Notes under the pieces: model-generated | Databases searched by the model: none | What the model was told of the DNA's origin: nothing | Seen by the model: only the letters and a program-made list of their open reading frames with translations | Position numbers and translations under genes: made by a program | Assembly (NCBI GenBank): GCA_900110595.1 | Contig: FOEZ01000002.1 | Location: 372,001 to 436,000, forward strand | Length of the DNA stretch: 64,000 bases | Source of the DNA: Arthrobacter sp. OV608 | GTDB taxonomy: Bacteria; Actinomycetota; Actinomycetes; Actinomycetales; Micrococcaceae | Direction of reading: 5' to 3' | Part shown: in pieces, positions 1-64,000 of the stretch | Layout: the number at the start of each line of letters is the position of its first letter | Numbering within the stretch: the stretch's first letter is position 1

Positions 1-464
1 ACCTCGACGGCGGCCGCGGCCTCCGCCACGGTGCGGCCCTTCGCGCCCACCACCGCTACCACGGGGGCGGCGAGGTTGTTGGCCAGGCGGGCGTTCAGGT
101 CGAATTCGACGGCGGCATCCTGGCCTGTGAGGTCGGTCCCCTCAATGATCACCACGTCGCAATGGCGGGACATCTCGGCGAAGATTTCCACGCACCGGGA
201 GTCGATCTCCTCGCGCTTGCCTTCGGCCAGCAAGGACCGGACCTCCTCGTGCGTGAGGCCGCCGCGGCACCGCTCATCCTCCAGCTCGAACCGCGACTTC
301 ATCAGGGCCACCATGGGATCGTCCGCCGGATCAGGGCCGTGGACCACCGGTTTGAAGAAGCCGATCCTGTCGGCGTGGCGGTGCAGGGTGTCCGCCAGGC
401 CCAGTGCCACGAGGGACTTGCCTGATCCGGGGGTGGTTGCGCTGACGTAGATGCTTGTGGCCAT
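1..464 (-). CDS. pta: Phosphate acetyltransferase, N-terminal part (runs off the left edge)
   Basis: Interconverts acetyl-CoA and acetyl phosphate in acetate overflow and uptake metabolism. Reading the minus strand from the ATG at 464 gives an uninterrupted 154-codon frame to the window edge. It begins MATSIYVSATTPGSGKS, a P-loop of the dethiobiotin-synthetase-like domain that opens the long form of Pta. The segments IGFFKPVV and VVIIEGTDL fit that domain. An AAAGGG ribosome site lies just upstream of the ATG. Only about a fifth of the usual ~700-residue long-form protein is present; the catalytic PTA domain lies outside the window. Naming rests on this N-terminal domain only, so another protein with the same domain is possible. 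Confidence 0.75.
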   Translation of the reverse strand, partial: MATSIYVSATTPGSGKSLVALGLADTLHRHADRIGFFKPVVHGPDPADDPMVALMKSRFELEDERCRGGLTHEEVRSLLAEGKREEIDSRCVEIFAEMSRHCDVVIIEGTDLTGQDAAVEFDLNARLANNLAAPVVAVVGAKGRTVAEAAAAVE

Positions 465-724
465 GGTCTGCCCTTTGCTGGTGTGGTGCTGCCGGTACTC
501 CATCCTTGCATCTGCACCGGGACTCGCGGCAGCGTTTGCCCCGCCGGGAGGTGTGGTGAGGGGCACTGCAGTCCGCCGCCGTCGTGCCTTCCCGCCCGGT
601 TGCTTTTCGGGCGCTTCCCCGGCGCGCCGCAGACGACGGCGTGTCCCGGCCTGGGAGGCCGCTCACGCGGGAGTAACCGGGCTGGAGCGCACGCCTGCCC
701 TTGACACCGGACCCCCTCATGGGA

Positions 725-746
725 TTACCTAATGAACATTCGGTAA
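725..746. promoter_or_regulatory. Probable PaaR operator upstream of paaI-paaK
   Basis: A 22-bp near-palindrome of form TTACC-N12-GGTAA lies 22 bp before the paaI start. The same spacing and outer arms recur at 7775 and 16771, in front of other phenylacetate genes. TetR-family PaaR proteins bind such palindromes and are released by phenylacetyl-CoA. That this is the PaaR site is inferred from position and recurrence. Confidence 0.65.
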
Positions 747-768
747 ATAAAGCTGGAGGCAATGACGC

Positions 769-1230
769 ATGGCTGAAACAACCCTTTCCGGGCCCCATCA
801 CCAGATCCTGGAGAACGATTACGCCTCCGAGTGGATGGGCATCGAGGTCCTCTCGCTGAGCGACGGGCACGCCACTATCCGGATGACCCTCCGGCAGGAA
901 ATGCTCAACGGTTTCGGCATGGCCCACGGCGGAATGATCTTCGCCTTCGGGGATACGGCGTTTGCGCTCGCGTGCAACCCGGCCGTCCCGGCGCCCGGGG
1001 AGGAAAACAACATCACCGTGGCCTCCGGCGTGGACATCAACTTCCTCAAGTCCGCCTACCGCGGCCAGGTGGTCACCGCCGTCGCCGACCGCCGCTCCAG
1101 CGCCGGCCGCAGCGGGCTGTACGACATCCAGATCTTTGCTGCCGACCCCGGCGCCGAACCCGATCCCGAAAAGCCGGGTGAGCTCATCGCAGAGTTCCGC
1201 GGCCGCAGCCGGACCATCCCCAAGAAGTAG
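769..1230 (+). CDS. paaI: Hydroxyphenylacetyl-CoA thioesterase PaaI
   Basis: A 153-residue hotdog-fold thioesterase. In this pathway PaaI hydrolyses stalled or misprocessed ring-hydroxylated CoA esters and so recovers CoA. The segment GMAHGGMIFAFGDTAFA carries the family HGG-x-x-x-x-x-x-D catalytic motif. The length matches the family. A GGAGG ribosome site precedes the ATG. paaK starts 8 bp after the stop, so the two genes are probably co-transcribed from the promoter carrying the 22-bp palindrome at 725. Confidence 0.88.
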   Translation: MAETTLSGPHHQILENDYASEWMGIEVLSLSDGHATIRMTLRQEMLNGFGMAHGGMIFAFGDTAFALACNPAVPAPGEENNITVASGVDINFLKSAYRGQVVTAVADRRSSAGRSGLYDIQIFAADPGAEPDPEKPGELIAEFRGRSRTIPKK

Positions 1231-1238
1231 GAAACCCA

Positions 1239-2591
1239 ATGACCCTCCACGCCCCCGAAACTCCGGCCGCCACCGCAACAGATGCAACACTGGACCGTGA
1301 GGAAACCATGTCCCGCGACGAGCTTGAAGCCCTCCAGCTCAGCCGCCTGCAGCACACAGTGGCCTACGCCTACGACCGCGTTCCCCTGTACAAGCGCAAG
1401 TTCGACGACGCCGGCGTCCACCCCAGCGACCTGCGCGAACTCAGCGACCTGGGCAACTTTCCGTTCACCACCAAGGACGATCTCCGCGCCGAATACCCCT
1501 TCGGCATGTTCGCGGTTCCACAGAGCGAAGTAGCCCGCATCCACGCCAGCTCGGGCACCACCGGCCGGCCCACCGTCGTCGGCTACACCAAGCAGGACCT
1601 GGCGGACTGGGCCAAACTGGTGGCGCGCAGCTTCCGCGCCTCCGGCATCCGCCCCGGCATGAAGGTCCACAACGCCTACGGCTACGGCCTGTTCACGGGG
1701 GGCCTTGGCGCCCACGCCGGCGCCGAAGCGCTGGGCTGCACCGTCATCCCGATGTCCGGCGGCCAGACCGAACGCCAGATCCAGCTGATCCAGGACTTCA
1801 AGCCGGACGCCATCCTGGCCACCCCCACCTACCTGCTGACCATCGCAGACGCCATGGCCCACATGGGAATCGACCCCACCTCCACCTCCCTGAAGTTCGC
1901 GGTCCTGGGCGCCGAGCCGTGGACCCAGGAGATGCGGCACGAGCTTGAAGTCACCATGAACATCAAGGCCTGCGACATCTACGGCCTTTCCGAGGTGATG
2001 GGCCCCGGGGTCGCCGGCGAAGCCGTGGAAACCCAGGACGGCAGCCACATCTGGGAGGACCACTTCCGCCCCGAAATCATCGACGCCTTCAACCCCGTGG
2101 TGGGCAAGGAAAACGTCCTGCGCGACGGCGAACACGGCGAACTCGTGTTCACCTCGCTTACCAAGGAAGCCCTGCCGATCATCCGCTACCGCACCAAGGA
2201 CCTCACCCGGCTCCTGCCCGGCACCGCCCGCCCTGCTCACCGGCGGATGGGCCGCATCACCGGCCGCAGCGACGACATGATCATCCTGCGCGGCGTGAAC
2301 CTCTTCCCGTCCCAGATCGAGGAAATCGCGCTCCGGATCCCCGAGCTCAGCCCGCACTTCCAGCTCGAACTCACCCGCCCCGAGGGCCAGCGGATGGACC
2401 AGCTGACGGTCCGGATCGAACGGCGGGATGCCGTCACCGCCGAGCAGAGCACGACGGCGGCACGCACCTTGAAGGAGCAGATCAAGATCCACGTGGGTTC
2501 TTCGTGCACGGTGGATGTTGTGGAGCCGGGCTCGCTTGAGCGGTCCAACGGCAAGCTGCGCCGGATCTATGACCTGCGGCCGAAGGGATAG
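1239..2591 (+). CDS. paaK: Phenylacetate-CoA ligase PaaK
   Basis: A 450-residue ATP-dependent ligase that activates phenylacetate to phenylacetyl-CoA, the first step of the aerobic phenylacetate pathway. It has the AMP-binding signature SSGTTGRPTVVGYT near residue 105, followed by the GLSEVMGPGVA segment and a C-terminal domain containing GRSDDMIILRGVNLFP, typical of PaaK. Length is normal for the family (430-450). It lies between paaI and paaR in the same direction. The first ~20 residues are poorly conserved in character, so an internal start such as the MSRDELE methionine is possible. Confidence 0.93.
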   Translation: MTLHAPETPAATATDATLDREETMSRDELEALQLSRLQHTVAYAYDRVPLYKRKFDDAGVHPSDLRELSDLGNFPFTTKDDLRAEYPFGMFAVPQSEVARIHASSGTTGRPTVVGYTKQDLADWAKLVARSFRASGIRPGMKVHNAYGYGLFTGGLGAHAGAEALGCTVIPMSGGQTERQIQLIQDFKPDAILATPTYLLTIADAMAHMGIDPTSTSLKFAVLGAEPWTQEMRHELEVTMNIKACDIYGLSEVMGPGVAGEAVETQDGSHIWEDHFRPEIIDAFNPVVGKENVLRDGEHGELVFTSLTKEALPIIRYRTKDLTRLLPGTARPAHRRMGRITGRSDDMIILRGVNLFPSQIEEIALRIPELSPHFQLELTRPEGQRMDQLTVRIERRDAVTAEQSTTAARTLKEQIKIHVGSSCTVDVVEPGSLERSNGKLRRIYDLRPKG

Positions 2592-2621
2592 TCAGGCCGC
2601 GTCCTACGCATCTGCACTGAC

Positions 2622-2643
2622 CGACCGACCGTTCATGAGAAAC
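2622..2643. promoter_or_regulatory. Degenerate PaaR-like half operator before paaR
   Basis: The sequence ACCGACCGTTC occurs 9 bp before the paaR start and equals the left half of the palindrome at 16771. The right half is not conserved. It may support weak autoregulation of paaR. Confidence 0.35.
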
Positions 2644-2651
2644 TAGCCACT

Positions 2652-3272
2652 ATGCCCAGCACCACTGACACAGCCAGCACCGCCGGCACCAAGCGCGGCC
2701 GCCCCGGATACGACCAGCAATCGGTGCTGCGCATCGCCGTGGATGTCTTCAACCGCCATGGATATGACGCGACGTCCATGGGCATCCTGGCCGACAACCT
2801 GGGCATCTCGAAGTCGGCGATCTACCACCACGTGCCGTCCAAGGGCGACCTGCTCAAGCTCGCCCTGGACCATGCGCTGGGCGGACTCGAGGCCATCCTG
2901 GAGGAGCCGCAGGCCACGTCCGGCGCAGCAGATGCCCGGCTCGAGTTTGTGCTGAGGCAGACCGTGGCCGTGCTGGTGGAGCGGCTGCCGTTCGTCACCC
3001 TGCTCCTGCGCCTGCGCGGAAACACCGAGATTGAACGCGACGCCCTGGAACGGCGCCGCACCTTCGACCACAAGGTGGCCGGACTGATCTCCGCTGCCCG
3101 GGATGAAGGGTCGCTGCGCCAGGACATCGACCCCCGGACCGTCACCCGGCTCCTTTTCGGCATGATCAACTCAATCGTGGAATGGTACAAGCCGGGCGGC
3201 TCCCTCTCCCCGAAACGGCTTGCCGACGACGTCATCACCATGGCCTTCGACGGCCTCCACTCCCAGCCCTAG
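2652..3272 (+). CDS. paaR: TetR-family regulator, probable PaaR
   Basis: A 206-residue TetR-type repressor. The N-terminal helix-turn-helix spans roughly residues 17-65 (AVDVFNRHGYDATSM, then LGISKSAIYHHVPSKGDLL), and a C-terminal ligand domain follows. Position directly after paaI-paaK and recurrence of one palindrome near all phenylacetate units make it the likely phenylacetyl-CoA-responsive repressor. The family is clear; the effector and targets are inferred. A perfect palindromic repeat follows the stop codon. Confidence 0.8.
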   Translation: MPSTTDTASTAGTKRGRPGYDQQSVLRIAVDVFNRHGYDATSMGILADNLGISKSAIYHHVPSKGDLLKLALDHALGGLEAILEEPQATSGAADARLEFVLRQTVAVLVERLPFVTLLLRLRGNTEIERDALERRRTFDHKVAGLISAARDEGSLRQDIDPRTVTRLLFGMINSIVEWYKPGGSLSPKRLADDVITMAFDGLHSQP

Positions 3273-3277
3273 CCTCC

Positions 3278-3343
3278 CCCAACTGAGTAGCGCTAAGTGT
3301 CGTTTTGACGGTTCATAACGACACTTAGCGCTACTCAGTTGGG
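3278..3343. repeat. Perfect 27-bp inverted repeat (REP family A)
   Basis: Two perfectly complementary 27-bp arms (3278-3304 and 3317-3343) flank a 12-nt loop. The arms contain AGTAGCGCTAAGTGTCGTT. A degenerate relative with the same AGTAGCGC and GTGTCGTTTT blocks lies at 16700-16765, and a more distant one near 27355-27430. It could also terminate the paaR transcript, but its recurrence points to a dispersed palindromic element. Confidence 0.85.
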
Positions 3344-3479
3344 CTGGCCGCTCCCGTTGCGACCGCCCCGCAGATCCGCTCTGGAACTCCCTGCCCATCC
3401 GGATACTAAGTGTGCTTGGTATTTCTGCAGTTGCCCGGCTACGGTGGTAGGACAGCGAGCATCCGCAGGAGGTAAGTCC

Positions 3480-4619
3480 ATGAGCATCAGCACCAGCCAG
3501 GGATTATGCCGTTCCGCGCGCTTTGGCGCGGTTGCCGGAGGTGTGGTGCTGGCAGCCTCCCTGACCCTGACGGGCTGCACATCCCAGGCTCCCCCTGCCC
3601 CGACCGAAACGTCCGGAGCCAGTACGTCGGGTGCCAGCACCTCGCCGTCGGCCGGGACCTCCCCTGGTACCAGCGGTTCAGCCAGCGCCTCCCCCGGCGG
3701 CCCGGCGCCGGCTCCTGATGCTTCCGGCGGCCTCCCCGAACTGGTTGAGAACCTGGCCCCCTCGGTGGTGACCATCTTCACCGAAGGCGGCCTTGGCAGC
3801 GGCGTGGTGTACTCGGAGGACGGACTCATCCTCACCAATGAGCACGTGGTCAGGGGTAACACCAAGGTGGAAGTCGGGTTCGCGGATGGCCAGCGGGTAG
3901 AGGGGACAGTGAGGGCCACCGACGCCGTCACCGACCTTGCGCTGGTGCAGGCGGACCGCAAGGGCTTGCCCAAGCCCACCTACCAGAGCACGCTGCCCAA
4001 GGTAGGCGAAGGCGCCCTGGTACTCGGTTCCCCGCTGGGCTTCGAGAACACGGCGACGGCAGGGATCATCTCAGGCCTGCACCGATCCATTCCTGGTTCA
4101 GCCTCCAACAGCCTGTCCCTGGTGGACCTGATCCAGACGGACGCCCCTATCAGCCCCGGCAACTCCGGCGGTGCTGTAATAAACATGCGCGGCGAAATCA
4201 TTGGCATCAGCGAGGCATATATCCCGCCGTCCGCCGGAGCCGTCTCCCTGGGCTTCGCCATCCCGGCAGCCACCGCCGTGCAGGTGGCCGAAGAACTGCT
4301 GGCCGACGGCACAGCCGAACACGCCTACCTCGGCCTGACCCCAGGCGAACTGACGCCGCAGATCGCCGATCAGCTGGGCATCGAGGCGAGCGGCGGCGTC
4401 GTGGTTCTGGCCGTTGACGAGGACGGCCCGGCGGGACGGGCAGGAATCCGCCCCGGTGACGTCCTGGAATCCATGGAGGGAGTGGAGCTGAATGCCCCGG
4501 AGAAGCTCCTGGCGGAACTGCGCAACCGCAACCCCGGCGACACCGTAAGTTTCAAGGTCAAGCGTGGAGACCAGAGCCTGGACCTCAAAGCAGACCTGAT
4601 CGACCGGCCCACCCAGTAG
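3480..4619 (+). CDS. Lipoprotein HtrA/DegP-like serine protease with PDZ domain
   Basis: A 379-residue extracytoplasmic S1C protease. The ATG at 3480 follows an AGGAGG ribosome site; a longer upstream frame lacks support. A signal peptide ends in the lipobox LTGC (Cys33), so the protein is probably lipid-anchored on the outer face of the membrane. A Ser/Thr/Pro/Gly-rich linker covers residues 34-85. The triad is visible as His122 (TNEHVV), Asp152 (TDLALV) and Ser229 (GNSGGA). A PDZ domain fills about residues 290-375. The likely role is quality control of exported proteins. The gene sits between paaR and paaZ but has no evident link to phenylacetate. Confidence 0.88.
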   Translation: MSISTSQGLCRSARFGAVAGGVVLAASLTLTGCTSQAPPAPTETSGASTSGASTSPSAGTSPGTSGSASASPGGPAPAPDASGGLPELVENLAPSVVTIFTEGGLGSGVVYSEDGLILTNEHVVRGNTKVEVGFADGQRVEGTVRATDAVTDLALVQADRKGLPKPTYQSTLPKVGEGALVLGSPLGFENTATAGIISGLHRSIPGSASNSLSLVDLIQTDAPISPGNSGGAVINMRGEIIGISEAYIPPSAGAVSLGFAIPAATAVQVAEELLADGTAEHAYLGLTPGELTPQIADQLGIEASGGVVVLAVDEDGPAGRAGIRPGDVLESMEGVELNAPEKLLAELRNRNPGDTVSFKVKRGDQSLDLKADLIDRPTQ

Positions 4620-4643
4620 TACAACCGAGAGGAAGGTAGCACC

Positions 4644-4937
4644 ATGAGCCACCCCAAGGAAGAACCGGATGCAGGATTCATCGTCCCGGACCCGTCAAAA
4701 GTCCGCGAGGACGTTCCCGGCGACGCCGCGGACGAGGCCAACGCCATCCGATTCAGTGAGGAGCAAGCACTGATCGAGGAACAGGCCAACGGCATCCGCC
4801 CGGATACCTACAGCGTTCCCTCCGGCGGCCCCACCATGGACGAGGCCCGCGGCAACATGGACCTGTCAGACCAGACCGGGGCAGCGCCGTCGGACGACAG
4901 CAGCGACGACGGCCTGCACAGCGGCGCCGAAGCCTGA
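4644..4937 (+). CDS. Small acidic protein of unknown function
   Basis: A 97-residue, strongly acidic, probably disordered protein with no signal peptide or membrane segment. It starts 24 bp after the HtrA-like gene and has a GAGAGGAAGG ribosome site, so the two are probably co-transcribed. I do not recognise a family. Codon use matches the neighbours and a terminator hairpin follows. An accessory or substrate role for the protease is possible but unsupported. Confidence 0.65.
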   Translation: MSHPKEEPDAGFIVPDPSKVREDVPGDAADEANAIRFSEEQALIEEQANGIRPDTYSVPSGGPTMDEARGNMDLSDQTGAAPSDDSSDDGLHSGAEA

Positions 4938-4951
4938 CCCCTGCATAACGA

Positions 4952-4988
4952 CGGCAGGCGCGTCCCGGTTAAGGGGACGCGCCTGCCG
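4952..4988. terminator. Bidirectional terminator hairpin
   Basis: A stem of about 15 bp (GGCAGGCGCGTCC paired with GGACGCGCCTGCC) with a short loop lies between the convergent acidic-protein gene and the VOC gene. A short T-run follows on the plus strand. Confidence 0.7.
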
Positions 4989-5002
4989 CTTTCAGTGGAT
5001 CT

Positions 5003-5410
5003 TTAAAGTTCGTATTCGGCCTGTACTCCGAGCGACTCGTGAACACAGAGGATGTTGCGCTCGGTGTCCATAAACCATGCGCACTTCTCCGAGTTCGTGG
5101 TGCAGATGTGGTTTTCGGTTCGAAGGTCCGGCAGGTCGTAATCCTGGAACTGCACTCCTCTGGCTTCCATGTCACGGACCGTGCGTTCGATGTCCGTGAC
5201 CTCAAAGCTCAGCGCAGTGTGATCGGAATGTTTGCCATCCGAGACGGGCATCAGCTGCAGCATCGGGCCGCCGTTGGTGCCGAGGAGTTCGCTTCCGTCG
5301 TCTGTCATGCCACGGTGCGGGAGTCCGAGTTTTTCCGTGTAAAACCGGCGGGCGCGCTGTGGATCATCGACTGGCAGGACGGTTGTGACTGTGTTCAATC
5401 TAAGGCTCAT
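5003..5410 (-). CDS. VOC-superfamily (glyoxalase/bleomycin-resistance type) protein
   Basis: A 135-residue single-unit VOC protein. It opens LNTVTTVLPVDDPQRARRFYTEKLGLP, the paired beta-alpha-beta start of these metal-dependent enzymes, with an HTALSFEV strand in the middle and a metal-ligand-like Glu in NILCVHESLG. A strong AGGAGGTGG ribosome site precedes the ATG at 5410. The substrate cannot be told from sequence. It is monocistronic, ends at a shared terminator, and lies next to a repeat cluster. Confidence 0.75.
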   Translation of the reverse strand: MSLRLNTVTTVLPVDDPQRARRFYTEKLGLPHRGMTDDGSELLGTNGGPMLQLMPVSDGKHSDHTALSFEVTDIERTVRDMEARGVQFQDYDLPDLRTENHICTTNSEKCAWFMDTERNILCVHESLGVQAEYEL

Positions 5411-5467
5411 CTAGCCACCTCCTACGGGGAGAATTTTACGCCCGAGGCGCCCGAAAAGCGCCGTCCT

Positions 5468-5602
5468 AAACGCCCCATCACCTCCTGCTCGAAAACCCCA
5501 AACGCCCCATCACCTCCCGCAACAAGACCCCAAACGCCCCATCACCTCCCGGCGGAAGGTGATGGGGCGTTTCGAAAAAGCCTGCGGAAGGTGATGGGGC
5601 GT
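5468..5602. repeat. Cluster of five 17-19-bp repeats, three direct and two inverted
   Basis: AAACGCCCCATCACCTCC occurs at 5468-5485, 5500-5517 and 5532-5549. Its inverse GGAAGGTGATGGGGCGTTT occurs at 5554-5572, and a shorter inverse copy at 5586-5602. Direct copies recur every 32 bp and inverted copies follow immediately, so the block can fold as one long stem or several alternative stems. It lies between the VOC start and the paaZ stop. Spacers are only 14 bp, too short for CRISPR. Confidence 0.85.
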
Positions 5603-5615
5603 CGGGTGGGTTGGG

Positions 5616-7727
5616 CTACTTTTCGACCAGGGTGAGGACGTCGTAGGTGGCTACGATTTCGTCGTTCTGGTTGGTGAGGACTGCATCCCAGGCCACCTCG
5701 CCGTACTCGTCCGTTTCGCGCGGGGTGATCTTCTTGGCAGTGAGGGTCACGCGGATGGAGTCGCCCGCTGCCACCGGCGTGATGAAACGCAGGTTTTCCA
5801 GGCCATAGTTGGCCAGGACCGGGCCCGGCGCGGGCTCCACGAACAGTCCGGCGCCCCAGGCCAGCAGGAGGTAGCCGTGGGCCACAATGCCCGGGAAGAA
5901 CGGGTTGGCTTCGGCGGCTTCGTGGTTGGTGTGGGCGTAGAACGTGTCGCCGGTGGAGTTGGCGAAGGCGGTGATGTCCTCCAGGGTGACCTGGCGCAGG
6001 TCGGAGCGGACGGCGTCGCCAATCTGCAGCGTCGCCAGTGACTTCCGGAACGGGTGCGTCCCCTCGGTTTCAACGGTGAAGTTGCGGTCCGCACCTGTGT
6101 GCCACACGCCCGTAACGGCCGTGAGCATGTTGGGCGAGCCCTGGATGGCGGTGCGCTGCATGTGGTGCATCACCGAGCGGATGCCGCCCAATTCCTCGCC
6201 GCCGCCGGCGCGGCCGGGGCCGCCGTGGACCAGGTGCGGCACAGGCGAACCGTGGCCCGTTGACGAACGGGCGTCCTCGCGGTTGAGCATCAGGACGCGG
6301 CCGTGGTGGGCGGCGATTCCGGTAACGAGTTCGCGGGCCACAGCAGGATCGTTGGTGCAGACCGAGGCCACCAGGGAGCCGCTGCCGCGGGCGGCGAGGC
6401 GGACGGCGTCGGGAATGTCCTTGTAGCCGATCACCGACGAAACCGGGCCGAATGCCTCCAGCGAGTGCACTTCCTCCGCCTCGGGGTTGTTCCAGTTCAG
6501 CAGGACGGGCGCCATAAACGCGCCGCCGTCACCTACCCCGATGGACCCGTCGGCAGCGGTGACCGACGGCGAATCGAGGGTTCCGTACGCGAGCTCACCG
6601 CCGGCGTCGAGCATGGACTGCACGGCCGCACGCACGTCCTTGAGCTGCTCCACGGAGGCGAGCGCACCCATGGTGACGCCGTCAGCGCGGGGGTCGCCGA
6701 GGACAACCCGTTCGGTGATGCGCTTTCCGATCGCCGCTGACACAGCGGGTACCAGCTCCTGGGGCACAATGGCGCGGCGGATGGCGGTGCACTTCTGCCC
6801 GGCCTTGGCCGTCATTTCGGTGACCACGGACTTGACGAAGGCGTCGAATTCCGGGGTGCCCTCCACCGCGTCGGGGCCGAGGATGGCGGCGTTCAGCGAG
6901 TCGGTTTCGGAGGTGAAGCGGACGCCGCCCTGAACCACATTCGGGTGGGACTTCAGGGACAGGGCGGTGGACGCGGAGCCGGTGAAGGCGACCAGGTCGC
7001 GGTAGTCCAGGACGTCCAGCAGCCCGCGGACGGAGCCGGAGATCAGCTGCAGCGACCCCTTGGGCAGGATGTTGGATTCCACGATCGCCTTGACAACGGC
7101 TGCTGCCACGTATCCCGTGGGGGTGGCGGGCTTGACGATGGTGGGGACGCCGGCGATGAAGGCGGGCGCGAACTTCTCGAGCATGCCCCAGACGGGGAAG
7201 TTGAAGGCGTTGATCTGGACGGCCACGCCCGGGATGCGGGTGTAGATGTGTTCGCCGGCGAAGGAGCCGTCCTTGGACAGCACCTCCATGGGCCCGTCCA
7301 CTACCACCTGCGAGTTGGGCAGCTCGCGCCGGCCCTTGGAGCCGAAGGTGAAGAGGACGCCGATGCCGCCGTCGATGTCGATCATGGAGTCGACCTTGGT
7401 GGCGCCGGTCTGGGCCGAAAAGGTGTAGAAATGGTCGCGCCGGGCGTTCAGGTACTGCGCCAGCTCCTTGAGCTTAAGGGCACGCTGGTGGAAGGTCAGC
7501 CGGCCGAGTTCTGCCTGGCCGGTGCTGCGGCCGTACTCAACCACGGCGCCCAGGTCCAGCCCTTCGGTGCTCACCTTCGCCAGGATTTCCCCGGTGCTCG
7601 CGTCACGGACGGGGACAGCGGAACCGACGGAGCTGTCATCGGGCGTCCACCACCCGTCCATGATGAAGCTGGGCACTGTCTCCACGGTGTCGACCGTGGC
7701 CTGGGGAGCTGTGGCGGTGGTGGTCAT
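5616..7727 (-). CDS. paaZ: Bifunctional oxepin-CoA hydrolase / semialdehyde dehydrogenase PaaZ
   Basis: A 703-residue fusion that opens the oxepin-CoA ring and oxidises the resulting semialdehyde in phenylacetate degradation. The aldehyde dehydrogenase part covers about residues 20-525, with cofactor-fold segments NAFNFPVWG and AFTGSAST and catalytic Cys313 in AGQKCTAIRR. The C-terminal MaoC-type hydratase (about 555-700) has STGDTFYAHTN and GIVAHGYLL, supplying the Asp/His pair. I chose the ATG at 7727 because GGAAGG precedes it; the frame extends 27 codons further without support. It is divergent from a thioesterase across the palindrome at 7775. Confidence 0.92.
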   Translation of the reverse strand: MTTTATAPQATVDTVETVPSFIMDGWWTPDDSSVGSAVPVRDASTGEILAKVSTEGLDLGAVVEYGRSTGQAELGRLTFHQRALKLKELAQYLNARRDHFYTFSAQTGATKVDSMIDIDGGIGVLFTFGSKGRRELPNSQVVVDGPMEVLSKDGSFAGEHIYTRIPGVAVQINAFNFPVWGMLEKFAPAFIAGVPTIVKPATPTGYVAAAVVKAIVESNILPKGSLQLISGSVRGLLDVLDYRDLVAFTGSASTALSLKSHPNVVQGGVRFTSETDSLNAAILGPDAVEGTPEFDAFVKSVVTEMTAKAGQKCTAIRRAIVPQELVPAVSAAIGKRITERVVLGDPRADGVTMGALASVEQLKDVRAAVQSMLDAGGELAYGTLDSPSVTAADGSIGVGDGGAFMAPVLLNWNNPEAEEVHSLEAFGPVSSVIGYKDIPDAVRLAARGSGSLVASVCTNDPAVARELVTGIAAHHGRVLMLNREDARSSTGHGSPVPHLVHGGPGRAGGGEELGGIRSVMHHMQRTAIQGSPNMLTAVTGVWHTGADRNFTVETEGTHPFRKSLATLQIGDAVRSDLRQVTLEDITAFANSTGDTFYAHTNHEAAEANPFFPGIVAHGYLLLAWGAGLFVEPAPGPVLANYGLENLRFITPVAAGDSIRVTLTAKKITPRETDEYGEVAWDAVLTNQNDEIVATYDVLTLVEK

Positions 7728-7774
7728 CGTTGACGGGTCCTTCCAACAAGGGGGCTTACTGCGGCGGGCAATGA

Positions 7775-7796
7775 TTACTGACCGTCCGTTCGGTAA
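7775..7796. promoter_or_regulatory. Probable PaaR operator in the paaZ / thioesterase divergent promoter
   Basis: A 22-bp palindrome with outer arms TTACTGACC and TTCGGTAA, the same length and edges as the sites at 725 and 16771. It lies 48 bp before paaZ and 77 bp before the thioesterase, so one site could control both. Confidence 0.7.
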
Positions 7797-7872
7797 TATA
7801 TTCACCATACATGACGTCCCGTGCTGCAGACTAGAAGGCCGGGACTGAAATGGCCACCCTTAAGGAGAACGT

Positions 7873-8322
7873 ATGAGCGCCCCATCATCGAAGGATGCCG
7901 CAGAGACCCAGCCGGACGCGCACGAGCTGTGGAAGATTACCCTCGGCGAACTCGACGAGAAGATGGGTGTGAAGATCCTCGAGGAGTCGGTGGAGCGGGT
8001 GGTGGCCACCATGCCTGTGGAGGGAAACAGGCAATCCTTCGGGCTGCTGCACGGGGGCGCGTCCCTTGCCGTGGGTGAGGCCGTGGGGTCCTGGGCGGCG
8101 GTGATCCACGCGAGCACCATGGGCAAGACGGCGGTGGGCGTGGACGTTTCCGCCACCCACCACCGTTCCGCTCGGGAGGGGCAGGTGACCATCACCGCCA
8201 CGCCCATTCACCTGGGCGGCACCCTGACCACGCACGAGGTGATCATCACCAACGAGGCCGGCCAGCGGCTCTGTACCCTGCGCATCACGAACCTGCTGAT
8301 GAGGCGCCACAAAACCCACTGA
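7873..8322 (+). CDS. PaaI-family hotdog thioesterase
   Basis: A 149-residue single-domain acyl-CoA thioesterase. The active-site segment SFGLLHGGASLAVGEAVGSWA is the PaaI/DHNA-CoA thioesterase type, with Glu in the nucleophile/base position. AAGGAGAACGT precedes the ATG. It is divergent from paaZ and shares its operator, so a role in hydrolysing CoA esters of the phenylacetate route is plausible, but the fold is also used for 1,4-dihydroxy-2-naphthoyl-CoA in menaquinone synthesis. The two cannot be separated from sequence alone. Confidence 0.82.
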   Translation: MSAPSSKDAAETQPDAHELWKITLGELDEKMGVKILEESVERVVATMPVEGNRQSFGLLHGGASLAVGEAVGSWAAVIHASTMGKTAVGVDVSATHHRSAREGQVTITATPIHLGGTLTTHEVIITNEAGQRLCTLRITNLLMRRHKTH

Positions 8323-8326
8323 CCTA

Positions 8327-8369
8327 TCAGGTATCGTCGCCATTCGGCCGCTTTGGCGACGATATCTGA
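8327..8369. terminator. Bidirectional terminator / palindrome
   Basis: 16-bp arms (TCAGGTATCGTCGCCA and TGGCGACGATATCTGA) pair with one wobble around an 11-nt loop. The hairpin lies between the convergent thioesterase and protease genes. Confidence 0.7.
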
Positions 8370-8373
8370 TGAC

Positions 8374-10950
8374 TCATCCCCGGGTGCGTTGCTTCCTGCG
8401 ACGGACCAGCACCATCAGCACGCCCCCAACCGCGATCGCCGCCGCTGCTGCCCCTGCGGCCGGGACCAGCGCATTGGCTCCGGTGAAGGCGAGATCGCTG
8501 TTGTTTCCAATTCCGCCGGAGGTATTGGCTAAGTCCGCCGGGTTGCTGGCGGTCGGGAGTACGACGGCGGCGGGCGGGCCTTGCGCCGGAGCCGGCGGTA
8601 CCGGCGGGGCCGGGTCAGCCGGGGGCGGGTCCAGGACGAAGGATGCGGTAGCCGGTGCCGAGGACAGTCCATCGAGGGCCTGGGTTACGGAAACCGTGTG
8701 GGTTCCGGGGGCCAGTCCGTCAGGAAAGGGAACTTGCCAGGTTCCGCCCGCAACCAGCTCCAGCGGAACCAGGGCCGTTGCCGGCGACCGGGACCCCGCC
8801 GGGCCGCCCGATGTGGGGCTGCCAAGGGGCTTGCCATCGATCGACACTGTCACCTCTGCCCCCTCCGCACCGGCGCCGGAAATGGTTCGCGGCAGGTTGT
8901 CCTGGCGGAAATGCTGCCCGTCATTGATGCTTGCGATGACAGGACGCGGGGGCGTTACCTGGACTGTTGCCGTGGCAGCAGCGCTGTCGGCCGTTCCCGG
9001 CGAGGACAGCACGGCCTTGGCCGTTACACTGCCGAAAGCTGGCGTGCCTGCCACGCTGGCCGTCCAGTGCCCGTCCAGGCCTACTGTTCCGGAACCAGCC
9101 ACATCGCCTGACACGGTGACCGTTGTACCCGGAGCGCCCGTTCCGGAAAACGAGGTCAACTCCGTCAGGGGCTGGCCTGCGGGAGCCGCGATGGTGGGGG
9201 CGGCCAGGGGAGCCGGCGCAACCTCTGCCGTCAGCGATGCGGCCTTGGAACGGCTGTGGCCATTAATCGTTTCAGCCTGGAAGGTCAACGAACCAGCAGG
9301 CCATGGAACGTTGAAGCTCCAGTTGCCGGCATTGTCCACCGGCACGTCAAAAGGGTCGTGGCCGGGCAGGGCAATGCGGACGGCGGTACCTGCCGCAGAG
9401 GCCGGCTCCGCGGGAATCCGTCCCGAAATTGCCTGCCCCGCCTGCACGGTTTCCCCAGGCGCGGGCGAGGTCAGCACAGGCTTGTTCAGGAAGACTTCCA
9501 GCTGGTACCCGGGCAGCACCTCGAGGGCGTCCTGCAGGGTGGCTGCCAGGGCGAAGTTCTGTGCGCCTCCGCTTTCCCCGGCGGAATGGATCCCCACTGC
9601 GAAGTTTCCGCTGATCCATGGGCCGCCCGAGTCGCCGCCAGCCGACTGCACGTCCAAGGACAGGAAGCCCCTGACAGCCCTGAGATCCTTTTGGTCGGCT
9701 GCATAGTTGTTCCCCTCAATGAGGTAAATCCCAACCTCGCTGATGGTGCCGCACGACCATCCGGTCCGCCAGCCGGAACGGCACACGTCCATGCCGATCA
9801 CTGGGGCAGCCGCGCCGATGATTTTGACGTCCGGTCCAGGGGCAGCCTGGTCGTCCCACGTGGTAACTGCCGGCAGCGGGTCCAGGTCTGCGCGTAGGGC
9901 ACCTATGACCGAGACGTCCGTTCCCACGTTCCCTGGGTCTGTGGCGTTATTGGGCTGCAATACGGGGGTGTTGCCCGGTCCGCCGAATTGGCTGAACTCG
10001 AAGTTGCCCAGCAACCCTGCCCGCGTTCCCTGGAACAACAAGTCAGCGGTTTTGGACGCGCCGTCCTCGCCACAGTGCCCAGCGGTCAGGACGGCAGGCC
10101 GGCCAGCCGGAGTGAATGCGGAGAAACCTGTTGAACAAATCCATCCGCTGTCCGCTGCATAGCCCACCCCACCCAAGACTTCGGCTTCCGGCTTCAAGGG
10201 GGCTCCCGGCGCCAGTTCCACGTTTGCGTACCTGGACACGAATTCCGACGGCGACATCTTCCCGGTGCCCGTTTCCGTCGCCGCAGAAGCCGTAGCGGCC
10301 GGCGCCGCGGTGCCTGCCGATTCCGGCGTGTTCACGCCCCCGGTCCTGATCACAAACTTGGAGCCAGTGCTGGCTACCGCCTGCAGGCCCATGATACCGA
10401 CGTCGCGCACATAGGCCTGGAAAAGCTGCTCAGTGCTGGCGGCAAGTTCGGACCCGGGCGCCAAGGATGCGGGTGCTACTGATTCAGGCGCAGCTGCCGC
10501 CTCCAGTTCCAACGGAAGGTCAGGAGCGGCGGCCATGAGCCCGTGTAAGGCTGCCTGCAGTTCGACTCCGAAGCCCGTCACGATGATCCTGGAGTCTTTC
10601 ACCCGGATCCCCGTGTAGCCAGGGACGGCGCGGAGCTTCGCAGCGGCTGCCTCTGCCCGGACGTTCAGCTCCCCCGCCGCGTCGAACTGCTCCGGGGTGA
10701 CGCCGAGGTCGCGCTGGACTGCATCCGCGAGACCGGCTGCGGAAATGCCGCCGGAAGCGGCGGGCGTCGGGGACTCCGTGGCCGGGCTTGCTGCTGAGCT
10801 TGCAACGGGGCTGGTGGCCCCACTTGCCTTGTCATCACCCGCCGCCCATGCCGGAGCAGCCACGTAAGCGGAGGCAGCGAGCAGGCCAATAACGGCGCTT
10901 AGGGAGAGGGCACGGCGCAGTTTGTTCACGTTCAGGTCGTCCCGGTTCAC
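8374..10950 (-). CDS. Secreted, sortase-anchored S1 (streptogrisin-like) protease with Ig-like repeats
   Basis: A GTG start gives 858 residues; an in-frame GTG nine codons... later (VNKLRRAL) is an alternative. A signal peptide covers about residues 1-37. A pro-region of the alpha-lytic type (DAVQRDLGVTPEQF) follows, then a chymotrypsin-fold domain with His292 (LTAGHCG), Asp345 (GTDVSV) and Ser441 (GGDSGGP). Bacterial Ig-like modules fill about residues 490-790 (for example SGTGAPGTTVTVSGDV). The tail has LAFTG (about 820), a hydrophobic stretch and RRRKQR, a class E-type sortase signal. It is probably cell-wall attached and extracellular. Its start overlaps the stop of the upstream phosphatase gene (GTGA). 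Confidence 0.87.
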   Translation of the reverse strand: MNRDDLNVNKLRRALSLSAVIGLLAASAYVAAPAWAAGDDKASGATSPVASSAASPATESPTPAASGGISAAGLADAVQRDLGVTPEQFDAAGELNVRAEAAAAKLRAVPGYTGIRVKDSRIIVTGFGVELQAALHGLMAAAPDLPLELEAAAAPESVAPASLAPGSELAASTEQLFQAYVRDVGIMGLQAVASTGSKFVIRTGGVNTPESAGTAAPAATASAATETGTGKMSPSEFVSRYANVELAPGAPLKPEAEVLGGVGYAADSGWICSTGFSAFTPAGRPAVLTAGHCGEDGASKTADLLFQGTRAGLLGNFEFSQFGGPGNTPVLQPNNATDPGNVGTDVSVIGALRADLDPLPAVTTWDDQAAPGPDVKIIGAAAPVIGMDVCRSGWRTGWSCGTISEVGIYLIEGNNYAADQKDLRAVRGFLSLDVQSAGGDSGGPWISGNFAVGIHSAGESGGAQNFALAATLQDALEVLPGYQLEVFLNKPVLTSPAPGETVQAGQAISGRIPAEPASAAGTAVRIALPGHDPFDVPVDNAGNWSFNVPWPAGSLTFQAETINGHSRSKAASLTAEVAPAPLAAPTIAAPAGQPLTELTSFSGTGAPGTTVTVSGDVAGSGTVGLDGHWTASVAGTPAFGSVTAKAVLSSPGTADSAAATATVQVTPPRPVIASINDGQHFRQDNLPRTISGAGAEGAEVTVSIDGKPLGSPTSGGPAGSRSPATALVPLELVAGGTWQVPFPDGLAPGTHTVSVTQALDGLSSAPATASFVLDPPPADPAPPVPPAPAQGPPAAVVLPTASNPADLANTSGGIGNNSDLAFTGANALVPAAGAAAAAIAVGGVLMVLVRRRKQRTRG

Positions 10951-11654
10951 CGCGACACCCCCGCTCCGCAGAGGGATAGAACGGCGTCAAGATCGGCGGA
11001 GGTGAGTCCGTTGCGCAGCAGGAAGTTGCGGGTGTCGAGGCCCCGCACAAACTCAACAACGGCGTCGCCTCGCTGCTCCAGCAAGGGGACCAGCTCGTGT
11101 TCCTCAACATAGCGCTCGCGGTCGTGCGGCGGACCGTGCGTGCGGTAGCGCTCGTTGATGCCACGGGCTGCCCGCCGGTAGCCTTCGGCGATGTCCTGGT
11201 CGGAGTCCCCCGCCAGATCCTGCACCATTCCGCTGCGGTCCCGGCCGGCGGCGCAGTGCAGCACCACGTCGCCACGGGCGGATGCAGCAGCGAGGGCTTT
11301 GAAGACGCCCGCCAGCTTTTCGGGGAAGATCCGGGCGTTGTCCGCATAGTAGGCGGGGTCGTTGAGGTATGGGCCGGCGAGTTGCGTAAAGCGGGGATCG
11401 CCGGGTTCTTCGGTGGGTGCCGAAACCACTGTGATACCGGACCAGGCGGACTCGGGCACCGGGGGATCAGTTTCGCGGCGCCGCGCCTCCGCAGCGTTAC
11501 GGAGGTCGATCACGGTGCGGATGCCGCCGTCGTACGCCTGCCGCCAGCCCGCCGCCGTCAGCCATTCGCGCCGCCCCATGCGGTAAACACCGCCCGCGAC
11601 ATGCCACGCATTGACAGCACCATCCCAGCCCATGGACCCGTCCGCTCTCTTCAT
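10947..11654 (-). CDS. Tyrosine/serine protein-phosphatase-like protein
   Basis: A 235-residue cysteine-dependent phosphatase of the Tyr_phosphatase_3 type. The P-loop HCAAGRDRSGMV carries the CX5R signature (Cys nucleophile, invariant Arg). N-terminal VYRMGRREWLT and DLRNAAE fit the family. The stop overlaps the downstream protease start by four bases (GTGA), so translation of the two is probably coupled. The substrate is unknown and a functional link to the cell-wall protease is only inferred from coupling. Confidence 0.83.
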   Translation of the reverse strand: MKRADGSMGWDGAVNAWHVAGGVYRMGRREWLTAAGWRQAYDGGIRTVIDLRNAAEARRRETDPPVPESAWSGITVVSAPTEEPGDPRFTQLAGPYLNDPAYYADNARIFPEKLAGVFKALAAASARGDVVLHCAAGRDRSGMVQDLAGDSDQDIAEGYRRAARGINERYRTHGPPHDRERYVEEHELVPLLEQRGDAVVEFVRGLDTRNFLLRNGLTSADLDAVLSLCGAGVSR

Positions 11655-11806
11655 CCGGACAGCTAATCACAGGGGTTAGGTAGGGTGCACGTCACGTTGC
11701 GGGGAGTGTTGGGCAAATATGGGTACTCGTGGCCGGTGACGGGCGGCACGGGCAAGCGTACGGTGGCACATATCTGCCCGCCTCCCGCCGTCCAAAGGAG
11801 AACACC

Positions 11807-12748
11807 ATGGAAAATAGAGCAGTACGACGGCGGCACTCGGCTTTCGCCGCCTTCCTCGCCACCCTCGTCATGGCACTTGGCTTCACAGCGGTCCCCGCTG
11901 ACGCGGCGCCGCAAGAGCAGGTGGACTATGTGGCGCTGGGTGATTCATATACGGCCGGAACGGGGGCGGGACCTTTCACGTGGACGTTCCCCTGCATCCA
12001 AACGACGGGTGGGTATGTCGATATTGTGGACAGCCAACCACTGGTTAAGCTGGAAAAAAACGCGGCATGTCATGGGGCGCTGCTCAAAGCCTTTGCCGAG
12101 CCTGGCCATGTGCCAAGCGTGAAGGACCAGATTGTGGCTCTTAAGGCGGCGGGGTCCCTCTCATACAGCACGGAGTTGGTCAGCCTGACGGCCGGCGCCA
12201 ACGACACGGGGGTTAATTCCACGCTTTTCATCTGCGGCACGTCGACCTCAGAGGCCTGCAAGGAGGCAGTCACTGCGTCCGTTCAGTCGCTGCCGTTGGT
12301 CGCCGCGGATCTCGTTCGGTCGTTTGGGGCAATCCGTCAGGCCGCTCCGAAGGCCAAGATCGCCGTACTTGGCTACCCGCGACTTTTCGATCCCGTTGGA
12401 GGGTACCCGGTGATCTCGCCGACGAACCAGACGCTGGTCAACCAAGGAACAGCACTGCTCAACGCCACCCTTGCTGCCTCCGTGGCAACAGCCAGAGCTC
12501 TGTATCATGCCGATGCACAGTACATTGACGTGACATCCCGCTTCAGCGGTCACGCCGTCAATAACGTCAATCAGTCCTGGCTTTGTTTCGAGCCGCTGGC
12601 TCCATGCATTCCAACCGTTCCCAACCCCGTTCCGGGTGGGGACCCGATCCCTGATCCGCGAAACTTCCACCCGAATGCTGCCGGACATCTTGCTTACGCA
12701 TCGGCTCTGACCGAGGCAGTCAACCTAACCGCTCTGGCCCGCAGGTAA
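11807..12748 (+). CDS. Secreted SGNH-family lipase/esterase
   Basis: A 313-residue secreted hydrolase. The ATG at 11807 follows AAAGGAG; the upstream frame extension is not needed. A signal peptide ends near ADAAPQE (about residue 34). Block I is ALGDSYTAG with the serine nucleophile, GANDTG matches block III, and FHPNAAGH near the C-terminus supplies the catalytic His. Several cysteines suggest disulfides, as in Streptomyces SGNH lipases. Base composition is lower in GC than its neighbours and contains runs such as an A6, hinting at a different history. The substrate is unknown. Confidence 0.85.
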   Translation: MENRAVRRRHSAFAAFLATLVMALGFTAVPADAAPQEQVDYVALGDSYTAGTGAGPFTWTFPCIQTTGGYVDIVDSQPLVKLEKNAACHGALLKAFAEPGHVPSVKDQIVALKAAGSLSYSTELVSLTAGANDTGVNSTLFICGTSTSEACKEAVTASVQSLPLVAADLVRSFGAIRQAAPKAKIAVLGYPRLFDPVGGYPVISPTNQTLVNQGTALLNATLAASVATARALYHADAQYIDVTSRFSGHAVNNVNQSWLCFEPLAPCIPTVPNPVPGGDPIPDPRNFHPNAAGHLAYASALTEAVNLTALARR

Positions 12749-12810
12749 CCCGCACCATCCTCAACCGCTCCTTGCGTAGCGAGGAAGCCTGACATTCGAG
12801 AGTGTGATCC

Positions 12811-13419
12811 CTACCCGCGCCGGGCCAGCCGGTATTCGAGCCCGGCGCGGACCATGGGCCATTCGTGTTCCAGGATGGAGAACACCACGGTGTCGCGGAG
12901 GATGCCGTCCCGGGTCCTTGAGTGGTTGCGGAGTACGCCGTCCTGCTTCGCGCCGAGCCGCGCGATGGCCTCCCGCGACTGATGGTTAAGCCAGTGCGTC
13001 CGGAACTCCACGGCGGGGCAGCCCAGCACCTCAAACGCGTGGCGCAGGAGCAGCAGCTTCGAGTCCGGATTCGTCCCGGTCCCCTGCACGGAAGCGGCAT
13101 TCCACGTGGAGCCGATCTCCACGCGGGGAGTCCCGGCGTCGATATTCATGTACGTGGTCATGCCGACGATCCTGCCCGGACCGCCCGTTGCCGGATCGAT
13201 CAGCCTGGTGGTGAACGGCACCATGGAGCCCTGCTCCTGGAGGGCGAGCCGCCGGTCAATTTCCGCCGCCATCTCGTCAGGAGCCGGCACCGAGGTATAC
13301 CAGAGCCGCCACAGCTCACCGTCCGCAGCAGCCTCCACCAGTCCGTCGTGATGTTCCGCGGCCAGCGGCTCGAGGGTTACATACCGCCCGGTCAGGGTAA
13401 GGGGTTCTAGGAAAGTCAC
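12811..13419 (-). CDS. GNAT-family N-acetyltransferase (RimJ/RimL type)
   Basis: A 202-residue acetyl-CoA-dependent acetyltransferase with a GTG start. It opens LTGRYVTLEPLAAEHHDGL, typical of the RimJ/RimL branch. The core has IGSTWNAASVQGTGTNPDSKLLL, with the pyrophosphate-loop region in degenerate form, and VEFRTHWLNHQSREAIARLGAKQDGVLR at the C-terminal end. Length is normal for the family. The acceptor is unknown. It is convergent with the SGNH gene and divergent from the small membrane protein gene. Confidence 0.82.
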   Translation of the reverse strand: MTFLEPLTLTGRYVTLEPLAAEHHDGLVEAAADGELWRLWYTSVPAPDEMAAEIDRRLALQEQGSMVPFTTRLIDPATGGPGRIVGMTTYMNIDAGTPRVEIGSTWNAASVQGTGTNPDSKLLLLRHAFEVLGCPAVEFRTHWLNHQSREAIARLGAKQDGVLRNHSRTRDGILRDTVVFSILEHEWPMVRAGLEYRLARRG

Positions 13420-13495
13420 TGCACCAGCCTAAGGTCCAACCTCCGCAGCGCATTACGCGGGGAACGGACCCCGGCAACCGAACGAGGGAGAAGAC

Positions 13496-13729
13496 GTGTC
13501 AGGACACAATCCGGATCCGGAAGAGGACAAGCTGACTGGCCTGGAGCCGGGAGGCGGCGTACCGCCGGGCGAGACGCCGCCCGGGGAAGCCTCCACCAGC
13601 ACCACTCAGGGCCATGACGAGCACGGCACGAAGAAGGGCACACAGGTCGCCGTGATCGCTGCTATCGCGGTGGTGGTCCTGCTGGCGCTGCTCTACTTCG
13701 TGGGCTATATCGTCGGGTTTTTTGACTAG
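13496..13729 (+). CDS. Small membrane protein, C-terminal anchor
   Basis: A 77-residue protein with a GTG start behind GAGGGAGAAG. Residues 1-50 are hydrophilic and disordered in composition. Residues about 51-73 form one strongly hydrophobic segment (VAVIAAIAVVVLLALLYFVG). It is a predicted single-pass tail-anchored protein. I recognise no family. The stop lies 10 bp from the convergent paaH stop. Confidence 0.65.
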   Translation: MSGHNPDPEEDKLTGLEPGGGVPPGETPPGEASTSTTQGHDEHGTKKGTQVAVIAAIAVVVLLALLYFVGYIVGFFD

Positions 13730-13738
13730 CCCGCGGCA

Positions 13739-14611
13739 CTAGCTGGGCCAGTCAAAAAAGCCTTTCCCGGTTTTGCGCCCCAACTCGCCCCGCGCGACTT
13801 TGTCCTTGAGGATCTGCGGCGGGGCGAAGCGCTCCCCCAATGTGGAGTGGAGGTATTCCGCGATGCCCAGCCGGACGTCCAGCCCCACAATGTCCGTTGT
13901 TTTCAAGGGCCCTGTGGGGTGCTTGTAGCCCAGGACCATGGCGGCGTCGATATCCTCCGCCGACGCAACACCCTCCTCCACCATGCGCATTGCCTCCAAG
14001 GCTATGGCCACGCCCAGCCGTGAAGAGGCGAAGCCGGGAGCGTCATTGACGACGACGGCGGTCTTGCCGAGTGCCTCCACCCACCCTTTCGCCGCGGCAG
14101 CGAGTCCGGGAGACGTGCGCTTGCCGAGCACCACCTCGATAAGCGTGGACGCCGGAACCGGGTTGAAGAAATGCAGGCCCAGGAAATTTTCGGGCCGCTT
14201 CAGTTCGCCGGCCAGGCCGTCCACCGAGAGGGACGAGGTGTTTGACGCCAGGTACGCGTCGGCGGCGAGCCGCTCCTCGATCCCGCGCAGCGCCGTGACT
14301 TTCAGGTCCCAGTCTTCCGGCACCGCTTCGACCACCAGCTGCCGGTCCTTGAAGGCGTCGTAGTCCACGCCCACGGCCAGCCGGGACACTAGTTCGTCCA
14401 GGTTCACATCAACAGCGCCGCGCTCAATGCTCTTGGCCGCGGCAGACTCAACCCGTTCCCGGGCGGCCTCTGCAGATGGCTCGTCGCGCTCAACGACCAG
14501 CACGTCGGCGCCCTTGACGAGGAAGGCGTGGGCGATGCCGGCACCCATGCGGCCCCCGCCCAGGACACCAACCTGCGACGGCAGGCCAGGGGAAAGCTGT
14601 GGTGTGCTCAT
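13739..14611 (-). CDS. paaH: 3-hydroxyacyl-CoA dehydrogenase (PaaH-like)
   Basis: A 290-residue short-form dehydrogenase that oxidises a 3-hydroxyacyl-CoA with NAD; in phenylacetate degradation PaaH acts on 3-hydroxyadipyl-CoA. GVLGGGRMGAGIAHAF near residue 15 is the dinucleotide-binding loop. LHFFNPVPAS carries the catalytic His, and the C-terminal GLDVRLGIAEYLHSTLG and GKGFFDW match the family end. The start overlaps the paaF stop (ATGA). It is the last gene of paaJ-paaF-paaH. A generic 3-hydroxybutyryl-CoA dehydrogenase is the alternative name. Confidence 0.87.
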   Translation of the reverse strand: MSTPQLSPGLPSQVGVLGGGRMGAGIAHAFLVKGADVLVVERDEPSAEAARERVESAAAKSIERGAVDVNLDELVSRLAVGVDYDAFKDRQLVVEAVPEDWDLKVTALRGIEERLAADAYLASNTSSLSVDGLAGELKRPENFLGLHFFNPVPASTLIEVVLGKRTSPGLAAAAKGWVEALGKTAVVVNDAPGFASSRLGVAIALEAMRMVEEGVASAEDIDAAMVLGYKHPTGPLKTTDIVGLDVRLGIAEYLHSTLGERFAPPQILKDKVARGELGRKTGKGFFDWPS

Positions 14612-15423
14612 GAATTCTTCTCCCGGGTCTCGGTATCGGCACTCTTGGCGGCCTTCTTCTCAGCGTTTCTATCGAGGAACTTCTGCATCCGGTCAAACTT
14701 GGCCTCGGACTCAAAGAGGATGCCCTGGGCCAGCTGGTCTATGAGCGGATGCGCCTCGGCGGGTGCATGGAACACAGACTTGGTGATCCGCACCGCCAGC
14801 GGGTCCTGACGGCCGATCCGGTCCGCCAGGTCATGGGCCGCGTCCAGCAGTACTTCGGGCTCGTGGATCCCGGTAATGAGGTTCACCGCGAGGGCTTCGT
14901 CCGCGCCAAGGACCCGCCCCGCGAGGAGGATCTGCTTGGCAACGGGCTCCCCCACCAGTTCCTTGAGCCGCCAGCTAGCACCCGCAGCGGCGAGGATGCC
15001 CAGCCCGGTTTCGGGGTTGCCGATCCGGACGGCGGGAGTGCCGATCCGGAAGTCGGCAGCGTAGGCGAGCTCGGCCCCCCCGCCCAGGCAGTACCCGTCG
15101 AGGGCCGCAATAACAGGCATGGGCAGCTTGGCGATCCGGACGAATGTGGTCGAGTTGATCCCCTGCAGCGCATCGTCCCGGCGCCGCTCGCGCAGCTGGG
15201 CGATGTCCGCCCCTGAGGCAAACACTCCGTCCACCCCCGCGATGATCAGCACCTTCGGATTCTGCTCCAGGGCCGTGCACACCACGTGGAGTTCATCCAC
15301 CATTTGCTGGTCGATCGCATTGCGCACCTCGGGCCGGTTGAGGAGCACCACCACACGGTCGGTGCGCTCCTCCACCAGCAGCGCATGGAACTTCTCCGCC
15401 GCCAGGTCCACAGCGGCCGCCAT
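14608..15423 (-). CDS. paaF: Enoyl-CoA hydratase (PaaF-like)
   Basis: A 271-residue crotonase-fold hydratase for 2,3-dehydroadipyl-CoA in the phenylacetate lower pathway. The ATG at 15423 overlaps the thiolase stop (TGATG) and gives the normal family length; the frame extends far upstream over paaJ, but that part is an overlap shadow. Features are RVVVLLNRPEVRNAI, the oxyanion segment FASGADIAQL, and LGGGAELAYAADFRIG. The C-terminal tail is Lys/Glu-rich. It is translationally coupled on both sides. Confidence 0.87.
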   Translation of the reverse strand: MAAAVDLAAEKFHALLVEERTDRVVVLLNRPEVRNAIDQQMVDELHVVCTALEQNPKVLIIAGVDGVFASGADIAQLRERRRDDALQGINSTTFVRIAKLPMPVIAALDGYCLGGGAELAYAADFRIGTPAVRIGNPETGLGILAAAGASWRLKELVGEPVAKQILLAGRVLGADEALAVNLITGIHEPEVLLDAAHDLADRIGRQDPLAVRITKSVFHAPAEAHPLIDQLAQGILFESEAKFDRMQKFLDRNAEKKAAKSADTETREKNS

Positions 15424-16649
15424 CAGACCTTCTCCAGCAGCATCGCCGTACCCTGGCCCACACCAATGCACATCGTGGCCAGTCCCACCTTGGCATCCTC
15501 CCGCTCCATCCGCCCCAGCAGCGTGATGGCAATCCTGGCCCCGCTGGAACCCAGCGGATGCCCCAACGCGATGGCGCCGCCGTCGAGGTTCACGATGTCC
15601 GGGTCCAGGCCGAGCCGGCGGATGCACGCCAGGGACTGCGTGGCAAAGGCTTCGTTAAGTTCGACGGCGTCAAGGTCACCTACGCTGAGGCCGCTCCGCT
15701 TCAGGATCTTCTGCGTGGCGGGCACGGGGCCAATGCCCATGATCTCCGGCTCGCAGCCGGCCGAGGCGCCGTCGATGATCCGGGCGCGCGGTGTCAGGCC
15801 CAGCCGTTCGATGGCAGCCTCGGAGGCGACGATGATCGCGGAGGCGCCGTCGTTGAGCGATGAGGAGTTGCCGGCCGTGACCACGCTACCGCCGTGAATG
15901 ACCGGCTTCAGTCCGGCAAGCACGTCCAGGGTGGTGCCCTCGCGGGGGCCCTCATCCGTGTCCACAACATGCTCGGACTTCCGGGTCTTCACCGTGACCG
16001 GGACAATCTCGTCCTTGAACCGGCCGGCAGCGATGGCGTCGAGGGCGCGCTGGTGCGAGCGGACGGCGAAGGCGTCGGCGTCCTCACGCGAGATGTTGTC
16101 CACCCGCGCTACTTCCTCAGCGGTTTCCGGCATGGCGTAGGTCATTTTGCCGTCACGGGACAGCTCACCCTTGTGGAACCGGGGGTTGGTGAAGCGCCAG
16201 CCGATGGAGGTGTCGAAGATCTGGCCCGGCTTGGCGAAAGCTGCGGTGGGCTTCTCCTGGACCCACGGTGCCCGGCTCATGGACTCAACACCTCCGGCGA
16301 TCACAATGTCCGCGGCGCCGGCCTTGATCATGTGGCTTGCCTGGATGATGGCGCTGAGGCCGGACGCGCAGAGCCGGTTGACGGTGATGCCCGGGATATG
16401 GAGGGGCAGCCCTGCGAGCAGGGTGGCCATCCGCGCCACGTTCCGGTTTTCCTCGCCGGCCCCGTTGGCGTTGCCCAGGATCACTTCGTCGATGCTGTCC
16501 GGATCCAGGCCCGCCCGGTTCACCGCTTCCCGGATCACCAGGGCCGCCAGGTCATCGGGGCGGATGGACGACAGCGCGCCGCCGTATTTGCCCACCGGCG
16601 TTCGGACCCCGCCAACAAGGAAAGCCTGTGGACCTGCGGTTGCAGCCAT
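15423..16649 (-). CDS. paaJ: Thiolase, probable 3-oxoadipyl-CoA thiolase (PaaJ)
   Basis: A 408-residue thiolase that cleaves 3-oxoadipyl-CoA to succinyl-CoA and acetyl-CoA. The nucleophile region is INRLCASGLSAI (Cys near 95), VAGGVESMSRAPW follows, and the C-terminus has ALGHPLGSSGAR and ATMCIGVGQGTAML with the second catalytic Cys. I chose ATG 16649, which has AAGGG at suitable distance; a GTG at 16664 would overlap that site. It is the first gene of an operon whose promoter has the palindrome at 16771. A general acetyl-CoA acetyltransferase cannot be excluded. Confidence 0.86.
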   Translation of the reverse strand: MAATAGPQAFLVGGVRTPVGKYGGALSSIRPDDLAALVIREAVNRAGLDPDSIDEVILGNANGAGEENRNVARMATLLAGLPLHIPGITVNRLCASGLSAIIQASHMIKAGAADIVIAGGVESMSRAPWVQEKPTAAFAKPGQIFDTSIGWRFTNPRFHKGELSRDGKMTYAMPETAEEVARVDNISREDADAFAVRSHQRALDAIAAGRFKDEIVPVTVKTRKSEHVVDTDEGPREGTTLDVLAGLKPVIHGGSVVTAGNSSSLNDGASAIIVASEAAIERLGLTPRARIIDGASAGCEPEIMGIGPVPATQKILKRSGLSVGDLDAVELNEAFATQSLACIRRLGLDPDIVNLDGGAIALGHPLGSSGARIAITLLGRMEREDAKVGLATMCIGVGQGTAMLLEKV

Positions 16650-16699
16650 GGAAACACCCTTCACGCGATAAACAGCACTGTCATCTGCGGCCGGCAGCC

Positions 16700-16765
16700 C
16701 CCAACCAAGTAGCGCGAAGTGTCGTTTTGAGGGTCCAAAACGACAGTTGGCGCTACCCAGTTGGG
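16700..16765. repeat. Imperfect inverted repeat (REP family A) in the paaJ leader
   Basis: 29-bp arms at 16700-16728 and 16737-16765 share AGTAGCGC, GTGTCGTTTT and terminal CCCAA/TTGGG with the perfect copy at 3278-3343, but have several mismatches. It lies between the candidate operator and the paaJ start, so it would be transcribed in the leader. Confidence 0.75.
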
Positions 16766-16770
16766 TTCAC

Positions 16771-16792
16771 TTACCGACCGTTCGTTCTGTAA
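16771..16792. promoter_or_regulatory. Probable PaaR operator of paaJ-paaF-paaH
   Basis: A 22-bp palindrome, TTACCGACCG at the left and TTCTGTAA at the right, with the spacing of the sites at 725 and 7775. It lies about 120 bp upstream of paaJ. Confidence 0.65.
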
Positions 16793-16831
16793 ATAGTACA
16801 CGGCAGGTGTCTGAAGTGGATACCAGCGGTC

Positions 16832-17521
16832 CTAGATGACCGTGACGCCCAGATGCGCCGCGAGCAGGGGCGCCAACAGGCCCAGCTGGTATTCATCGAC
16901 CACCACGCCGGCCAGGCTGCCGAGCCCGCTGATGCTCCGGAATTCGGTGCCGCGGAGATCGAAGTCCTTGAGCCTTGCCCCGCTGAGGTCCAGGGAACCG
17001 ATGGTGCAGTTCTTCAACGCCACCCGGGTGCCTGCCGCAGAACCGAGGTCCAACTCGTTGATGATGCAGTCGGTGATCAGCACGTCCGTCAGCTTGGCGC
17101 CCCGCAGGTTGAGGAAGTCCAGCTTGCCGCCGTCGATCCGGACCGACTGCCAGCCGCTCTCGTACAGTTCCGCGGATCCCAGGCGTGGGTTCCGCAGCTC
17201 AACGTCCCGCCAGGTGGTCCGGGCTGCCCTAAAGACGGGCGCGTACAACTCACCCAGGATGCAGTCGCGAAAGGAGGAACCGCGCAGCTGGGTGTCGTTA
17301 AAGGAGACGCCCTGGAACTCGCACTCCGCAAAATCCGTGCCGCCCAGTTCCAGGCCGTCGGCCTCCACACGGCTGTACCGGCCGCCGTCGTGCCTTGCAC
17401 CGCGCCGGAACCCCTCCCCGGGATCCTCGGTGAGGTCCGCCAACACAACAGGCGAAAGCCTGGGCGCAGTAACTTTTAACCCCGCTTTAGCAGCGCCGCC
17501 TCGACCGGCTGGGGCCGCCAC
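16832..17521 (-). CDS. Pentapeptide-repeat protein
   Basis: A 229-residue protein with A(D/N)LXX-type repeats through about residues 60-205 (ELGGTDFAECEFQGVSF, RGSSFRDCILGEL, LRGAKLTDVLI, LSGARLKDFDLRGTEF), predicted to fold as a right-handed quadrilateral beta-helix. Some members mimic DNA and inhibit gyrase, giving quinolone tolerance; this is not shown here. The GTG start overlaps the stop of the SRPBCC gene (TAGTG), so the pair is coupled. Confidence 0.82.
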   Translation of the reverse strand: MAAPAGRGGAAKAGLKVTAPRLSPVVLADLTEDPGEGFRRGARHDGGRYSRVEADGLELGGTDFAECEFQGVSFNDTQLRGSSFRDCILGELYAPVFRAARTTWRDVELRNPRLGSAELYESGWQSVRIDGGKLDFLNLRGAKLTDVLITDCIINELDLGSAAGTRVALKNCTIGSLDLSGARLKDFDLRGTEFRSISGLGSLAGVVVDEYQLGLLAPLLAAHLGVTVI

Positions 17522-17982
17522 TAGGAAAGCGATTCCGCTTTAGCCGCGATCTCCGTCAGGTCCTTGGTGAGGGCCTTCCTGGTGGCGGCCATGCCCATCC
17601 TGCCGAACAGCAGCATCATGATTTTGCTGGCGGCGGTGGGCTTGATGACCTCGGCGCCGAACGTGAGGGTGAGGTCGGTGCCGCCGTCACGCGGGGACAG
17701 GCTGAACCGGGTGGTGTAGTCCGCACCGCCCTGCTCGGCTTTGACGGTGGTGCTTCGGCCCGGCTCGGCTTCGGCCACCCACATCTCCACCGTTTCAGCC
17801 TTGCCGAACATCTTCCGGGTCTCCTTCCAGCGCGTCCCCTCGCTATATGGGCCATCGGTGAGGAGCTGGACGGAATCAACCCCGGAAAGGGTGGCCGCCG
17901 AGCCCGGGATGTCCGTAATAACGGACCAGACTTTTTCCGGTGGCGCCTGGATGTGCTGGGTGAGGCTCATGCTGTGGTCCAT
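17521..17982 (-). CDS. SRPBCC (polyketide-cyclase-like) family protein
   Basis: A 153-residue START-like domain protein. LTQHIQAPPEKVWSVITDIPG is the typical first strand and helix, with GTRWKETRKM and the C-terminal amphipathic helix LLFGRMGMAATRKALTKDL. Such domains bind hydrophobic ligands in a deep cavity; none can be named here. The start could be ATG 17982 or the next methionine four codons later. Coupled to the downstream pentapeptide-repeat gene. Confidence 0.8.
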   Translation of the reverse strand: MDHSMSLTQHIQAPPEKVWSVITDIPGSAATLSGVDSVQLLTDGPYSEGTRWKETRKMFGKAETVEMWVAEAEPGRSTTVKAEQGGADYTTRFSLSPRDGGTDLTLTFGAEVIKPTAASKIMMLLFGRMGMAATRKALTKDLTEIAAKAESLS

Positions 17983-18123
17983 GCTTCGAGCCTAGCCGCG
18001 GGCCCAGACAATCAACAGGCGCCCCCACCGCCCGGAAAACGGAAGGCTTGAAATAGTAAGCAAGCTTCGTGTTAGTGTGAAAAGGCACTGTTTGATCAAC
18101 GGAAACGAAAGGAGGCCACCACC

Positions 18124-18300
18124 ATGGGCCTCGGAGACAAGATCAGTAACGCAGCAGAAGACCTCGGCGGCAAGGCCAAGGAAGCAACGGGCAATGCCAC
18201 CGACAATGACCGTCTGAAGGCTGAAGGCCAGACCGACCAGGTCAAGGCTGACGCCAAGAAGGTCGGCGAAAGCGTCAAGGACGAGTTCAAGCGCGACTAG
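18124..18300 (+). CDS. CsbD-family stress protein
   Basis: A 58-residue hydrophilic protein that begins MGLGDKISNAAEDLGGKAKE and continues with GNATDNDRLKAEGQ and KADAKKVGESVKD, the CsbD signature. The family is general-stress induced, with no settled biochemical role. A very strong AAAGGAGG ribosome site precedes the ATG, so high expression is likely. It is monocistronic, with a terminator directly after. Confidence 0.9.
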   Translation: MGLGDKISNAAEDLGGKAKEATGNATDNDRLKAEGQTDQVKADAKKVGESVKDEFKRD

Positions 18301-18349
18301 CCTCTTCCTGCGGCAGTCCGGCTCTACCGGGCCGGCTGTAACAGAGCGA

Positions 18350-18390
18350 AACGGCGGCGGATCCCCAGGGATCCGCCGCCGTTCTGTTTG
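18350..18390 (+). terminator. Rho-independent terminator after csbD-like gene
   Basis: 15-bp perfect arms (AACGGCGGCGGATCC and its complement) with a 4-nt loop, followed by CTGTTTGTC. The stem lies 50 bp after the CsbD stop. Confidence 0.8.
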
Positions 18391-18429
18391 TCCATGTCCA
18401 GGTACGGGGGAAGCCAACCGGCGGAACCA

Positions 18430-19500
18430 TCACCATCCGCTGCGGGTAGGGGTATGCCCTTGCCGGGAGTCCTCAGGCATCGTCATTTCGGCCCGCAACC
18501 CCAGGAGCCGGATGGGGCGGTCCGGCTCGATTTTCGCCATAAGGTCGAGGGCCCGGGCGAGCACTTCCTCCGGAACTGAGGTCTCGGGAATCTTGCGGGC
18601 GTACGTCTTGGTGATGAACGGGGCGTAGCGGACCTTGAGCGTCAATCCGACTACCGGGCGCCCCTCGGCTGCGACGTCCTCCAGCACATGCGCCGCCAGT
18701 TCCCTGACTGCCTCCTCGATCTGCCCGGGTTCCGTGAGGTCCCGCTGGAACGTGGTTTCCCGGCTGTGCCCGCGCGCCACCCAGGGCGTGTCATCCACCG
18801 TCCGCGAACCGTCGCCCCGCCCAAGCTGGGCGTACCAGGGTCCCATCCTCGGTCCGAACTCGGGGACCAGGTCATCGGGGTTGGACGCCGCAAGCTGGGC
18901 GACGGTCTTGATGCCGAGCGTGGCAAGGCGGCGCGACACCTTCGTTCCCACGCCCCACAGGTCGATGGTGGGCCGGCTCCCCATAACCTCGAGCCAGTTC
19001 TCGCCGGTAAGCCGGAACACGCCTGCAGGCTTGCCGAACGTCGTCGCCACCTTGGCCCGGACCAGCGTGTCACCGATGCCCACGCTGCAGTGCAGCCGGG
19101 TCTCTTCTAGGACGGCACGCTGCATCTGCCGGGCATAGGCCTCGGGATCCTCGGCCTGCACCCCCACAAACGCTTCATCCCAGCCCAGCACCTGGACTGT
19201 GGCGCCGGGTTGCGCGCGAAGCACCGCCATAACCTTGTCCGATGCTTCCAGGTAGGCCTCATGGTCCACGGGCAGGATCATGGCGTCGGGCACTTTCCGG
19301 GCGGCGATGCGCAGCGGCATCCCCGAGCCCACCCCATACGCCCTGGCCTCGTACGAGGCCGTGGATACTACCGCTCGTTCGGTGGGATCGCCGCGGCCGC
19401 CAACAATCAACGGTTTGCCCGCGAGCTCGGGCCGGCGCAGCACCTCGACGGCCGCGATGAACTGGTCAAGGTCCACATGCAGCACCCATGGTTCACTCAC
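18430..19500 (-). CDS. dinB: DNA polymerase IV (Y-family)
   Basis: A 356-residue translesion polymerase. The GTG at 19500 puts the catalytic segment VLHVDLDQFIAAVEV at the very N-terminus, as in the family; the frame runs 36 codons further without support. VSTASYEARAYGVGSGMP is the fingers region, WDEAFVGV the second acidic pair (Asp-Glu), and CSVGIGDTLVRAKVATTFGKPAG the palm. A helix-hairpin-helix (WGVGTKVSRRLATLGIKTVAQLA) and the little-finger domain follow. The usual second-site residue context DMDAFFAS is DLDQFIAA here, as in some actinobacterial DinB proteins. No beta-clamp motif was identified with certainty. Confidence 0.9.
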   Translation of the reverse strand: MSEPWVLHVDLDQFIAAVEVLRRPELAGKPLIVGGRGDPTERAVVSTASYEARAYGVGSGMPLRIAARKVPDAMILPVDHEAYLEASDKVMAVLRAQPGATVQVLGWDEAFVGVQAEDPEAYARQMQRAVLEETRLHCSVGIGDTLVRAKVATTFGKPAGVFRLTGENWLEVMGSRPTIDLWGVGTKVSRRLATLGIKTVAQLAASNPDDLVPEFGPRMGPWYAQLGRGDGSRTVDDTPWVARGHSRETTFQRDLTEPGQIEEAVRELAAHVLEDVAAEGRPVVGLTLKVRYAPFITKTYARKIPETSVPEEVLARALDLMAKIEPDRPIRLLGLRAEMTMPEDSRQGHTPTRSGW

Positions 19501-19606
19501 AAGCCCCAGTCTGCCCCGGCCGCGCACGCGGCACCACTGCCACGCCGCCCGCCAGGTGGAAACGCCGACGGCGGGACTCCCCTCCCAGACGCGGTTAGCC
19601 TTAGCC

Positions 19607-20332
19607 ATGACCTACGCAGACCTGAGCGCCGAGAGCACCGCGGCCGGCGGCTCCCCCTCCCTGGGCGGCTACCTTGCCACACCGCCCGGCCCCGGCCCGT
19701 TTCCCGGCGTCGTAATGATCCACGAAGCGTTCGGGCTGAACGACATGACCCGGCGGCATGCGGACCGGCTGGCCAGTGCGGGTTACCTGACCCTCGCGCT
19801 GGACCTGTTCAGCGAGGGCGGCGCGCGTTGCTGCCTGGTCAGCACTATGCGGAGCATGCTCAAGGGCAACGGGCGCCCCTTTACGGACCTCGCCACAGCC
19901 CGGACATGGCTGGCCAAAGCGCCGCAGTCCAACGGAAAGACCGGCGTCATCGGCTTCTGCATGGGTGGCGGCTTCGCACTGCTCGTAGCCCGCGACGGCT
20001 TTGACGCCGCCTCGGTCAACTATGGCCGGCTGCCCGGAGACCTGGAGGACGCACTCCGCGGCGCCTGCCCCATCGTGGCCAACTACGGCGGCAGGGACAC
20101 TACGCTCAAAGGTGCCGCCCGCAAGCTCGAGGAAGCCCTCACCAGCCTCGGGATCGAGCACAACGTCAAGGAATTTCCCACTGCCGGCCACTCCTTCCTC
20201 AACGACGCCGACCTTGGCCCTGCCGTACTCCGGCCACTGATGCGGGTCATGGGAATCGGCCCGGACCCCGAGTCCGCCCCCGAAGCCTGGCAGCGGATCG
20301 AGGAGCACTTCTCCCGCTACCTGAAGAACTGA
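19607..20332 (+). CDS. Dienelactone-hydrolase family protein
   Basis: A 241-residue alpha/beta hydrolase. VVMIHEAFGLNDM is the oxyanion strand, GVIGFCMGGGFAL carries the cysteine nucleophile of the DLH family, and EFPTAGHSFLND supplies the His. ATG 19607 is the first methionine that gives the family N-terminus. It is divergent from dinB with about 100 bp between. No other chlorocatechol genes are nearby, so the natural substrate is uncertain. Confidence 0.88.
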   Translation: MTYADLSAESTAAGGSPSLGGYLATPPGPGPFPGVVMIHEAFGLNDMTRRHADRLASAGYLTLALDLFSEGGARCCLVSTMRSMLKGNGRPFTDLATARTWLAKAPQSNGKTGVIGFCMGGGFALLVARDGFDAASVNYGRLPGDLEDALRGACPIVANYGGRDTTLKGAARKLEEALTSLGIEHNVKEFPTAGHSFLNDADLGPAVLRPLMRVMGIGPDPESAPEAWQRIEEHFSRYLKN

Positions 20333-20346
20333 GGCGCAGCGAACAG

Positions 20347-20422
20347 TCCAGCCCGGTTTTTAGCGGCAAAACCGGGCGGGACGGCAGCCGTTACGCTGCC
20401 CGCCGGTAAAAACTGGGCTGGA
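20347..20422. repeat. Nested palindrome / branched hairpin
   Basis: Outer arms TCCAGCCCGGTTTTTA (20347-20362) and TAAAAACTGGGCTGGA (20407-20422) pair with one wobble. Inside, CCCGGTTTT/AAAACCGGG and GGCAGC/GCTGCC form alternative stems. It may terminate the dienelactone hydrolase gene or be a mobile palindromic element. Confidence 0.65.
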
Positions 20423-20441
20423 GTGGGCTGGAGAAACGGCA

Positions 20442-20474
20442 ACGGCGGGCCGCCCCGAAAGGGTGGCCCGCCGT
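20442..20474. terminator. Bidirectional terminator with GAAA tetraloop
   Basis: ACGGCGGGCCGCCCC pairs with GGGTGGCCCGCCGT across a GAAA loop. It lies between the convergent hydrolase and permease genes. Confidence 0.75.
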
Positions 20475-20513
20475 CGTCGCGGTTTCTACAGGCTAAACGG
20501 CCTGCACGAAGAG

Positions 20514-21974
20514 TTAGCTGTACAGCTCGCTCTTGGGCTGGTTGTTCTTGACCTTCTGCCAGCCCAGCCACAGGACCACCGCGAAGAACGGGATGGTGGC
20601 CAGGGTCCAGAGGCCCAGGTAGAACACCTCGCCGCTCTTGCTGGTCATGGTGTCGAAGCCGATCAGCACCGTGATGGCGAGCAGTCCCACCAGGCCGGCC
20701 CAGCTGGTCCACGGCGAACCGGGCATCGGCAGGCTGGACGTAACACCCTTGCGGTGGCGCAGCACAATCTGGCTGGCGAAGATGGAGCCCCAGCAGAAGA
20801 TCACGCCGATGGAGGCCGAGTTGAGGGCCAGGTCGAACGCGTAGGAGCCGCCGAGCCAGATGTTCAGCAGGATGCCCACCAGGTAGAAGGCTGCAATGGC
20901 AAGGATGGCCGCGTACGGGACGTGGCGCCTGGACATCTTGGTGAGCCACTGCGGGGCGTGGCCGTTGTTGGCCATGGTGCGGAACACGCGGCCGATAGAG
21001 TACAGGCCGGAGTTGCAGGAAGAGAGAGCGGCGGTGATGACGATCATGTTCATCACGTCGCCCACCCAGCCCAGGCCCATCTGGCCGAACACGGTGACGA
21101 ACGGCGAGGTGCCGGCCACGTACTGGTCCGAAGGCAGCAGCATGGCGAGCAGGGTGACGGAACCGACGTAGAACACCACAATGCGGAGTACGACGGCGCG
21201 GATCGCCTTGGGCACTTCGCGTTCCGGGTTCTGCATCTCGCCGGCGGTGATGCCCACCAGTTCGATGCCGTTGTAGGCGAAGATCACGGCGTTGAGGACC
21301 AGGACCATCACCAGCGCGCCCTTGGGGAACATGCCGCCTTCAGCGGCGAAGAGGTTCGCCACCGAGGCATGGCCGTCGCCCACCTGGGCGTTGGTGACCA
21401 CCATATAGGTGCCCACGGCCAGGAAGATCAGGATGGCGCCCACCTTGAGGCAGGAGGCCCAGAATTCGAACTCGCCGAACGCCTTGACGCTGAGCAGGTT
21501 CACTGCCACCAGGAGCGCCAGAGCGGCGATGGCGGAGGCTTCCACCGGGACATTGGGGAAGAAGAACTGGAAGTACAGGCCTATCGCAATCAGTTCGGCG
21601 ATGCCGGTCATGCCCCAGTTGATGAAGTACATCCAGCCGGAGAGGTAGGCGCCCTTTTTGCCGAACATTTCGCCTGCGTAGCTGACGAACGAGCCGGAGG
21701 TCTGGCGGTACATGATGAGCTCGCCCAGCGCCCGCATCAGCAGGTACGCGATGACGCCGGCGATGGCGTAGGAGAAAATCAGGGCCGGCCCGGTGGAGGC
21801 GAGGCGCCCGCCGGCACCCATGAACAGGCCGACGCCGATGGCGCCGCCCATGGCGATCATGGTCACATGGCGCCTGCCCAGCGTTTTGCTGTAGCCCTCG
21901 GCGCTGAGGGTGGGGTCGACGGCGGTGGATGGTGCCGTGGGGTTCTGGAGGTCTGTGGGGGTACTTTGAGGCAC
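20514..21974 (-). CDS. APC-superfamily amino-acid permease (AnsP/GabP-like)
   Basis: An inner-membrane amino-acid:proton symporter of about 486 residues with 12 predicted membrane segments. RRHVTMIAMGGAIGVGLFMGAG is the hallmark first segment. EFWASCLKVGAILIFLAVGTYMV and AYNGIELVGITAGEMQNPERE are conserved permease blocks. I prefer the GTG at 21974 because AAGGA sits 6 bp upstream; the frame extends to 22016. Overall it resembles asparagine permeases, but specificity cannot be fixed. It is monocistronic; nirD lies upstream in the same direction. Confidence 0.85.
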   Translation of the reverse strand: MPQSTPTDLQNPTAPSTAVDPTLSAEGYSKTLGRRHVTMIAMGGAIGVGLFMGAGGRLASTGPALIFSYAIAGVIAYLLMRALGELIMYRQTSGSFVSYAGEMFGKKGAYLSGWMYFINWGMTGIAELIAIGLYFQFFFPNVPVEASAIAALALLVAVNLLSVKAFGEFEFWASCLKVGAILIFLAVGTYMVVTNAQVGDGHASVANLFAAEGGMFPKGALVMVLVLNAVIFAYNGIELVGITAGEMQNPEREVPKAIRAVVLRIVVFYVGSVTLLAMLLPSDQYVAGTSPFVTVFGQMGLGWVGDVMNMIVITAALSSCNSGLYSIGRVFRTMANNGHAPQWLTKMSRRHVPYAAILAIAAFYLVGILLNIWLGGSYAFDLALNSASIGVIFCWGSIFASQIVLRHRKGVTSSLPMPGSPWTSWAGLVGLLAITVLIGFDTMTSKSGEVFYLGLWTLATIPFFAVVLWLGWQKVKNNQPKSELYS

Positions 21975-22148
21975 AACGGTTCCTTGTGGGTTGGGGGTTG
22001 GCCGCATCCGGGACACGAATGATTCCGCTCACAAAATTCGGGGAAATGCCTGTTGGGCAACCGAATGTGATCGGAATCTCTCGTGGCGCCGAAGCTTCGA
22101 GCGGCTCGTCTATCTTACAAGACGCAAAGGGGTGCTACGTGACGCGCG

Positions 22149-22484
22149 CTACACCGGCATCTGCAGGACCAGATTCTGCTGCCCGTCCAGCAAGACTTCG
22201 TAAGGGCGAAGGTTGCCCGCGCCGGTGGTGGAGCAGCCTGTGGCCAGGTCGAACGCGTGCTGGTGCAGCGGACACACCACCACATTGAGGTCAATGGTGC
22301 CGTCGGCCAGCGGGCCTCCCTTGTGCGGACAGACTGCAGGGAGCGCCCGGAGCGAGCCGTCGCGGAGCCGGAATACGGCCACCTGCCCGCCGTCCACCGC
22401 AAAGGCCCTGCCCTCGCCCGGCGGAATCTGCTCCACCGGGCCCAGCACATGCGCCTTCCCGCCTGTTGCCGTCCCGGCGCTCAT
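22149..22484 (-). CDS. nirD: Nitrite reductase small subunit, Rieske type
   Basis: A 111-residue Rieske-fold subunit of assimilatory NADH-nitrite reductase. The iron-sulfur ligands are visible as CPHKGGP and CPLHQHAFD (CXH and CXXH pairs), so this copy keeps the ligands, which many NirD proteins lack. Its start overlaps the nirB stop by four bases. It ends the operon. Confidence 0.88.
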   Translation of the reverse strand: MSAGTATGGKAHVLGPVEQIPPGEGRAFAVDGGQVAVFRLRDGSLRALPAVCPHKGGPLADGTIDLNVVVCPLHQHAFDLATGCSTTGAGNLRPYEVLLDGQQNLVLQMPV

Positions 22485-24994
22485 CGGACGGGTACCTGCG
22501 GGAGCACAGTCAGCGGCAGTGAGGTACGGAACTGCCCCGGCGTCATCGGGTCCGTGCGCTCTTCCCAGGGGTCCTCGTAGCTGTCCACCGATTCCTGCAT
22601 CGCCGCGTCCAGCTGCGCCGCGATGCCCTCCGAATCGTTCACAATGACATCCCGCAGATGCTCGATCCCTACCCGCGGAACAAACGCGTAGGTCCGTTCC
22701 AGCCAGTTGGCGCGTGCCCGGTAGTACTGCATAAACCTGCCGGTAAGGACCTTGACCTCTTCGGGATCATCAACGGTGGCAAGGAGATCGCCCTTGCGGA
22801 TGTGGGCGCCGGCAGCACCGCCCACATAGATCTCCCACCGGCCGCCTTCCACAGCCACCACGCCAACGTCCTTCACCAGCGACTCGGCACAGTTCCGGGG
22901 GCATCCGGACACCGCCAGCTTGAGTTTGGCCGGCGCCTCGATCCCCTGGAACCGTGATTCGATCTCGATGCCCAGCTTGGTGGAATCCCCGGTTCCGTAG
23001 CGGCAGAAGTCCTTGCCCACACAGGTCTTCACGGTGCGGAAGCTCTTTCCATAGGCGTAGCCCGAAGGCATGTCCAGGTCCGCCCATACCTGCGGCAGGT
23101 CCTCCTTGCGGATCCCCAGCAGGTCGATTCGCTGCCCGCCGGTGAGCTTGATCAGCGGGACGTTGTGCTTTTCGGCAACATCGGCGATGCGGCGCAGCTG
23201 CTGGACGCTCGTCACGCCGCCCTTCATTTGCGGGACCACCGAGAAGGTGCCGTCACGCTGGATGTTGGCGTGCACGCGGTCGTTGATGAACCGGGCGTCG
23301 CGTTCGTCAATGTATTGGTCTGCAAGCATCATCTTCAGCAGCGAGGCAAGCCCCATCTTGGACTTGGCATCCTCACCGCCGGGCGCGAGCGCGTGGAACA
23401 CAGCCGAGACCGAACGCAGCCCCCGCTTCCGGATTTCCGCCATCAGTTCCGCCTTGTCCAGGGGAATGGCAGGGACGTAGTAGGCGGTCGCGGGGTCCTC
23501 GGCCACGTCTCCGTCGGCCGCCCATTCCACCACCTGCCGCACCAGCAGCTTGCACGAGCCGCACCCCTTGCCTGCGCGGGTGGCCTCCATGGCTCCGGCA
23601 ACGGTGGTGCAACCGCCCTGCACCGCGTTTACCAGCGCCTTTTTGCTGACGCCGTTGCAGTTGCACACCTGCGCGTCGTCGCTGAGATCGGCCACTCCGG
23701 TGTCCCCGTCGGGGGTGCCGAGATCGAACATCAGCCCGATCCGTTCCTCGGGCAGGGGCAGCCCGTGGTCGTACGCCCGGGTCAGGTAGGCCACCTTCCG
23801 GCTGTCACCGAGGAGCGTGGCGCCCACCATCTTGTTGTCCCGCACCACGATGGATTTGAAGACGCCCCGGCTGGGTTCGGAGAAGACAATGTGCTCGTCG
23901 GTGTCGAGTTCCGGCCCGTGCAGTCCCATGGAGGCAACCTCGACGCCGGCCACCTTCAGTTTGGTGGCCGTGCGTGAACCCAGGTAAAGGGCGGAGGTGT
24001 CAGTCCCTGTGACCTGGTTGGCCAGCACCACGGCCTGCTCCCACAGGGGCGCCACCAGCCCGTACACCTCTCCCCGGTGCTGGACGCACTCCCCCACCGC
24101 GTAGATATCGTCCTCGTCCTGCACCCGCAGCCTGTCATCCACCACAATCGCCCGTTCCACGGGCAGGCCGCTCAGGACTGCCAGGTCCACGTTAGGGCGG
24201 ATTCCTGCAGCCACCACCACCATGTCGCACGGGATCACGGTGCCGTCGCGGAGGCTGACCCCGGTGGCCCTGTCGCTGCCCAGCACAGCGGTAGTGCGGC
24301 TGCCGGTAAGTACCCCGATGCCCAGGGCCTCCACGCTGCGCCGGAGCACCGCACCGCCGTCGGGCCCCATCTGGGCGCTCATCAAGTGACCGGCGGAATG
24401 GACCACGTCCACGTCGATGCCGTGACTCCGCAACCCGTAGGCTGCTTCAAGTCCCAGCAGTCCGCCGCCGATCACCACCGCCCGGCGGTGGTGCTCATGC
24501 TGGGCATAGGCCACCATTTTGCGGGTGTCATCGATGGTGCGGAACCCGAACACGCCCTGCTTGACCTGCCCGCCCGGGGTGTAGAGCCCGTCCATCGGCG
24601 GCATGTGGGAGCGGCTCCCGGTGGCGATGATCAGGGTGTCGTAGGGGGTCACCCTGCCGTCGCTGGAGAAGACATGCTTCGTGAAACGGTCGATCCTGTC
24701 CACCCTCACTCCGGCATGCAGTGTGATGCCGTTGTCCCGGTACCAGGACAGGGAGTTGAGGAAGATGTCGGCGTCGCTTTCCTCGCCGGAGAGGACGTGG
24801 CTGAGCATGATCCGGTTGTAGTTTCCATACGGCTCATCGCCGAACATGGTGATGGTGAACTGTGCGGCGCCCCCGCGGGCGAGGATTTCCTCCACGGCAC
24901 GGGCTCCGGCCATGCCGTTGCCGATCACCACGAGCCGGCGGCGCGGGCCCCGCGCGGATGGCTGGGTACGCGGAGTCTCCAGCAGGCTGGTCAT
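22481..24994 (-). CDS. nirB: Nitrite reductase [NAD(P)H] large subunit
   Basis: An 837-residue cytoplasmic enzyme reducing nitrite to ammonium. The N-terminal FAD/NAD(P)H oxidoreductase part has VVIGNGMAGARAVEEIL near residue 25 and VVIGGGLLGLEAAYGL near 170. A BFD-like [2Fe-2S] domain follows (CNCNGVSKKALVNAV, then GKGCGSCK). The C-terminal sulfite/nitrite reductase domain has TCVGKDFCRYG and AVSGCPRNCAE, the four cysteines that bind 4Fe-4S and siroheme. Length is full. It is coupled to the upstream unknown gene (TGATG) and to nirD (ATGA). Confidence 0.94.
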   Translation of the reverse strand: MTSLLETPRTQPSARGPRRRLVVIGNGMAGARAVEEILARGGAAQFTITMFGDEPYGNYNRIMLSHVLSGEESDADIFLNSLSWYRDNGITLHAGVRVDRIDRFTKHVFSSDGRVTPYDTLIIATGSRSHMPPMDGLYTPGGQVKQGVFGFRTIDDTRKMVAYAQHEHHRRAVVIGGGLLGLEAAYGLRSHGIDVDVVHSAGHLMSAQMGPDGGAVLRRSVEALGIGVLTGSRTTAVLGSDRATGVSLRDGTVIPCDMVVVAAGIRPNVDLAVLSGLPVERAIVVDDRLRVQDEDDIYAVGECVQHRGEVYGLVAPLWEQAVVLANQVTGTDTSALYLGSRTATKLKVAGVEVASMGLHGPELDTDEHIVFSEPSRGVFKSIVVRDNKMVGATLLGDSRKVAYLTRAYDHGLPLPEERIGLMFDLGTPDGDTGVADLSDDAQVCNCNGVSKKALVNAVQGGCTTVAGAMEATRAGKGCGSCKLLVRQVVEWAADGDVAEDPATAYYVPAIPLDKAELMAEIRKRGLRSVSAVFHALAPGGEDAKSKMGLASLLKMMLADQYIDERDARFINDRVHANIQRDGTFSVVPQMKGGVTSVQQLRRIADVAEKHNVPLIKLTGGQRIDLLGIRKEDLPQVWADLDMPSGYAYGKSFRTVKTCVGKDFCRYGTGDSTKLGIEIESRFQGIEAPAKLKLAVSGCPRNCAESLVKDVGVVAVEGGRWEIYVGGAAGAHIRKGDLLATVDDPEEVKVLTGRFMQYYRARANWLERTYAFVPRVGIEHLRDVIVNDSEGIAAQLDAAMQESVDSYEDPWEERTDPMTPGQFRTSLPLTVLPQVPVR

Positions 24995-25341
24995 CAGTGC
25001 TCCACCATGCCCAGGTCAATCACCACGGACCCGGTGACGCCCTCCGGGGCCGCAATGTAAAGCTCGACGGCGGACCCGCCCTCGATGTCCTCCACCACCC
25101 GCAGCGGAACATGGACGTCGCTCTTGGCTCCGATGGGAAAGTACCGCATGGGCACGCCGTTGCGCAGCAGGACAACCGTGATCAGCTCCGAGCTTGAGTT
25201 ACCTCCACGGAAGTACAGCGTCTGGTTGATCACCCCGTCCGGGACGTAGTGCGAGAGCTCGCTGTGGATGGGCACCGGCTTTTCCATCCCCGCGCCCTGG
25301 AAGGGGAAGATGCCTTGGAGGAAAAGGTTCTTGGTCAGCAT
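24994..25341 (-). CDS. Conserved-looking unknown protein at the head of nirBD
   Basis: A 115-residue protein from the ATG at 25341, chosen because AAAGGGA lies 6 bp upstream; an ATG two codons earlier would touch that site. It is beta-rich in composition (TLYFRGGNSSSELITVVLLRN, DVHVPLRVVED, AVELYIAAPE), with no membrane segment and no cysteines for a cofactor. I do not recognise the family. The stop overlaps the nirB start (TGATG), so it is co-translated with nitrite reductase and probably serves nitrogen assimilation. Confidence 0.72.
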   Translation of the reverse strand: MLTKNLFLQGIFPFQGAGMEKPVPIHSELSHYVPDGVINQTLYFRGGNSSSELITVVLLRNGVPMRYFPIGAKSDVHVPLRVVEDIEGGSAVELYIAAPEGVTGSVVIDLGMVEH

Positions 25342-25395
25342 GGGCATTCCCTTTCGGCCGGCAACAACTGTTACCGCCCATCCTGCGCCGCCCAT

Positions 25396-25433
25396 GTTTC
25401 AGCCTGCCGGTTCCCCGGTAACGATCCTTTAAC
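25396..25433 (-). promoter_or_regulatory. Candidate GlnR box upstream of the nir operon
   Basis: On the minus strand four 5-bp blocks recur at an exact 11-bp period: GTTAA, GTTAC, ACCGG, GAAAC. This matches the layout of actinobacterial GlnR sites (alternating GTnAC and GAAAC boxes), with the third block degenerate. It lies about 55 bp before the first gene of the operon. Confidence 0.45.
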
Positions 25434-25466
25434 GCAAAACTCACGGTTTTTCCGGGCCTGTGAGGT

Positions 25467-27176
25467 TCAGGCCGGCGCGAGCACACCCGGGTCCATCGAA
25501 TAGCGGATCCAGCGCCCCGTGGCGCTCCCGCCGTTGCCTTCCCCGGCGGACTGCTGGCACGCGGCGAACCATTTCCGGAGGGCGCGGTCGTGGCTGACCA
25601 TCACCACGGTTCCGCTGAACCCGGCAAGCGCAGCCTCCAGCTGTTCCACCAGGACAGGCGCCAGGTGGTTGGTGGGTTCGTCCACAATCAGGGTGCCATA
25701 GCCCCCGAGCAGCAGCCGGGCAAGGGCCAGCCTGCGCTGCTGGCCGGCGGAGAGGCTGCCGACAGGAACATGGAACTCGCTGGTGCGGAACAACCCCAGC
25801 CCGAGCAGGGCCTCGGCATGTTCGTCGATGTTGCCGCCCAGGCCCGCCGCGAACGCCGGAAGCAGCCGGAGCGACGGACGCGGCGGCAGTTCGAGTTCCT
25901 GCTGCAGGTAGCCCACCCGTTCGGGCCGGGTGACACTTCCGACGGCGGGCGCCAACGTTCCGGCGAGCACGGACAGCAGCGTGGACTTGCCCGCACCGTT
26001 CGGCCCGACGATCAGGATCTTTTCGCCCACGCCGGCCTGGAAATCCGTAGGTTGCAGGCGTCCCGGCACGCTCACGGCGAGGGCAGTCAAGGGGGCCTCC
26101 AATGGCACCTGCTGCGCAGGCGCCCCGGCGGTGCTGGTGCCGTCTGGCGAGGCTTCATATCCCATCCCTGCTGGCGGCGCGAGCCGCAGCGGCACGGGCG
26201 GCTGCTCCACCGGGCTGGCTTCGAGCCGCCGCAACCGCTCCCGTGCATTGCGGACCTGGCTGCTCGCGGCCCGTTCCCAGGTGCCCGTTTTGAAGCCGAA
26301 CGCCATTTTGTCGGCGTCGCGTTTGCGGCCGTACCCCATGTTCCCCGGCCGCGTTTCCGCCTGGAGCTTCTCGGCTGCCATGGCGTCCAGCCAGCCGTGG
26401 TACCGCTGGACCCAGCGCTGGCGTTCGGCGGCCTTCTCCCGGAGGTAGCCGTCATAACCGTTGCCATAGCGGGTCACAATGCGGCGCTCAGCATCGACTT
26501 CGATAATCGTGGCGGCCACCTTGCGGAGCAGCATCCTGTCGTGCGAAACCACCACCACGATGCCGCGGTGCGCTGCCAGCCGCTCCTCGAGCCATGCCAC
26601 GCCGCGGGCATCGAGGTGGTTGGTGGGTTCGTCCAGGAGCAGGATGTCCGCGGGGTCGGCCAGGACGCAGGCCAGGGCCACGCGTTCCTGCTCGCCGCCG
26701 GACAGTGATCCGAGTGTCCGGCTCCGGTCCAGGCCGCCCAGGCCCAGCCGGTCCAGCGCAGCTTCCACCCGGGATTCCGCGGCGTAGCCTTCCCGGAGCT
26801 GGTATTCGGTCTGCAGCCTGCCGTAGGTTTCCAGGTCGTCGTCTGCGGCGTCGGCCAGCCCGGCCTCGAGCCGGTCCAGTTCCGCTTCCAACGAGCGGAG
26901 GGAGGCGAGGGAAGCGTCAATGGCACCACCCACAGTGAACGACTCCGGCAGCCCATGGGTCTGGGCGAGGTATCCAACCCGGCCGCTGGTGGTGGCGGTG
27001 CCTTCCTGCGGCTGCTCATACCCGGCCAGGATGCGCAGGAGGGTGGATTTGCCGGCGCCGTTTTCGCCCACCACCGCCACGTGCTCGCGCGCGGTGATGG
27101 CCAGGTCGATGCGGTCCAGCAACAGGCGGTCGCCGTAGCCGTGGGAAACGCCGGTAAGGTTCAGGTGTTCAGTCAA
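25467..27176 (-). CDS. ABC-F family ATPase
   Basis: A 569-residue protein with two ATP-binding cassettes and no membrane domain; ABC-F proteins act on ribosomes, some giving antibiotic protection. Cassette 1 has GENGAGKST, LSGGEQERVALA and LLLDEPTNHLD. The linker has a basic, Arg-rich stretch (about residues 240-320). Cassette 2 has GPNGAGKST, LSAGQQRRLALA and LIVDEPTNHLAP. I chose the TTG at 27176 because GAGGA lies 6 bp upstream; the frame opens at another TTG at 27191. The specific subfamily (housekeeping or resistance) cannot be called. Confidence 0.88.
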   Translation of the reverse strand: MTEHLNLTGVSHGYGDRLLLDRIDLAITAREHVAVVGENGAGKSTLLRILAGYEQPQEGTATTSGRVGYLAQTHGLPESFTVGGAIDASLASLRSLEAELDRLEAGLADAADDDLETYGRLQTEYQLREGYAAESRVEAALDRLGLGGLDRSRTLGSLSGGEQERVALACVLADPADILLLDEPTNHLDARGVAWLEERLAAHRGIVVVVSHDRMLLRKVAATIIEVDAERRIVTRYGNGYDGYLREKAAERQRWVQRYHGWLDAMAAEKLQAETRPGNMGYGRKRDADKMAFGFKTGTWERAASSQVRNARERLRRLEASPVEQPPVPLRLAPPAGMGYEASPDGTSTAGAPAQQVPLEAPLTALAVSVPGRLQPTDFQAGVGEKILIVGPNGAGKSTLLSVLAGTLAPAVGSVTRPERVGYLQQELELPPRPSLRLLPAFAAGLGGNIDEHAEALLGLGLFRTSEFHVPVGSLSAGQQRRLALARLLLGGYGTLIVDEPTNHLAPVLVEQLEAALAGFSGTVVMVSHDRALRKWFAACQQSAGEGNGGSATGRWIRYSMDPGVLAPA

Positions 27177-27354
27177 GGGAAGTCCTCGCAAAGTTCCGAA
27201 GTGCGGCCGCGGGAGCGAGCCCGGAAGATGGGGCGCCCGGCCAACGGCCTTGGATTTTTGGGGAACAGTCCGGCATGGCCGGGCTGTTGTCAGGACTTCA
27301 TCGCTCCAGCCTGCCTGCCTGCGCTTACCGAGTCAAGCGGGAGTCAAGCCGCTA

Positions 27355-27430
27355 CCCCACCCCAGTAGCCCGCAGTTGACGTCCCCGGCCGCCGTTTTGA
27401 CTGCGTTACCTGCGAGCCAGTTGGGTGGGG
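27355..27430. repeat. Degenerate palindrome resembling REP family A
   Basis: CCCCACCCC-AGTAG-CCCGCAGTTGACG faces, in inverse orientation, CTGCGTTACCTGCGAG and CCAGTTGGGTGGGG. CAGTTGGG and CGTTTTGA are shared with the copies at 3278 and 16700. It lies in the promoter region of the CPBP protease gene. Confidence 0.5.
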
Positions 27431-27443
27431 ATAGGCTGAAACC

Positions 27444-28205
27444 ATGGCCACCGTTCACCGCCGACCACCCGCACCACAGCCGCAGCTGTACCGGTTTTCA
27501 CCCCTCGACTTCACCGCGGTCGGCCTTTATGTCGCAATTGCCGGGTTCTTCGCGGTGGCCGGCGAACTGGTGGCGCCCGTCCTCCGGCAGCTCGCGCCCA
27601 CGCCCGCCGCCGCTTCCTACGCCATGAACCTGCTGTTTTATGCCACAGTGGGAATTCTCGCGCTCCTGGCCGCACGCAAGGTAGTTGGCCGTGACCTGCG
27701 GGTTCTTGCAACCCGGCCATGGTTCACCCTGCTGATGGTGCCTGCGGCTGTGATCGCCATGATGATCCTCTCGGCCATCGCGGTGGCGGCCAGCGGCAGC
27801 GTGGCGACGTCCGAGAACCAGGCCGGACTCCAGGCCTTAATGCAGCAGGTCCCGGCGTGGCTGATGGTCCCGCTGCTGGTGGTGGTCGGCCCGTTCGTGG
27901 AGGAATACATCTTCCGCCACCTGCTGATCGGGAAGCTGAGCCGTCGGATCAACATCTGGGTGTGTTGTGTCCTGTCCGTGTTCCTGTTTGCGGCACCCCA
28001 CATCGTGGGTAAGGAAGCACTGACGCTGACAGTCCTGCTGCCCTACCTGGCCATGGGCGCCACGCTGGTGTTCGTGTACGTCTGGACCGGGAAGAACCTG
28101 ATGTTCTCCTACTTCGTCCACGCCGCCAAGAACCTGCTGGCGGTGGTGTTCATCTACGCCATCCCGCCCGAGGTCTACGAACAGCTCCAGCAGGTCCAGG
28201 CCTGA
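27444..28205 (+). CDS. CPBP-family intramembrane glutamic protease (CAAX-like)
   Basis: A 253-residue multi-pass membrane protein with about seven hydrophobic segments. Motif 1 is VEEYIFRHLLIGKL (EExxxR), motif 2 is FAAPHIVG, and motif 3 is YFVHAAKNLLA; these supply the catalytic Glu/His set of the Abi/CAAX protease family. Bacterial members cut membrane peptides or act in bacteriocin self-protection; no bacteriocin genes are adjacent. The ATG at 27444 is the first in frame. Confidence 0.85.
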   Translation: MATVHRRPPAPQPQLYRFSPLDFTAVGLYVAIAGFFAVAGELVAPVLRQLAPTPAAASYAMNLLFYATVGILALLAARKVVGRDLRVLATRPWFTLLMVPAAVIAMMILSAIAVAASGSVATSENQAGLQALMQQVPAWLMVPLLVVVGPFVEEYIFRHLLIGKLSRRINIWVCCVLSVFLFAAPHIVGKEALTLTVLLPYLAMGATLVFVYVWTGKNLMFSYFVHAAKNLLAVVFIYAIPPEVYEQLQQVQA

Positions 28206-28208
28206 AAC

Positions 28209-28271
28209 CAACGCGGGGTCAGACCCGGCCCATAAAAGCCACATCTTTGGGCGCGGTCTGACCCCGCGTTG
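28209..28271. repeat. Palindromic element with 17-bp perfect arms (REP family B)
   Basis: CAACGCGGGGTCAGACC at 28209-28225 is repeated inverted at 28255-28271 around a 29-nt loop. It follows the CPBP stop by 4 bp and may act as terminator. The sequence is unrelated to family A. Confidence 0.8.
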
Positions 28272-28370
28272 CTCCCTAGCGTCGCAAGCTCGGCCAGGGC
28301 ACGCTGCGGCGTGGGCCCCCATGGTTGTTCGAGTCTGTCGAAAAGGCCCCGGTCCACGTAGCTTGGGGGC

Positions 28371-28811
28371 ATGGGACTGAATATCCAGATTGTTGTTGAC
28401 TGCCGCGATCCCCACCAGTTGGCCCAATGGTGGGCCGAATGCCTCGAGTGGGCAGTGGAGCCCCAGGACGAGGGCTTTATCCGGTCCATGATTGAGCAGG
28501 GCTACGCCACCGAGGACCAGACAACAACCCACAACGGCAAGCTCGTCTGGGCCACCGGCTGCGCCATCCGGCCGCCCGAGGAACTGGAGGAGAAAGCGCC
28601 GCAGCGGCGGATTCTCTTCCAGACGGCGCCGGAGGGCAAGACCGTCAAAAACCGCGTGCACTGGGACCTCAACCTCGCCGGCCGGGACAAGGATGAGGTG
28701 CGCCGGGAGCTCGAGTCCCGCGGCGCGACATTCCTCTGGACAGCTAATGAGGGCCCGCATTTCTGGCACACCATGGCGGACCCCGAGGGCAACGAGTTCT
28801 GCATCAGCTGA
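28371..28811 (+). CDS. VOC-superfamily protein (glyoxalase-like domain)
   Basis: A 146-residue protein opening LNIQIVVDCRDPHQLAQWWAECL, the actinobacterial glyoxalase-like domain. VHWDLNLAGRDKDEVRRELESRGA and MADPEGNEFCIS form the second module and its metal-site end. Function is unknown. It lies 22 bp before menB in the same direction, but that spacing and a separate weak start make co-transcription only possible. Confidence 0.8.
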   Translation: MGLNIQIVVDCRDPHQLAQWWAECLEWAVEPQDEGFIRSMIEQGYATEDQTTTHNGKLVWATGCAIRPPEELEEKAPQRRILFQTAPEGKTVKNRVHWDLNLAGRDKDEVRRELESRGATFLWTANEGPHFWHTMADPEGNEFCIS

Positions 28812-28833
28812 CCCCGATTACTAGACTTGGACG

Positions 28834-29787
28834 GTGAGCAACCAAATCCCCGCCTCGGTGTCCGACGTCTTCGATCCAACCCGCTGGCGTGTGGTGTCCG
28901 GCTTTGACGACTTCCAGGACATGACCTACCACCGCCAGGTGGAAAGGGATTCCGACGGCGGCTGGGTGCGTGACCTGCCCACGGTCCGGATCGCTTTCAA
29001 CCGGCCCGAGGTCCGCAACGCCTTCCGCCCCGGCACCGTTGATGAGCTGTACCGGGCCATGGACCATGCGAGGATGTCCCCGGACGTCGCCACCGTCCTG
29101 CTCACCGGCAACGGGCCCTCCCCCAAGGACGGCGGCCACTCCTTCTGCTCGGGCGGCGACCAGCGGATCCGGGGCCGGGACGGCTACAGGTATGCAGATG
29201 GCGAGACCCAGGAGAGCATCGACCCGGCCCGCGCCGGCCGGCTGCACATCCTGGAAGTCCAGCGGCTGATGCGGACCATGCCCAAGGTGGTCATCGCCGT
29301 CGTCAACGGCTGGGCGGCCGGCGGCGGACACTCCCTGCACGTGGTGGCGGACCTCACCATCGCCTCCCGCCAGCACGGGAAGTTCAAGCAGACGGACGCC
29401 ACCGTAGGCAGCTTCGACGCCGGTTACGGCTCAGCCCTGCTGGCGCGGCAGATCGGCCAGAAGGCCGCCCGCGAAATCTTTTTCCTTGCGCGCGAATATT
29501 CCGCAGAAGACATGGTTCGGATGGGCGCCGTGAACGAGGCCGTGGACCACGAACGCCTCGAAGAGGTTGCGCTGGAGTACGCGGCCGACATCGCCCGGCA
29601 GTCACCGCAGGCCATCCGGATGCTCAAGTTCGCCTTCAACCTTGCCGATGACGGCCTGGCCGGCCAGCAGGTGTTCGCCGGCGAAGCCACCCGGCTGGCC
29701 TACATGACGGACGAGGCGGTGGAGGGCAAGGAGGCGTTCCTGCAAAAACGCGATCCCGACTGGTCCGGCTTCCCGCACTACTTCTAA
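28834..29787 (+). CDS. menB: 1,4-dihydroxy-2-naphthoyl-CoA synthase
   Basis: A 317-residue crotonase-fold enzyme that closes the naphthoate ring in menaquinone synthesis. Signature segments are HSFCSGGDQRIRG and GGGHSLHVVADLTIASRQHGKFKQ, and the bicarbonate-independent/dependent site region SFDAGYGSALLARQIGQ follows. Start is GTG 28834, with only a weak ribosome site. The order menB-menE-menA is typical of actinobacteria. Confidence 0.94.
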   Translation: MSNQIPASVSDVFDPTRWRVVSGFDDFQDMTYHRQVERDSDGGWVRDLPTVRIAFNRPEVRNAFRPGTVDELYRAMDHARMSPDVATVLLTGNGPSPKDGGHSFCSGGDQRIRGRDGYRYADGETQESIDPARAGRLHILEVQRLMRTMPKVVIAVVNGWAAGGGHSLHVVADLTIASRQHGKFKQTDATVGSFDAGYGSALLARQIGQKAAREIFFLAREYSAEDMVRMGAVNEAVDHERLEEVALEYAADIARQSPQAIRMLKFAFNLADDGLAGQQVFAGEATRLAYMTDEAVEGKEAFLQKRDPDWSGFPHYF

Positions 29788-29800
29788 GGAAGGACCGGCA

Positions 29801-31027
29801 ATGAGCACCGAACCCACAGGCCCCCAAGCGAACACCGCACCAAGCGGCGCCCTCAACATCGATCCCGCACTGAAGGCCCTGGCTGCCGCCCTCCACGGCG
29901 AGGGCCCCGCCGTCGAACTATCCGTCGACCAACAAGGCAACCTGGTGGTGGGCCATGTGGAAACGCCCGGCTGCGACGACGCCGTGGCCGTGGTCCGCAC
30001 CTCCGGGTCCACCGGCACACCGAAGGCCACCGTCCTCACCGTTGAATCCCTGGCCGCGTCCTCCATGGCCACCGCCCTGGCGCTCAAGGGCGAGGGCCAG
30101 TGGCTTCTGGCGCTGCCCGTGCAGTTCGTCGCGGGCATCCAGGTCCTAGTCCGTTCCCTCTTCGCCGGCACCCGCCCGTGGGTGATGGACATGTCCGGCG
30201 GGTTTACGCCTGAAGCCTTCACTGCTGCCGCCCTGGAGTTGACCGATAAGATCCGGTTCACTTCGCTGGTCCCCACCCAGCTGCAGCGGCTTCTGGACGC
30301 GCCGTCGCCGGAAACGCTGGCTGTGCTCCGGCGCTTCAATGCCGTCCTGCTGGGTGGGGCCCCTGCTTCCGCTTCGCTGCTGGCCGCTGCCAAGGATGCG
30401 GGCGTCCGCGTGGTCACCACCTACGGCTCCGCCGAGTCCTCCGGCGGCTGCATCTACAACGGCTATCCGTTGGAAGGTGTCTCGGTCCGGGTGGACGGGG
30501 ACGGCCGGATCCTGCTGGGCGGCGATACCATCGCCGCCGGCTACCTGGAGGCCCCGGACCAGGAGTCCGGCACCTTCTTCGAGGAGGACGGCGTGCGCTG
30601 GTACCGCACCAGCGACCTCGGCACCATCGACGAGGACGGCCGCCTCACCGTCCTGGGCCGGGCCGACGACGTCATTATCACCGGCGGCATTAAAGTGTCT
30701 GCCGCGCACGTGCAGGAAGAGCTGGAAAAGTCCGACGGCGTGGCCGCGGCTTTTGTGGCCGGGGTCCCGTCTGCTGAATGGGGCCAGGCGGTGGCGGCTT
30801 ACGTGGCACTGGCCGGTTCCGGTACGGGTGCCGGGCCGGCCGAAGCCGGCGGCTCCACGCCAAGCCGGGACCACGCCGTCGTCCTCGAACAGGAGTGGCA
30901 CCGGACGCTGGGCATCCTTGCGCCCAAAACCGTGCTCGCTGCCTCCTCGCTGTTGATGCTCCCGAACGGCAAGCCCGACCGGCTGGCCATGGCCGCCAAA
31001 CTGAACGCCCTGCACCAGGGAAAGTAA
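29801..31027 (+). CDS. menE: o-succinylbenzoate-CoA ligase
   Basis: A 408-residue AMP-forming ligase, short as usual for actinobacterial MenE. The AMP-binding motif is VVRTSGSTGTPKATVLT. GSAESSGGCIYNG and RTSDLGTIDEDGRLTVLGRADDVIITGGIKVSA are the core and hinge regions. LMLPNGKPDRLAM holds the C-terminal catalytic Lys. It starts 13 bp after menB, behind GGAAGGACC. Confidence 0.93.
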   Translation: MSTEPTGPQANTAPSGALNIDPALKALAAALHGEGPAVELSVDQQGNLVVGHVETPGCDDAVAVVRTSGSTGTPKATVLTVESLAASSMATALALKGEGQWLLALPVQFVAGIQVLVRSLFAGTRPWVMDMSGGFTPEAFTAAALELTDKIRFTSLVPTQLQRLLDAPSPETLAVLRRFNAVLLGGAPASASLLAAAKDAGVRVVTTYGSAESSGGCIYNGYPLEGVSVRVDGDGRILLGGDTIAAGYLEAPDQESGTFFEEDGVRWYRTSDLGTIDEDGRLTVLGRADDVIITGGIKVSAAHVQEELEKSDGVAAAFVAGVPSAEWGQAVAAYVALAGSGTGAGPAEAGGSTPSRDHAVVLEQEWHRTLGILAPKTVLAASSLLMLPNGKPDRLAMAAKLNALHQGK

Positions 31028-31096
31028 AGTAGACCTGCACCACCGGGCAGGGCCCCCACCCTGCCGCCTTCCCCAAACCAACGCGAGGTACTGACC

Positions 31097-31978
31097 GTGG
31101 CCACAGCCGCACAATGGATCCAAGGCGCCCGACTCCGGACGCTGCCCGCTGCGATTGCGCCGGTGCTGATCGGCTCCGCCGCCGCCTACGAGATGGATTC
31201 ATTCCTTCTGTTTAACGCCATCCTCGCCGCCCTCGTGGCGCTCCTGCTCCAGGTGGGCGTGAACTTTGCCAACGACTACTCGGACGGGATCCGCGGCACC
31301 GACGATGACCGGGTGGGCCCGCTCCGCCTTGTTGGTTCAGGCGCCGCGAAACCCGAGCACGTCAAATATGCCGCCTTCGGTACGTTTGCCGCCGCCATGG
31401 TCTTTGGGCTGATCCTGGTGGTGATCACCCAGAGCTGGTGGCTGATCCTGGTGGGGCTGGGCTGCGTCATGGCAGCCTGGGGCTACACCGGCGGCAAAAA
31501 CCCGTACGGCTACATGGGCCTGGGCGACGTGTTCGTGTTTGTGTTCTTCGGGCTGGTGGCCACGCTGGGCACCACCTACACCCAGGCCGGGCAGATCAAC
31601 CTGCCGGCCATCATCGGTGCGATCGGCACCGGGCTGATCGCCACGGCGCTGCTGATGGCCAACAACGTGCGGGACATTCCCACCGATATGCAGGCGGGCA
31701 AGAAGACTCTGGCCGTGCGGCTGGGTGACAAACATGCCCGGGAGAGCTACGTCCTGATGCTCGCCGTGGCGATCATGCTGGTGGTGATCCTGGCGCCCGG
31801 GCGGCCGTGGATGCTGATCGTCCTGCTGCTGATTCCGGCCTGCCTGATGCCGGCATGGCTGATGATCAATGGCCGCAAGCGCAAGAGCCTGATCCCGGTG
31901 TTGAAGCAGACCGGGCTGATCAACCTCGGCTACAGCGTGCTGTTCGCGCTGGGCCTGGTGCTCAGCCACGGGTTCTAG
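31097..31978 (+). CDS. menA: 1,4-dihydroxy-2-naphthoate polyprenyltransferase
   Basis: A 293-residue UbiA-family membrane enzyme that prenylates dihydroxynaphthoate. GVNFANDYSDGIRGTDDDR is the first Asp-rich Mg-diphosphate motif, and NNVRDIPTDMQAGKKTLAVRLG is the second. About eight or nine membrane segments are visible. The GTG start follows GAGG. It lies 69 bp after menE. Confidence 0.93.
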   Translation: MATAAQWIQGARLRTLPAAIAPVLIGSAAAYEMDSFLLFNAILAALVALLLQVGVNFANDYSDGIRGTDDDRVGPLRLVGSGAAKPEHVKYAAFGTFAAAMVFGLILVVITQSWWLILVGLGCVMAAWGYTGGKNPYGYMGLGDVFVFVFFGLVATLGTTYTQAGQINLPAIIGAIGTGLIATALLMANNVRDIPTDMQAGKKTLAVRLGDKHARESYVLMLAVAIMLVVILAPGRPWMLIVLLLIPACLMPAWLMINGRKRKSLIPVLKQTGLINLGYSVLFALGLVLSHGF

Positions 31979-32003
31979 GCCGCGGCGTTACTTCGTGCCG
32001 CCG

Positions 32004-32054
32004 GGGCTGGCTAACGGGTGGGGCTGGCTAACGGGTGGGCTGGCTGCCGGTGGC
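32004..32054. repeat. 17-bp tandem repeat, about three copies
   Basis: GGGCTGGCTAACGGGTG occurs at 32004-32020 and 32021-32037; a degenerate third copy follows. It lies between the convergent menA and DUF4229 genes and shows no stem potential. Confidence 0.7.
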
Positions 32055-32055
32055 C

Positions 32056-32367
32056 CTAGGCCTTTTTGCGGTCCTTGGCGTCGTTGCTGATGGCGATCTC
32101 CGGGTTGGCATCGAGGAGGGCGTCCTCGGCGTTGGCGTCCTGCACTTCGTTGGCTGAGCGGAGCGGCTTGGCGTTGCCCGAGAAACGCTGGTGGAGGGCC
32201 GCTGCCGCAGCATCACGCTGCTTCTGGAAAAACAGGTAGCTCACGGCGAAGGCGATGAGTGCCGCGCAGATGACGGACATCAGCACGCCGAGCTGCAGGA
32301 GCATAAACACCACGAACAGGGGCGCGAAGAGAGCCAGGCGGATCAGGGAATATTTCAAAAAGGCCAC
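32056..32367 (-). CDS. DUF4229 membrane protein
   Basis: A 103-residue protein from a GTG start. Two membrane segments (about residues 5-25 and 28-47) end in SYLFFQKQRDAAAAALHQRF, the DUF4229 signature, followed by an acidic soluble tail. The family is confined to actinobacteria and often sits beside menaquinone genes, as here. Its role is unknown. Confidence 0.85.
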   Translation of the reverse strand: MAFLKYSLIRLALFAPLFVVFMLLQLGVLMSVICAALIAFAVSYLFFQKQRDAAAAALHQRFSGNAKPLRSANEVQDANAEDALLDANPEIAISNDAKDRKKA

Positions 32368-32429
32368 TATTCAAGTTTAGCCGCCTCCCGCCGAAGGCCG
32401 CCGCGCCTCCTGACGATAGACTTAATGGC

Positions 32430-32831
32430 ATGCTCCTCCGTGTGGGTTTGGCCGTGGCAGTCCTCGTCATCTTTGTGTATGGCCTCGTGGACGTGATCCG
32501 CACTGAGGGACGCCTGACCCGGGGGATCTCCAAACCGGCCTGGATTGTGGTCATGATCGTCCTGCCCGTTATCGGCGCCATTCTCTGGCTCCTGATCGGC
32601 CGGCCACGCGGCACGTCCCCCCAGCAGAGCCAGCGCCACCCCACCGCTCCGGACGATGATCCGGACTTCCTCCGTAACCTTGAAGCGCGCCGGCGCAACC
32701 AGGCGGAAGCGGAGCGCCTGAAGAGGCTCAAGGATGAACTGGATGCCAAGGCGAAAAACCAAGGCAACGGCACTGCCGGCGGCAAGGACAAGCACGAAAC
32801 CGACGAACACGACGCCGACGGGCTGAAGTAG
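32430..32831 (+). CDS. PLD nuclease N-terminal-domain membrane protein
   Basis: A 133-residue protein with two N-terminal membrane segments (LLRVGLAVAVLVIFVYGLVD; WIVVMIVLPVIGAILWLLIGRPRG), the PLDc_N domain without any phospholipase domain. A charged, Lys/Glu-rich cytoplasmic tail follows. Such standalone proteins are common next to actinobacterial men genes; the function is unknown. Confidence 0.83.
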   Translation: MLLRVGLAVAVLVIFVYGLVDVIRTEGRLTRGISKPAWIVVMIVLPVIGAILWLLIGRPRGTSPQQSQRHPTAPDDDPDFLRNLEARRRNQAEAERLKRLKDELDAKAKNQGNGTAGGKDKHETDEHDADGLK

Positions 32832-32837
32832 GGGCCG

Positions 32838-33404
32838 ATGGCTCAGGATCCTGTGGGGGAAGACAGGCCCCGGACCATGCCCCAAGGGGCGGCAGGTCCG
32901 CCTACGCCCCCAGGTTCCCTTGCCCCTCCACCCAGGCCCGGATTGTCCTGGTCCGCTCCGGCCCCCATTCCGGTTATCCCGGTGGCACCGCGGAACGTTC
33001 GGACCGCCCGCACACTGTGGCTGTTCAGCTTCGCTGCCGGGCTTGCCGTGCTCGTCGGATCCTTTATGACCCGCGAATCCCATCTGCAACGGCTGAAGCC
33101 GGTGGTGGCGGGGATGGCGCCCGGCGGGGACCCGGAAGCTGTCACCACAGCAACGGGCATCGTCTTCTGGGGCAGCATGGGGGCTGTCCTCCTGGTGATC
33201 CTGCTTGAGGCCGCCATGCTGGGCGTGGTGATGGGCCGGCGGGGCTGGGGCAGGTGGGCCCTGCTCCTCCTACTGGCGGGCCACGTCTTTGTCCTGCTCG
33301 TGGCGGCTGTGTTCCTGGTGCCCGACGGCGATGCGGGCAGCTACGTGATGCTGCTCTGGGGCCTTGAACTCCTGCTGGCGGTTGTTGGGCTGATGTTTTC
33401 CTGA
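32838..33404 (+). CDS. Membrane protein of unknown function
   Basis: A 188-residue protein with a Pro-rich cytoplasmic N-terminus (about residues 1-55) and four predicted membrane segments. It starts 7 bp after the PLDc_N-like gene and is probably co-transcribed. I recognise no family. Confidence 0.7.
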   Translation: MAQDPVGEDRPRTMPQGAAGPPTPPGSLAPPPRPGLSWSAPAPIPVIPVAPRNVRTARTLWLFSFAAGLAVLVGSFMTRESHLQRLKPVVAGMAPGGDPEAVTTATGIVFWGSMGAVLLVILLEAAMLGVVMGRRGWGRWALLLLLAGHVFVLLVAAVFLVPDGDAGSYVMLLWGLELLLAVVGLMFS

Positions 33405-33466
33405 TGCCCTCCGCCAATGCCTGGCTGAGATCCGCCCGGTAATATCCGCCCGCTTATGAAGAGCCG

Positions 33467-34954
33467 CTAGGCGGACCGTGCCACCATCCCGGAGCATTCG
33501 GCCAGGATGCCTTCGCAGCTGCGGATGACCACCCTGCACAGCTCAAGGGCCGAGCGGTCGGTCAGCGGGTTTTCGGCCACGGCCCGCCACTGGTCCAGGC
33601 ACCGGCGGGCCGCTGAAGCCAGCTGGTCCGGGCCGGCATCGGAATCCAGTCCCAGCCTGGCGTGGGACGCTGCACCCCAGCCCCCGATAAGGCCCTCCGC
33701 TTGGGCGGCCAGCTCAATGGGCAGCGGTATGCCCGTGGTTCGCAGGGCTGCCAGCAGCCGGAGTTCACGGAACTCGTGGGCATTGACCTGCAGCCGTTCC
33801 AGCGCGGCCGCCAGCCGGCCTGTGCCCTCACGGGGTGAGGTGCGCATTAGGGCTTCCACCCCTACCAGGGCCGTTCTTGCCTTAAGTGCCTCGGCGCGGG
33901 CCTGGAACTGGCGCCCCAGCAGCTCCAGCAGCGGATGCAGCCCGCTGCGCCGGGCCAGTTCATGCGCCAGCGGCGTGGGATCAGTAAACCCGTTGCGGAT
34001 GAGGACTGCCGCGAGCCGGATGCCGAACAGGCCGTACCTCTCGAGCAGCGAGGCGCGGGCCGCCGTCGTCAGCCCTTCGGGGCCTGCCACCCGCAGGAAC
34101 CGGTCTGCGGACAACAGGAGCTTTTCCCGGTGCGCCCGTTCCATTCCGGCCAGGAGCCGCAGGGCCTCAAAGTCGGGCTGGCGCATGGTGCGGGCGCCTT
34201 GCGCCAGGAGCCCGGCCACCGGGACCACCCCCAACACCAGTTTCTGCAGGTTGTGGTCCCGGCGGTACCGCTCGGCGATGTCCCCCGCGGAGAGGAGGGA
34301 ATCGATCCGCCCCGCACCCACCTCATCGGCCCTGGAGAGCACGGCAAGGGCGTTGACAGTACCGGACCTCCCCGCCTCGGCGTCCTTGAAGGACTCGAGG
34401 AACCTCAGGTCGGATGCATGCATGTGCCGCATCAGGTAGATGATCGCGTCCGCCTCCGATGGCGTGTCCTCCGGGGTAAGGAAGCTGGTGGACCGTGCTG
34501 CCACATCGGTGGAAAGGGAGGCTATCCCAGGGGTGTCGATCAGGGTCATGTCCTGCAGTGCAGGTGAGGGCCACTCCACTTCCAGCCTGTCCACGTCGTC
34601 CGCCGTGGCGTCACCGCGGACAAACACCAGGCGGCCGTCAACGCGCTTCACGGGAAGGCTGCGCGGTTCTCCGGTCGCCGGGTAAAGGGTGATCCGGGGG
34701 GTGCGGCCGTAGCGGTACAAGGTCACAATGCGGGTGCACTCCGCGGTGTCAGTGGGCGCTATCTCTTCGCCGAGGATGGCGTTCAGGAGGGTGGACTTCC
34801 CTGCCTTCACCATGCCGGCAACCGCAACGCGCAGTGGTTCTTCCAGTCTCCGGGCATAACTTTGCAGCACTGCCACGGCAGCGGGGTCTTCCCGGTAGAC
34901 GCTCAACGCCTCCCGGACAAGGTCCGCGGCACCGGCGATGGTGGAGGGTGTCAT
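33467..34954 (-). CDS. Dynamin-like GTPase, IniC-like
   Basis: A 495-residue large GTPase. G1 is VAGMVKAGKSTLLNAIL (about residue 45), with the switch-I Thr in TDTAECTRIVTLYRYG. G3 is LIDTPGIASL. G4 is present only as LSRADEVG rather than N/TKxD, a noteworthy variant. The helical C-terminal half has no clear membrane segment, unlike its partner. It overlaps the upstream GTPase gene by four bases (ATGA). Order and pairing match mycobacterial iniA-iniC; orthology is inferred. Confidence 0.83.
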   Translation of the reverse strand: MTPSTIAGAADLVREALSVYREDPAAVAVLQSYARRLEEPLRVAVAGMVKAGKSTLLNAILGEEIAPTDTAECTRIVTLYRYGRTPRITLYPATGEPRSLPVKRVDGRLVFVRGDATADDVDRLEVEWPSPALQDMTLIDTPGIASLSTDVAARSTSFLTPEDTPSEADAIIYLMRHMHASDLRFLESFKDAEAGRSGTVNALAVLSRADEVGAGRIDSLLSAGDIAERYRRDHNLQKLVLGVVPVAGLLAQGARTMRQPDFEALRLLAGMERAHREKLLLSADRFLRVAGPEGLTTAARASLLERYGLFGIRLAAVLIRNGFTDPTPLAHELARRSGLHPLLELLGRQFQARAEALKARTALVGVEALMRTSPREGTGRLAAALERLQVNAHEFRELRLLAALRTTGIPLPIELAAQAEGLIGGWGAASHARLGLDSDAGPDQLASAARRCLDQWRAVAENPLTDRSALELCRVVIRSCEGILAECSGMVARSA

Positions 34955-36915
34955 CCCGCCCCTGCCACAGCTGGTGCCGCCCCCGCTGCGCCGGCTGCGG
35001 CGGTTGTGGCGGGGGGAGCTCCGGGATTCAAGGTGACGGGGTGGCCAGTCCGCACAGTGTCCGCAGCTGCTTCGGCGGCCACAGCCTCCGCGGCGCGCGC
35101 CAGGGCGTCGACCTTCTTCAGCTCCGCTTTGATTTCGCGGATGCGCACTTCCTTTTCCAGGGCATAGGTGGTGGCGGCTTTTTGCGCTGCGGCCACTGAA
35201 TCCCCCAGGGAGCGGTGGTGCTCGTCCGCGATGTCCGTGAAGTGGTCCCGGATGGAACGCTGTACCAGCCGCAGCCGGTCCTTGAGCTGTTTGCCCACCT
35301 GGAAGGTGACGTCGTCCAGTTGGCGGCGAACCAGGGCTTTCGCCTCGGCCTGGCGCCGCTTCAGCCTGGCTTCCTTGTCCTCCCGATATGCCTTGCGCCC
35401 CAGCAGCAGGCCGGCGCCCACGGACAAGGGGTTAATGAGGGCCATGCCGAAGATGCCCGTCAGCAAGCCGAACATCAGCACACCGCCGTAGGACCCGCGC
35501 ATTCCGATCAGCACCTTTTGCAGTGGATTGACCCTGCCACTGTCCAGCATCGGCATATCGTCCACCGGGTCCAGTGCGTCGCCGCTGTCCGAGACGTGCA
35601 GTACTGGCAGGGTCACCTCGCCGGCAGCGAAATGCTCCGCAACCTGGGCGGCCAGCCACTGGGCGCGTTCGCTGGTCCATACGAACGTGTCCGAAATGGC
35701 AGCTGCGGCGCACTCCTCGAGCCACTGGGAGAACTGGGGCCAGGCAGGTCCGGGATCACCGAGGTCGATGGCCGCCTCGGCTTCACGCTGGATCCGGCGC
35801 AGCCGGTCCCGGAGGTCATATTCCATGTCCGCGATCAGGTCGCTGATGCCGTCGCTGAGGGTAATCTGCCAGCGGGCGGACCGCTTTCGCAGCTCGTCGG
35901 CTTCGGCCTTGGCGACTTCGAGGCCAGCGATCATCTCCGGTGTTTTTCCCGGGTTTTCGAAGGCTGCAAGCTCTGCCTGCAGGGACAGCCGGAGGTGCTC
36001 GGTGACGGACAGCAGGTCCTGGCTCACGGAACGGCGCTGGAGCCGTTGTGCCTTGCCCACGATTTCCGTTCGCAGGTGTGTGATCAGGCCGGGGAAGCCG
36101 GACTCCACGTTCAATTCGGCATCCTGCAGGCGGGAGGCTTCAAGGCGGAGGTCGGAGGAGACGCTGAACAGGGGAATGTCCGGCGCCACGCCGGCAAGGT
36201 GGCCGCGGTCGATCTCCTCCACGCGCCGCCAGTCGGGGTAAAGGTCCGTCTTGGACAGGACGCCCACAACATTGGGCGTGATCCGCATGGCCTGGCGCAG
36301 GAAGCGCAGTTCCGGTTCTGTGTACTCCTGGGAGGCATCGGACACCAGCAGCATGGCATCAGCCGTGGGAAGCGCAGTGAGGGTGGTCAGGGTATGCGAG
36401 GAGTTCAGCCCGCCCACGCCCGGGGAGTCAATGACGGTGAGCCCGCCCGTGAGGAGTTTGCGGGGCAAATACACCTCCCCCGCCACGAGTTTTTTGCTGT
36501 TTCCCGGGTTGCCCCGCTCGGAAACATACGACGGCAGGTCCGCAATGGGAACAGGGTGCCGTTCGATATTGGCTTCGTCGGTGGCATCGGATCCCGCCCT
36601 GGGAACCAGGATCGCTGCGGAGGCGATATCGCCGTACTGGACCACGGTGGGGACCGACGTGGCGATGTCATCAGCGACCGGGCAGGCCGGAGCGTTCACC
36701 AGCGCGTTGATGAGTTTGCTTTTGCCTTGCTTGAATTCGCCCACGACGATGACTCGGATGCTGGGGTCCTCCAGCCTCCGCAAGGTCTGGTCGAGGCGCT
36801 TGCGCAGGTCGAGGCGGTCCCCGGTCCCGGTTAGTTCGAGGCCTTGCTTAACCAGCCCGGCGAGTTGCACAGTCGTCGCAGGTGGTGACGGTTTCGCCGG
36901 TCCGGCTTCTGCCAT
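34951..36915 (-). CDS. Dynamin-like GTPase with membrane paddle, IniA-like
   Basis: A 654-residue bacterial dynamin-like protein. G1 is VVGEFKQGKSKLINALV (about residue 60), the switch-I Thr lies in TSVPTVVQYG, G3 is VIDSPGVGGL and G4 is LSKTDLYP. A hydrophobic hairpin near residues 475-510 (GGVLMFGLLTGIFGMALINP, then SVGAGLLLGRK) could insert into the membrane, as in mycobacterial IniA. Long charged helices follow and an Ala-rich tail ends the protein. AAGGA precedes the start. It lies 20 bp after the IniB-like gene and is coupled to the IniC-like gene. Confidence 0.86.
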   Translation of the reverse strand: MAEAGPAKPSPPATTVQLAGLVKQGLELTGTGDRLDLRKRLDQTLRRLEDPSIRVIVVGEFKQGKSKLINALVNAPACPVADDIATSVPTVVQYGDIASAAILVPRAGSDATDEANIERHPVPIADLPSYVSERGNPGNSKKLVAGEVYLPRKLLTGGLTVIDSPGVGGLNSSHTLTTLTALPTADAMLLVSDASQEYTEPELRFLRQAMRITPNVVGVLSKTDLYPDWRRVEEIDRGHLAGVAPDIPLFSVSSDLRLEASRLQDAELNVESGFPGLITHLRTEIVGKAQRLQRRSVSQDLLSVTEHLRLSLQAELAAFENPGKTPEMIAGLEVAKAEADELRKRSARWQITLSDGISDLIADMEYDLRDRLRRIQREAEAAIDLGDPGPAWPQFSQWLEECAAAAISDTFVWTSERAQWLAAQVAEHFAAGEVTLPVLHVSDSGDALDPVDDMPMLDSGRVNPLQKVLIGMRGSYGGVLMFGLLTGIFGMALINPLSVGAGLLLGRKAYREDKEARLKRRQAEAKALVRRQLDDVTFQVGKQLKDRLRLVQRSIRDHFTDIADEHHRSLGDSVAAAQKAATTYALEKEVRIREIKAELKKVDALARAAEAVAAEAAADTVRTGHPVTLNPGAPPATTAAAGAAGAAPAVAGAG

Positions 36916-36935
36916 AGTGTGTCCTTTGCCTCAGG

Positions 36936-38030
36936 TCAGTCCTCGATGATCGCGTCATCCGCGGCCACCGCTGTAGTGACGTCAAGGTCATTGTCGGCCA
37001 CGATGACCGATTCGTCGATGGTGGTGAAGTCGGCATCAACGTCGCCAACCTCAACCGCGGTATGGGTGTAGTCCACTGTGTTGTCGGCGATAACAACGTT
37101 GTCCTCGACATTGGTGATCTCGTTATCGGCGAGAACAACGTTGTCCGTAATGGTGGTGTCCGTCGAGCTGTCGCTGTTGCCGACGTCCTCCAGGTCTACA
37201 TCAACGCTGTGATCCGAGTAGTCGGTAGTGTTGCCCACGTTGTCGAAATCAACGTCCGTGTTTCCAACGTCATTGAGGGAATTGTCGTTACCGGAATCCC
37301 GGACATCGATGTTCGTCGAGCTGTCCTCGCGGATGTCGGTGTTCCCCACGTTGTCCAGATCGGCATCAATGTCAACGTCGGTGTTGAAGGAGTCGTCGAT
37401 GTCCGTGTCCGTGTTGCCAACGCTCGCATCCCGGCCGGCGTGGATGGAGTTGTCCGTCGAGTGATCCTCGGAGTTGTCCGTGGTGTGGGAATCCTGGATG
37501 TTGTTGGAATCGTCAACATTGGCGTCGTCGCCGGCCCCAACGGCCCGGTCACCGGAGGCGATCACGGAATCGTTGTCGAACCACTGCTCCACGTCGCCGT
37601 CGGCCCAGACATTTTGGTTCACGGACTGGTCGGTGAAGGTGTCCCGGTCGTCCACCACGGAGGTGTAGGAGTAATTGTTCACTACATGGTGGAGCTGCTG
37701 GATGGCGTGTGCATGGTCCTCGTGCTCTTGGTGCCCGGCACTATTCCCGCTGGCTGGAGGCGGGGTGTAGCTGGTTCCGCCGCCGCCGTTGTGGCTCGTG
37801 GTGGCGCTGTTGCCGCCCATGTTGTAATCCCGGTCAAAGCGGGCAGCATTGACCGTAACGGGTGCGTAGTCCAGGACAACCGGCATCGCTGCGTCAACAT
37901 CCGCCGAGCAGACACCGCCCAGACCGTGGGCTTCAAGGGCGCGTTCCGGATCGTCCAGGAAGTCCTGGGCTGCCTGGCGGTCGCCGAAGAGGTGCATCAG
38001 GAACTGGACGAGATCGTTTGCGAGTGTCAT
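36936..38030 (-). CDS. IniB N-terminal-domain protein with acidic low-complexity body
   Basis: A 364-residue protein. Residues 1-52 form a helical IniB-type domain (LVQFLMHLFGDRQAAQDFL, DPERALEAHGL). Residues 75-100 are a Gly/Pro-rich linker. Residues 125-364 are almost entirely Asp, Asn, Thr, Ser and Val in irregular short repeats (DNVGNTDV, NVVIADN). No signal peptide or membrane segment is visible. The body is far more acidic than mycobacterial IniB, which is Gly/Ala-rich. A GAGGA ribosome site precedes the ATG. Leading the two dynamin genes is the mycobacterial iniB position. Function is unknown. Confidence 0.83.
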   Translation of the reverse strand: MTLANDLVQFLMHLFGDRQAAQDFLDDPERALEAHGLGGVCSADVDAAMPVVLDYAPVTVNAARFDRDYNMGGNSATTSHNGGGGTSYTPPPASGNSAGHQEHEDHAHAIQQLHHVVNNYSYTSVVDDRDTFTDQSVNQNVWADGDVEQWFDNDSVIASGDRAVGAGDDANVDDSNNIQDSHTTDNSEDHSTDNSIHAGRDASVGNTDTDIDDSFNTDVDIDADLDNVGNTDIREDSSTNIDVRDSGNDNSLNDVGNTDVDFDNVGNTTDYSDHSVDVDLEDVGNSDSSTDTTITDNVVLADNEITNVEDNVVIADNTVDYTHTAVEVGDVDADFTTIDESVIVADNDLDVTTAVAADDAIIED

Positions 38031-38202
38031 GTGGTTGTCCTCATCTTCTCGAAAATTGCCGGAGCGCCCGTAGTCCCAACCGGGCTTGCATCCAACGTAC
38101 GGGTCCCTCCGCGACCGGGCATCGGGCCCTTCCCCCCTACCCGATGTCCTCCCTCTGGGAAACTTGAGCGCCTCCGGTTAGGGGTTTAGGGGCCCAACGG
38201 AT
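38031..38202 (-). promoter_or_regulatory. Leader/promoter region of the IniB-IniA-IniC operon
   Basis: The 172-bp gap is the only sizeable space inside the cluster, so a separate promoter for the ini-like genes is likely. On the minus strand it contains CATCGGG and CCCGATG arms around a purine-rich loop (about 38112-38140), a possible hairpin. No confident -10/-35 pair was found. Confidence 0.35.
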
Positions 38203-40269
38203 TCATTCCTTTTGGCGGTCTTCGGAATCCAGTGCCAGGCGCAGCCTTGTCATCAGGTCTGATCGGTTTTCGGCGCCCAGGCGGCGGCGCATGCGGGCAA
38301 TGTGGTGTTCGGCAGTGCGCGGGGAGATGTAGATGGCCTCCCCGATTTCCCGGTACGTCTTGCCCTCAAGCACCAGCCTGGCCACTTCCTTTTCGCGGTC
38401 GCTCAGGCCCGAGCCGTCCGGGTTCGTCCCGTTGGTACCCACGGCCGGTGCATCGCGGGACTCCGGTACCCTGGACTTCCCGTTCCCTGCCTCGCTTGGC
38501 TGCGGGTGAAGGTCCCGGGCACAGGACAGCAGCCGCACCATGTCCTTGCGTTCCTCGGCACGCGCGGCGGCATGTCCGGCCAACCGTGCGCCTTCCCATG
38601 GCATACCCACCCTGCCCAGGGCCCGCGCCGCCGCTTCAACGTCGGCAGTACGGATCTTTCGTGCCAGCACTGTAACCCAGGCCTTGCCAGCGGCGGCAAA
38701 GACCGCGGCGAGGTGGCTGTGGGCCGCGGCCCGGGCCAGGGCGGTTGCATGGGGAGCCAGGTCTGCCGGGCTGTCACTGAGCAGTGCTGCCTGGACGGCT
38801 GCCCAGTGGAAGGGCACGGCCCACAGGGGCGGATCCCCCAAATGCCCCAGCAGCTGGTTCGCCTCGTCCAGGTAGTGTGTCACCCGGTGGGTTTCGCGGA
38901 GCCGAGCGGCAGCTATCATCAGTTCACCCCACGGCAGGAGGCTGTAAAGGTCCACCGAGATGTGCAGCATGGCTTCATGCGCCCGCTCCCAGGCCATGAC
39001 AAGTTGCGCAATTTCGCCGTTGCGCCGGGCGATCCCGACTTCCAGTGCCGCACACATGAACTCATCGCGGGGGACGAGCGGCCAGTGGTTGGCTTTCGAG
39101 GCCTCATTGATGGCGAGCCGTGCGTCCTCAAGCCTGTCCTGCTGCATGGCCGACCACGCCTGAAGCAGGAAGAGCCTGGGCTTGGCTGCGTTTCCGCCCT
39201 GGCCCGCCGCCACTGCTGACATGCAGACTGTCTCTGCCAGATGGGGTTCTCCGGTGTGCAGGGCGAGCAGTGCGGCCAACGCCGCTGGAGTGTCCGGGAG
39301 GGGAAGCGCCGCACCTGTCCCGTTGAGCATGTCCGAGGCATGGATCAGCACGGGGAGTGCCCTGTGCGGCTCGACAGCCAGCGACTCCATGATTCCCTTG
39401 CCCGTTTCTGCGAGGGCCACTGCCAGCAAGGTGGGAGCGGCCGGTGGCGCTTCTGCCCGGAAGAGTGACTTGGCGCCGCGCACGTTGCCACTGCCGATCA
39501 TGGTGACGGCGGCAAGCGGTGCAGACGTGCCTGCTCTCGAGGCGCCCAACCAGCTGTACGCGTCCCCGCCCCGGGCCAGCATGCCGCGCTGGGCCCACAC
39601 TGCTGCTGCCACATCCACACCACGGCGGACGTCCGGCGGATCAGCACATACCAGGAGCGTATCGATAATCCGGGTAGCGGTGTCCAGGTCCCCGTTGCCC
39701 ACGGCTGCCTGGGCACGCCGTGCGGCGGTGCCGAGCTCATCGGCTCCTGCCAGCAGTGCCTCGTCATAGAGTTGGGCGGCCAGACCTGGATCCTGTTCCA
39801 GCGCCTTGTCACCTGCGTGTTCCAGCTCGGCCGCAACCCGGGGATCGGCGAGCCCGCCGCGAGCCAGTTCGCGGGCCAGGTCTCCCAGCGGCTGGCCGTG
39901 CTCGGCATAGGCGGACACCAGCTCACGTTGGAGCGCGTGCACCCTGGTTGTGGGGGCAACTGTCAGCAGGGCATGCTGGGCAGGTCCTACTACTGTTCCG
40001 TCCGGCGTCAGAAGACCCGCGGATTCTGCCCGCTCCACCAGGGCGTCAAGCCCCTCCACATCGCCGCCGTCGATCTTCCGCTGCAGGTCAGCAGGCAGCG
40101 GGCCGGGCAAGGCAAAACCAACAGACAGTGCCAGGAGGAGTTCGCGGACCGCCGCATTCGCGCCTTTGAGCTGCCCGGCCATCTGCTCGGCGGCATGCGG
40201 CAAGTGGCTGTGGTTCAGCTCCACCGGCAGGAAACCATGATCTGCCAAGTGCACCTCGTTGCCGGTCAT
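38203..40269 (-). CDS. Large LuxR-family transcriptional regulator
   Basis: A 688-residue regulator. The C-terminal 65 residues are a LuxR/FixJ helix-turn-helix: LSDREKEVARLVLEGKTYRE, then ISPRTAEHHIARMRRRLGA. The rest is alpha-helical, Ala/Leu-rich and TPR-like, as in the sensor half of LAL/MalT regulators. I find no P-loop, so the N-terminal ATPase of full LAL proteins is missing. The start lies one base after the Hsp70-like stop, implying translational coupling. It probably controls the cluster; the signal is unknown. Confidence 0.85.
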   Translation of the reverse strand: MTGNEVHLADHGFLPVELNHSHLPHAAEQMAGQLKGANAAVRELLLALSVGFALPGPLPADLQRKIDGGDVEGLDALVERAESAGLLTPDGTVVGPAQHALLTVAPTTRVHALQRELVSAYAEHGQPLGDLARELARGGLADPRVAAELEHAGDKALEQDPGLAAQLYDEALLAGADELGTAARRAQAAVGNGDLDTATRIIDTLLVCADPPDVRRGVDVAAAVWAQRGMLARGGDAYSWLGASRAGTSAPLAAVTMIGSGNVRGAKSLFRAEAPPAAPTLLAVALAETGKGIMESLAVEPHRALPVLIHASDMLNGTGAALPLPDTPAALAALLALHTGEPHLAETVCMSAVAAGQGGNAAKPRLFLLQAWSAMQQDRLEDARLAINEASKANHWPLVPRDEFMCAALEVGIARRNGEIAQLVMAWERAHEAMLHISVDLYSLLPWGELMIAAARLRETHRVTHYLDEANQLLGHLGDPPLWAVPFHWAAVQAALLSDSPADLAPHATALARAAAHSHLAAVFAAAGKAWVTVLARKIRTADVEAAARALGRVGMPWEGARLAGHAAARAEERKDMVRLLSCARDLHPQPSEAGNGKSRVPESRDAPAVGTNGTNPDGSGLSDREKEVARLVLEGKTYREIGEAIYISPRTAEHHIARMRRRLGAENRSDLMTRLRLALDSEDRQKE

Positions 40270-40270
40270 G

Positions 40271-42346
40271 CTAGACCCCCGTATCTGGAGAGGTGACGGA
40301 TTCAGGAACGTCAGATGGGGTCGCCGAAGCTGTGGGCGTTCCTGTCTGGGGTTGCGTAGCCTCTGGAGCTACTACGGGTGAAGAGGGAATCACGGTCGGC
40401 TCGGGCGGCGCCGCCGGAGACGCAGTCCCAGTCGGCTCGGGCTCCGCCGTCGGAGGAGGGTCAGTCGCAGTCGGCTCGGGCTCCGCCGTCGAAGGAGGCT
40501 CAGTCTCAGTGGGCCCCGGCTCCCCCGTCGAAGGAGGCTCAGTCACAGGCGGGACCGGCTCACCCGTTACGGGATCCGTCGCCACCGGCTCGCCCGTCAG
40601 CGGATCTGTCGGCACCGGCTCGCCGGTGACGGGGTCAATGGCTACGGGTGGTGCGGCATTGGCGTCCGGGGCCACGGCACCAGGGCCGGCTGCGGCGGGA
40701 CCTGCGGGCCCGCCCGTCGCAACGTCAAGCCCGGCTACCGCGGCCGGGCCGTTTTCCGCTGCCACCCTCCACAACGGCCGGCTGGTGGGTGACGCTTCAA
40801 CATCAAGGCCCGGGCCGCTGTAAGGCACGGCCTCATTGGTCATGTCCGCTCCAACACCGGCTGCCGGGAGTACGGCTGCCGCAGCAACTGGCCCGCCCCC
40901 TGCCCCGCCGGCACTGTCGGCAGTCGGATCCGGTTCAGGGGCAGCGCCCGCCTTCGGGACAAAGATGGCGGTGAGGTCAGTGAATCCCGCAGGGCTCTGA
41001 GCCGTAGTCGCCGTAAGGACCGAGACCAGTGCAGCGGCGGCAGCGATGGCCGTCACCCGAACTGTGGGCTTCGGCGCGTGGGCGCCGCCGTGCACATGGG
41101 CAGGTGCCACCACGCCCGCAACTGCACCACCCGCCGTCGTACCCTTGCGGGACCAGCTGGCATGGCGGCTGGCCGCGTGCGCGCTGGTGCCGGGAGTGAG
41201 TCCGACGGCGGTGCGCGCGGCTCCGGCAGGCAACGCCGCCACGGCTGCCCGGGACTCTGCCTCCGCGCGTGCCAGCACAGCTGACAGCGCCGCACCCAGG
41301 CAGATGGAGGACTTAGGATCGGCATCGACGGCGATGGGCCGGTCCAGCTGTTCGGAAATCAGCTGCGCCACGAGCGGGATCCGCGATGAACCGCCAATCA
41401 ACAGCACGGCGGAGAGATCGGCCGGTTCCAGCTCCAGCTGGGCCAGCGTCTGCTCCAGCGCCTCGACGGTGTCCCGGACAGGTTCCTCTATCAGCGCTTC
41501 AAATTCCGAACGCACCAGGCGGATCTGCTGCTGGAAGCCGGGAAGGAGCACTGAAATGGTGGCCTCGCTGTCCGAGGAGAGCGCTTCCTTGGCTTCCACG
41601 CACTCGCGCCGCAGCCTGCCCAAAGCTCCGCGGACTCCGTCATCTGCGGGGTTGAGAGTCGAGAGGACGCCGCCGGTGTGCTCTGCGACGTAGCGGAAGA
41701 CCTCGGCATCGAAGTCGGCACCGCCCAGGTTTTCGATGCCCTCCGGGCGCCCCAACAGCTGGAACCTGCTGCTGCCTGCTTTGCGCAGGACAGCGGTATC
41801 AAAGGTTCCGCCGCCAAGATCGTAGACGGCGATGGTGCTGCCCACTTCCACGCGGACCTGGGAGGCGTAATACAGCGCCGCCGCAACCGGTTCGGTGACG
41901 AGCGTGATGTTGTCCAGTCCCTGTGCGCCCATGGCGGCCAGGATCATGGAGGTCCGGTGGGTGCCCCACGCGGCAGGATGGGTAACGACGACCTCAGACG
42001 GCTGCGCGCCCTCGCGCTCTACGGCCCGGTCCACCACCCAGCGTGCCATGGTGGCAAAAACATCCTCCGGTGGCAGGGACAGGCCGCCCACGGAAATGGG
42101 GACTGCATCGCCCACCCGGCGCTTGAATTCCCGCACCACCTGACCGGGGAAATCGAGGCTGCGGCGTTCTGCGGCCTCCCCCACCAGGAGGGAACCTTCC
42201 TCGGGGTAGTACACCACTGATGGCACGGCGGTTCCGCGAAGTCCCAGCGGCAGGCACTCCGCGGCAGGGGAAATACCCTGGCCAAAGCGGGAAACGGCGG
42301 CAGCAGTGAAACTGGTCCCCACATCAATGGCGAGAACATAGTTCAT
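40271..42346 (-). CDS. Membrane-anchored Hsp70-like protein with Pro/Thr-rich tail
   Basis: A 691-residue protein. Residues 1-365 are an Hsp70/actin-type ATPase: phosphate-1 VLAIDVGTSFTAAAV, the TEPVAAALYYA segment, phosphate-2 AVYDLGGGTFDTAV (about 174) and adenosine LLIGGSSRIPLV (about 316). No canonical substrate-binding domain follows. Residues about 430-450 are one membrane segment, and 450-691 are a Pro/Thr/Glu-rich, probably extracytoplasmic tail with TGEPV-type repeats. ATG 42346 has GAGG 7 bp upstream; the frame extends 15 codons further. It leads the cluster and is coupled to the LuxR gene. Confidence 0.85.
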   Translation of the reverse strand: MNYVLAIDVGTSFTAAAVSRFGQGISPAAECLPLGLRGTAVPSVVYYPEEGSLLVGEAAERRSLDFPGQVVREFKRRVGDAVPISVGGLSLPPEDVFATMARWVVDRAVEREGAQPSEVVVTHPAAWGTHRTSMILAAMGAQGLDNITLVTEPVAAALYYASQVRVEVGSTIAVYDLGGGTFDTAVLRKAGSSRFQLLGRPEGIENLGGADFDAEVFRYVAEHTGGVLSTLNPADDGVRGALGRLRRECVEAKEALSSDSEATISVLLPGFQQQIRLVRSEFEALIEEPVRDTVEALEQTLAQLELEPADLSAVLLIGGSSRIPLVAQLISEQLDRPIAVDADPKSSICLGAALSAVLARAEAESRAAVAALPAGAARTAVGLTPGTSAHAASRHASWSRKGTTAGGAVAGVVAPAHVHGGAHAPKPTVRVTAIAAAAALVSVLTATTAQSPAGFTDLTAIFVPKAGAAPEPDPTADSAGGAGGGPVAAAAVLPAAGVGADMTNEAVPYSGPGLDVEASPTSRPLWRVAAENGPAAVAGLDVATGGPAGPAAAGPGAVAPDANAAPPVAIDPVTGEPVPTDPLTGEPVATDPVTGEPVPPVTEPPSTGEPGPTETEPPSTAEPEPTATDPPPTAEPEPTGTASPAAPPEPTVIPSSPVVAPEATQPQTGTPTASATPSDVPESVTSPDTGV
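40390..40640. repeat. Internal repeats encoding the Pro/Thr tail of the Hsp70-like protein
   Basis: About ten imperfect copies of a 27-33-bp unit built on GTCGGCTCGGGCTCCGCCGT and related forms. On the minus strand they encode EPEPT, TEPPST and DPVTGEPV units. Such DNA repeats commonly vary in copy number between strains. Confidence 0.75.
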
Positions 42347-42499
42347 GGGTACCTCAGGGCAAACTCGCATTTCGCCGGCAAGCTTCATCACTGGCGAACG
42401 TCACCAAGGTAGCATCACGGCAGGACGGGGAACACCCCTATTGCTACACCGATTGGTTATTTGCCTGCAGATCCCCCGAAGTTGGGAAGAATTCCCTGC

Positions 42500-43585
42500 T
42501 TAGAGCCCGGAGTATGAGTGCAGTCCGTTGAAGAACTGGTTCACGATGGTGAAGTTGAAAATCACGCACAGGTAGCCAACGATCGAGAGCCAGGCGGCAC
42601 GTGTTCCGGTCCAGCCGCGGGTTGCGCGGGCGTGGAGGTAGCCGGCGTAAACCACCCAGATCACAAAGGTCCAGACTTCCTTGGTGTCCCAGCCCCAGAA
42701 CCTGCCCCAGGCCTTTTCCGCCCAGATGGCACCGAACATGAGGGTGAACGTCCAGCCGATGAAGGCAATGGCGTTGATCCGGTAGGACAGGTTTTCCAGG
42801 CTCAGCGCGGACGGTACCAGGCGCATGAAGCCGAGCTTGTCCGCGCCGCCGGCGGCAACGGTTTTTTGCCGGTGGGACTGGACCAGTTGCAGGGCGGACA
42901 TAGCGAACGTCAGGGTGAACAGCGCGGAGGAAAGCACTGCGATGGACACGTGGATGATCAGCCAGTAGCTCTGCAGGGCGGGAACCAGGTGGCCCACCGG
43001 GGTCCAGTACGCCACGGAGGCGGCCACCAGCATGATGATGCCCAGGCCCACCACGAAAGTGCCCAGGAAGCGCAGGTCGCGGCGGATCAGTACCAGCAGG
43101 AATACCGCGATGGCCACGAAGGCGCCGGTGGTGAGGAATTCGTACATATTGCCCCACGGCACGCGTCCGGCTCCGAGGGCGCGGGTCAGCACGCCGGCTC
43201 CGTGGATCACTGCGCCCAGGACGGTCAGGGCCACGGCCACCCGCGCGGGGGCGCGGCGTTCGGCGGCGTACCGCATGTCGCCGTCGGCAGTCATGACTCC
43301 CCCGCCTCCTGTTCCGGCTGGCCGTGCAGTGGACGACGACGGCCGCTCAGTCCTGCCCGCCGGCCCGGCCAGGTGGGACTCGCTGCGGGCCGCCGCGCCT
43401 GCGGCAACCGGCACCTTGGCGGACTCGTCAGCCTGCGCAGCTTTGAGGTCGATCGCGCGCAGGGCCTTGCTGCTCTTCGCAAGGTCCCATGCGAAGGCGA
43501 TGAAGGCTACCGTGTACGTGCCGGCCGCCAGCAGCATAAAGAGCTCGCTGTACTGGCCCATGGTTTCGTTGATTCCGAACGGCAT
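42500..43585 (-). CDS. ccsB: Cytochrome c biogenesis protein CcsB/ResC
   Basis: A 361-residue multi-pass membrane protein of the system II heme-export and cytochrome c synthase complex. Near the C-terminus WGRFWGWDTKEVWTFVIW is the Trp-rich heme-handling (WWD-type) motif. Conserved His residues flank it. A hydrophilic loop of about 70 residues after the first membrane segment is longer than in Bacillus. The start overlaps the resB stop (TAATG). It is the last gene of the operon. Confidence 0.92.
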   Translation of the reverse strand: MPFGINETMGQYSELFMLLAAGTYTVAFIAFAWDLAKSSKALRAIDLKAAQADESAKVPVAAGAAARSESHLAGPAGRTERPSSSTARPAGTGGGGVMTADGDMRYAAERRAPARVAVALTVLGAVIHGAGVLTRALGAGRVPWGNMYEFLTTGAFVAIAVFLLVLIRRDLRFLGTFVVGLGIIMLVAASVAYWTPVGHLVPALQSYWLIIHVSIAVLSSALFTLTFAMSALQLVQSHRQKTVAAGGADKLGFMRLVPSALSLENLSYRINAIAFIGWTFTLMFGAIWAEKAWGRFWGWDTKEVWTFVIWVVYAGYLHARATRGWTGTRAAWLSIVGYLCVIFNFTIVNQFFNGLHSYSGL

Positions 43586-45360
43586 TACTGGTCCTTTTCG
43601 GGCCCGGAGGGGCCGGCTGGGGTGCGTGGAGCTGAAGTTGTGGCGGCGCCTGGGCCATTATCGGGGCTGCTGCTGGGAGTTTGCTGTGATTTTGCGGGGT
43701 CAGCGTCTGCGGCCAGCTGCCATTCCGCGGAGAGCAGCTTGCGTACGGCGTCCGCTTCGCCCGCGAGCCGGTGGTCCTCGCCGCGGGCCAGGAGCCCGTA
43801 TTCCACCATGGTGCGGCCGTCTTCGTGGGTGCCGGTGCGGACCCAGACGCGGCGGCGGTTGACGTACAGGGACAGGATCAGGCCGGCCACCGCCAGGAGC
43901 GCGAAGATCAGCGCGTAGAGCTGGCCGGGGTTGTGGTGGATGTCCACGCCGATGTAGCGCTTCACGCCGTCAAAACTGATGGTGCCCTTGCCGTCCGGAA
44001 GCGTGTAGCTGGTGCCGGGAGCCAGTTTGATGCCGCCGGCAGCGAGGTTCCGGGCATTCAGCGGGGTGAGGTTCCTGACGTCGATTTCGAAGACGTTCTG
44101 CGGCGCGCCGTCGTCCAGGCCAAGGTCACCGTAAAAGGAGTTCAGCGTCAGCTGCGGGTTGAACAATCCGGGGTCTCCGCTGTAGGAAACGCCCTCATTC
44201 GAAACGAACGCCGTGGGCAGGAAGAAGCCCTGGAATCCCAACTGGTCAGGCTTCGCGTCAGGGACCTTGATCACCACGGAGGAGTAGTAGTTGTCCCCCT
44301 GCAGCTTGCCCACTACCGGGCCCTGCATGGCAACGTTTCCCTCGCCGTCCCTGACGGTCACCATGGGGGCGTAGCCGTTGCCCGTGAGGTAGATGCTGGT
44401 GCCGCCCAGGGTGACGGGATCGTTGACTTTCAGGATTTCCTTCTGCGCCGGGGCGTCCGGATTTTCCTTGGTGGTCACGGACGCGGAGAAGTCGATGGGC
44501 TGGCCGATTTTGCCCCGGGATTCGCGGTCAAAAGTGATGTCGAACTTGTCCAGCTGCAGGGAGTAGGGCTGGAGCTGGCTGGACTGGAAATTGGTGCCGG
44601 GCGTGAACTGGTCGTAGCCCACCAGGGTGTTCACGAACGTATCGCCCTCCACCAGGATGCGCTGCCCGCTATAGCCGAACAGTCCGCCGATGGCCACGGA
44701 CACCAGCACCCCGATCAGCGAGGTGTGGAACACCAGGTTTCCGACTTCCTTCGCGAAGCCGCGCTCCGCGCCCAGGGAGGGGCGTTCGCCGCCGGCGTCC
44801 CGGACCTCCACGCGGTAGCCGCGATTTTTTAGCACCCCGGCGGCACTGGTGATGGCCTCCGATGCCGGGATCCCGGCGTCGGCCGGAATGACAAGGGTGC
44901 CGTACTCAGGAAGGCGCGAGAGCCGCTTGGGGGTGCGCGGCGGCTGGGAGCGCATGGCCTTGTAGTGGGCGATGGCGCGCGGCACCACGCAGCCGATCAG
45001 GGAGATGAACAGGAGCAGGTAGATAGCCGAAAACCAGGCCGAGGAGTAGACGTCGTACAGCTGAAGGGTGTCCAGCAGCTTGCCGTAGTCCGGATTGTCC
45101 TTGATGTACTGGGTTACCACTGAAGGGTTCGCCGGCCGCTGCGGGAACAGGGAGCCCGGCACCGCCGCGACGGCGAGGAGCAGCAGCAGGAACAGTGCTG
45201 TGCGCATGCTGGTCAGCTGGGTCCAGGCCCAGCGGAGCATCCCCACCGGCCCCAATGCCGGCAGCGCGGCGTCGGCCTTGGCCTCGGCGACCTTGTCGCC
45301 ACGCTCTTTGCCGCCGGCCAGGGTGGAGGACTTCTTTTTTACGTTCACACGCTCGCTCAT
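43585..45360 (-). CDS. resB: Cytochrome c biogenesis protein ResB
   Basis: A 591-residue membrane partner of CcsB. There are three N-terminal membrane segments (LLLLLAVAAVPGSLFPQRP; YLLLFISLIGCVVPRAIAHY; TSLIGVLVSVAIGGLFGYSG), a large extracytoplasmic domain (about residues 235-475) and a final membrane segment (ALIFALLAVAGLILSLYVNRRR). The length is typical of actinobacterial ResB. Its ATG abuts the ccdA stop. Confidence 0.92.
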   Translation of the reverse strand: MSERVNVKKKSSTLAGGKERGDKVAEAKADAALPALGPVGMLRWAWTQLTSMRTALFLLLLLAVAAVPGSLFPQRPANPSVVTQYIKDNPDYGKLLDTLQLYDVYSSAWFSAIYLLLFISLIGCVVPRAIAHYKAMRSQPPRTPKRLSRLPEYGTLVIPADAGIPASEAITSAAGVLKNRGYRVEVRDAGGERPSLGAERGFAKEVGNLVFHTSLIGVLVSVAIGGLFGYSGQRILVEGDTFVNTLVGYDQFTPGTNFQSSQLQPYSLQLDKFDITFDRESRGKIGQPIDFSASVTTKENPDAPAQKEILKVNDPVTLGGTSIYLTGNGYAPMVTVRDGEGNVAMQGPVVGKLQGDNYYSSVVIKVPDAKPDQLGFQGFFLPTAFVSNEGVSYSGDPGLFNPQLTLNSFYGDLGLDDGAPQNVFEIDVRNLTPLNARNLAAGGIKLAPGTSYTLPDGKGTISFDGVKRYIGVDIHHNPGQLYALIFALLAVAGLILSLYVNRRRVWVRTGTHEDGRTMVEYGLLARGEDHRLAGEADAVRKLLSAEWQLAADADPAKSQQTPSSSPDNGPGAATTSAPRTPAGPSGPEKDQ

Positions 45361-46115
45361 CAGATCGGCAACTTCACATCAGTTTGGAACCAGTACTGCA
45401 GCCCGGTCACCCAGGTACCCCAGACGCCACTGGCCATCAGGAGTCCCAGGAGCACCAGGATGCCGCCCCCGGTCCGCTGGATAGCCAGCCGGTGCTTGCG
45501 GAAGAAGGCCATCACTCCCATTCCCCGGCGCAGCGCCAGGGCGATCAGCAGGAACGGGATGCCCAGCCCCAGGCTATAGACGAAGGCGAGGAAGGCGCCC
45601 TTCGCGGCGGACGAACCGCCGGACAGGCTCAACAGCTGGACGGCTGAGTAGGTGGGTCCGATGCAGGGAGCCCAGCCCAGCCCGAACGTCAGGCCCAGCA
45701 GCGGCGCGCCCCACAGCCCGGCCGGTGGCTTGGCGTGGATTTTGGCGTCCCGCTGCAGCCAACTGAAGCCGCCCATAAACACCACACCCATGACGATCAC
45801 CAGGATGCCCAGGAGTTGGGTGATCCAGGCGTTCTGCGAGCCGGTAATAAGGGTGCCCAGCTGACCGAACGCGCCTCCCAGGAGGACGAAGATCACGGAG
45901 AATCCGAGCACGAACAGGCCGATGCCCGCCAGCATCCGGCCGCGTTTCTGCTTCTGCAGGTCCACCCCGGACAACCCCGTGACGTAGCCCAGGTAGCCGG
46001 GCACCAGCGGCAGAACGCAGGGAGACAGGAAGGAGACCAGTCCGGCCAGCAGCGCCACCGGGATGGCAAGCAGGAGCGAGCCGCTGAGGATGGCTTCGGC
46101 GAAGGGGCTGTTCAT
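45360..46115 (-). CDS. ccdA: Thiol-disulfide transporter CcdA
   Basis: A 251-residue six-helix membrane protein that passes reducing equivalents from cytoplasmic thioredoxin to the outside for heme attachment. The two redox cysteines lie in SPCVLPLVPGYLGYV (about residue 32) and LGWAPCIGPTYSA (about 143). It follows the TlpA-like gene by 2 bp. Confidence 0.93.
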   Translation of the reverse strand: MNSPFAEAILSGSLLLAIPVALLAGLVSFLSPCVLPLVPGYLGYVTGLSGVDLQKQKRGRMLAGIGLFVLGFSVIFVLLGGAFGQLGTLITGSQNAWITQLLGILVIVMGVVFMGGFSWLQRDAKIHAKPPAGLWGAPLLGLTFGLGWAPCIGPTYSAVQLLSLSGGSSAAKGAFLAFVYSLGLGIPFLLIALALRRGMGVMAFFRKHRLAIQRTGGGILVLLGLLMASGVWGTWVTGLQYWFQTDVKLPI

Positions 46116-46117
46116 GG

Positions 46118-46744
46118 TTACCCGGCCACGGCGGCAGCGATGAGGGTCTTCAGTGTGCCCTTTTGGATTTCACCCAGGACACGCGAAGCCACGCGCCCCT
46201 GTTTGTCCAGGACCAGCGTGGTGGGGACTGCTCCCGGGGGAACCAGGCCGGAGACGGCCAGCAGGACGCCGCCGTCCTTGTCGTCGAAGCTGGGGTAGGT
46301 CAGGTTGAAGGACTTTTCGAACGCTTCAGCGGTGGGCTTTTCGTCCCGCAGGTTGACGCCGAAGAACTGCACGCCCTGGGGCTTGAACTCTTGGTGAAGC
46401 TCTTCGAGGATGGGTGCTTCCACCCGGCACGGGGCACAGGCAGCGAACCAGAAGTTCAGGACCGTTACCTTGCCCTGGAAGTCTGCCGGCGCCACGGTGG
46501 TCCCGTCGAACAATGTCCCGTTGACCTGCACGGGGGATTTGCGGTCCGCCGCGGCGAACTCCGTGACGGAACCATCGCCGGCCACGTAGTTCTTGTTGTC
46601 CCCGGCCCGGGCCTGCTCGGCGAGGGCGTCCTGCTGGGCACAGGCCGAGAGGCCCAGGGTGAGGGCGGTCAGGGCGAGGCCGCCGGCGGCAAGGACGCTG
46701 CGGCGGGAGGCCAACGGCGCGGCCCTATTGATGCTGTCAGTCAC
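46118..46744 (-). CDS. TlpA/ResA-like thioredoxin lipoprotein
   Basis: A 208-residue thiol-disulfide reductase for apocytochrome c. The GTG at 46744 has GGAG at correct spacing. The N-terminus has twin arginine-like ASRRSVLAAGG and a lipobox LSAC, so the protein is probably exported and lipid-anchored. The active site is FAACAPCRVEAP (CxxC). FFGVNLRDEKPTAEAF is the extra element of the TlpA group. Confidence 0.9.
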   Translation of the reverse strand: MTDSINRAAPLASRRSVLAAGGLALTALTLGLSACAQQDALAEQARAGDNKNYVAGDGSVTEFAAADRKSPVQVNGTLFDGTTVAPADFQGKVTVLNFWFAACAPCRVEAPILEELHQEFKPQGVQFFGVNLRDEKPTAEAFEKSFNLTYPSFDDKDGGVLLAVSGLVPPGAVPTTLVLDKQGRVASRVLGEIQKGTLKTLIAAAVAG

Positions 46745-46746
46745 TA

Positions 46747-47427
46747 CTAGGCTCCAGGGGTGCTGGCTGCACCGGGAAGAAGGGATGCCGCTGGTTCGCT
46801 GTACGTGACGCGGACAAGGGCGCCGTCGTCGTCGAACACCAGCGACGTGATGGAGGTCAGGGTGCACTCGCGCTTGCGCGGGTCATGCCACAGGGGCTTG
46901 CCTTCAGCGCTGAGCCGGGTGGCCCAGATGGGGAGCTGGTGGCTGACCATGATGGCTTCGGGCCCGTCGGTTCCGAAGTCTCCGTTGGCCAGTTCGATGG
47001 CGCGCAGGCGCGCCTCCTGCACGGCGGCCATGACCCGCGCTGCCTGCTGCTTATACGGCTCGCCCCACGAAGGTCGCAGGGGGTTAACCAGCCGCGGCCA
47101 GTGCTTGGGCCGGCGCAGTTCTGCCTTGGTGACCTTCATGCCCTCGAAGTAGTTCTCCGCTTCGATGATCCGCTCGTCTGTGTGGATCTGCAGCTGCAGC
47201 GCTTCCGACGTCGGCCGGGCAGTTTCCTGCGCGCGGTCCAGCGGCGAGGCGGCCAGGTAAGTGATGCGGGCACCGCCGGCAGCACGCTGCCGGAAATGAT
47301 CAGCGAGCATGCGCGCCATCTCCTGCCCCAGCTCGGAGAGGTGGAATTTGGGCAGCCTGCCATACAGGATGCCGTCGGGATTGTGTACCTCGCCATGGCG
47401 GAGCAGATGGACAGTGGCTTGGGGCAT
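46747..47427 (-). CDS. Histidine-phosphatase family protein
   Basis: A 226-residue phosphoglycerate-mutase-like phosphatase. LLRHGEVHNP is the RHG motif with the phospho-accepting His, ASPLDRAQETA carries the second Arg, and MVSHQLPI the second His. The gene leads the cytochrome c maturation operon, three bases before the tlpA-like start, an arrangement frequent in actinobacteria. The substrate is unknown. Confidence 0.87.
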   Translation of the reverse strand: MPQATVHLLRHGEVHNPDGILYGRLPKFHLSELGQEMARMLADHFRQRAAGGARITYLAASPLDRAQETARPTSEALQLQIHTDERIIEAENYFEGMKVTKAELRRPKHWPRLVNPLRPSWGEPYKQQAARVMAAVQEARLRAIELANGDFGTDGPEAIMVSHQLPIWATRLSAEGKPLWHDPRKRECTLTSITSLVFDDDGALVRVTYSEPAASLLPGAASTPGA

Positions 47428-47572
47428 GTTTACCAGTTTCTCAAAGATGGCGTGCTATCCGAAATCTTCACCCGTTCTTTCTACAAAGAGTAGAACTGAA
47501 GTTTATGAAGAAATGTTCCGCGAGCGGGAACAAAAGATGCAAATGCATGTTTATAGTAGATGCAGCAGTTAG

Positions 47573-47599
47573 TTGAGGCTTCAACTTATGAAGCTTCAA
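47573..47599. promoter_or_regulatory. Tandem TTGAAGCTTCAA-type palindromes before yceI
   Basis: TTGAGGCTTCAA (47573-47584) and TGAAGCTTCA (47589-47598) are two palindromes of one type, centred about 15 bp apart. They resemble operators of MarR-family repressors. No marR gene lies in the window; the identity of the regulator is inferred. Confidence 0.5.
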
Positions 47600-47642
47600 C
47601 GGCACGACCCTCAACAGGCAAGCACACACAAGGAGCATCATC

Positions 47643-48191
47643 ATGGCACTTCCCGCAGACGTCACCACCGGCACCTGGACCCTCGACAACTCCCACAGCG
47701 AGATCGGCTTCACCGTCCGCCACGCAGGCATCAGCAAGGTCCGCGGCCAGTTCACGGAAGCCGCCGCCACCCTGGACCTTCCCGGTGACGTTGCCGACGC
47801 CAAGATCAGCGCCACCATCAACACCGCCAGCTTCGATTCCGGAGACGCCAACCGCGACGGCCACGTCAAGGGCGAAGACTTCTTCGACGTGGAGAAGTTC
47901 CCTGAAATCTCCTTCGTCTCCAACGGCCTGGTAGCCAAGGGCAACAGCTACGAACTGACCGGCGACCTCACCATCAAGGGTGTCACCCGCCCCGTCACCC
48001 TCGAGACCGAGTTCAATGGCGTGGCCGTTGACCCCTTCGGCAACACCCGCGCCGGCGTATCGGCCGAGACCACCATCAGCCGCAAGGACTTCGGCCTGAC
48101 TTGGAACGCTGTCCTCGAGACCGGCGGCGTCCTGGTCAGCGACAAGGTTGCCATCAACCTCGAACTCGCCTTCATCGCTCCCGCAGCCTAA
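47643..48191 (+). CDS. YceI-family lipocalin-like protein
   Basis: A 182-residue beta-barrel protein without signal peptide. It opens GTWTLDNSHSEIGFTVRHAGISKVRG, the family signature, and has DFFDVEKFPEISFVSN and LTIKGVTRPVTLE. YceI proteins bind polyisoprenoid-like ligands. AAGGAG precedes the ATG. It is monocistronic, with a terminator after it and a palindromic operator before it. Confidence 0.92.
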   Translation: MALPADVTTGTWTLDNSHSEIGFTVRHAGISKVRGQFTEAAATLDLPGDVADAKISATINTASFDSGDANRDGHVKGEDFFDVEKFPEISFVSNGLVAKGNSYELTGDLTIKGVTRPVTLETEFNGVAVDPFGNTRAGVSAETTISRKDFGLTWNAVLETGGVLVSDKVAINLELAFIAPAA

Positions 48192-48238
48192 TTCTTCAAC
48201 GGTCAGGTTTCTTCACTTGAAGAACCCGGACTGAACGA

Positions 48239-48275
48239 AAAACCCCGGCACCGGCTTCGGCCAGTGCCGGGGTTT
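48239..48275 (+). terminator. Rho-independent terminator after yceI
   Basis: AAACCCCGGCAC pairs with GTGCCGGGGTTT across a 12-nt loop, followed by CCGTTTT. Confidence 0.85.
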
Positions 48276-48328
48276 CCGTTTTAAGTCGTGCCGCCCTTTG
48301 TCCCGCCCTGCGCCGTGAAGCCGGAACT

Positions 48329-48357
48329 CGTTGCGCAGGGACAGTCCCTGCGCAACG
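48329..48357. repeat. Short perfect palindrome
   Basis: 13-bp perfect arms CGTTGCGCAGGGA and TCCCTGCGCAACG with a 3-nt loop. It lies in the upstream region of the decayed membrane gene. It may be a further terminator or a small mobile palindrome. Confidence 0.7.
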
Positions 48358-48430
48358 AACCGTGAAGTCACAGCGCTCACGGGCCCGCCGCAGGGCTAAT
48401 AAAACCCGGGGCGCGGCTACAGTGAGGGCA

Positions 48431-48751
48431 ATGAGCAACTTTGAGGATGCCAGGCCCCGCACCGGTTTCGCCGCGATGTTCTCGGTGGCCGGCCTTCCCA
48501 CCGAACTCAAGGTCTCCTTCTGGATCTGGTTCGTGGGCGGCGTCCTCGGCCTGCTCGGCGGACTGCTCGGCGTGCTGGCCTCACTGACCCTCTTTGCCTT
48601 GTTGCAGCGGTCCTGCTGTGGCTGCCCCGGTCACAGGCGTGGTTCGCCGCTGCAGGCAGCAGGAGCGGCGACAGCTGAGCGGCGGGACGGGCCACCGCAT
48701 TTCCAGCACGTGAACCCGCGGATCGGCGGGCGGAATACCTCCTTCGAATGA
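48431..48751 (+). pseudogene. Decayed small membrane protein, internally deleted and frameshifted
   Basis: The frame from ATG 48431 begins SNFEDARPRTGF and one membrane segment (VSFWIWFVGGVLGLLGGLLG). From about 48600 it turns into Cys/Arg-rich sequence unlike protein. In the alternative frame from 48601, VAAVLLWLPRSQAWFAAAGS runs to a stop at 48678. This matches the style of the C-terminus of the next gene (AIVLLYLPASAPYF). The middle membrane segments are absent. I read this as an internal deletion plus frameshift of a paralogue. A small real protein of 106 residues is the alternative. Confidence 0.55.
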
Positions 48752-48861
48752 CCCCCAAGCGGCTGGTCCGGGGGTACGGTGGACTTAAGCCATGCTGGGG
48801 GTAGGGCGCAGGACCGAATCCCGGCAGCCCACCAGGATCCCGACATGCAAAAGGACAGCTC

Positions 48862-49653
48862 ATGAGTAATCCTCCCGTCCCGCCTCCCGTGCCCAACGAA
48901 CCCGAGCAGGGCAACCAGCAGCCGCGCTACGGTGAAAACGCACCGCAATACGGCCAGCAGTCCGGCCAGAACCCGCCCCAGTTCGGGCAAAACGCACCGC
49001 AGTACGGGCAGTCCGGCGCACCGCAGTATGGGCAAAACGCACCCCAATACGGGCAGAACGCGCCGCAGTATGGCCAGAACCCGCCGCAGGCGCCGGGCTA
49101 CGGACAGCAGCCGTATGGCCAGCAGCCCTACGGCCAGTCCCCGTACGCCCAGTACCCCTCCGAGCAGCCGCAGGCCACGGGGAGCACCGGCGTGCCGCAG
49201 CTGGTCAATATTTCCTTCTGGCTGCTGATCGCCTCCGCGGCGATTTTCGTCATCGCAATGCTTACCGGCCTCACCCAGCTGGATGACCCGATGTTCCGCC
49301 AGACCTTCGAGCAGCAGGTGGAAGGCACCGGAGCCGGGGTCACCTACGAGGACATCAAGGGTGTTATCGCCGGCACGCTGGTGGTATTCGCCATCATCGG
49401 CGCCGGCCTGTACCTGCTGGTGGCGTTCTTCATCCGGAAGGGCAAGAACTGGGCGCGCATCCTGGGCACAGTGTTCGCCGCACTGTCCATCTTCGGCCTG
49501 TTCGGCGTTCCTACGCTGGGCACCTTGGGCACCCTCCTGGGGATCGCCGCCATCGTCCTGCTGTACCTGCCGGCATCTGCTCCGTACTTCCGGAAGCAGC
49601 AGCCCTTTGCCAACCCTTACGGCGGCGGCCTGGGCAACCCCTACGGCCGGTAG
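48862..49653 (+). CDS. Gln/Tyr/Pro-rich membrane protein
   Basis: A 263-residue protein. Residues 1-110 are low complexity, with repeats of QYGQNAPQ and QQPYGQ. Four membrane segments follow (for example VNISFWLLIASAAIFVIAML; VVFAIIGAGLYLLVAFFI; ILGTVFAALSIFGLFGV; LGIAAIVLLYLPAS). This architecture is common in actinobacteria and has no established role. The repeat-coding DNA at about 48940-49150 is itself repetitive. Confidence 0.8.
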   Translation: MSNPPVPPPVPNEPEQGNQQPRYGENAPQYGQQSGQNPPQFGQNAPQYGQSGAPQYGQNAPQYGQNAPQYGQNPPQAPGYGQQPYGQQPYGQSPYAQYPSEQPQATGSTGVPQLVNISFWLLIASAAIFVIAMLTGLTQLDDPMFRQTFEQQVEGTGAGVTYEDIKGVIAGTLVVFAIIGAGLYLLVAFFIRKGKNWARILGTVFAALSIFGLFGVPTLGTLGTLLGIAAIVLLYLPASAPYFRKQQPFANPYGGGLGNPYGR

Positions 49654-49704
49654 GCAAGCGCTTTTCCACACCTGCGGGCGTGGGTCCCGGAACTGCCGGA
49701 GAAA

Positions 49705-50442
49705 TCAGGCAGTCTGCCCCGGGGCCTGCGCCCGTTGTGCGTGGTAGGCCAGGATCTGCAGTTCGGTGGCCATGTCCACCTTGCGGAGATTGACCCCTTC
49801 CGGCACCTGGAGCATCACGGGGGCAAAGCTCAGGATGCTGTGCACCCCCGCAGCCACCACCCGGTCGCAGACGTCCTGGGCCACTGCGGCCGGCAGTGCC
49901 AGCACCACCATGTTGGCCCCTGTCCGGCGCAGGACGGTCTCCATGTCCGCCACGTCGCTGACCCGAAGCCAGCCCACTTCGTTGCCCACCACCATCTGGT
50001 CGGCGTCAAAAATAGCCACCACGTCGAAGCCCCTGGATTCGAAGCCGCCGTACCGGGCAAGGGCCTTGCCGAGGTTGCCGGCGCCAACGATTGCGACCTT
50101 CCAGTCATGGGTCAGCCCCAGGGCCGCCGCGATGTGCCGGCTCAGGTACTGGACTTCGTAACCCACGCCCCGGGTACCGTAGGAGCCCACGTGGGACAGG
50201 TCCTTGCGCAATGTCGCGGAGCTGACGCCGGAGGCTTCGGCGAGGGATTCAGAGGAGACCCGCTCCACCCCCTCAGCCAGCAGGGTATTCAGGGCGCGCA
50301 GATAAAGCGTCAGCCGGGCCACCGCAGCGGGCGGAATCTGTTTAGCCGGCGTGCCCGTGGTGTCCGGGAGATCCGGGACAGCCTGGGGGGTTGAATCCAG
50401 CGAAGCCACCAGCCCCTCCCTCGCATCGCGTTGTGACTCCAC
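49705..50442 (-). CDS. rex: Redox-sensing transcriptional repressor Rex
   Basis: A 245-residue NADH/NAD-sensing repressor. The winged-helix part has RVSSESLAEASGVSSATLRKDLSHVG and GTRGVGYEV, and the Rossmann part has VAIVGAGNLGKALARYGGF. AGVHSILSFAPVMLQVPEGV and MATELQILAYH complete the family pattern. The GTG at 50442 gives an N-terminal extension of about 40 residues relative to the core, so a later start is possible. It normally represses respiratory and fermentative genes at low NADH. I did not find a convincing operator inside the window. Confidence 0.93.
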   Translation of the reverse strand: MESQRDAREGLVASLDSTPQAVPDLPDTTGTPAKQIPPAAVARLTLYLRALNTLLAEGVERVSSESLAEASGVSSATLRKDLSHVGSYGTRGVGYEVQYLSRHIAAALGLTHDWKVAIVGAGNLGKALARYGGFESRGFDVVAIFDADQMVVGNEVGWLRVSDVADMETVLRRTGANMVVLALPAAVAQDVCDRVVAAGVHSILSFAPVMLQVPEGVNLRKVDMATELQILAYHAQRAQAPGQTA

Positions 50443-50523
50443 TCTAGAGCCCTTCCGCCGAAGCCAACAAAGCAGGGAGCAACAAAGCAGGAAGCCACGA
50501 TACTCGCGCCATAACCTGCTCCC

Positions 50524-50778
50524 CTACTGTGCCATGGCCCGCTGGAGGACGCGTTCCAGCCGGATCTCGTCGATCTTCCAGAAATCGCGCTGCACACCGT
50601 CCACCAGCACCACCGGGATCTCCTCGGCGTACCGCTCCCGCAGGTCCGGCTGGTTGTCCACCAACTCTTCGGTCCACTCAAGACCCAATGAGGCCGTAAC
50701 CCGCCCCACGGCGTCGCGCGCTTCCTCGCACAGGTGGCAGTCAGCTTTGGTGATCAGGACGACGCGGGGTGTAGCCAT
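50524..50778 (-). CDS. Glutaredoxin-like protein
   Basis: An 84-residue thioredoxin-fold protein with the redox motif ADCHLCEEA (CxxC) and cis-Pro in EIPVVLVDG. This is the actinobacterial DUF836/glutaredoxin-like group. It lies 80 bp upstream of rex in the same direction. Confidence 0.85.
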   Translation of the reverse strand: MATPRVVLITKADCHLCEEARDAVGRVTASLGLEWTEELVDNQPDLRERYAEEIPVVLVDGVQRDFWKIDEIRLERVLQRAMAQ

Positions 50779-50855
50779 GGCTTAACCGTATCCCCGTTCA
50801 TGGTGCCAGGGGGCGCCGACGCCGTCCTGCCAGCCGATTGACTAGACTCGACTCC

Positions 50856-51674
50856 ATGCCCGAGGAGAAGTACGTCGCCGTAGTCACCAAGCCGGTTGCT
50901 GCGCCGCAGCCCGGCGAGGCGGCGTTCTTCGATGTGGACAACACCCTTATGCGCGGTGCCAGCCTGTTTCACGTGGCCCGGAAGATGCACCAGCGCGGGG
51001 CCTTCACCCTTACCCAGGCAGCCGGCTTCGCCTGGAAGCAGTTCAAGTTTGTGGCCCGCGGCGAAAACATGGACGACGTCCACGCGGTCCGCGATTCCGC
51101 CCTCACCCTGGCCGCGGGCATTACCGTGGATGACATCAAGGCGCTGGGCGAGGAAGTCTACGACGAGATGATCGTCTCCAGGATCTGGCCCGGCGCCAAG
51201 GCACTCGCCGAGCAGCACCTGCGGGTGGGGCGGCGCGTGTGGCTGGTGACGGCCACCCCAATCGAGGTGGCAACCGTGATCTCCACCCGGCTGGGACTCA
51301 CCGGAGCGCTGGGCACCGTGGGTGAAGTGTCCGAAGGCATGTACACCGGACGGCTGGTGGGAGACATCCTGCACGGCTCCGCCAAGGCCGTGGCAGTCCA
51401 GGAGCTCGCCGATGCCGAGGAGCTGGACCTGAAGCGGTGCTGGGCCTACAGCGACTCCTACAACGACATCCCTTTGCTGACCCTCGTGGGCCACCCTGTG
51501 GCCATCAATCCGGACGCCCGCCTGCGCCGCCACGCCCGCGACCACAACTGGCCCGTTTACGACTTCCGCGCAGGCCGGCGGGCGGCAACCCTCGGCCTCA
51601 AGGCCGCCACGGTGTGCGGCGCCGTCTACGGACTCTGGAAAGGCTTCGCCCGGATCCGCGGGCCGCGCATCTAG
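50856..51674 (+). CDS. HAD-IB family phosphatase (SerB-like)
   Basis: A 272-residue HAD hydrolase. FFDVDNTLM is motif I with the Asp nucleophile, LVTATP motif II, and YSDSYNDIPLL motif IV. A helical cap lies between I and II. I chose ATG 50856; TTG 50838 is the in-frame alternative. A TAGACT element 13 bp before the ATG and no clear ribosome site suggest a leaderless or near-leaderless transcript. The C-terminal GLKAATVCGAVYGLWKGF may touch the membrane. Confidence 0.85.
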   Translation: MPEEKYVAVVTKPVAAPQPGEAAFFDVDNTLMRGASLFHVARKMHQRGAFTLTQAAGFAWKQFKFVARGENMDDVHAVRDSALTLAAGITVDDIKALGEEVYDEMIVSRIWPGAKALAEQHLRVGRRVWLVTATPIEVATVISTRLGLTGALGTVGEVSEGMYTGRLVGDILHGSAKAVAVQELADAEELDLKRCWAYSDSYNDIPLLTLVGHPVAINPDARLRRHARDHNWPVYDFRAGRRAATLGLKAATVCGAVYGLWKGFARIRGPRI

Positions 51675-51685
51675 CCAGGGAAACA

Positions 51686-51721
51686 GAAATGCCCGCCACC
51701 TCGGAAGGCGGCGGGCATTTC
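51686..51721. terminator. Bidirectional terminator
   Basis: GAAATGCCCGCC pairs with GGCGGGCATTTC across a 12-nt loop, between the convergent HAD phosphatase and bS22 genes. Confidence 0.8.
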
Positions 51722-51740
51722 CACGCAGTTCGAAGTATCT

Positions 51741-51839
51741 CTACTTCTTGTTGCGGCGCTGGTGACGAGTCTTGCGAAGCAGCTTGCGGTGCTTCTTCTT
51801 GGCCATACGCTTGCGACGCTTCTTAATAACTGAACCCAC
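51741..51839 (-). CDS. Ribosomal protein bS22 (AURKAIP1/COX24-domain)
   Basis: A 32-residue, extremely basic protein from a GTG start with AAGGA upstream. It reads MGSVIKKRRKRMAKKKH at the start and then RKLLRKTRHQRRNKK. This matches the small actinobacterial 30S protein first seen in mycobacterial ribosome structures. Such short genes are often missed in annotation. Confidence 0.9.
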   Translation of the reverse strand: MGSVIKKRRKRMAKKKHRKLLRKTRHQRRNKK

Positions 51840-52042
51840 GAAAGTTCCTTACAAACTAGATGCAGTACCTGTCTGATGGAAAATGTTCGTGGACAGAGCT
51901 ACGAACTGAACAACTGACAGATTCTTACAATGACGTAAAACGTTCCTTAACAGGGTACCGCCTATCCGGGGCGGCTTCTGACCGGCGTGGCCCCGACCGG
52001 CCGAAACGACCGGCCGGAACAGGGCTTTGCGGCGTGACGGCG

Positions 52043-52255
52043 TCAGGCGGTTTCGGTGTGGCCGTCCACCACAGCGCCTTTGAGGTACTGCTCCACGGCG
52101 TTCTCGGGTACCCGGTACGAGCGGCCGAACCGCACCGCGGGCATCTCGCCGGCGTGGACCAGCCGGTAGACGGTCATTTTGGAGACGCGCATGACCTGGG
52201 CTACTTCAGCCACGGTCAGGAACTTCGAGTTGGAGAAGTTCTGTTCTGCCGACAT
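52043..52255 (-). CDS. Excisionase/BldC-type helix-turn-helix DNA-binding protein
   Basis: A 70-residue single-domain protein with FLTVAEVAQVMRVSKMTVYRLVHAGEMPAVRFGRSYRV, a MerR-like winged helix. ATG 52255 has AGGGAA just upstream. It resembles BldC-type developmental regulators rather than phage excisionase, because there is no integrase or attachment site nearby. Confidence 0.87.
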   Translation of the reverse strand: MSAEQNFSNSKFLTVAEVAQVMRVSKMTVYRLVHAGEMPAVRFGRSYRVPENAVEQYLKGAVVDGHTETA

Positions 52256-52409
52256 TTCCCTATTTTCCTTTGCTGACGGATGGACAACAGTGACCCCAGG
52301 TACGTGCCAATGCGGTGTTCCGATGCTGAGCCATCCACCAACCACCTTCTAGATACTCTAGATGTTCCTGTGGCCAATGTGAAAGTAGTGTGCTCCCCTA
52401 TTTCGCCCC

Positions 52410-53549
52410 CTAATTGACCGCCCGGCGCTTGCGGGCAGAGGCGGCCAGCTGGTCCAGCACGGACACGGAGACGTCCCATTCCATGCAGGCGTCCGTCACG
52501 CTCTGCCCGTACACCAGCTCCGACCGGCCGGCCGCGTGCTCGGCGACATCGAGGTTTTGGGCGCCGCCTACCAGGAAGCTTTCAAGCATCACGCCGGCGA
52601 TGGCCTGCGCAGAGGTGCCGCCGTCCTCGAGCTGGGCTCCGATTTCCAGTGCCACTTCGGCCTGGCGGTGGTGGCTCTTGCCGCTGTTGGCGTGGCTGGC
52701 ATCCACGATGAGGCGCGGGTTCAGCTGCTTGCCGGCGAGTTTGGCGGAGGCACTTTCGACGTCGGCAGCGGAGTAGTTGGGCCCCTTGCGGCCGCCGCGG
52801 AGGATGACGTGGGTGTCCGGGTTTCCGGCGGTGGCCACCAGGGCTGCCCGGCCGTCGCCGTCAATGCCCAGGAAGGACTGGGCTGCCGCGGCGGCTCCGC
52901 AGGCGTCGACGGCCACCTGGAGATCGCCGTCGGTCCCGTTTTTGAAGCCGATCGGCATGGACAGGCCGGAGGCCAGCTGCCGGTGGATCTGGCTTTCGGT
53001 GGTGCGGGCGCCGATGGCGCCCCAGGAGATCAGGTCGGCCATGTACTGCGGGCTGATGGGCTCGAGGAATTCGGTGGCAGTGGGCAGCCCCAGCGCGGTG
53101 ACCTGCTGGAGGAAATGCCGTGCGGTGCGCAGGCCGGTGACCATGTCGTGGCTGCCGTCCAGGCGCGGATCGTTGATCAGGCCCTTCCAGCCCACCGTGG
53201 TGCGGGGCTTTTCGAAGTAGGTCCGCATGACGATCAGCAGGTCTTCCTTGTGCTTTTCGGCCTGGCTGACCAGCCGGCGGGCGTATTCCAGCCCGGCCTT
53301 GGGATCGTGGATGGAGCAGGGCCCCACAATCACCAGCAGGCGGTCGTCCAGGCCGTCCATGATGGCGCGTACTTCATCGCGTCCGCGTTCGACGACGCCT
53401 GCCGCCTCGGGTGCCAGCGGCAACTCCGCGATGAGGTCCTGCGGGGTGGGCAGGGCAGTGAATTCGCTGACGCGCAGGTTGGACGTGGACTTGGCCACGG
53501 CTTCATTGCGGGGAGTGCCGGTGTGTGCGGGGGCTGTTGCGGTGCTCAT
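52410..53549 (-). CDS. 3-deoxy-7-phosphoheptulonate (DAHP) synthase, class I
   Basis: A 379-residue first enzyme of aromatic amino-acid synthesis. LLVIVGPCSIHDPKAGLEYARRL, MRTYFEKPRTTVGWKGLINDP and GARTTESQIHRQLASGLSMPIGFKNGTDG are the AroFGH-type blocks. The metal and phosphate ligands are present. The ATG has AGGACC upstream. A leader peptide and hairpins precede it, so expression probably responds to aromatic amino acids. Confidence 0.94.
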   Translation of the reverse strand: MSTATAPAHTGTPRNEAVAKSTSNLRVSEFTALPTPQDLIAELPLAPEAAGVVERGRDEVRAIMDGLDDRLLVIVGPCSIHDPKAGLEYARRLVSQAEKHKEDLLIVMRTYFEKPRTTVGWKGLINDPRLDGSHDMVTGLRTARHFLQQVTALGLPTATEFLEPISPQYMADLISWGAIGARTTESQIHRQLASGLSMPIGFKNGTDGDLQVAVDACGAAAAAQSFLGIDGDGRAALVATAGNPDTHVILRGGRKGPNYSAADVESASAKLAGKQLNPRLIVDASHANSGKSHHRQAEVALEIGAQLEDGGTSAQAIAGVMLESFLVGGAQNLDVAEHAAGRSELVYGQSVTDACMEWDVSVSVLDQLAASARKRRAVN

Positions 53550-53610
53550 TGTGGGTCCTGTTCCAGATGGGAAGCGGGCCCAGTTCAGAACCCGCCGGAG
53601 AAACGGCGAA

Positions 53611-53693
53611 GGGCAGAGAATGATCTCTGCCCTGTTGGCTCTGAAGGAAAGTTGGATGCGTGTCAGTTAGACGCGGGCCCCTCCAGAGCCAAC
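53611..53693 (-). promoter_or_regulatory. Putative attenuator hairpins in the DAHP synthase leader
   Basis: On the minus strand GTTGGCTCTGGAGG (53693-53680) pairs with CCTTCAGAGCCAAC (53647-53634), 14 bp with one wobble. Immediately after it GGGCAGAGA pairs with TCTCTGCCC (53632-53611, 4-nt loop). The first arm begins in codon 10 of the leader peptide, just after its aromatic codons, so a stalled ribosome would block that stem. Confidence 0.65.
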
Positions 53694-53722
53694 GAAAAAT
53701 ACGCATACCAACGGTTTGTCAT
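53663..53722 (-). CDS. Aromatic-rich leader peptide of DAHP synthase
   Basis: A 19-residue open frame, MTNRWYAYFSLALEGPASN, ends before the DAHP synthase gene. Residues 5-9 are Trp-Tyr-Ala-Tyr-Phe, covering all three aromatic end-products. The ATG lies 7 bp after a TATGGT -10 box and has no ribosome site, so it is probably leaderless. Downstream stem arms start at its codon 10. Function as an attenuation leader is inferred. Confidence 0.65.
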   Translation of the reverse strand: MTNRWYAYFSLALEGPASN

Positions 53723-53729
53723 GCCATGA

Positions 53730-53758
53730 ACCATAACCGCCGGGCGCCCGCACCGCAA
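53730..53758 (-). promoter_or_regulatory. Promoter of the DAHP synthase leader
   Basis: TTGCGG (53758-53753), a 17-bp spacer and TATGGT (53735-53730) on the minus strand form a sigma-70-type promoter. The predicted start falls at the ATG of the leader peptide. Confidence 0.6.
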
Positions 53759-53763
53759 AAGTG

Positions 53764-55092
53764 TTACGCCGCGTCACGGGACAGGCTGGCCACCAGTTCC
53801 GCGTGCTTCTGGTCCGTCAGGCGGTACCAGTACATGATGACGACGGCGGCCAGCACCAGGGCCCCCGGCAGCAGTCCCGCCGCGGCCCGGATGGCGAGGG
53901 TGGCTGCATCGGACTGCTCGGCCGTGCCTGAAAGGTAGCCGCCCCATGCCAGCGAGAAGGCCACCAGTCCGCCGCCGAATCCCATCCCGAGCTTCCGGGT
54001 GGCAGCGAGAAGTGCGTAGTTGATGCCCTGCACCCGGACGCCGGTTTTCCACTCCCCGTATTCCACGGTGTCCGCGATCAGGGCCCAGGTGAGGATGCTG
54101 ACCGATGCCGATGCCAGGAGCCCCAGCACGAGGCCCGCCAGCCCCAGCAGCGGCGCGTCCTGCGGCGCCAGGAAAACCAGTGCGCCGCCCACCACGCCCA
54201 GTCCACCGCCGGCGATGTACACCGCACGCTTTCCCCATCGCGTCACAGGCCGCGGGAGCAATACAGCCAATGTGAGGGTGATGACCACCTGGGCACCTGC
54301 CATCACCGGGAACAGGTCCATCCGGGACAGCACGTCACGGAGGTAGTAGAACTGGGCGGCACCGGTGGCGGACGTGCCGGTGACGAAGAGGATGGAACTC
54401 AGGCACAGGATCACCAGCGGCGTGTTGGCTTTCAGGGCTGCGACGCTTTGGCCGAGGGTGATTTTGGGGATGCTCCCGGCGACCCGTTCAACGCACACTG
54501 TGCCGGTCAGGACATACAGCCCCGAACCAACAACGGCGAAGGCCAGGGTCAGCCAGGTGAAGATCTGCTGCATGTCGTGGCCGGCGCCGAGGAGCGGTGC
54601 AATGAAGAATCCGAGCGTGGCGCCCACTGACAGGCCGCCCATGGTCCTTGCCCCGCCGAGCCGCGCGCGGTCCTTGGCATCCTGGGTCATTGCACCCACC
54701 AGGCACCCGTAGGGCACGTTGACCATGCTGTACGCGATGCAGACCAGGCCGTAGGTGCAGTAAGCGTAGAGCATCTTCAGTGACGGATCCACGTCCGGAA
54801 CATGGAACACCGCCACACTCAGCAGCAAGGGAATGAAGCCAAACACCAGGAACGGCCGGAATTTACCCCAGCGCCGGCTGTGTACGCGGTCCACGATCCG
54901 CCCGGCGGCGATGTCCGTAAAGGCGTTGAAGATCCGCGCCACCAGCAGCAGGGTTCCTGCAGCTGCTGCCCCGATCCCCGCAACGTCCGTGTAGTAGACA
55001 AGCAGGAACATGTTCCCGGTACTGATGATCATGCTGTTGGCGGCGTCGCCGGCCCCATAGCCGAACACGCTGAGCCTGCTAAGTTTCTTCAT
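53764..55092 (-). CDS. GPH-family sugar:cation symporter (MFS)
   Basis: A 442-residue, 12-helix transporter. SVFGYGAGDAANSMIISTGN and FTDIAAGRIVDRVHSRRWGKFRPFLVFG are typical of the glycoside-pentoside-hexuronide group. AAGGAACG precedes the ATG. It lies after rhaB in the same direction, separated by about 250 bp that include a gene remnant. Uptake of rhamnose or a rhamnosylated oligosaccharide is a reasonable guess from context only. Confidence 0.83.
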   Translation of the reverse strand: MKKLSRLSVFGYGAGDAANSMIISTGNMFLLVYYTDVAGIGAAAAGTLLLVARIFNAFTDIAAGRIVDRVHSRRWGKFRPFLVFGFIPLLLSVAVFHVPDVDPSLKMLYAYCTYGLVCIAYSMVNVPYGCLVGAMTQDAKDRARLGGARTMGGLSVGATLGFFIAPLLGAGHDMQQIFTWLTLAFAVVGSGLYVLTGTVCVERVAGSIPKITLGQSVAALKANTPLVILCLSSILFVTGTSATGAAQFYYLRDVLSRMDLFPVMAGAQVVITLTLAVLLPRPVTRWGKRAVYIAGGGLGVVGGALVFLAPQDAPLLGLAGLVLGLLASASVSILTWALIADTVEYGEWKTGVRVQGINYALLAATRKLGMGFGGGLVAFSLAWGGYLSGTAEQSDAATLAIRAAAGLLPGALVLAAVVIMYWYRLTDQKHAELVASLSRDAA

Positions 55093-55149
55093 TCGTTCCT
55101 TGGTTCCGGCGGAACGAGAAACCGTTTTCTCATCCCGCTCAAAGGAACG

Positions 55150-55290
55150 TACCCCAAAATCCTGCGGAGAAACAGCAGCTGCCTGACCCAGTGGTGCTCC
55201 TGGCCGCCTTCGCCGTTGTTGAACCGGTAGACCTCGATCTCCTTGGCCGCGCCAGCTCCGGCAAGCAGGTGTTCAGCGGACGTAGGTCCA
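55150..55290 (-). pseudogene. Remnant of an acetyl-xylan-esterase (AXE1)-type gene, C-terminal piece
   Basis: The minus-strand frame reads GPTSAEHLLAGAGAAKEIEV then YRFNNGEGGQEHHWVRQLLF. This resembles the C-terminal end of AXE1/cephalosporin-C deacetylases, where a KEI-VYPFN-HEGG-H pattern carries the catalytic His. The rest of the ~320-residue enzyme is missing. The frame continues past the expected end, with no start or ribosome site. I read it as debris of a deleted carbohydrate esterase gene. Confidence 0.5.
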
Positions 55291-55345
55291 GATCCTAGGG
55301 CCGTCCGGTGGACAAGGACAGGGCAGGCCACGCACTGAACACCAT

Positions 55346-56896
55346 CTACAGCCGCGAGAGTTCAGGGACAAAAACCTGCAACGGGCTGCTGGCCGCCACC
55401 AGGGCACGGAGTTCCCCGAGCCCACCGTCCACAGTCCCAGCCGCTCGCGCCTGAACCAGGACGTTCCCCAACGCCGTCGCTTCCACTGGTCCCGCGATCA
55501 CCCTTTTGCCGGTGGCGTCGGCGGTGAGCTGGCAGAGCAGGCGGTTCTGGGAACCGCCGCCCACCACGTGAACCACGTCCACGGACCTGTCGGCGAGCCG
55601 TTCGGCGTCCCGGATGGTGCGTGCATAGCCGGCCGCGAGGCTGTCCATGATGCACCGGGTGATGGCTGCCGGATCGTTGGGCAGGACTTCACCGGTGCGG
55701 CGGACGGCTGCCCGGATCCGGTCCGGCATGTTGTCCGGGGCGATGAAGTAGGGATCGTCCGCGTTGATCTGCGGGCCTCCCGGCGGCAGCGCAGCCGCCG
55801 CTTCCAGCAGGGCCGGAAGTTCGAGGTTGAACCCTTCGGCTGCCCAGGTCCGCTGGCATTCACTGAGGAGCCAGAGCCCGCCCATGTTGCGCAGGTAGCG
55901 GATGGTTCCGTCCACGCCGCGCTCGTTGGTGAAGTTCGCTTCGCGGCTGGCCTCGGTGAGCACCGGATGCTTCAGTTCCAGCCCCACCAGGGACCAGGTG
56001 CCGGAGGAAATGTAGGCAAAGTCCTCCTCTCCGTCATCCGCTTTCGCGGGGACGGCGGCGACGGCTGAGGCGGTGTCGTGCGAGCCGACCGCCACCACCT
56101 TCGTGTCCTGCGGGAGCCCCACCTGCGCGGCGATGGCAGGCAGGAGCGTGCCGACGGTTTCGCCCGGCTGGACCAGCGGCGGGAACAGGTCCTTCCTCAG
56201 GCCCAGGGCGGCGAGGAACTCCGTGGCCCACTCCCCCGCCACGGCGTCGAACAGTCCGGTGGTGGAGGCATTGGTGGCTTCCGTGCGGCGCTGCCCCGTG
56301 AGGAGGAACGCGATCAGGTCCGGGATCAGGAGCGCCTGCACGCCGCCCAGGTCCGGCTCGGTGGCCAGCTGGTAGATGGTGTTGAACTGCAGGAACTGCA
56401 GCCCGGTGGTGGCGTAAAGGCGCGCAGGGTCCAGTTTCCGGTGCACGGGCTCGACGGCGGCGCGGCTGCGATCGTCCCGGTAGCTGAACGGCTGGGCTGT
56501 GAGCTCCCCGGCCTTGTTGACCAGGCCGTAGTCCACCGCCCAGGTGTCGATGCCGATGCTGGCCACACCTTCGCCCTGTACCGCAGCGACTGTCGCCGCC
56601 GCTGAAAGCCCCTTGAGCACCTCAGCAAAGAGGGCATGGAAGTCCCAGCGGAGGCCGCCGTCGATCTCCACCACGCCGTTGGGGAAGCGGTGGACCACCT
56701 CGAGCTGCACGCCGGCTTCACCGCCGCTGCCTTCGACGCCGCCGCCTTCGATGACCCGGCCCAGGATGACCCGGCCGGAGGAGGCGCCGATATCGACAGC
56801 GGCGAAGACACTGCCGGCAACAGCCTTAGCGGCGGCCGCGGCGGAAACTGCCCCGGCCTGGGCCGGGGCAGTTTCGGTGGTGCGTTCGGTGCTCAT
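55346..56896 (-). CDS. rhaB: Rhamnulokinase
   Basis: A 516-residue FGGY-family kinase phosphorylating L-rhamnulose. FAAVDIGASSGRVILG is the phosphate-1 loop, VASIGIDTWAVDYGL a RhaB signature, VAVGSHDTASAVAAVP and YISSGTWSLVGLE follow, and VVHVVGGGSQNRLLCQLTADA is the adenosine motif. ATG 56896 overlaps the upstream stop (ATGA); the frame extends further upstream but overlaps the aldolase gene. The N-terminal ~30 residues are Ala-rich and probably disordered. Confidence 0.93.
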   Translation of the reverse strand: MSTERTTETAPAQAGAVSAAAAAKAVAGSVFAAVDIGASSGRVILGRVIEGGGVEGSGGEAGVQLEVVHRFPNGVVEIDGGLRWDFHALFAEVLKGLSAAATVAAVQGEGVASIGIDTWAVDYGLVNKAGELTAQPFSYRDDRSRAAVEPVHRKLDPARLYATTGLQFLQFNTIYQLATEPDLGGVQALLIPDLIAFLLTGQRRTEATNASTTGLFDAVAGEWATEFLAALGLRKDLFPPLVQPGETVGTLLPAIAAQVGLPQDTKVVAVGSHDTASAVAAVPAKADDGEEDFAYISSGTWSLVGLELKHPVLTEASREANFTNERGVDGTIRYLRNMGGLWLLSECQRTWAAEGFNLELPALLEAAAALPPGGPQINADDPYFIAPDNMPDRIRAAVRRTGEVLPNDPAAITRCIMDSLAAGYARTIRDAERLADRSVDVVHVVGGGSQNRLLCQLTADATGKRVIAGPVEATALGNVLVQARAAGTVDGGLGELRALVAASSPLQVFVPELSRL

Positions 56897-58932
56897 CGCA
56901 GGAAGGCTGCGGCCACTCCGGCGTCCACGGGGATGTGCAGGCCGGTGGTGTGGGACAGTTCGTTGCTGGTAAGGACGGCGGCGGCGTTGGCCACGTGCTC
57001 GGGCAGGACTTCGCGCTTGAGCAGGGTCCGCTGGGCGTAGTACTCGCCCAGTTTTTCCTCGTCCACGCCGTACACGGCGGCGCGCTTGGCGCCCCAGCCG
57101 CCGGCGAAGATGCCGGAGCCGCGGACCACGCCGTCGGGGTTGATGCCGTTGACGCGGATGCCGTGCTCGCCCAGTTCGGCGGCGAGCAGGCGCACCTGGT
57201 GCGCCTGGTCTGCCTTGGTGGCGGAGTAGGCGATGTTGTTGGGTCCGGCGAACACGGAGTTCTTGGAGGAGATGTAGATGATGTCTCCGCCCAGGCCCTG
57301 CGCGATCATCACCTTGGCTGCTGCCTTGGCCACCAGGAACGAGCCCTTGGCCATGACGTTGTGCTGCAGGTCCCAATCCTTTTCGGTGGTTTCCAGCAGC
57401 GGCTTGGAGATGGACAGGCCGGCGTTGTTGACCACCAGGTCCACGCCGCCGAACGCCAGGACAGCGGCATCGATCGCGGCTGCGACCTGGGCCTCGTCCG
57501 TGACGTCGGCCTGGACACCGATGGCAACGTCCGGGCCGCCAAGCTCTTCGGCCACCTTCTCGGCGTTCTCCAGGTTCAGGTCGGCGATGACCACGCACGC
57601 GCCTTCAGCAGCGAGGCGGGTGGCAATGGCCTTGCCAATGCCCGACGCCGCGCCGGTCACCAGGGCGATCCGGGTGGCATGGGATTTGGGCTTGGGCATC
57701 CGGGCCAGCTTGGCTTCTTCCAGAGCCCAGTACTCGATCCGGAACTTCTCGGATTCCTCGATCGGGGCGTAGGTGGAGATCGCCTCGGCGCCGCGCATCA
57801 CGTTGATGGCGTTGATGTAGAACTCGCCGGCAACCCGGGCGGTCTGCTTGTTGGCGCCGAAGGAGAACATGCCCACACCGGGCACCAGCACGATGGCCGG
57901 GTCCGCACCGCGCAGCGCCGGGCTGTCAGCGTCCGCGTGGCGGTCGTAGTAGGCCTGGTAGTCCTCGCGGTAGTCGGCGTGCAGTTCGTGCAGCCTGGCA
58001 ATGGAGTCCTCGACCGAGGCGTCGGCGGGCAGGTCCAGGATCAGCGGCTTGACCTTGGTGCGCAGGAAGTGGTCCGGGCAGGAGGTGCCCAGCGCGCCCA
58101 GGCGCGGGTGCTCGGCGGCTTCGAGGAAGTCCAGGACGACGCCGTCATCGCTGAAGTGCCCCAGCTGCGGCTTGTCCGTGGAGGCCAGGCCGCGGATCAC
58201 GGGTGCCAGCGCTGCGGCCTTGGCTTTCCGCTCTGCCTCCGGCAGGGCTGCGTAGCCGGGGAGCTTGGGTCCGAAGGGCTCGGCTTTGCCGTTGTCCTTG
58301 ATGTACTTCTCGGCCTGCTCGATGATCCACAGCGAGTTCTGCTCTGCTTCTTCGCTGGTGGCGCCCCAGGCAGTAATGCCGTGGCCGCCCAGGATGGTGC
58401 CGATCGCCTGCGGGTTGGCTTCCTTGATCGCGGCGATGTCCAGGCCAAGCTGGAACCCGGGACGGCGCCAGGGCACCCAGACCACCTTGTTGCCGAAGAT
58501 CTTGGTGGTCAGCGCCTCGCCGTCCACTGCGGTGGCAATGGCGATGCCGGAGTCCGGGTGCAGGTGGTCCACATGTGCGGCGTCCACCAGGCCGTGCATA
58601 GCCGTATCGATCGACGGTGCGGCACCGCCCTTGCCATGCAGGCAGTAATCGAAGGCGGCCACCATCTCGTCTTCCCGCTCAACGCCAGGGTAGACGTTCT
58701 TCAGCGCGTTCAAACGGTCCAGGCGCAGCACCGCAAGGTTTTCGGCCTTCAGCGTGCCGAGGTCCCCGCCGGAGCCCTTGACCCACAGGAGCTGGACGTC
58801 CTCGCCCGTGACCGGGTCCGTCTCGGTGCCCTTGGCGGAGGTGTTGCCGCCGGCAAAGTTGGTGTTCCGCTTGTCCGCACCCAGGCGGTTGGAACGGGAA
58901 ATCAGGTCTTCAACAGTCTTATTGGTGCTCAT
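56893..58932 (-). CDS. Bifunctional rhamnulose-1-phosphate aldolase / short-chain dehydrogenase
   Basis: A 679-residue fusion. The N-terminal class II aldolase part (about residues 1-400) has HVDHLHPDSGIAIATAVDG and GHGITAWGATSEEAE, with zinc-binding His residues; it splits rhamnulose-1-phosphate into dihydroxyacetone phosphate and lactaldehyde. The C-terminal SDR part has VTGAASGIGKAIATRLAAEG, VNNAGLS and YSATKADQ with the catalytic Tyr and Lys; it should oxidise the lactaldehyde. The fusion couples two consecutive steps. It lies 6 bp after rhaI and overlaps rhaB. Confidence 0.92.
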   Translation of the reverse strand: MSTNKTVEDLISRSNRLGADKRNTNFAGGNTSAKGTETDPVTGEDVQLLWVKGSGGDLGTLKAENLAVLRLDRLNALKNVYPGVEREDEMVAAFDYCLHGKGGAAPSIDTAMHGLVDAAHVDHLHPDSGIAIATAVDGEALTTKIFGNKVVWVPWRRPGFQLGLDIAAIKEANPQAIGTILGGHGITAWGATSEEAEQNSLWIIEQAEKYIKDNGKAEPFGPKLPGYAALPEAERKAKAAALAPVIRGLASTDKPQLGHFSDDGVVLDFLEAAEHPRLGALGTSCPDHFLRTKVKPLILDLPADASVEDSIARLHELHADYREDYQAYYDRHADADSPALRGADPAIVLVPGVGMFSFGANKQTARVAGEFYINAINVMRGAEAISTYAPIEESEKFRIEYWALEEAKLARMPKPKSHATRIALVTGAASGIGKAIATRLAAEGACVVIADLNLENAEKVAEELGGPDVAIGVQADVTDEAQVAAAIDAAVLAFGGVDLVVNNAGLSISKPLLETTEKDWDLQHNVMAKGSFLVAKAAAKVMIAQGLGGDIIYISSKNSVFAGPNNIAYSATKADQAHQVRLLAAELGEHGIRVNGINPDGVVRGSGIFAGGWGAKRAAVYGVDEEKLGEYYAQRTLLKREVLPEHVANAAAVLTSNELSHTTGLHIPVDAGVAAAFLR

Positions 58933-58938
58933 AGCTGG

Positions 58939-60105
58939 TTAGGCGCCCCATCCGGCTTGCTGGCCGTCTACGCGGTCCTCGTTGATCTTTTTCTGGTAGC
59001 CGCTGGCCTTGAACGCAGCCAGCGGGTCCGCGGGCAGCCCGCGGGATTCACGCCACTCAGCCAGGACGGGCCGGACGTCGGTGTAGAAGGCATCGTTGAA
59101 GATGCCGTTGGCAGCCAGGACATCACCGACGCGCTGCGCTTCGGCCAGGGCTGCGGTGTCCACCATCAGGGCCCGGGCGGTCATTTCCTGGACGTTCAGG
59201 ACCGAGCGGATCTGCCCCGGAATCTTCTCCTCCAGGTTGTGGCACTGGTCCAGCATGAGGGCAACGCCCGAATCCTTGCCGAAGCCGCCGCCGCGGATCA
59301 CCTCGTGCATGATGCGGAAGAGCTGGAACGGATCAGCCGCACCCACAATGAGGTCGTCGTCGGCATAGAAGCGCGAGTTGAAGTCGAAGGAACCCAGCTT
59401 GCCCAGGCGCAGCAGCTGCATCACGATGAACTCGATGTTGGTGCCCGGCGCGTGGTGGCCGGTGTCCAGGCAGACGAACGCCTTCTCGCCCAGCGCCAGG
59501 GTCTGGGCGTAGGAGGTGCCCCAGTCCGGAACATCGGTGTGGTAGAAAGCCGGCTCGAAGAACTTGTACTCGAGCACCAGGCGCTGTTCGTCGCCCAGGG
59601 CGGCGTAGATCTCCTGCAGGGATTCGGCCAGCCGGTCCTGGCGGCCGCGCATGTCATCTTGGCCGGGGTAGTTGGTGCCGTCCGCCAGCCAGATCTTCAG
59701 GTCCTTGGAGCCCGTAGCGTGCATGATCTCGATGCAGTCGAGGTGGTGGTCGACAGCCCGGCGGCGCACGGCCTGGTTGGACGAGGTGAGCGAGCCAAAC
59801 TTGTATTCGTCATCCTGGAAGGTGTTGGAGTTGATGGTGCCCAGGCCCACGCCGAGGCCGGCCGCGTACTCCTTCAGGGCGGCGTAGTCATCCACCTTGT
59901 CCCACGGAATGTGGAGCGCAACGGTGGGGGCCAGGCCGGTCAGTTCATGGACCTTGGCGGCATCCGCCAGTTTCTCCTGCACGGTACGCGGGGTGCCGGG
60001 CGTGCCGAACACCTTGAACCGCGTGCCTGAATTTCCATAGGCCCACGAAGGGACCTCGATGGCAAGCTCCCCGAGCCTGCCCAGCGCCGTTGCTACGTCA
60101 TTCAT
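58939..60105 (-). CDS. rhaI: L-rhamnose isomerase
   Basis: A 388-residue TIM-barrel isomerase of the Pseudomonas/Bacillus RhaI type. GLGLGTIN-like LGVGLGTINSNTF, LEYKFFEPAFYHTDVPDWG, VCLDTGHHAPGTNIE and LGSFDFNSRFYADDDL contain the metal-binding Glu, Asp and His. ATG 60105 gives the usual N-terminus. It is separated by 115 bp from rhaM. Confidence 0.92.
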   Translation of the reverse strand: MNDVATALGRLGELAIEVPSWAYGNSGTRFKVFGTPGTPRTVQEKLADAAKVHELTGLAPTVALHIPWDKVDDYAALKEYAAGLGVGLGTINSNTFQDDEYKFGSLTSSNQAVRRRAVDHHLDCIEIMHATGSKDLKIWLADGTNYPGQDDMRGRQDRLAESLQEIYAALGDEQRLVLEYKFFEPAFYHTDVPDWGTSYAQTLALGEKAFVCLDTGHHAPGTNIEFIVMQLLRLGKLGSFDFNSRFYADDDLIVGAADPFQLFRIMHEVIRGGGFGKDSGVALMLDQCHNLEEKIPGQIRSVLNVQEMTARALMVDTAALAEAQRVGDVLAANGIFNDAFYTDVRPVLAEWRESRGLPADPLAAFKASGYQKKINEDRVDGQQAGWGA

Positions 60106-60220
60106 GATGTGGTTCTTTCCGGTGTCTTGGTGTGTGTGGTCTGTTGAGAGTCTTGATGTGGTGCAGCAGGGTTGGCCGTGCGGCAATACTCCAGGCCCGC
60201 TGCTGGAGCCGCAGATTGCC

Positions 60221-60568
60221 TCAGCCGGCGGTTGCTTCTGCCGCCGCGAGCTGGCTGTCCAGGTTGAAGACTTCTTCGAGTACCTGGAACCCCTCATCGG
60301 GTGCCTGGTCGGTGTTCTCGAAGAGTGTGGCCATTTCCGCCTGCCAGCGGGCGTTCACGTCAGCCAGGGCCATCCTGGCCCGGACGGCGTCGAAGTCGTC
60401 GCACTCAAGGTAGCCGATCAGGAGCCCGTCCCCTGCAAGGAAGAGGGAGTAGTTGTTCCAGCCGGCGTCCTTCAGGGCGCGGAGCATTTCCGGCCACACG
60501 GCGGCATGCCGCCGGCGGTACTCGTCCATCAGCGTCGGCTGGACCGACGACCGGAAACACACCCTCAT
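60221..60568 (-). CDS. rhaM: L-rhamnose mutarotase
   Basis: A 115-residue RhaU/RhaM protein that interconverts alpha- and beta-L-rhamnose. It opens RVCFRSSVQPTLMDEYRRRH with the catalytic His region, followed by VWPEMLRALKDAGWNNYSLFL and NARWQAEMATLFE. ATG 60568 follows GGAGAG. It is the first gene of the catabolic operon, directly behind the LacI operators. Confidence 0.92.
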   Translation of the reverse strand: MRVCFRSSVQPTLMDEYRRRHAAVWPEMLRALKDAGWNNYSLFLAGDGLLIGYLECDDFDAVRARMALADVNARWQAEMATLFENTDQAPDEGFQVLEEVFNLDSQLAAAEATAG

Positions 60569-60594
60569 GGGAAACTCTCCTGAACTCGTGCATC

Positions 60595-60623
60595 TTTGAA
60601 TCGTTTCATTGTTACGATTCAAA
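60595..60623. promoter_or_regulatory. Paired LacI-type operators in the rhamnose divergent promoter
   Basis: TGAATCGTTTCA (60597-60608) and TGTTACGATTCA (60610-60621) are two LacI/GalR-style palindromes with central CG, 13 bp apart. Together they form an outer inverted repeat TTTGAATCGT/ACGATTCAAA (60595-60604 and 60614-60623). They lie between rhaM and the LacI-family gene. Confidence 0.75.
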
Positions 60624-60721
60624 GTACTCTTGTACCTGAGCAGGTGTCAAGCAATCCGGGGCCCTCTTCTTCAGCAGTACCGCCGGACGCACAGGCACTC
60701 GGACCATCAGCACGGAGAATC

Positions 60722-61744
60722 ATGAACCGCACAGCCAGCATCAAGGACGTAGCCAACCATGCCAGCGTGGCGGTGGGCACTGTTTCGAATGTGCTGAACT
60801 ACCCGGACAGGGTCTCGGAACGGACCAAGGAGCGGGTGCTGCGGGCCATCGACGAGCTGGGCTTCGTCCGCAATGACGCTGCCCGCCAGCTGCGTGCCGG
60901 CCACAGCCGGACCATCGGCTTGATCGTCCTGGACGTTGGCAACCCTTTCTTCACTTCAGTGGTGCGGGCAGCCGAGGATGCGGCCGCCCTCCAGGGCAGT
61001 GCCGTACTGCTGGGAGACAGCGGCCACGATGCCGGCCGCGAGGCAAACTACATCGACCTTTTCCAGGAGCAACGCGTCCAGGGCCTGCTCATCTCGCCCG
61101 TCGGCGATGTTACCGAGCGACTGGACCTCCTTCGCGAGCGCGGGGTGCCAACAGTCCTGGTGGACCGGCTGGCGGACGAGGAAAAGTTCAGTTCAGTAGC
61201 AGTTGACGACGACGCCGGCGGGTACCTCGCTGCCCGGCACCTTCTGGACACCGGCCGCCGTCGGCTCGCCTTTGTGGGCGGCTCAACCTCCATCCGGCAG
61301 GTGGCGGACCGGCTGCAGGGCGCCAGGCGCGCTGTGAAGGAGGAACCGGACGCCACCCTGGAAGTGCTGGTGTCCGAGGGCATGACAGTCCTGGCCGGAC
61401 GCAGCGTGGGCAACACCCTGGTGGAGCGGAACCGGGAGGACCTGCCGGACGGGATCTTCTGCGCGAACGATCTTCTGGCGCTGGGGATCATGCAGTCACT
61501 GACCATGACGCACACCCTCAGGATTCCGGAGGACATTGCCTTGATCGGCTACGACGACATCGACTTCGCCGTTTCCGCGGTAGTGCCCTTGTCCTCCATC
61601 CGGCAGCCTACCGAGGCCCTGGGCCGGACAGCCATCGAGCTCCTGGCCGAAGAGGTCGAAGCCCAGCATCCCCGGCACCGTGCAGTCATCTTCACGCCGG
61701 AACTGGTGGTCAGGCAGAGCACCGGGACGCCGTCAGCGAACTGA
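60722..61744 (+). CDS. LacI-family regulator, probable rhamnose repressor
   Basis: A 340-residue repressor. The N-terminal helix-turn-helix is SIKDVANHASVAVGTVSNVLN with the hinge AARQLRAGHSRTIGLIV, followed by a periplasmic-binding-protein-like sugar domain (for example FVGGSTSIRQVADRLQGARR, DDIDFAVSAVVPLSSIRQP). ATG 60722 places the HTH at the N-terminus; the frame starts further upstream over the operator. It is divergent from the rhamnose operon. The effector is inferred from context. Confidence 0.9.
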   Translation: MNRTASIKDVANHASVAVGTVSNVLNYPDRVSERTKERVLRAIDELGFVRNDAARQLRAGHSRTIGLIVLDVGNPFFTSVVRAAEDAAALQGSAVLLGDSGHDAGREANYIDLFQEQRVQGLLISPVGDVTERLDLLRERGVPTVLVDRLADEEKFSSVAVDDDAGGYLAARHLLDTGRRRLAFVGGSTSIRQVADRLQGARRAVKEEPDATLEVLVSEGMTVLAGRSVGNTLVERNREDLPDGIFCANDLLALGIMQSLTMTHTLRIPEDIALIGYDDIDFAVSAVVPLSSIRQPTEALGRTAIELLAEEVEAQHPRHRAVIFTPELVVRQSTGTPSAN

Positions 61745-61759
61745 TCCCAGGCCCGCGGG

Positions 61760-62137
61760 TTACTCGTTCTCCTGCCGCAGCCACATCATCGACTCGGTCC
61801 GGGACGTGAAGAAGCGGGTGGGACAGGGCGGGACGTGGACACCCAGGAAGAAGTTCGCCAGGATCCGGTCCACAGGGCTGGCGCCCAGGAGGGCGATCCG
61901 GTGCGCGGCGCATGGGATCGAAAAAACGGACCGTGCCGCCCTGGTGACTGATTCGGTGGTGGCCATGTCCACCAGCATGGGGTAGGTGGCATCCCCCGCT
62001 ATGTCGTTCACCGCTGCCATCGCCGCCGCGGCGTCCTGTTGTTCTATCCGGACTTTCGGTTCCCAGATAAGGTGGATCACGCCGTCGGGACGCAATTCCA
62101 CGGTGCCCTTACCGCCGTCGACCGTTACTGGCTCCAT
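61760..62137 (-). CDS. Small STAS/SpoIIAA-like protein of unknown function
   Basis: A 125-residue soluble protein from ATG 62137, preceded by a GGAGAG-type site. The alternation VELRPDGVIHLIWEPKVRIE and DATYPMLVDMATTESVTRAARSVF resembles actinobacterial STAS-like proteins (a DUF7793-type pattern). The tail FFTSRTESMMWLRQ is also typical of that group. Function is unknown. It is convergent with the LacI-type gene. Confidence 0.65.
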   Translation of the reverse strand: MEPVTVDGGKGTVELRPDGVIHLIWEPKVRIEQQDAAAAMAAVNDIAGDATYPMLVDMATTESVTRAARSVFSIPCAAHRIALLGASPVDRILANFFLGVHVPPCPTRFFTSRTESMMWLRQENE

Positions 62138-62293
62138 GCCCCGCTCTCCCCTCCGTTTGCAGGCTCCCCCAATACTGCTCCTGCTTTGACTTCCCGGAAC
62201 CAAACTTAGACCCCAGCGCCGTTCCAAGCGCACTCACAGCCTTTCCCCGGCTTCATGAACAGAAGCCACAGGCCCGGACGGTATGAAGGAAAC

Positions 62294-62920
62294 ATGACAC
62301 ATCGCGCCAGACCGGAACAGGCACTCATTGTCCTGCTGGGAATCGATGGCGCCGGCAAGTCCACGGCTGCCAGGGAAATGAAAAAGCTGCTTCCGGACAC
62401 ACCAGTACTGGTACTGGGCAATTACTCGGGCAGGAAAACCATCCTGGCCCTTGCGCAGCGTTTCAAGGTGCCCCTGCCCGTCCACGTTTCCGATGTCCTG
62501 GAAACCGCGGTCCGGGTCTTCAATGTCCTGCTCAACCATCTGCGGGCGGCCCGGTTCGACGGCGTTGTCATCATGGACAGGCACCTCTACTGCCAGCTGG
62601 CGCTGCGGAAAGCCCGGGGAATCCGCCGCAGCCGTGCGCTCTCAACGCTGTTGCGGCTGCTTCCGCAGGCGCAGGCAGTGGTCTACTTCGACATCACAGC
62701 AGAGCAGGCCCATGAACGGATCATGTTGCGGGGCGAGGACCAGGAGAACCTTGGGGACCTCGAGAAGTTCCGGATGGGGTACGCCGGACTGCCCTGGTAC
62801 CCCGGCTTTATCCTGGTTGATGCCGGTACCAGCATCCAGAGCAGCGCGGCACAGCTGAAGCAGGTGATAGCCGGCGTTATGGCACAGGCTGAGGCCCCGG
62901 TCCCGACCCACAGCCAATAG
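62294..62920 (+). CDS. Thymidylate-kinase-like P-loop kinase
   Basis: A 208-residue P-loop protein with VLLGIDGAGKSTAAREMKKL at the N-terminus and VVIMDRHLYCQLALRKARG, a DR(Y/H) motif, in the middle. HERIMLRGEDQENL resembles the lid region. AAGGAAAC precedes ATG 62294. It differs from housekeeping Tmk in the lid and end, so the substrate may not be dTMP. Confidence 0.75.
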   Translation: MTHRARPEQALIVLLGIDGAGKSTAAREMKKLLPDTPVLVLGNYSGRKTILALAQRFKVPLPVHVSDVLETAVRVFNVLLNHLRAARFDGVVIMDRHLYCQLALRKARGIRRSRALSTLLRLLPQAQAVVYFDITAEQAHERIMLRGEDQENLGDLEKFRMGYAGLPWYPGFILVDAGTSIQSSAAQLKQVIAGVMAQAEAPVPTHSQ

Positions 62921-62996
62921 CCTCCAAGCCAAATCTCTTTCGGTCAACCCCGTTACTGCTCTTGTGGGCCGGGGGGAGCAGAAGCAAGGATTGGCT

Positions 62997-63206
62997 ATGG
63001 AAGACCTGCGGCACACCGCCAGAGCCCTGCTGCAGCGGAAGGATCTTGGCCTGATCGATCTGTGGGTTCTCTATTGGAACCACGGAGGGCACTGCCACCC
63101 CTTTGATTTTGATGCGTTTATCCACGAGATCATGCCCGCCAAGTGGTTCGACATGGAAGCCCTGCAGGTGGCGGTGGAAGAGTTGTCGCTCGAAGCCGTG
63201 GCCTGA
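62997..63206 (+). CDS. Small protein of unknown function
   Basis: A 69-residue protein from ATG 62997 with AAGGA 6 bp upstream; the frame is open from 62964. Central WVLYWNHGGHCHPFDFDAFI is rich in aromatic and His residues. Codon bias is coding-like. I recognise no family. It lies 76 bp after the kinase-like gene. Confidence 0.6.
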   Translation: MEDLRHTARALLQRKDLGLIDLWVLYWNHGGHCHPFDFDAFIHEIMPAKWFDMEALQVAVEELSLEAVA

Positions 63207-63287
63207 GCGCACCCCACACTGCAAAACATTTACCAACTGCACTGCGGCTGCACGGAATTTCGGTTCGGTTTCCACAGCCCAGCCTTT

Positions 63288-63299
63288 TGAATCGTTACA
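63288..63299. promoter_or_regulatory. LacI-type operator before the oxidoreductase gene
   Basis: TGAATCGTTACA differs by one base from the inverse of TGTTACGATTCA in the rhamnose promoter at 60610. It lies 108 bp upstream of the oxidoreductase start, with possible promoter elements after it. Confidence 0.6.
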
Positions 63300-63407
63300 A
63301 TACTGGACGGGAAGCCTGCCTGTGCTTCACACTTGAATCTGGAAAGCGCTTGCCCGCGTCGGGTCTCGCGGCCGGAAAAACAGCCCTCCGGGGCCGAATG
63401 GAGCACC

Positions 63408-64000
63408 ATGGGAACACCAACCGCCACAGACGCCGGGACCCAGGCCAGCGGGGATACTCCTGCAACCGGACCTCACGCCACTGCAGTCCGGGCAGCGTCG
63501 GCAGGCGAATCTTCGCCCGGACCGGGCGGTGGACCTGCAGCCAAGGTGGCGCTGGTAGGTGTCCACGGCTTCGGGACCCACCACCTGCGGAACCTGGAAC
63601 GCCTCCAGGCAGCAGGCGTCGTCGATCTTGTTGCCGTGGCCGATCCCAATCCCCCTGCCGCCGGCTCGGTCCCCGAAACAGCGCATGTCTTTCCTGGCCT
63701 CACGGAACTGCTCGCGGAGACCACCGGCCTGGACCTGATCATTGTTGCCACCCCCATCCAGACGCACGCGCCGCTGGGCCTGGCAGCCCTGGCCACCGCG
63801 GCCGACCTCTACCTGGAAAAGCCTCCCGTCGCCTCACTGGCGGACTTCAACCGGCTCGTCGACGCTGCCGCGGCGTCCGGTCGGAGTGTGCAGATCGGGT
63901 TCCAGAGCCTGGGATCGCATGCACTGGCGGCCATCGAAAAGCTCCTCGCCGACGGCACCATCGGAACCTTGCAGGGCATCTCCGCCACCGGCCGCTGGGT
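63408..64000 (+). CDS. Gfo/Idh/MocA-family oxidoreductase, N-terminal part (runs off the right edge)
   Basis: An open frame of 197 codons to the window end. Residues 1-48 are a low-complexity Ala/Gly/Pro/Thr-rich stretch. KVALVGVHGFGTHHLRNLERL is the NAD(P)-binding Rossmann loop, followed by VDLVAVADPNP, LIIVATPIQTHAPLGLAAL and LYLEKPPVASLADF with the EKP motif of the family. Such enzymes oxidise or reduce sugars or inositols. The LacI-type operator upstream suggests control by the neighbouring rhamnose-linked repressor. The real start may be later than ATG 63408. Confidence 0.88.
   Translation, partial: MGTPTATDAGTQASGDTPATGPHATAVRAASAGESSPGPGGGPAAKVALVGVHGFGTHHLRNLERLQAAGVVDLVAVADPNPPAAGSVPETAHVFPGLTELLAETTGLDLIIVATPIQTHAPLGLAALATAADLYLEKPPVASLADFNRLVDAAAASGRSVQIGFQSLGSHALAAIEKLLADGTIGTLQGISATGRW

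Follow-up and report, generated by a model that had tools for sequence, protein, structure and literature searches.

An ini-related gene module with an Hsp70-like ATPase beside an IniR-type regulator in actinobacteria

The locus described here raises the question whether an Hsp70-like ATPase belongs to the ini system known from mycobacteria and, if so, what its function might be. It lies in a 64,000-nucleotide stretch of DNA (the window) from an Arthrobacter-like host. Already in print, as far as the accessible parts of the sources go, are IniR, whose ChIP peak is directly 5′ of iniBAC and on which iniBAC induction depends (Boot et al. 2017, PMC5760070), iniBAC itself, GTP-dependent membrane fission by M. 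smegmatis IniA (PMC6715688) and a one-sentence mention of a dnaK-like gene next to iniR in M. smegmatis (PMC5760070). No account of a general Hsp70-like partner was found in our literature search, which covered mainly openly available papers.

The five genes and their products

Five open reading frames, all on the minus strand, occupy positions 33467..42346. In the order of transcription they encode an Hsp70-like, a LuxR/IniR-like, an IniB-like, an IniA-like and an IniC-like protein; the first three junctions measure 1, 172 and 20 bases, and iniA and iniC overlap by 4 bases. The initial annotation had described a same-strand cluster of five genes, and its coordinates and all four junctions were exact.

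It had also recognised an ini-type trio, which is borne out by the profile matches. The IniB-like protein (36936..38030, minus strand) starts with a conserved helical N-terminal domain that matches NF038175 (IniB_NTERM) with 67.1 bits (cut-off 40) and continues with a D/N/S/T-rich region of low-confidence prediction. The mean pLDDT of its model is 49.9, with block means of 86-94 over residues 1-50; a fold search with this low-confidence model gave no match. The IniA-like dynamin-family GTPase (34951..36915, minus strand) matches Dynamin_N with 71.9 bits and is similar over its full length to M. smegmatis IniA (6j72; 468.5 bits, E 3.3e-139, residues 27-604). The lipid-interacting loop of IniA, V-L-G-R-K, is conserved as L-L-G-R-K with R-K aligned, but the strict loop pattern fits just 42 of 114 IniA relatives and the R-K pair is therefore not general. 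The IniC-like protein (33467..34954, minus strand; Dynamin_N 57 bits, 2j68 43 bits) is the second dynamin-family GTPase, adjoining iniA. Two unlike dynamin-family genes with a 4-base overlap are reminiscent of paired bacterial dynamins (CjDLP1/2; IniA/IniC), but the pair described here is tied to IniB, IniR and the Hsp70-like gene.

PADLOC matched IniA to LeoBC (42.5 bits) and LeoA (35.1 bits), and IniC to LeoA (33.5 bits) and LeoBC (23.2 bits). A phage-defence module around LeoA/LeoBC-like dynamins is nevertheless very unlikely, since the scores for IniA are far below its match to the solved M. smegmatis IniA, IniR, IniB and the promoter are all of the ini type, and the other PADLOC matches reached only about 16 bits.

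The regulator (38203..40269, minus strand) is a LuxR-family protein with a helical solenoid and a LuxR-type C-terminal HTH (GerE, 47.6 bits). MalT domain III, a TPR domain, was the best match of the solenoid; in a search by Foldseek alone, the matches listed were all generic TPR proteins. The IniR model (NF038181) scores 382.5 bits over profile positions 220-826 of 827. Because this is below the curated equivalog score of 750 bits, the protein was filed as an ATPase-less IniR relative and not as IniR proper. An N-terminal AAA+/STAND ATPase domain is absent from the window protein: the profile is matched only from position 220, the sequence has no Walker A, and the structure model is all-helical without an NTPase core. 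There is also no room for such a domain, since iniR begins 1 base after the Hsp70-like gene. The initial annotation had postulated a LuxR regulator without an ATPase domain; the missing domain stands, whereas the identity has to be revised. Judged by its profile match, the protein is a relative of IniR, the activator of mycobacterial iniBAC, minus the ATPase domain.

The Hsp70-like ATPase (40271..42346, minus strand) matches HSP70 with 149.2 bits (profile 34-377 of 599), in agreement with the Hsp70-like partner claimed before. Its open reading frame opens at GTG 42391, and the ATG at 42346, chosen from the sequence, is the likelier start. Like the Hsp70/DnaK chaperones, it has a nucleotide-binding domain with the catalytic residues; positions D, K71, E, D, T and GG are retained in the alignment. 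In contrast to the chaperones it has no substrate-binding domain, as the profile stops at 377 of 599 and the remainder is low-complexity plus one helix. A hydropathy scan predicts that this is a membrane helix (about 41056-41000), and a 242-residue P/S/T-rich tail follows.

Distribution of the gene set

Loci were collected via IniR. Of 127 gathered, L148 was dropped as a duplicate of L075, leaving 126, and 20 of the 127 had short flanks and were left out of the 106 distinct loci flanked by 6 kb or more in both directions. All five families are present in 100 of these 106, a figure conditional on IniR; the named loci, taken as the best 80 among at least 457 relatives, are biased to Micrococcaceae. 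Reverse searches were made with IniB, ORF188 (see below), the Hsp70-like protein and IniA, the latter two with strict E-value cut-offs against DnaK and other dynamins. In a set of 100 Micrococcaceae genomes, IniR, the Hsp70-like gene, IniA and ORF188 are confined to the same 10, and the IniB domain was found in 40 of 393 genomes of the class, all 40 of which have IniR. The clustering of the five families is more than chance, and the expectation that the Hsp70/LuxR pair and the ini trio travel together came true. In terms of gene content, the set is a conserved actinobacterial module.

Part of this pattern would also be expected of an accessory island of co-travelling neighbours with independent functions: the spread within the Micrococcaceae is patchy, and ccsB and menA flank the cluster in the window and in 25 Arthrobacter-type loci among those retrieved, a shared position that could be plain inheritance. 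We consider such an island very unlikely. Elsewhere the set lies away from both flanking genes, it persists through a variety of arrangements (18 layout strings among the 106 loci, a few from broken or missing genes), and conservation of the iniB promoter reaches across families, some of whose labels are our own assignment.

The Hsp70-like gene belongs to the module in general and is no peculiarity of this genome. It was found in 105 of the 106 loci, as was an IniC-type gene. In 97 of the 106 layouts, counting only the five families, it lies immediately 5′ of iniR and reads in the same direction. The gap to iniR is at most 100 bases in 83 loci, and 23 have a 4-base overlap. In eight loci the gene is present elsewhere than directly upstream of iniR, and at L090, where iniR, iniB, iniA and iniC are all present, it was not found. 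A predicted membrane helix is lacking in 27 of 132 Hsp70-like proteins (by a simple hydropathy rule, with some proteins cut by contig ends), so that the sensing of damage through an outer tail, as previously suggested, cannot be a general rule. Two apparent fusions were discarded: the 1447-residue Hsp70-IniR frame in L143 joins two genes by a run of unknown bases, and the IniB-HTH frame in L140 spans 100 unknown bases and repeats the IniR tail.

The initial annotation was right about the gene set but missed a sixth gene. ORF188 (32838..33404, plus strand) encodes a small protein, predicted to lie in the membrane, in which four stretches resemble membrane helices. The gene is convergent with iniC, as it is wherever found (59/59 loci, 58 distinct). 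The protein of the window had no match in Pfam, and weak matches to DUF6264 were seen for 2 of 15 relatives. ORF188 was not found in 68 of the 126 distinct loci, 54 of which have at least 700 bp beyond iniC; these 68 include all loci of the group g50, all Pseudonocardiales and the Pseudarthrobacter loci L118 and L122. We count ORF188 as a sixth member of the module that is often present.

The promoter of iniB

The 172-base gap between iniR and iniB contains a putative iniB promoter on the minus strand. Two direct CCCCTAA boxes (38178..38192; 38192-38186 and 38184-38178) are followed by TAGGGG, an inverted partial box (38134..38139), a CCCGATGC element at about the -35 position (38119..38126) and TACGTT as putative -10 (38094..38099). 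The start distance from the CCGAT-type element to TANNNT is 26-27 in 96 of 99 pairings. CCCCTAA boxes are found 5′ of iniB in 90 of 116 loci (shuffles gave a mean of 4.4 loci), but none of the 116 has one 5′ of iniA, and none of the 43 unidirectional loci has one 5′ of the Hsp70-like gene. Over all layouts, 47 loci have a box 5′ of an Hsp70-like gene, an ambiguous count as divergent loci share the intergenic stretch with iniB. A strict composite pattern gave 38 matches in 28 of 393 class genomes, 35 of them at most 300 bp upstream of an IniB domain; reversed as a control, the pattern matched 14 times, in 13 of the 393. The pattern was built from the same promoters, and its rarity elsewhere is the informative part; 16 of 41 IniR genomes have no match. 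A second promoter-like site in the same genome (C26:83769-83798) may be chance, since the reversed-pattern control gives 3 matches.

With boxes at iniB and none at iniA or at unidirectional Hsp70-like genes, the five genes more probably form two transcription units, hsp70-iniR and iniB-iniA-iniC, than a single one. The genes had been read as one cluster, which holds for their arrangement; a single operon for all five is disfavoured by the conserved promoter in the 172-base gap. Terminator and sigma-70 scans found nothing, which is weak evidence in such a genome. We infer that the CCCCTAA boxes are IniR sites. For the iniBAC promoter of mycobacteria a further regulator, HpoR, has been reported, whose motif differs (PMC13413693), and the CCCCTAA motif may already be in print elsewhere.

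A possible link between the ATPase and IniR

The cluster resembles mycobacterial iniR/iniBAC in its IniR-type regulator adjoining IniB-, IniA- and IniC-type genes, in the N-terminal domain of IniB and in the CCCCTAA boxes upstream of iniB, which are common to 19/19 g50 loci (probably mycobacteria). It differs in the ATPase-less regulator, the intact catalytic residues of the Hsp70-like ATPase adjoining iniR, the single direction of all five genes, the presence of ORF188 and the Arthrobacter-like host. The literature compared here treats the ini response as a mycobacterial drug-response system. The present loci show a module that extends more widely in the actinobacteria and includes an Hsp70-like partner, an additional membrane protein and a conserved promoter; its carriers include Arthrobacter-like and other genera that are not known to have mycolic acids. 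An Hsp70-family gene adjoins iniR in M. smegmatis as well, but is only noted in the accessible text (PMC5760070), whereas here it is present in nearly all loci, with catalytic residues kept or lost by lineage.

Likely, the module senses and repairs damage of the cell envelope. In the model that we favour, with a probability of about 0.5, the predicted membrane Hsp70-like ATPase gates IniR. With an intact envelope it would bind IniR at the membrane; upon damage it would let go of it, comparable to the sequestration of MalT by inhibitor proteins, MalY among them (PMC10427625). In contrast to MalT of E. coli, a STAND regulator, IniR of the window has no nucleotide-binding oligomerisation domain, and ATP turnover by the partner could therefore supply the switch. 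Freed IniR would turn on iniB-iniA-iniC through the CCCCTAA boxes, and the dynamin-like GTPases IniA and IniC would remodel the stressed plasma membrane. The hsp70-iniR unit would have a promoter of its own, and the iniB unit would be transcribed when needed. Least certain are the roles of IniB as a flexible organiser of IniA/IniC and of ORF188 as a membrane partner. If the partner indeed gates IniR, sensing of envelope damage by IniR would be directly testable in laboratory soil bacteria. That no Hsp70-like gene was found at L090, together with the mention of a dnaK-like gene only for M. smegmatis by Boot et al., suggests that IniR can work without it.

The Hsp70-like protein could instead be an effector, an actin/Hsp70-fold ATPase acting with IniA, IniC and ORF188 on the membrane, with IniR alone sensing a small molecule (trehalose in mycobacteria). 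This would fit the response of iniBAC to trehalose in M. marinum (accessible text of PMC5760070), the additional Hsp70-like gene that directly follows iniC, in the same orientation, in L081-L084 and L092 (two in L111), and the separation of the Hsp70-like gene from iniR in L097-L099, L104, L110 and L188. We regard this function as possible but lean against it, because the gene is directly 5′ of iniR in 97 of 106 layouts and, having no box in the 43 unidirectional loci, is probably outside the iniB regulon there.

Against gating of IniR by an Hsp70-like ATPase stands the loss of Hsp70 catalytic residues in part of the 126 loci. Calling an Hsp70-like protein degenerate if at least one of three tested catalytic residues is lost, 37 loci have no IniR ATPase and an intact Hsp70, 28 have both intact, 49 have an IniR ATPase and a degenerate Hsp70, and 5 have no IniR ATPase and a degenerate Hsp70; in the remaining 7 there is no Hsp70-like match or IniR is at a contig edge. 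It is tempting to speculate, though we consider it rather unlikely, that the STAND ATP switch moved to a separate Hsp70-fold membrane ATPase without substrate-binding domain that gates IniR; IniR of the Arthrobacter clade would then have lost its own ATPase, while mycobacterial-type and several other lineages kept it and the Hsp70 site decayed. Three of the 5, L100, L102 and L103, break any requirement for at least one ATPase per pair: in these real exceptions neither the ATPase domain of IniR nor the lysine of Hsp70 is present. Of the other two, L126 has a shortened Hsp70-like gene, with the GTPases not found, and L169 is split over two frames. Reciprocal loss as a statistical law was rejected, since there are few independent events on each side: in the tree, 35 of 43 ATPase-less rows form one clade (SH-aLRT 90, below the tool's mark of 95), and the other eight include L104, L149, L160 and L188, possibly truncated or broken copies.

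Association of the five gene families

In the window, the genes for an Hsp70-like protein, an IniR-like regulator of the LuxR family, an IniB-like protein and two dynamin-family GTPases (IniA- and IniC-like) follow one another in this order of transcription on the minus strand (33467..42346), with spacings of 1, 172 and 20 bases and then a 4-base overlap. Gene order and junction spacings in the initial annotation agree exactly with the ORF coordinates. The genome is Arthrobacter/Pseudarthrobacter-like, and the closest relatives of its IniR in the tree are those of Arthrobacter sp. 9AX and Pseudarthrobacter siccitolerans.

IniR neighbourhoods were collected from class and family genomes (46 loci) and from contigs of named genomes (80 loci, the best 80 of at least 457 relatives); including the window, this gave 127 loci, of which 126 are distinct. 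Co-occurrence was counted where at least 6 kb flank iniR on either side, which is the case at 106 distinct loci. All five families are present in 100 of these (Hsp70-like 105, IniB 102, IniA 105, IniC 105). The Hsp70-like gene was not found at locus L090, IniB was not found at L111, L137 (which has several broken frames), L163 and L170, and the GTPases were not found at L126. Across 18 layout strings, a few of them due to broken or missing genes, the five remain together. Most common are five unidirectional genes, at 39 loci, and an hsp70-iniR pair that diverges from iniB-iniA-iniC, at 24 loci, and iniR lies directly downstream of the Hsp70-like gene in 97 of the 106 loci.

Since the loci were collected via IniR, the reverse tests matter. 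Of 393 class genomes, 40 have the IniB domain, and every one of these is among the 41 that carry IniR. A long IniR match (at least 428 bits), the Hsp70-like gene (E ≤1e-40) and IniA (E ≤1e-30) occur in the identical 10 of 100 Micrococcaceae genomes; in the others the IniR profile reaches at most 43.9 bits, on the HTH alone. The association of the five families is real. The module is accessory, because the genomes G009 and G086, from the same genus as the window, lack the long IniR match, the Hsp70-like gene, IniA and the small gene ORF188 next to iniC at the cut-offs used. A further dynamin-family match above the Pfam cut-off lies outside the cluster in the window's own genome (G000:C22:527494-527898).

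The promoter of iniB

Of 116 loci, 90 have the heptamer CCCCTAA in the 300 bp preceding the IniB domain and none has it upstream of IniA; shuffled sequences gave a mean of 4.4 loci. By group, as assigned by us, it is present in 34/40 Micrococcaceae, 19/19 g50 loci (probably mycobacteria), 20/23 Pseudonocardiales, 4/5 Micromonosporaceae with L096, 3/5 of the other loci of family group f11 with Nocardiaceae, 3/3 Geodermatophilaceae and 1/1 for L103; other Micrococcales have it in 6/20 and the shorter CCCCTA in 17/20. A CCGAT-type element precedes TANNNT by 26-27 bases in 96 of 99 pairings (distances of 15-30 allowed), with about 0.7 to 1.1 pairings per position after shuffling. A strict composite pattern, derived from these same promoters, gave 38 matches, of which some overlap, spread over 28 of the 393 genomes. 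An IniB domain lies downstream of 35 matches; the remaining 3 are in genomes without IniR. The backwards control pattern gave 14 matches in 13 genomes.

Among the 43 unidirectional loci, CCCCTAA precedes iniB at 35 and the Hsp70-like gene at none; hsp70-iniR is therefore probably a unit separate from iniB-iniA-iniC, with iniB as the controlled gene. With all layouts pooled, 47 loci have the box in front of an Hsp70-like gene, as expected where this gene and iniB diverge from a shared stretch. For IniR of M. tuberculosis, a ChIP peak immediately before iniBAC is reported (PMC5760070); together with the co-occurrence, this makes the CCCCTAA boxes candidate IniR binding sites. At the mycobacterial iniBAC promoter a further regulator, HpoR, is reported, with a different motif (PMC13413693).

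Clustered CCCCTAA-type boxes are also seen at a second site in the window's own genome, G000:C26:83769-83798 (L193:4770-4799), just before a 160-aa ORF; they may be a further target or chance. The octamer TGTAGCAA is common to 17 of the 43 unidirectional loci upstream of the Hsp70-like gene (about 42350-42500 in the window), possibly as a separate control site of this gene. IniB of Micrococcales has a second conserved stretch (DQSVNQN-WADGDV and on; window 37530-37649, residues about 128-167) outside the N-terminal domain, where the window protein has no Pfam match. Near the cluster in family group f20, two very long open frames, of 1556 and 1593 residues (G110:C1:2412039; G129:C20:53186), also carry IniB-type N-terminal domains.

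ORF188, a small gene convergent with iniC

The product of ORF188 (32838-33404, plus strand) is small, has four membrane-helix-like stretches and matches no Pfam family; 2 of 15 relatives weakly match DUF6264. Among the matches listed (120 of 198 database relatives), those that carry a name are mostly "hypothetical protein". With a profile built from its relatives, ORF188 was found at 59 loci (58 distinct), at all of which it is convergent with iniC and less than 0.8 kb from the iniC end. These belong to Micrococcaceae, other Micrococcales, Geodermatophilaceae and Rhodococcus oryzae, and from the 100 Micrococcaceae genomes the genome search returned the 10 that also have IniR, the Hsp70-like gene and IniA. 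No match was obtained at the other 68 distinct loci, and 54 of these have at least 700 bp of sequence past iniC; loci without a match include all g50, all Pseudonocardiales, L118 and L122.

Already described are IniR, iniBAC, membrane fission by IniA (PMC6715688) and, in one sentence, a dnaK-like gene next to iniR of M. smegmatis (PMC5760070). In the literature searched we found no paper that treats the Hsp70-like gene as a general module member, and no account of the CCCCTAA promoter (a noisy search) or of ORF188, which has no name to search by.

A possible mechanism and the ATPase status of IniR and the Hsp70-like protein

The Hsp70-like protein, presumably made together with IniR and predicted to be located in the membrane, would keep IniR inactive and, upon envelope stress, let it go; freed IniR would then bind the iniB boxes. 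MalT offers a precedent for such holding: inhibitory proteins, MalY among them, sequester it (PMC10427625). IniA and IniC, members of a family for which membrane fission has been shown, would remodel the plasma membrane, and IniB and ORF188 may be their helpers.

STAND regulators are described as switching via a nucleotide-binding oligomerisation domain (PMC4381067); the window IniR has none. In the tree, 35 Arthrobacter-type loci with ATPase-less IniR form a single clade (SH-aLRT 90); 8 more such rows are scattered, among which L104, L149, L160 and L188 are doubtful. The tested Hsp70-like residues are intact throughout the clade apart from L126, where the gene is shortened, and L169, where the frame is split; L137 is split as well. 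The Hsp70-like lysine was seen in no copy from g50, Lentzea, Geodermatophilus and Micromonosporaceae loci, and in these groups Walker A is kept by every IniR whose N-terminus lies within the locus sequence. The apparent reciprocal loss of the IniR ATPase and the Hsp70-like active site is a lead, not a law, because L100, L102 and L103 have neither, 28 loci have both and the events are few. None of the Hsp70-like copies at L076, L078-L085 and L092 shows the catalytic lysine (in the second copy of L079 the region is outside the frame); these g50 loci often carry a second such gene, which follows either iniR or iniC.
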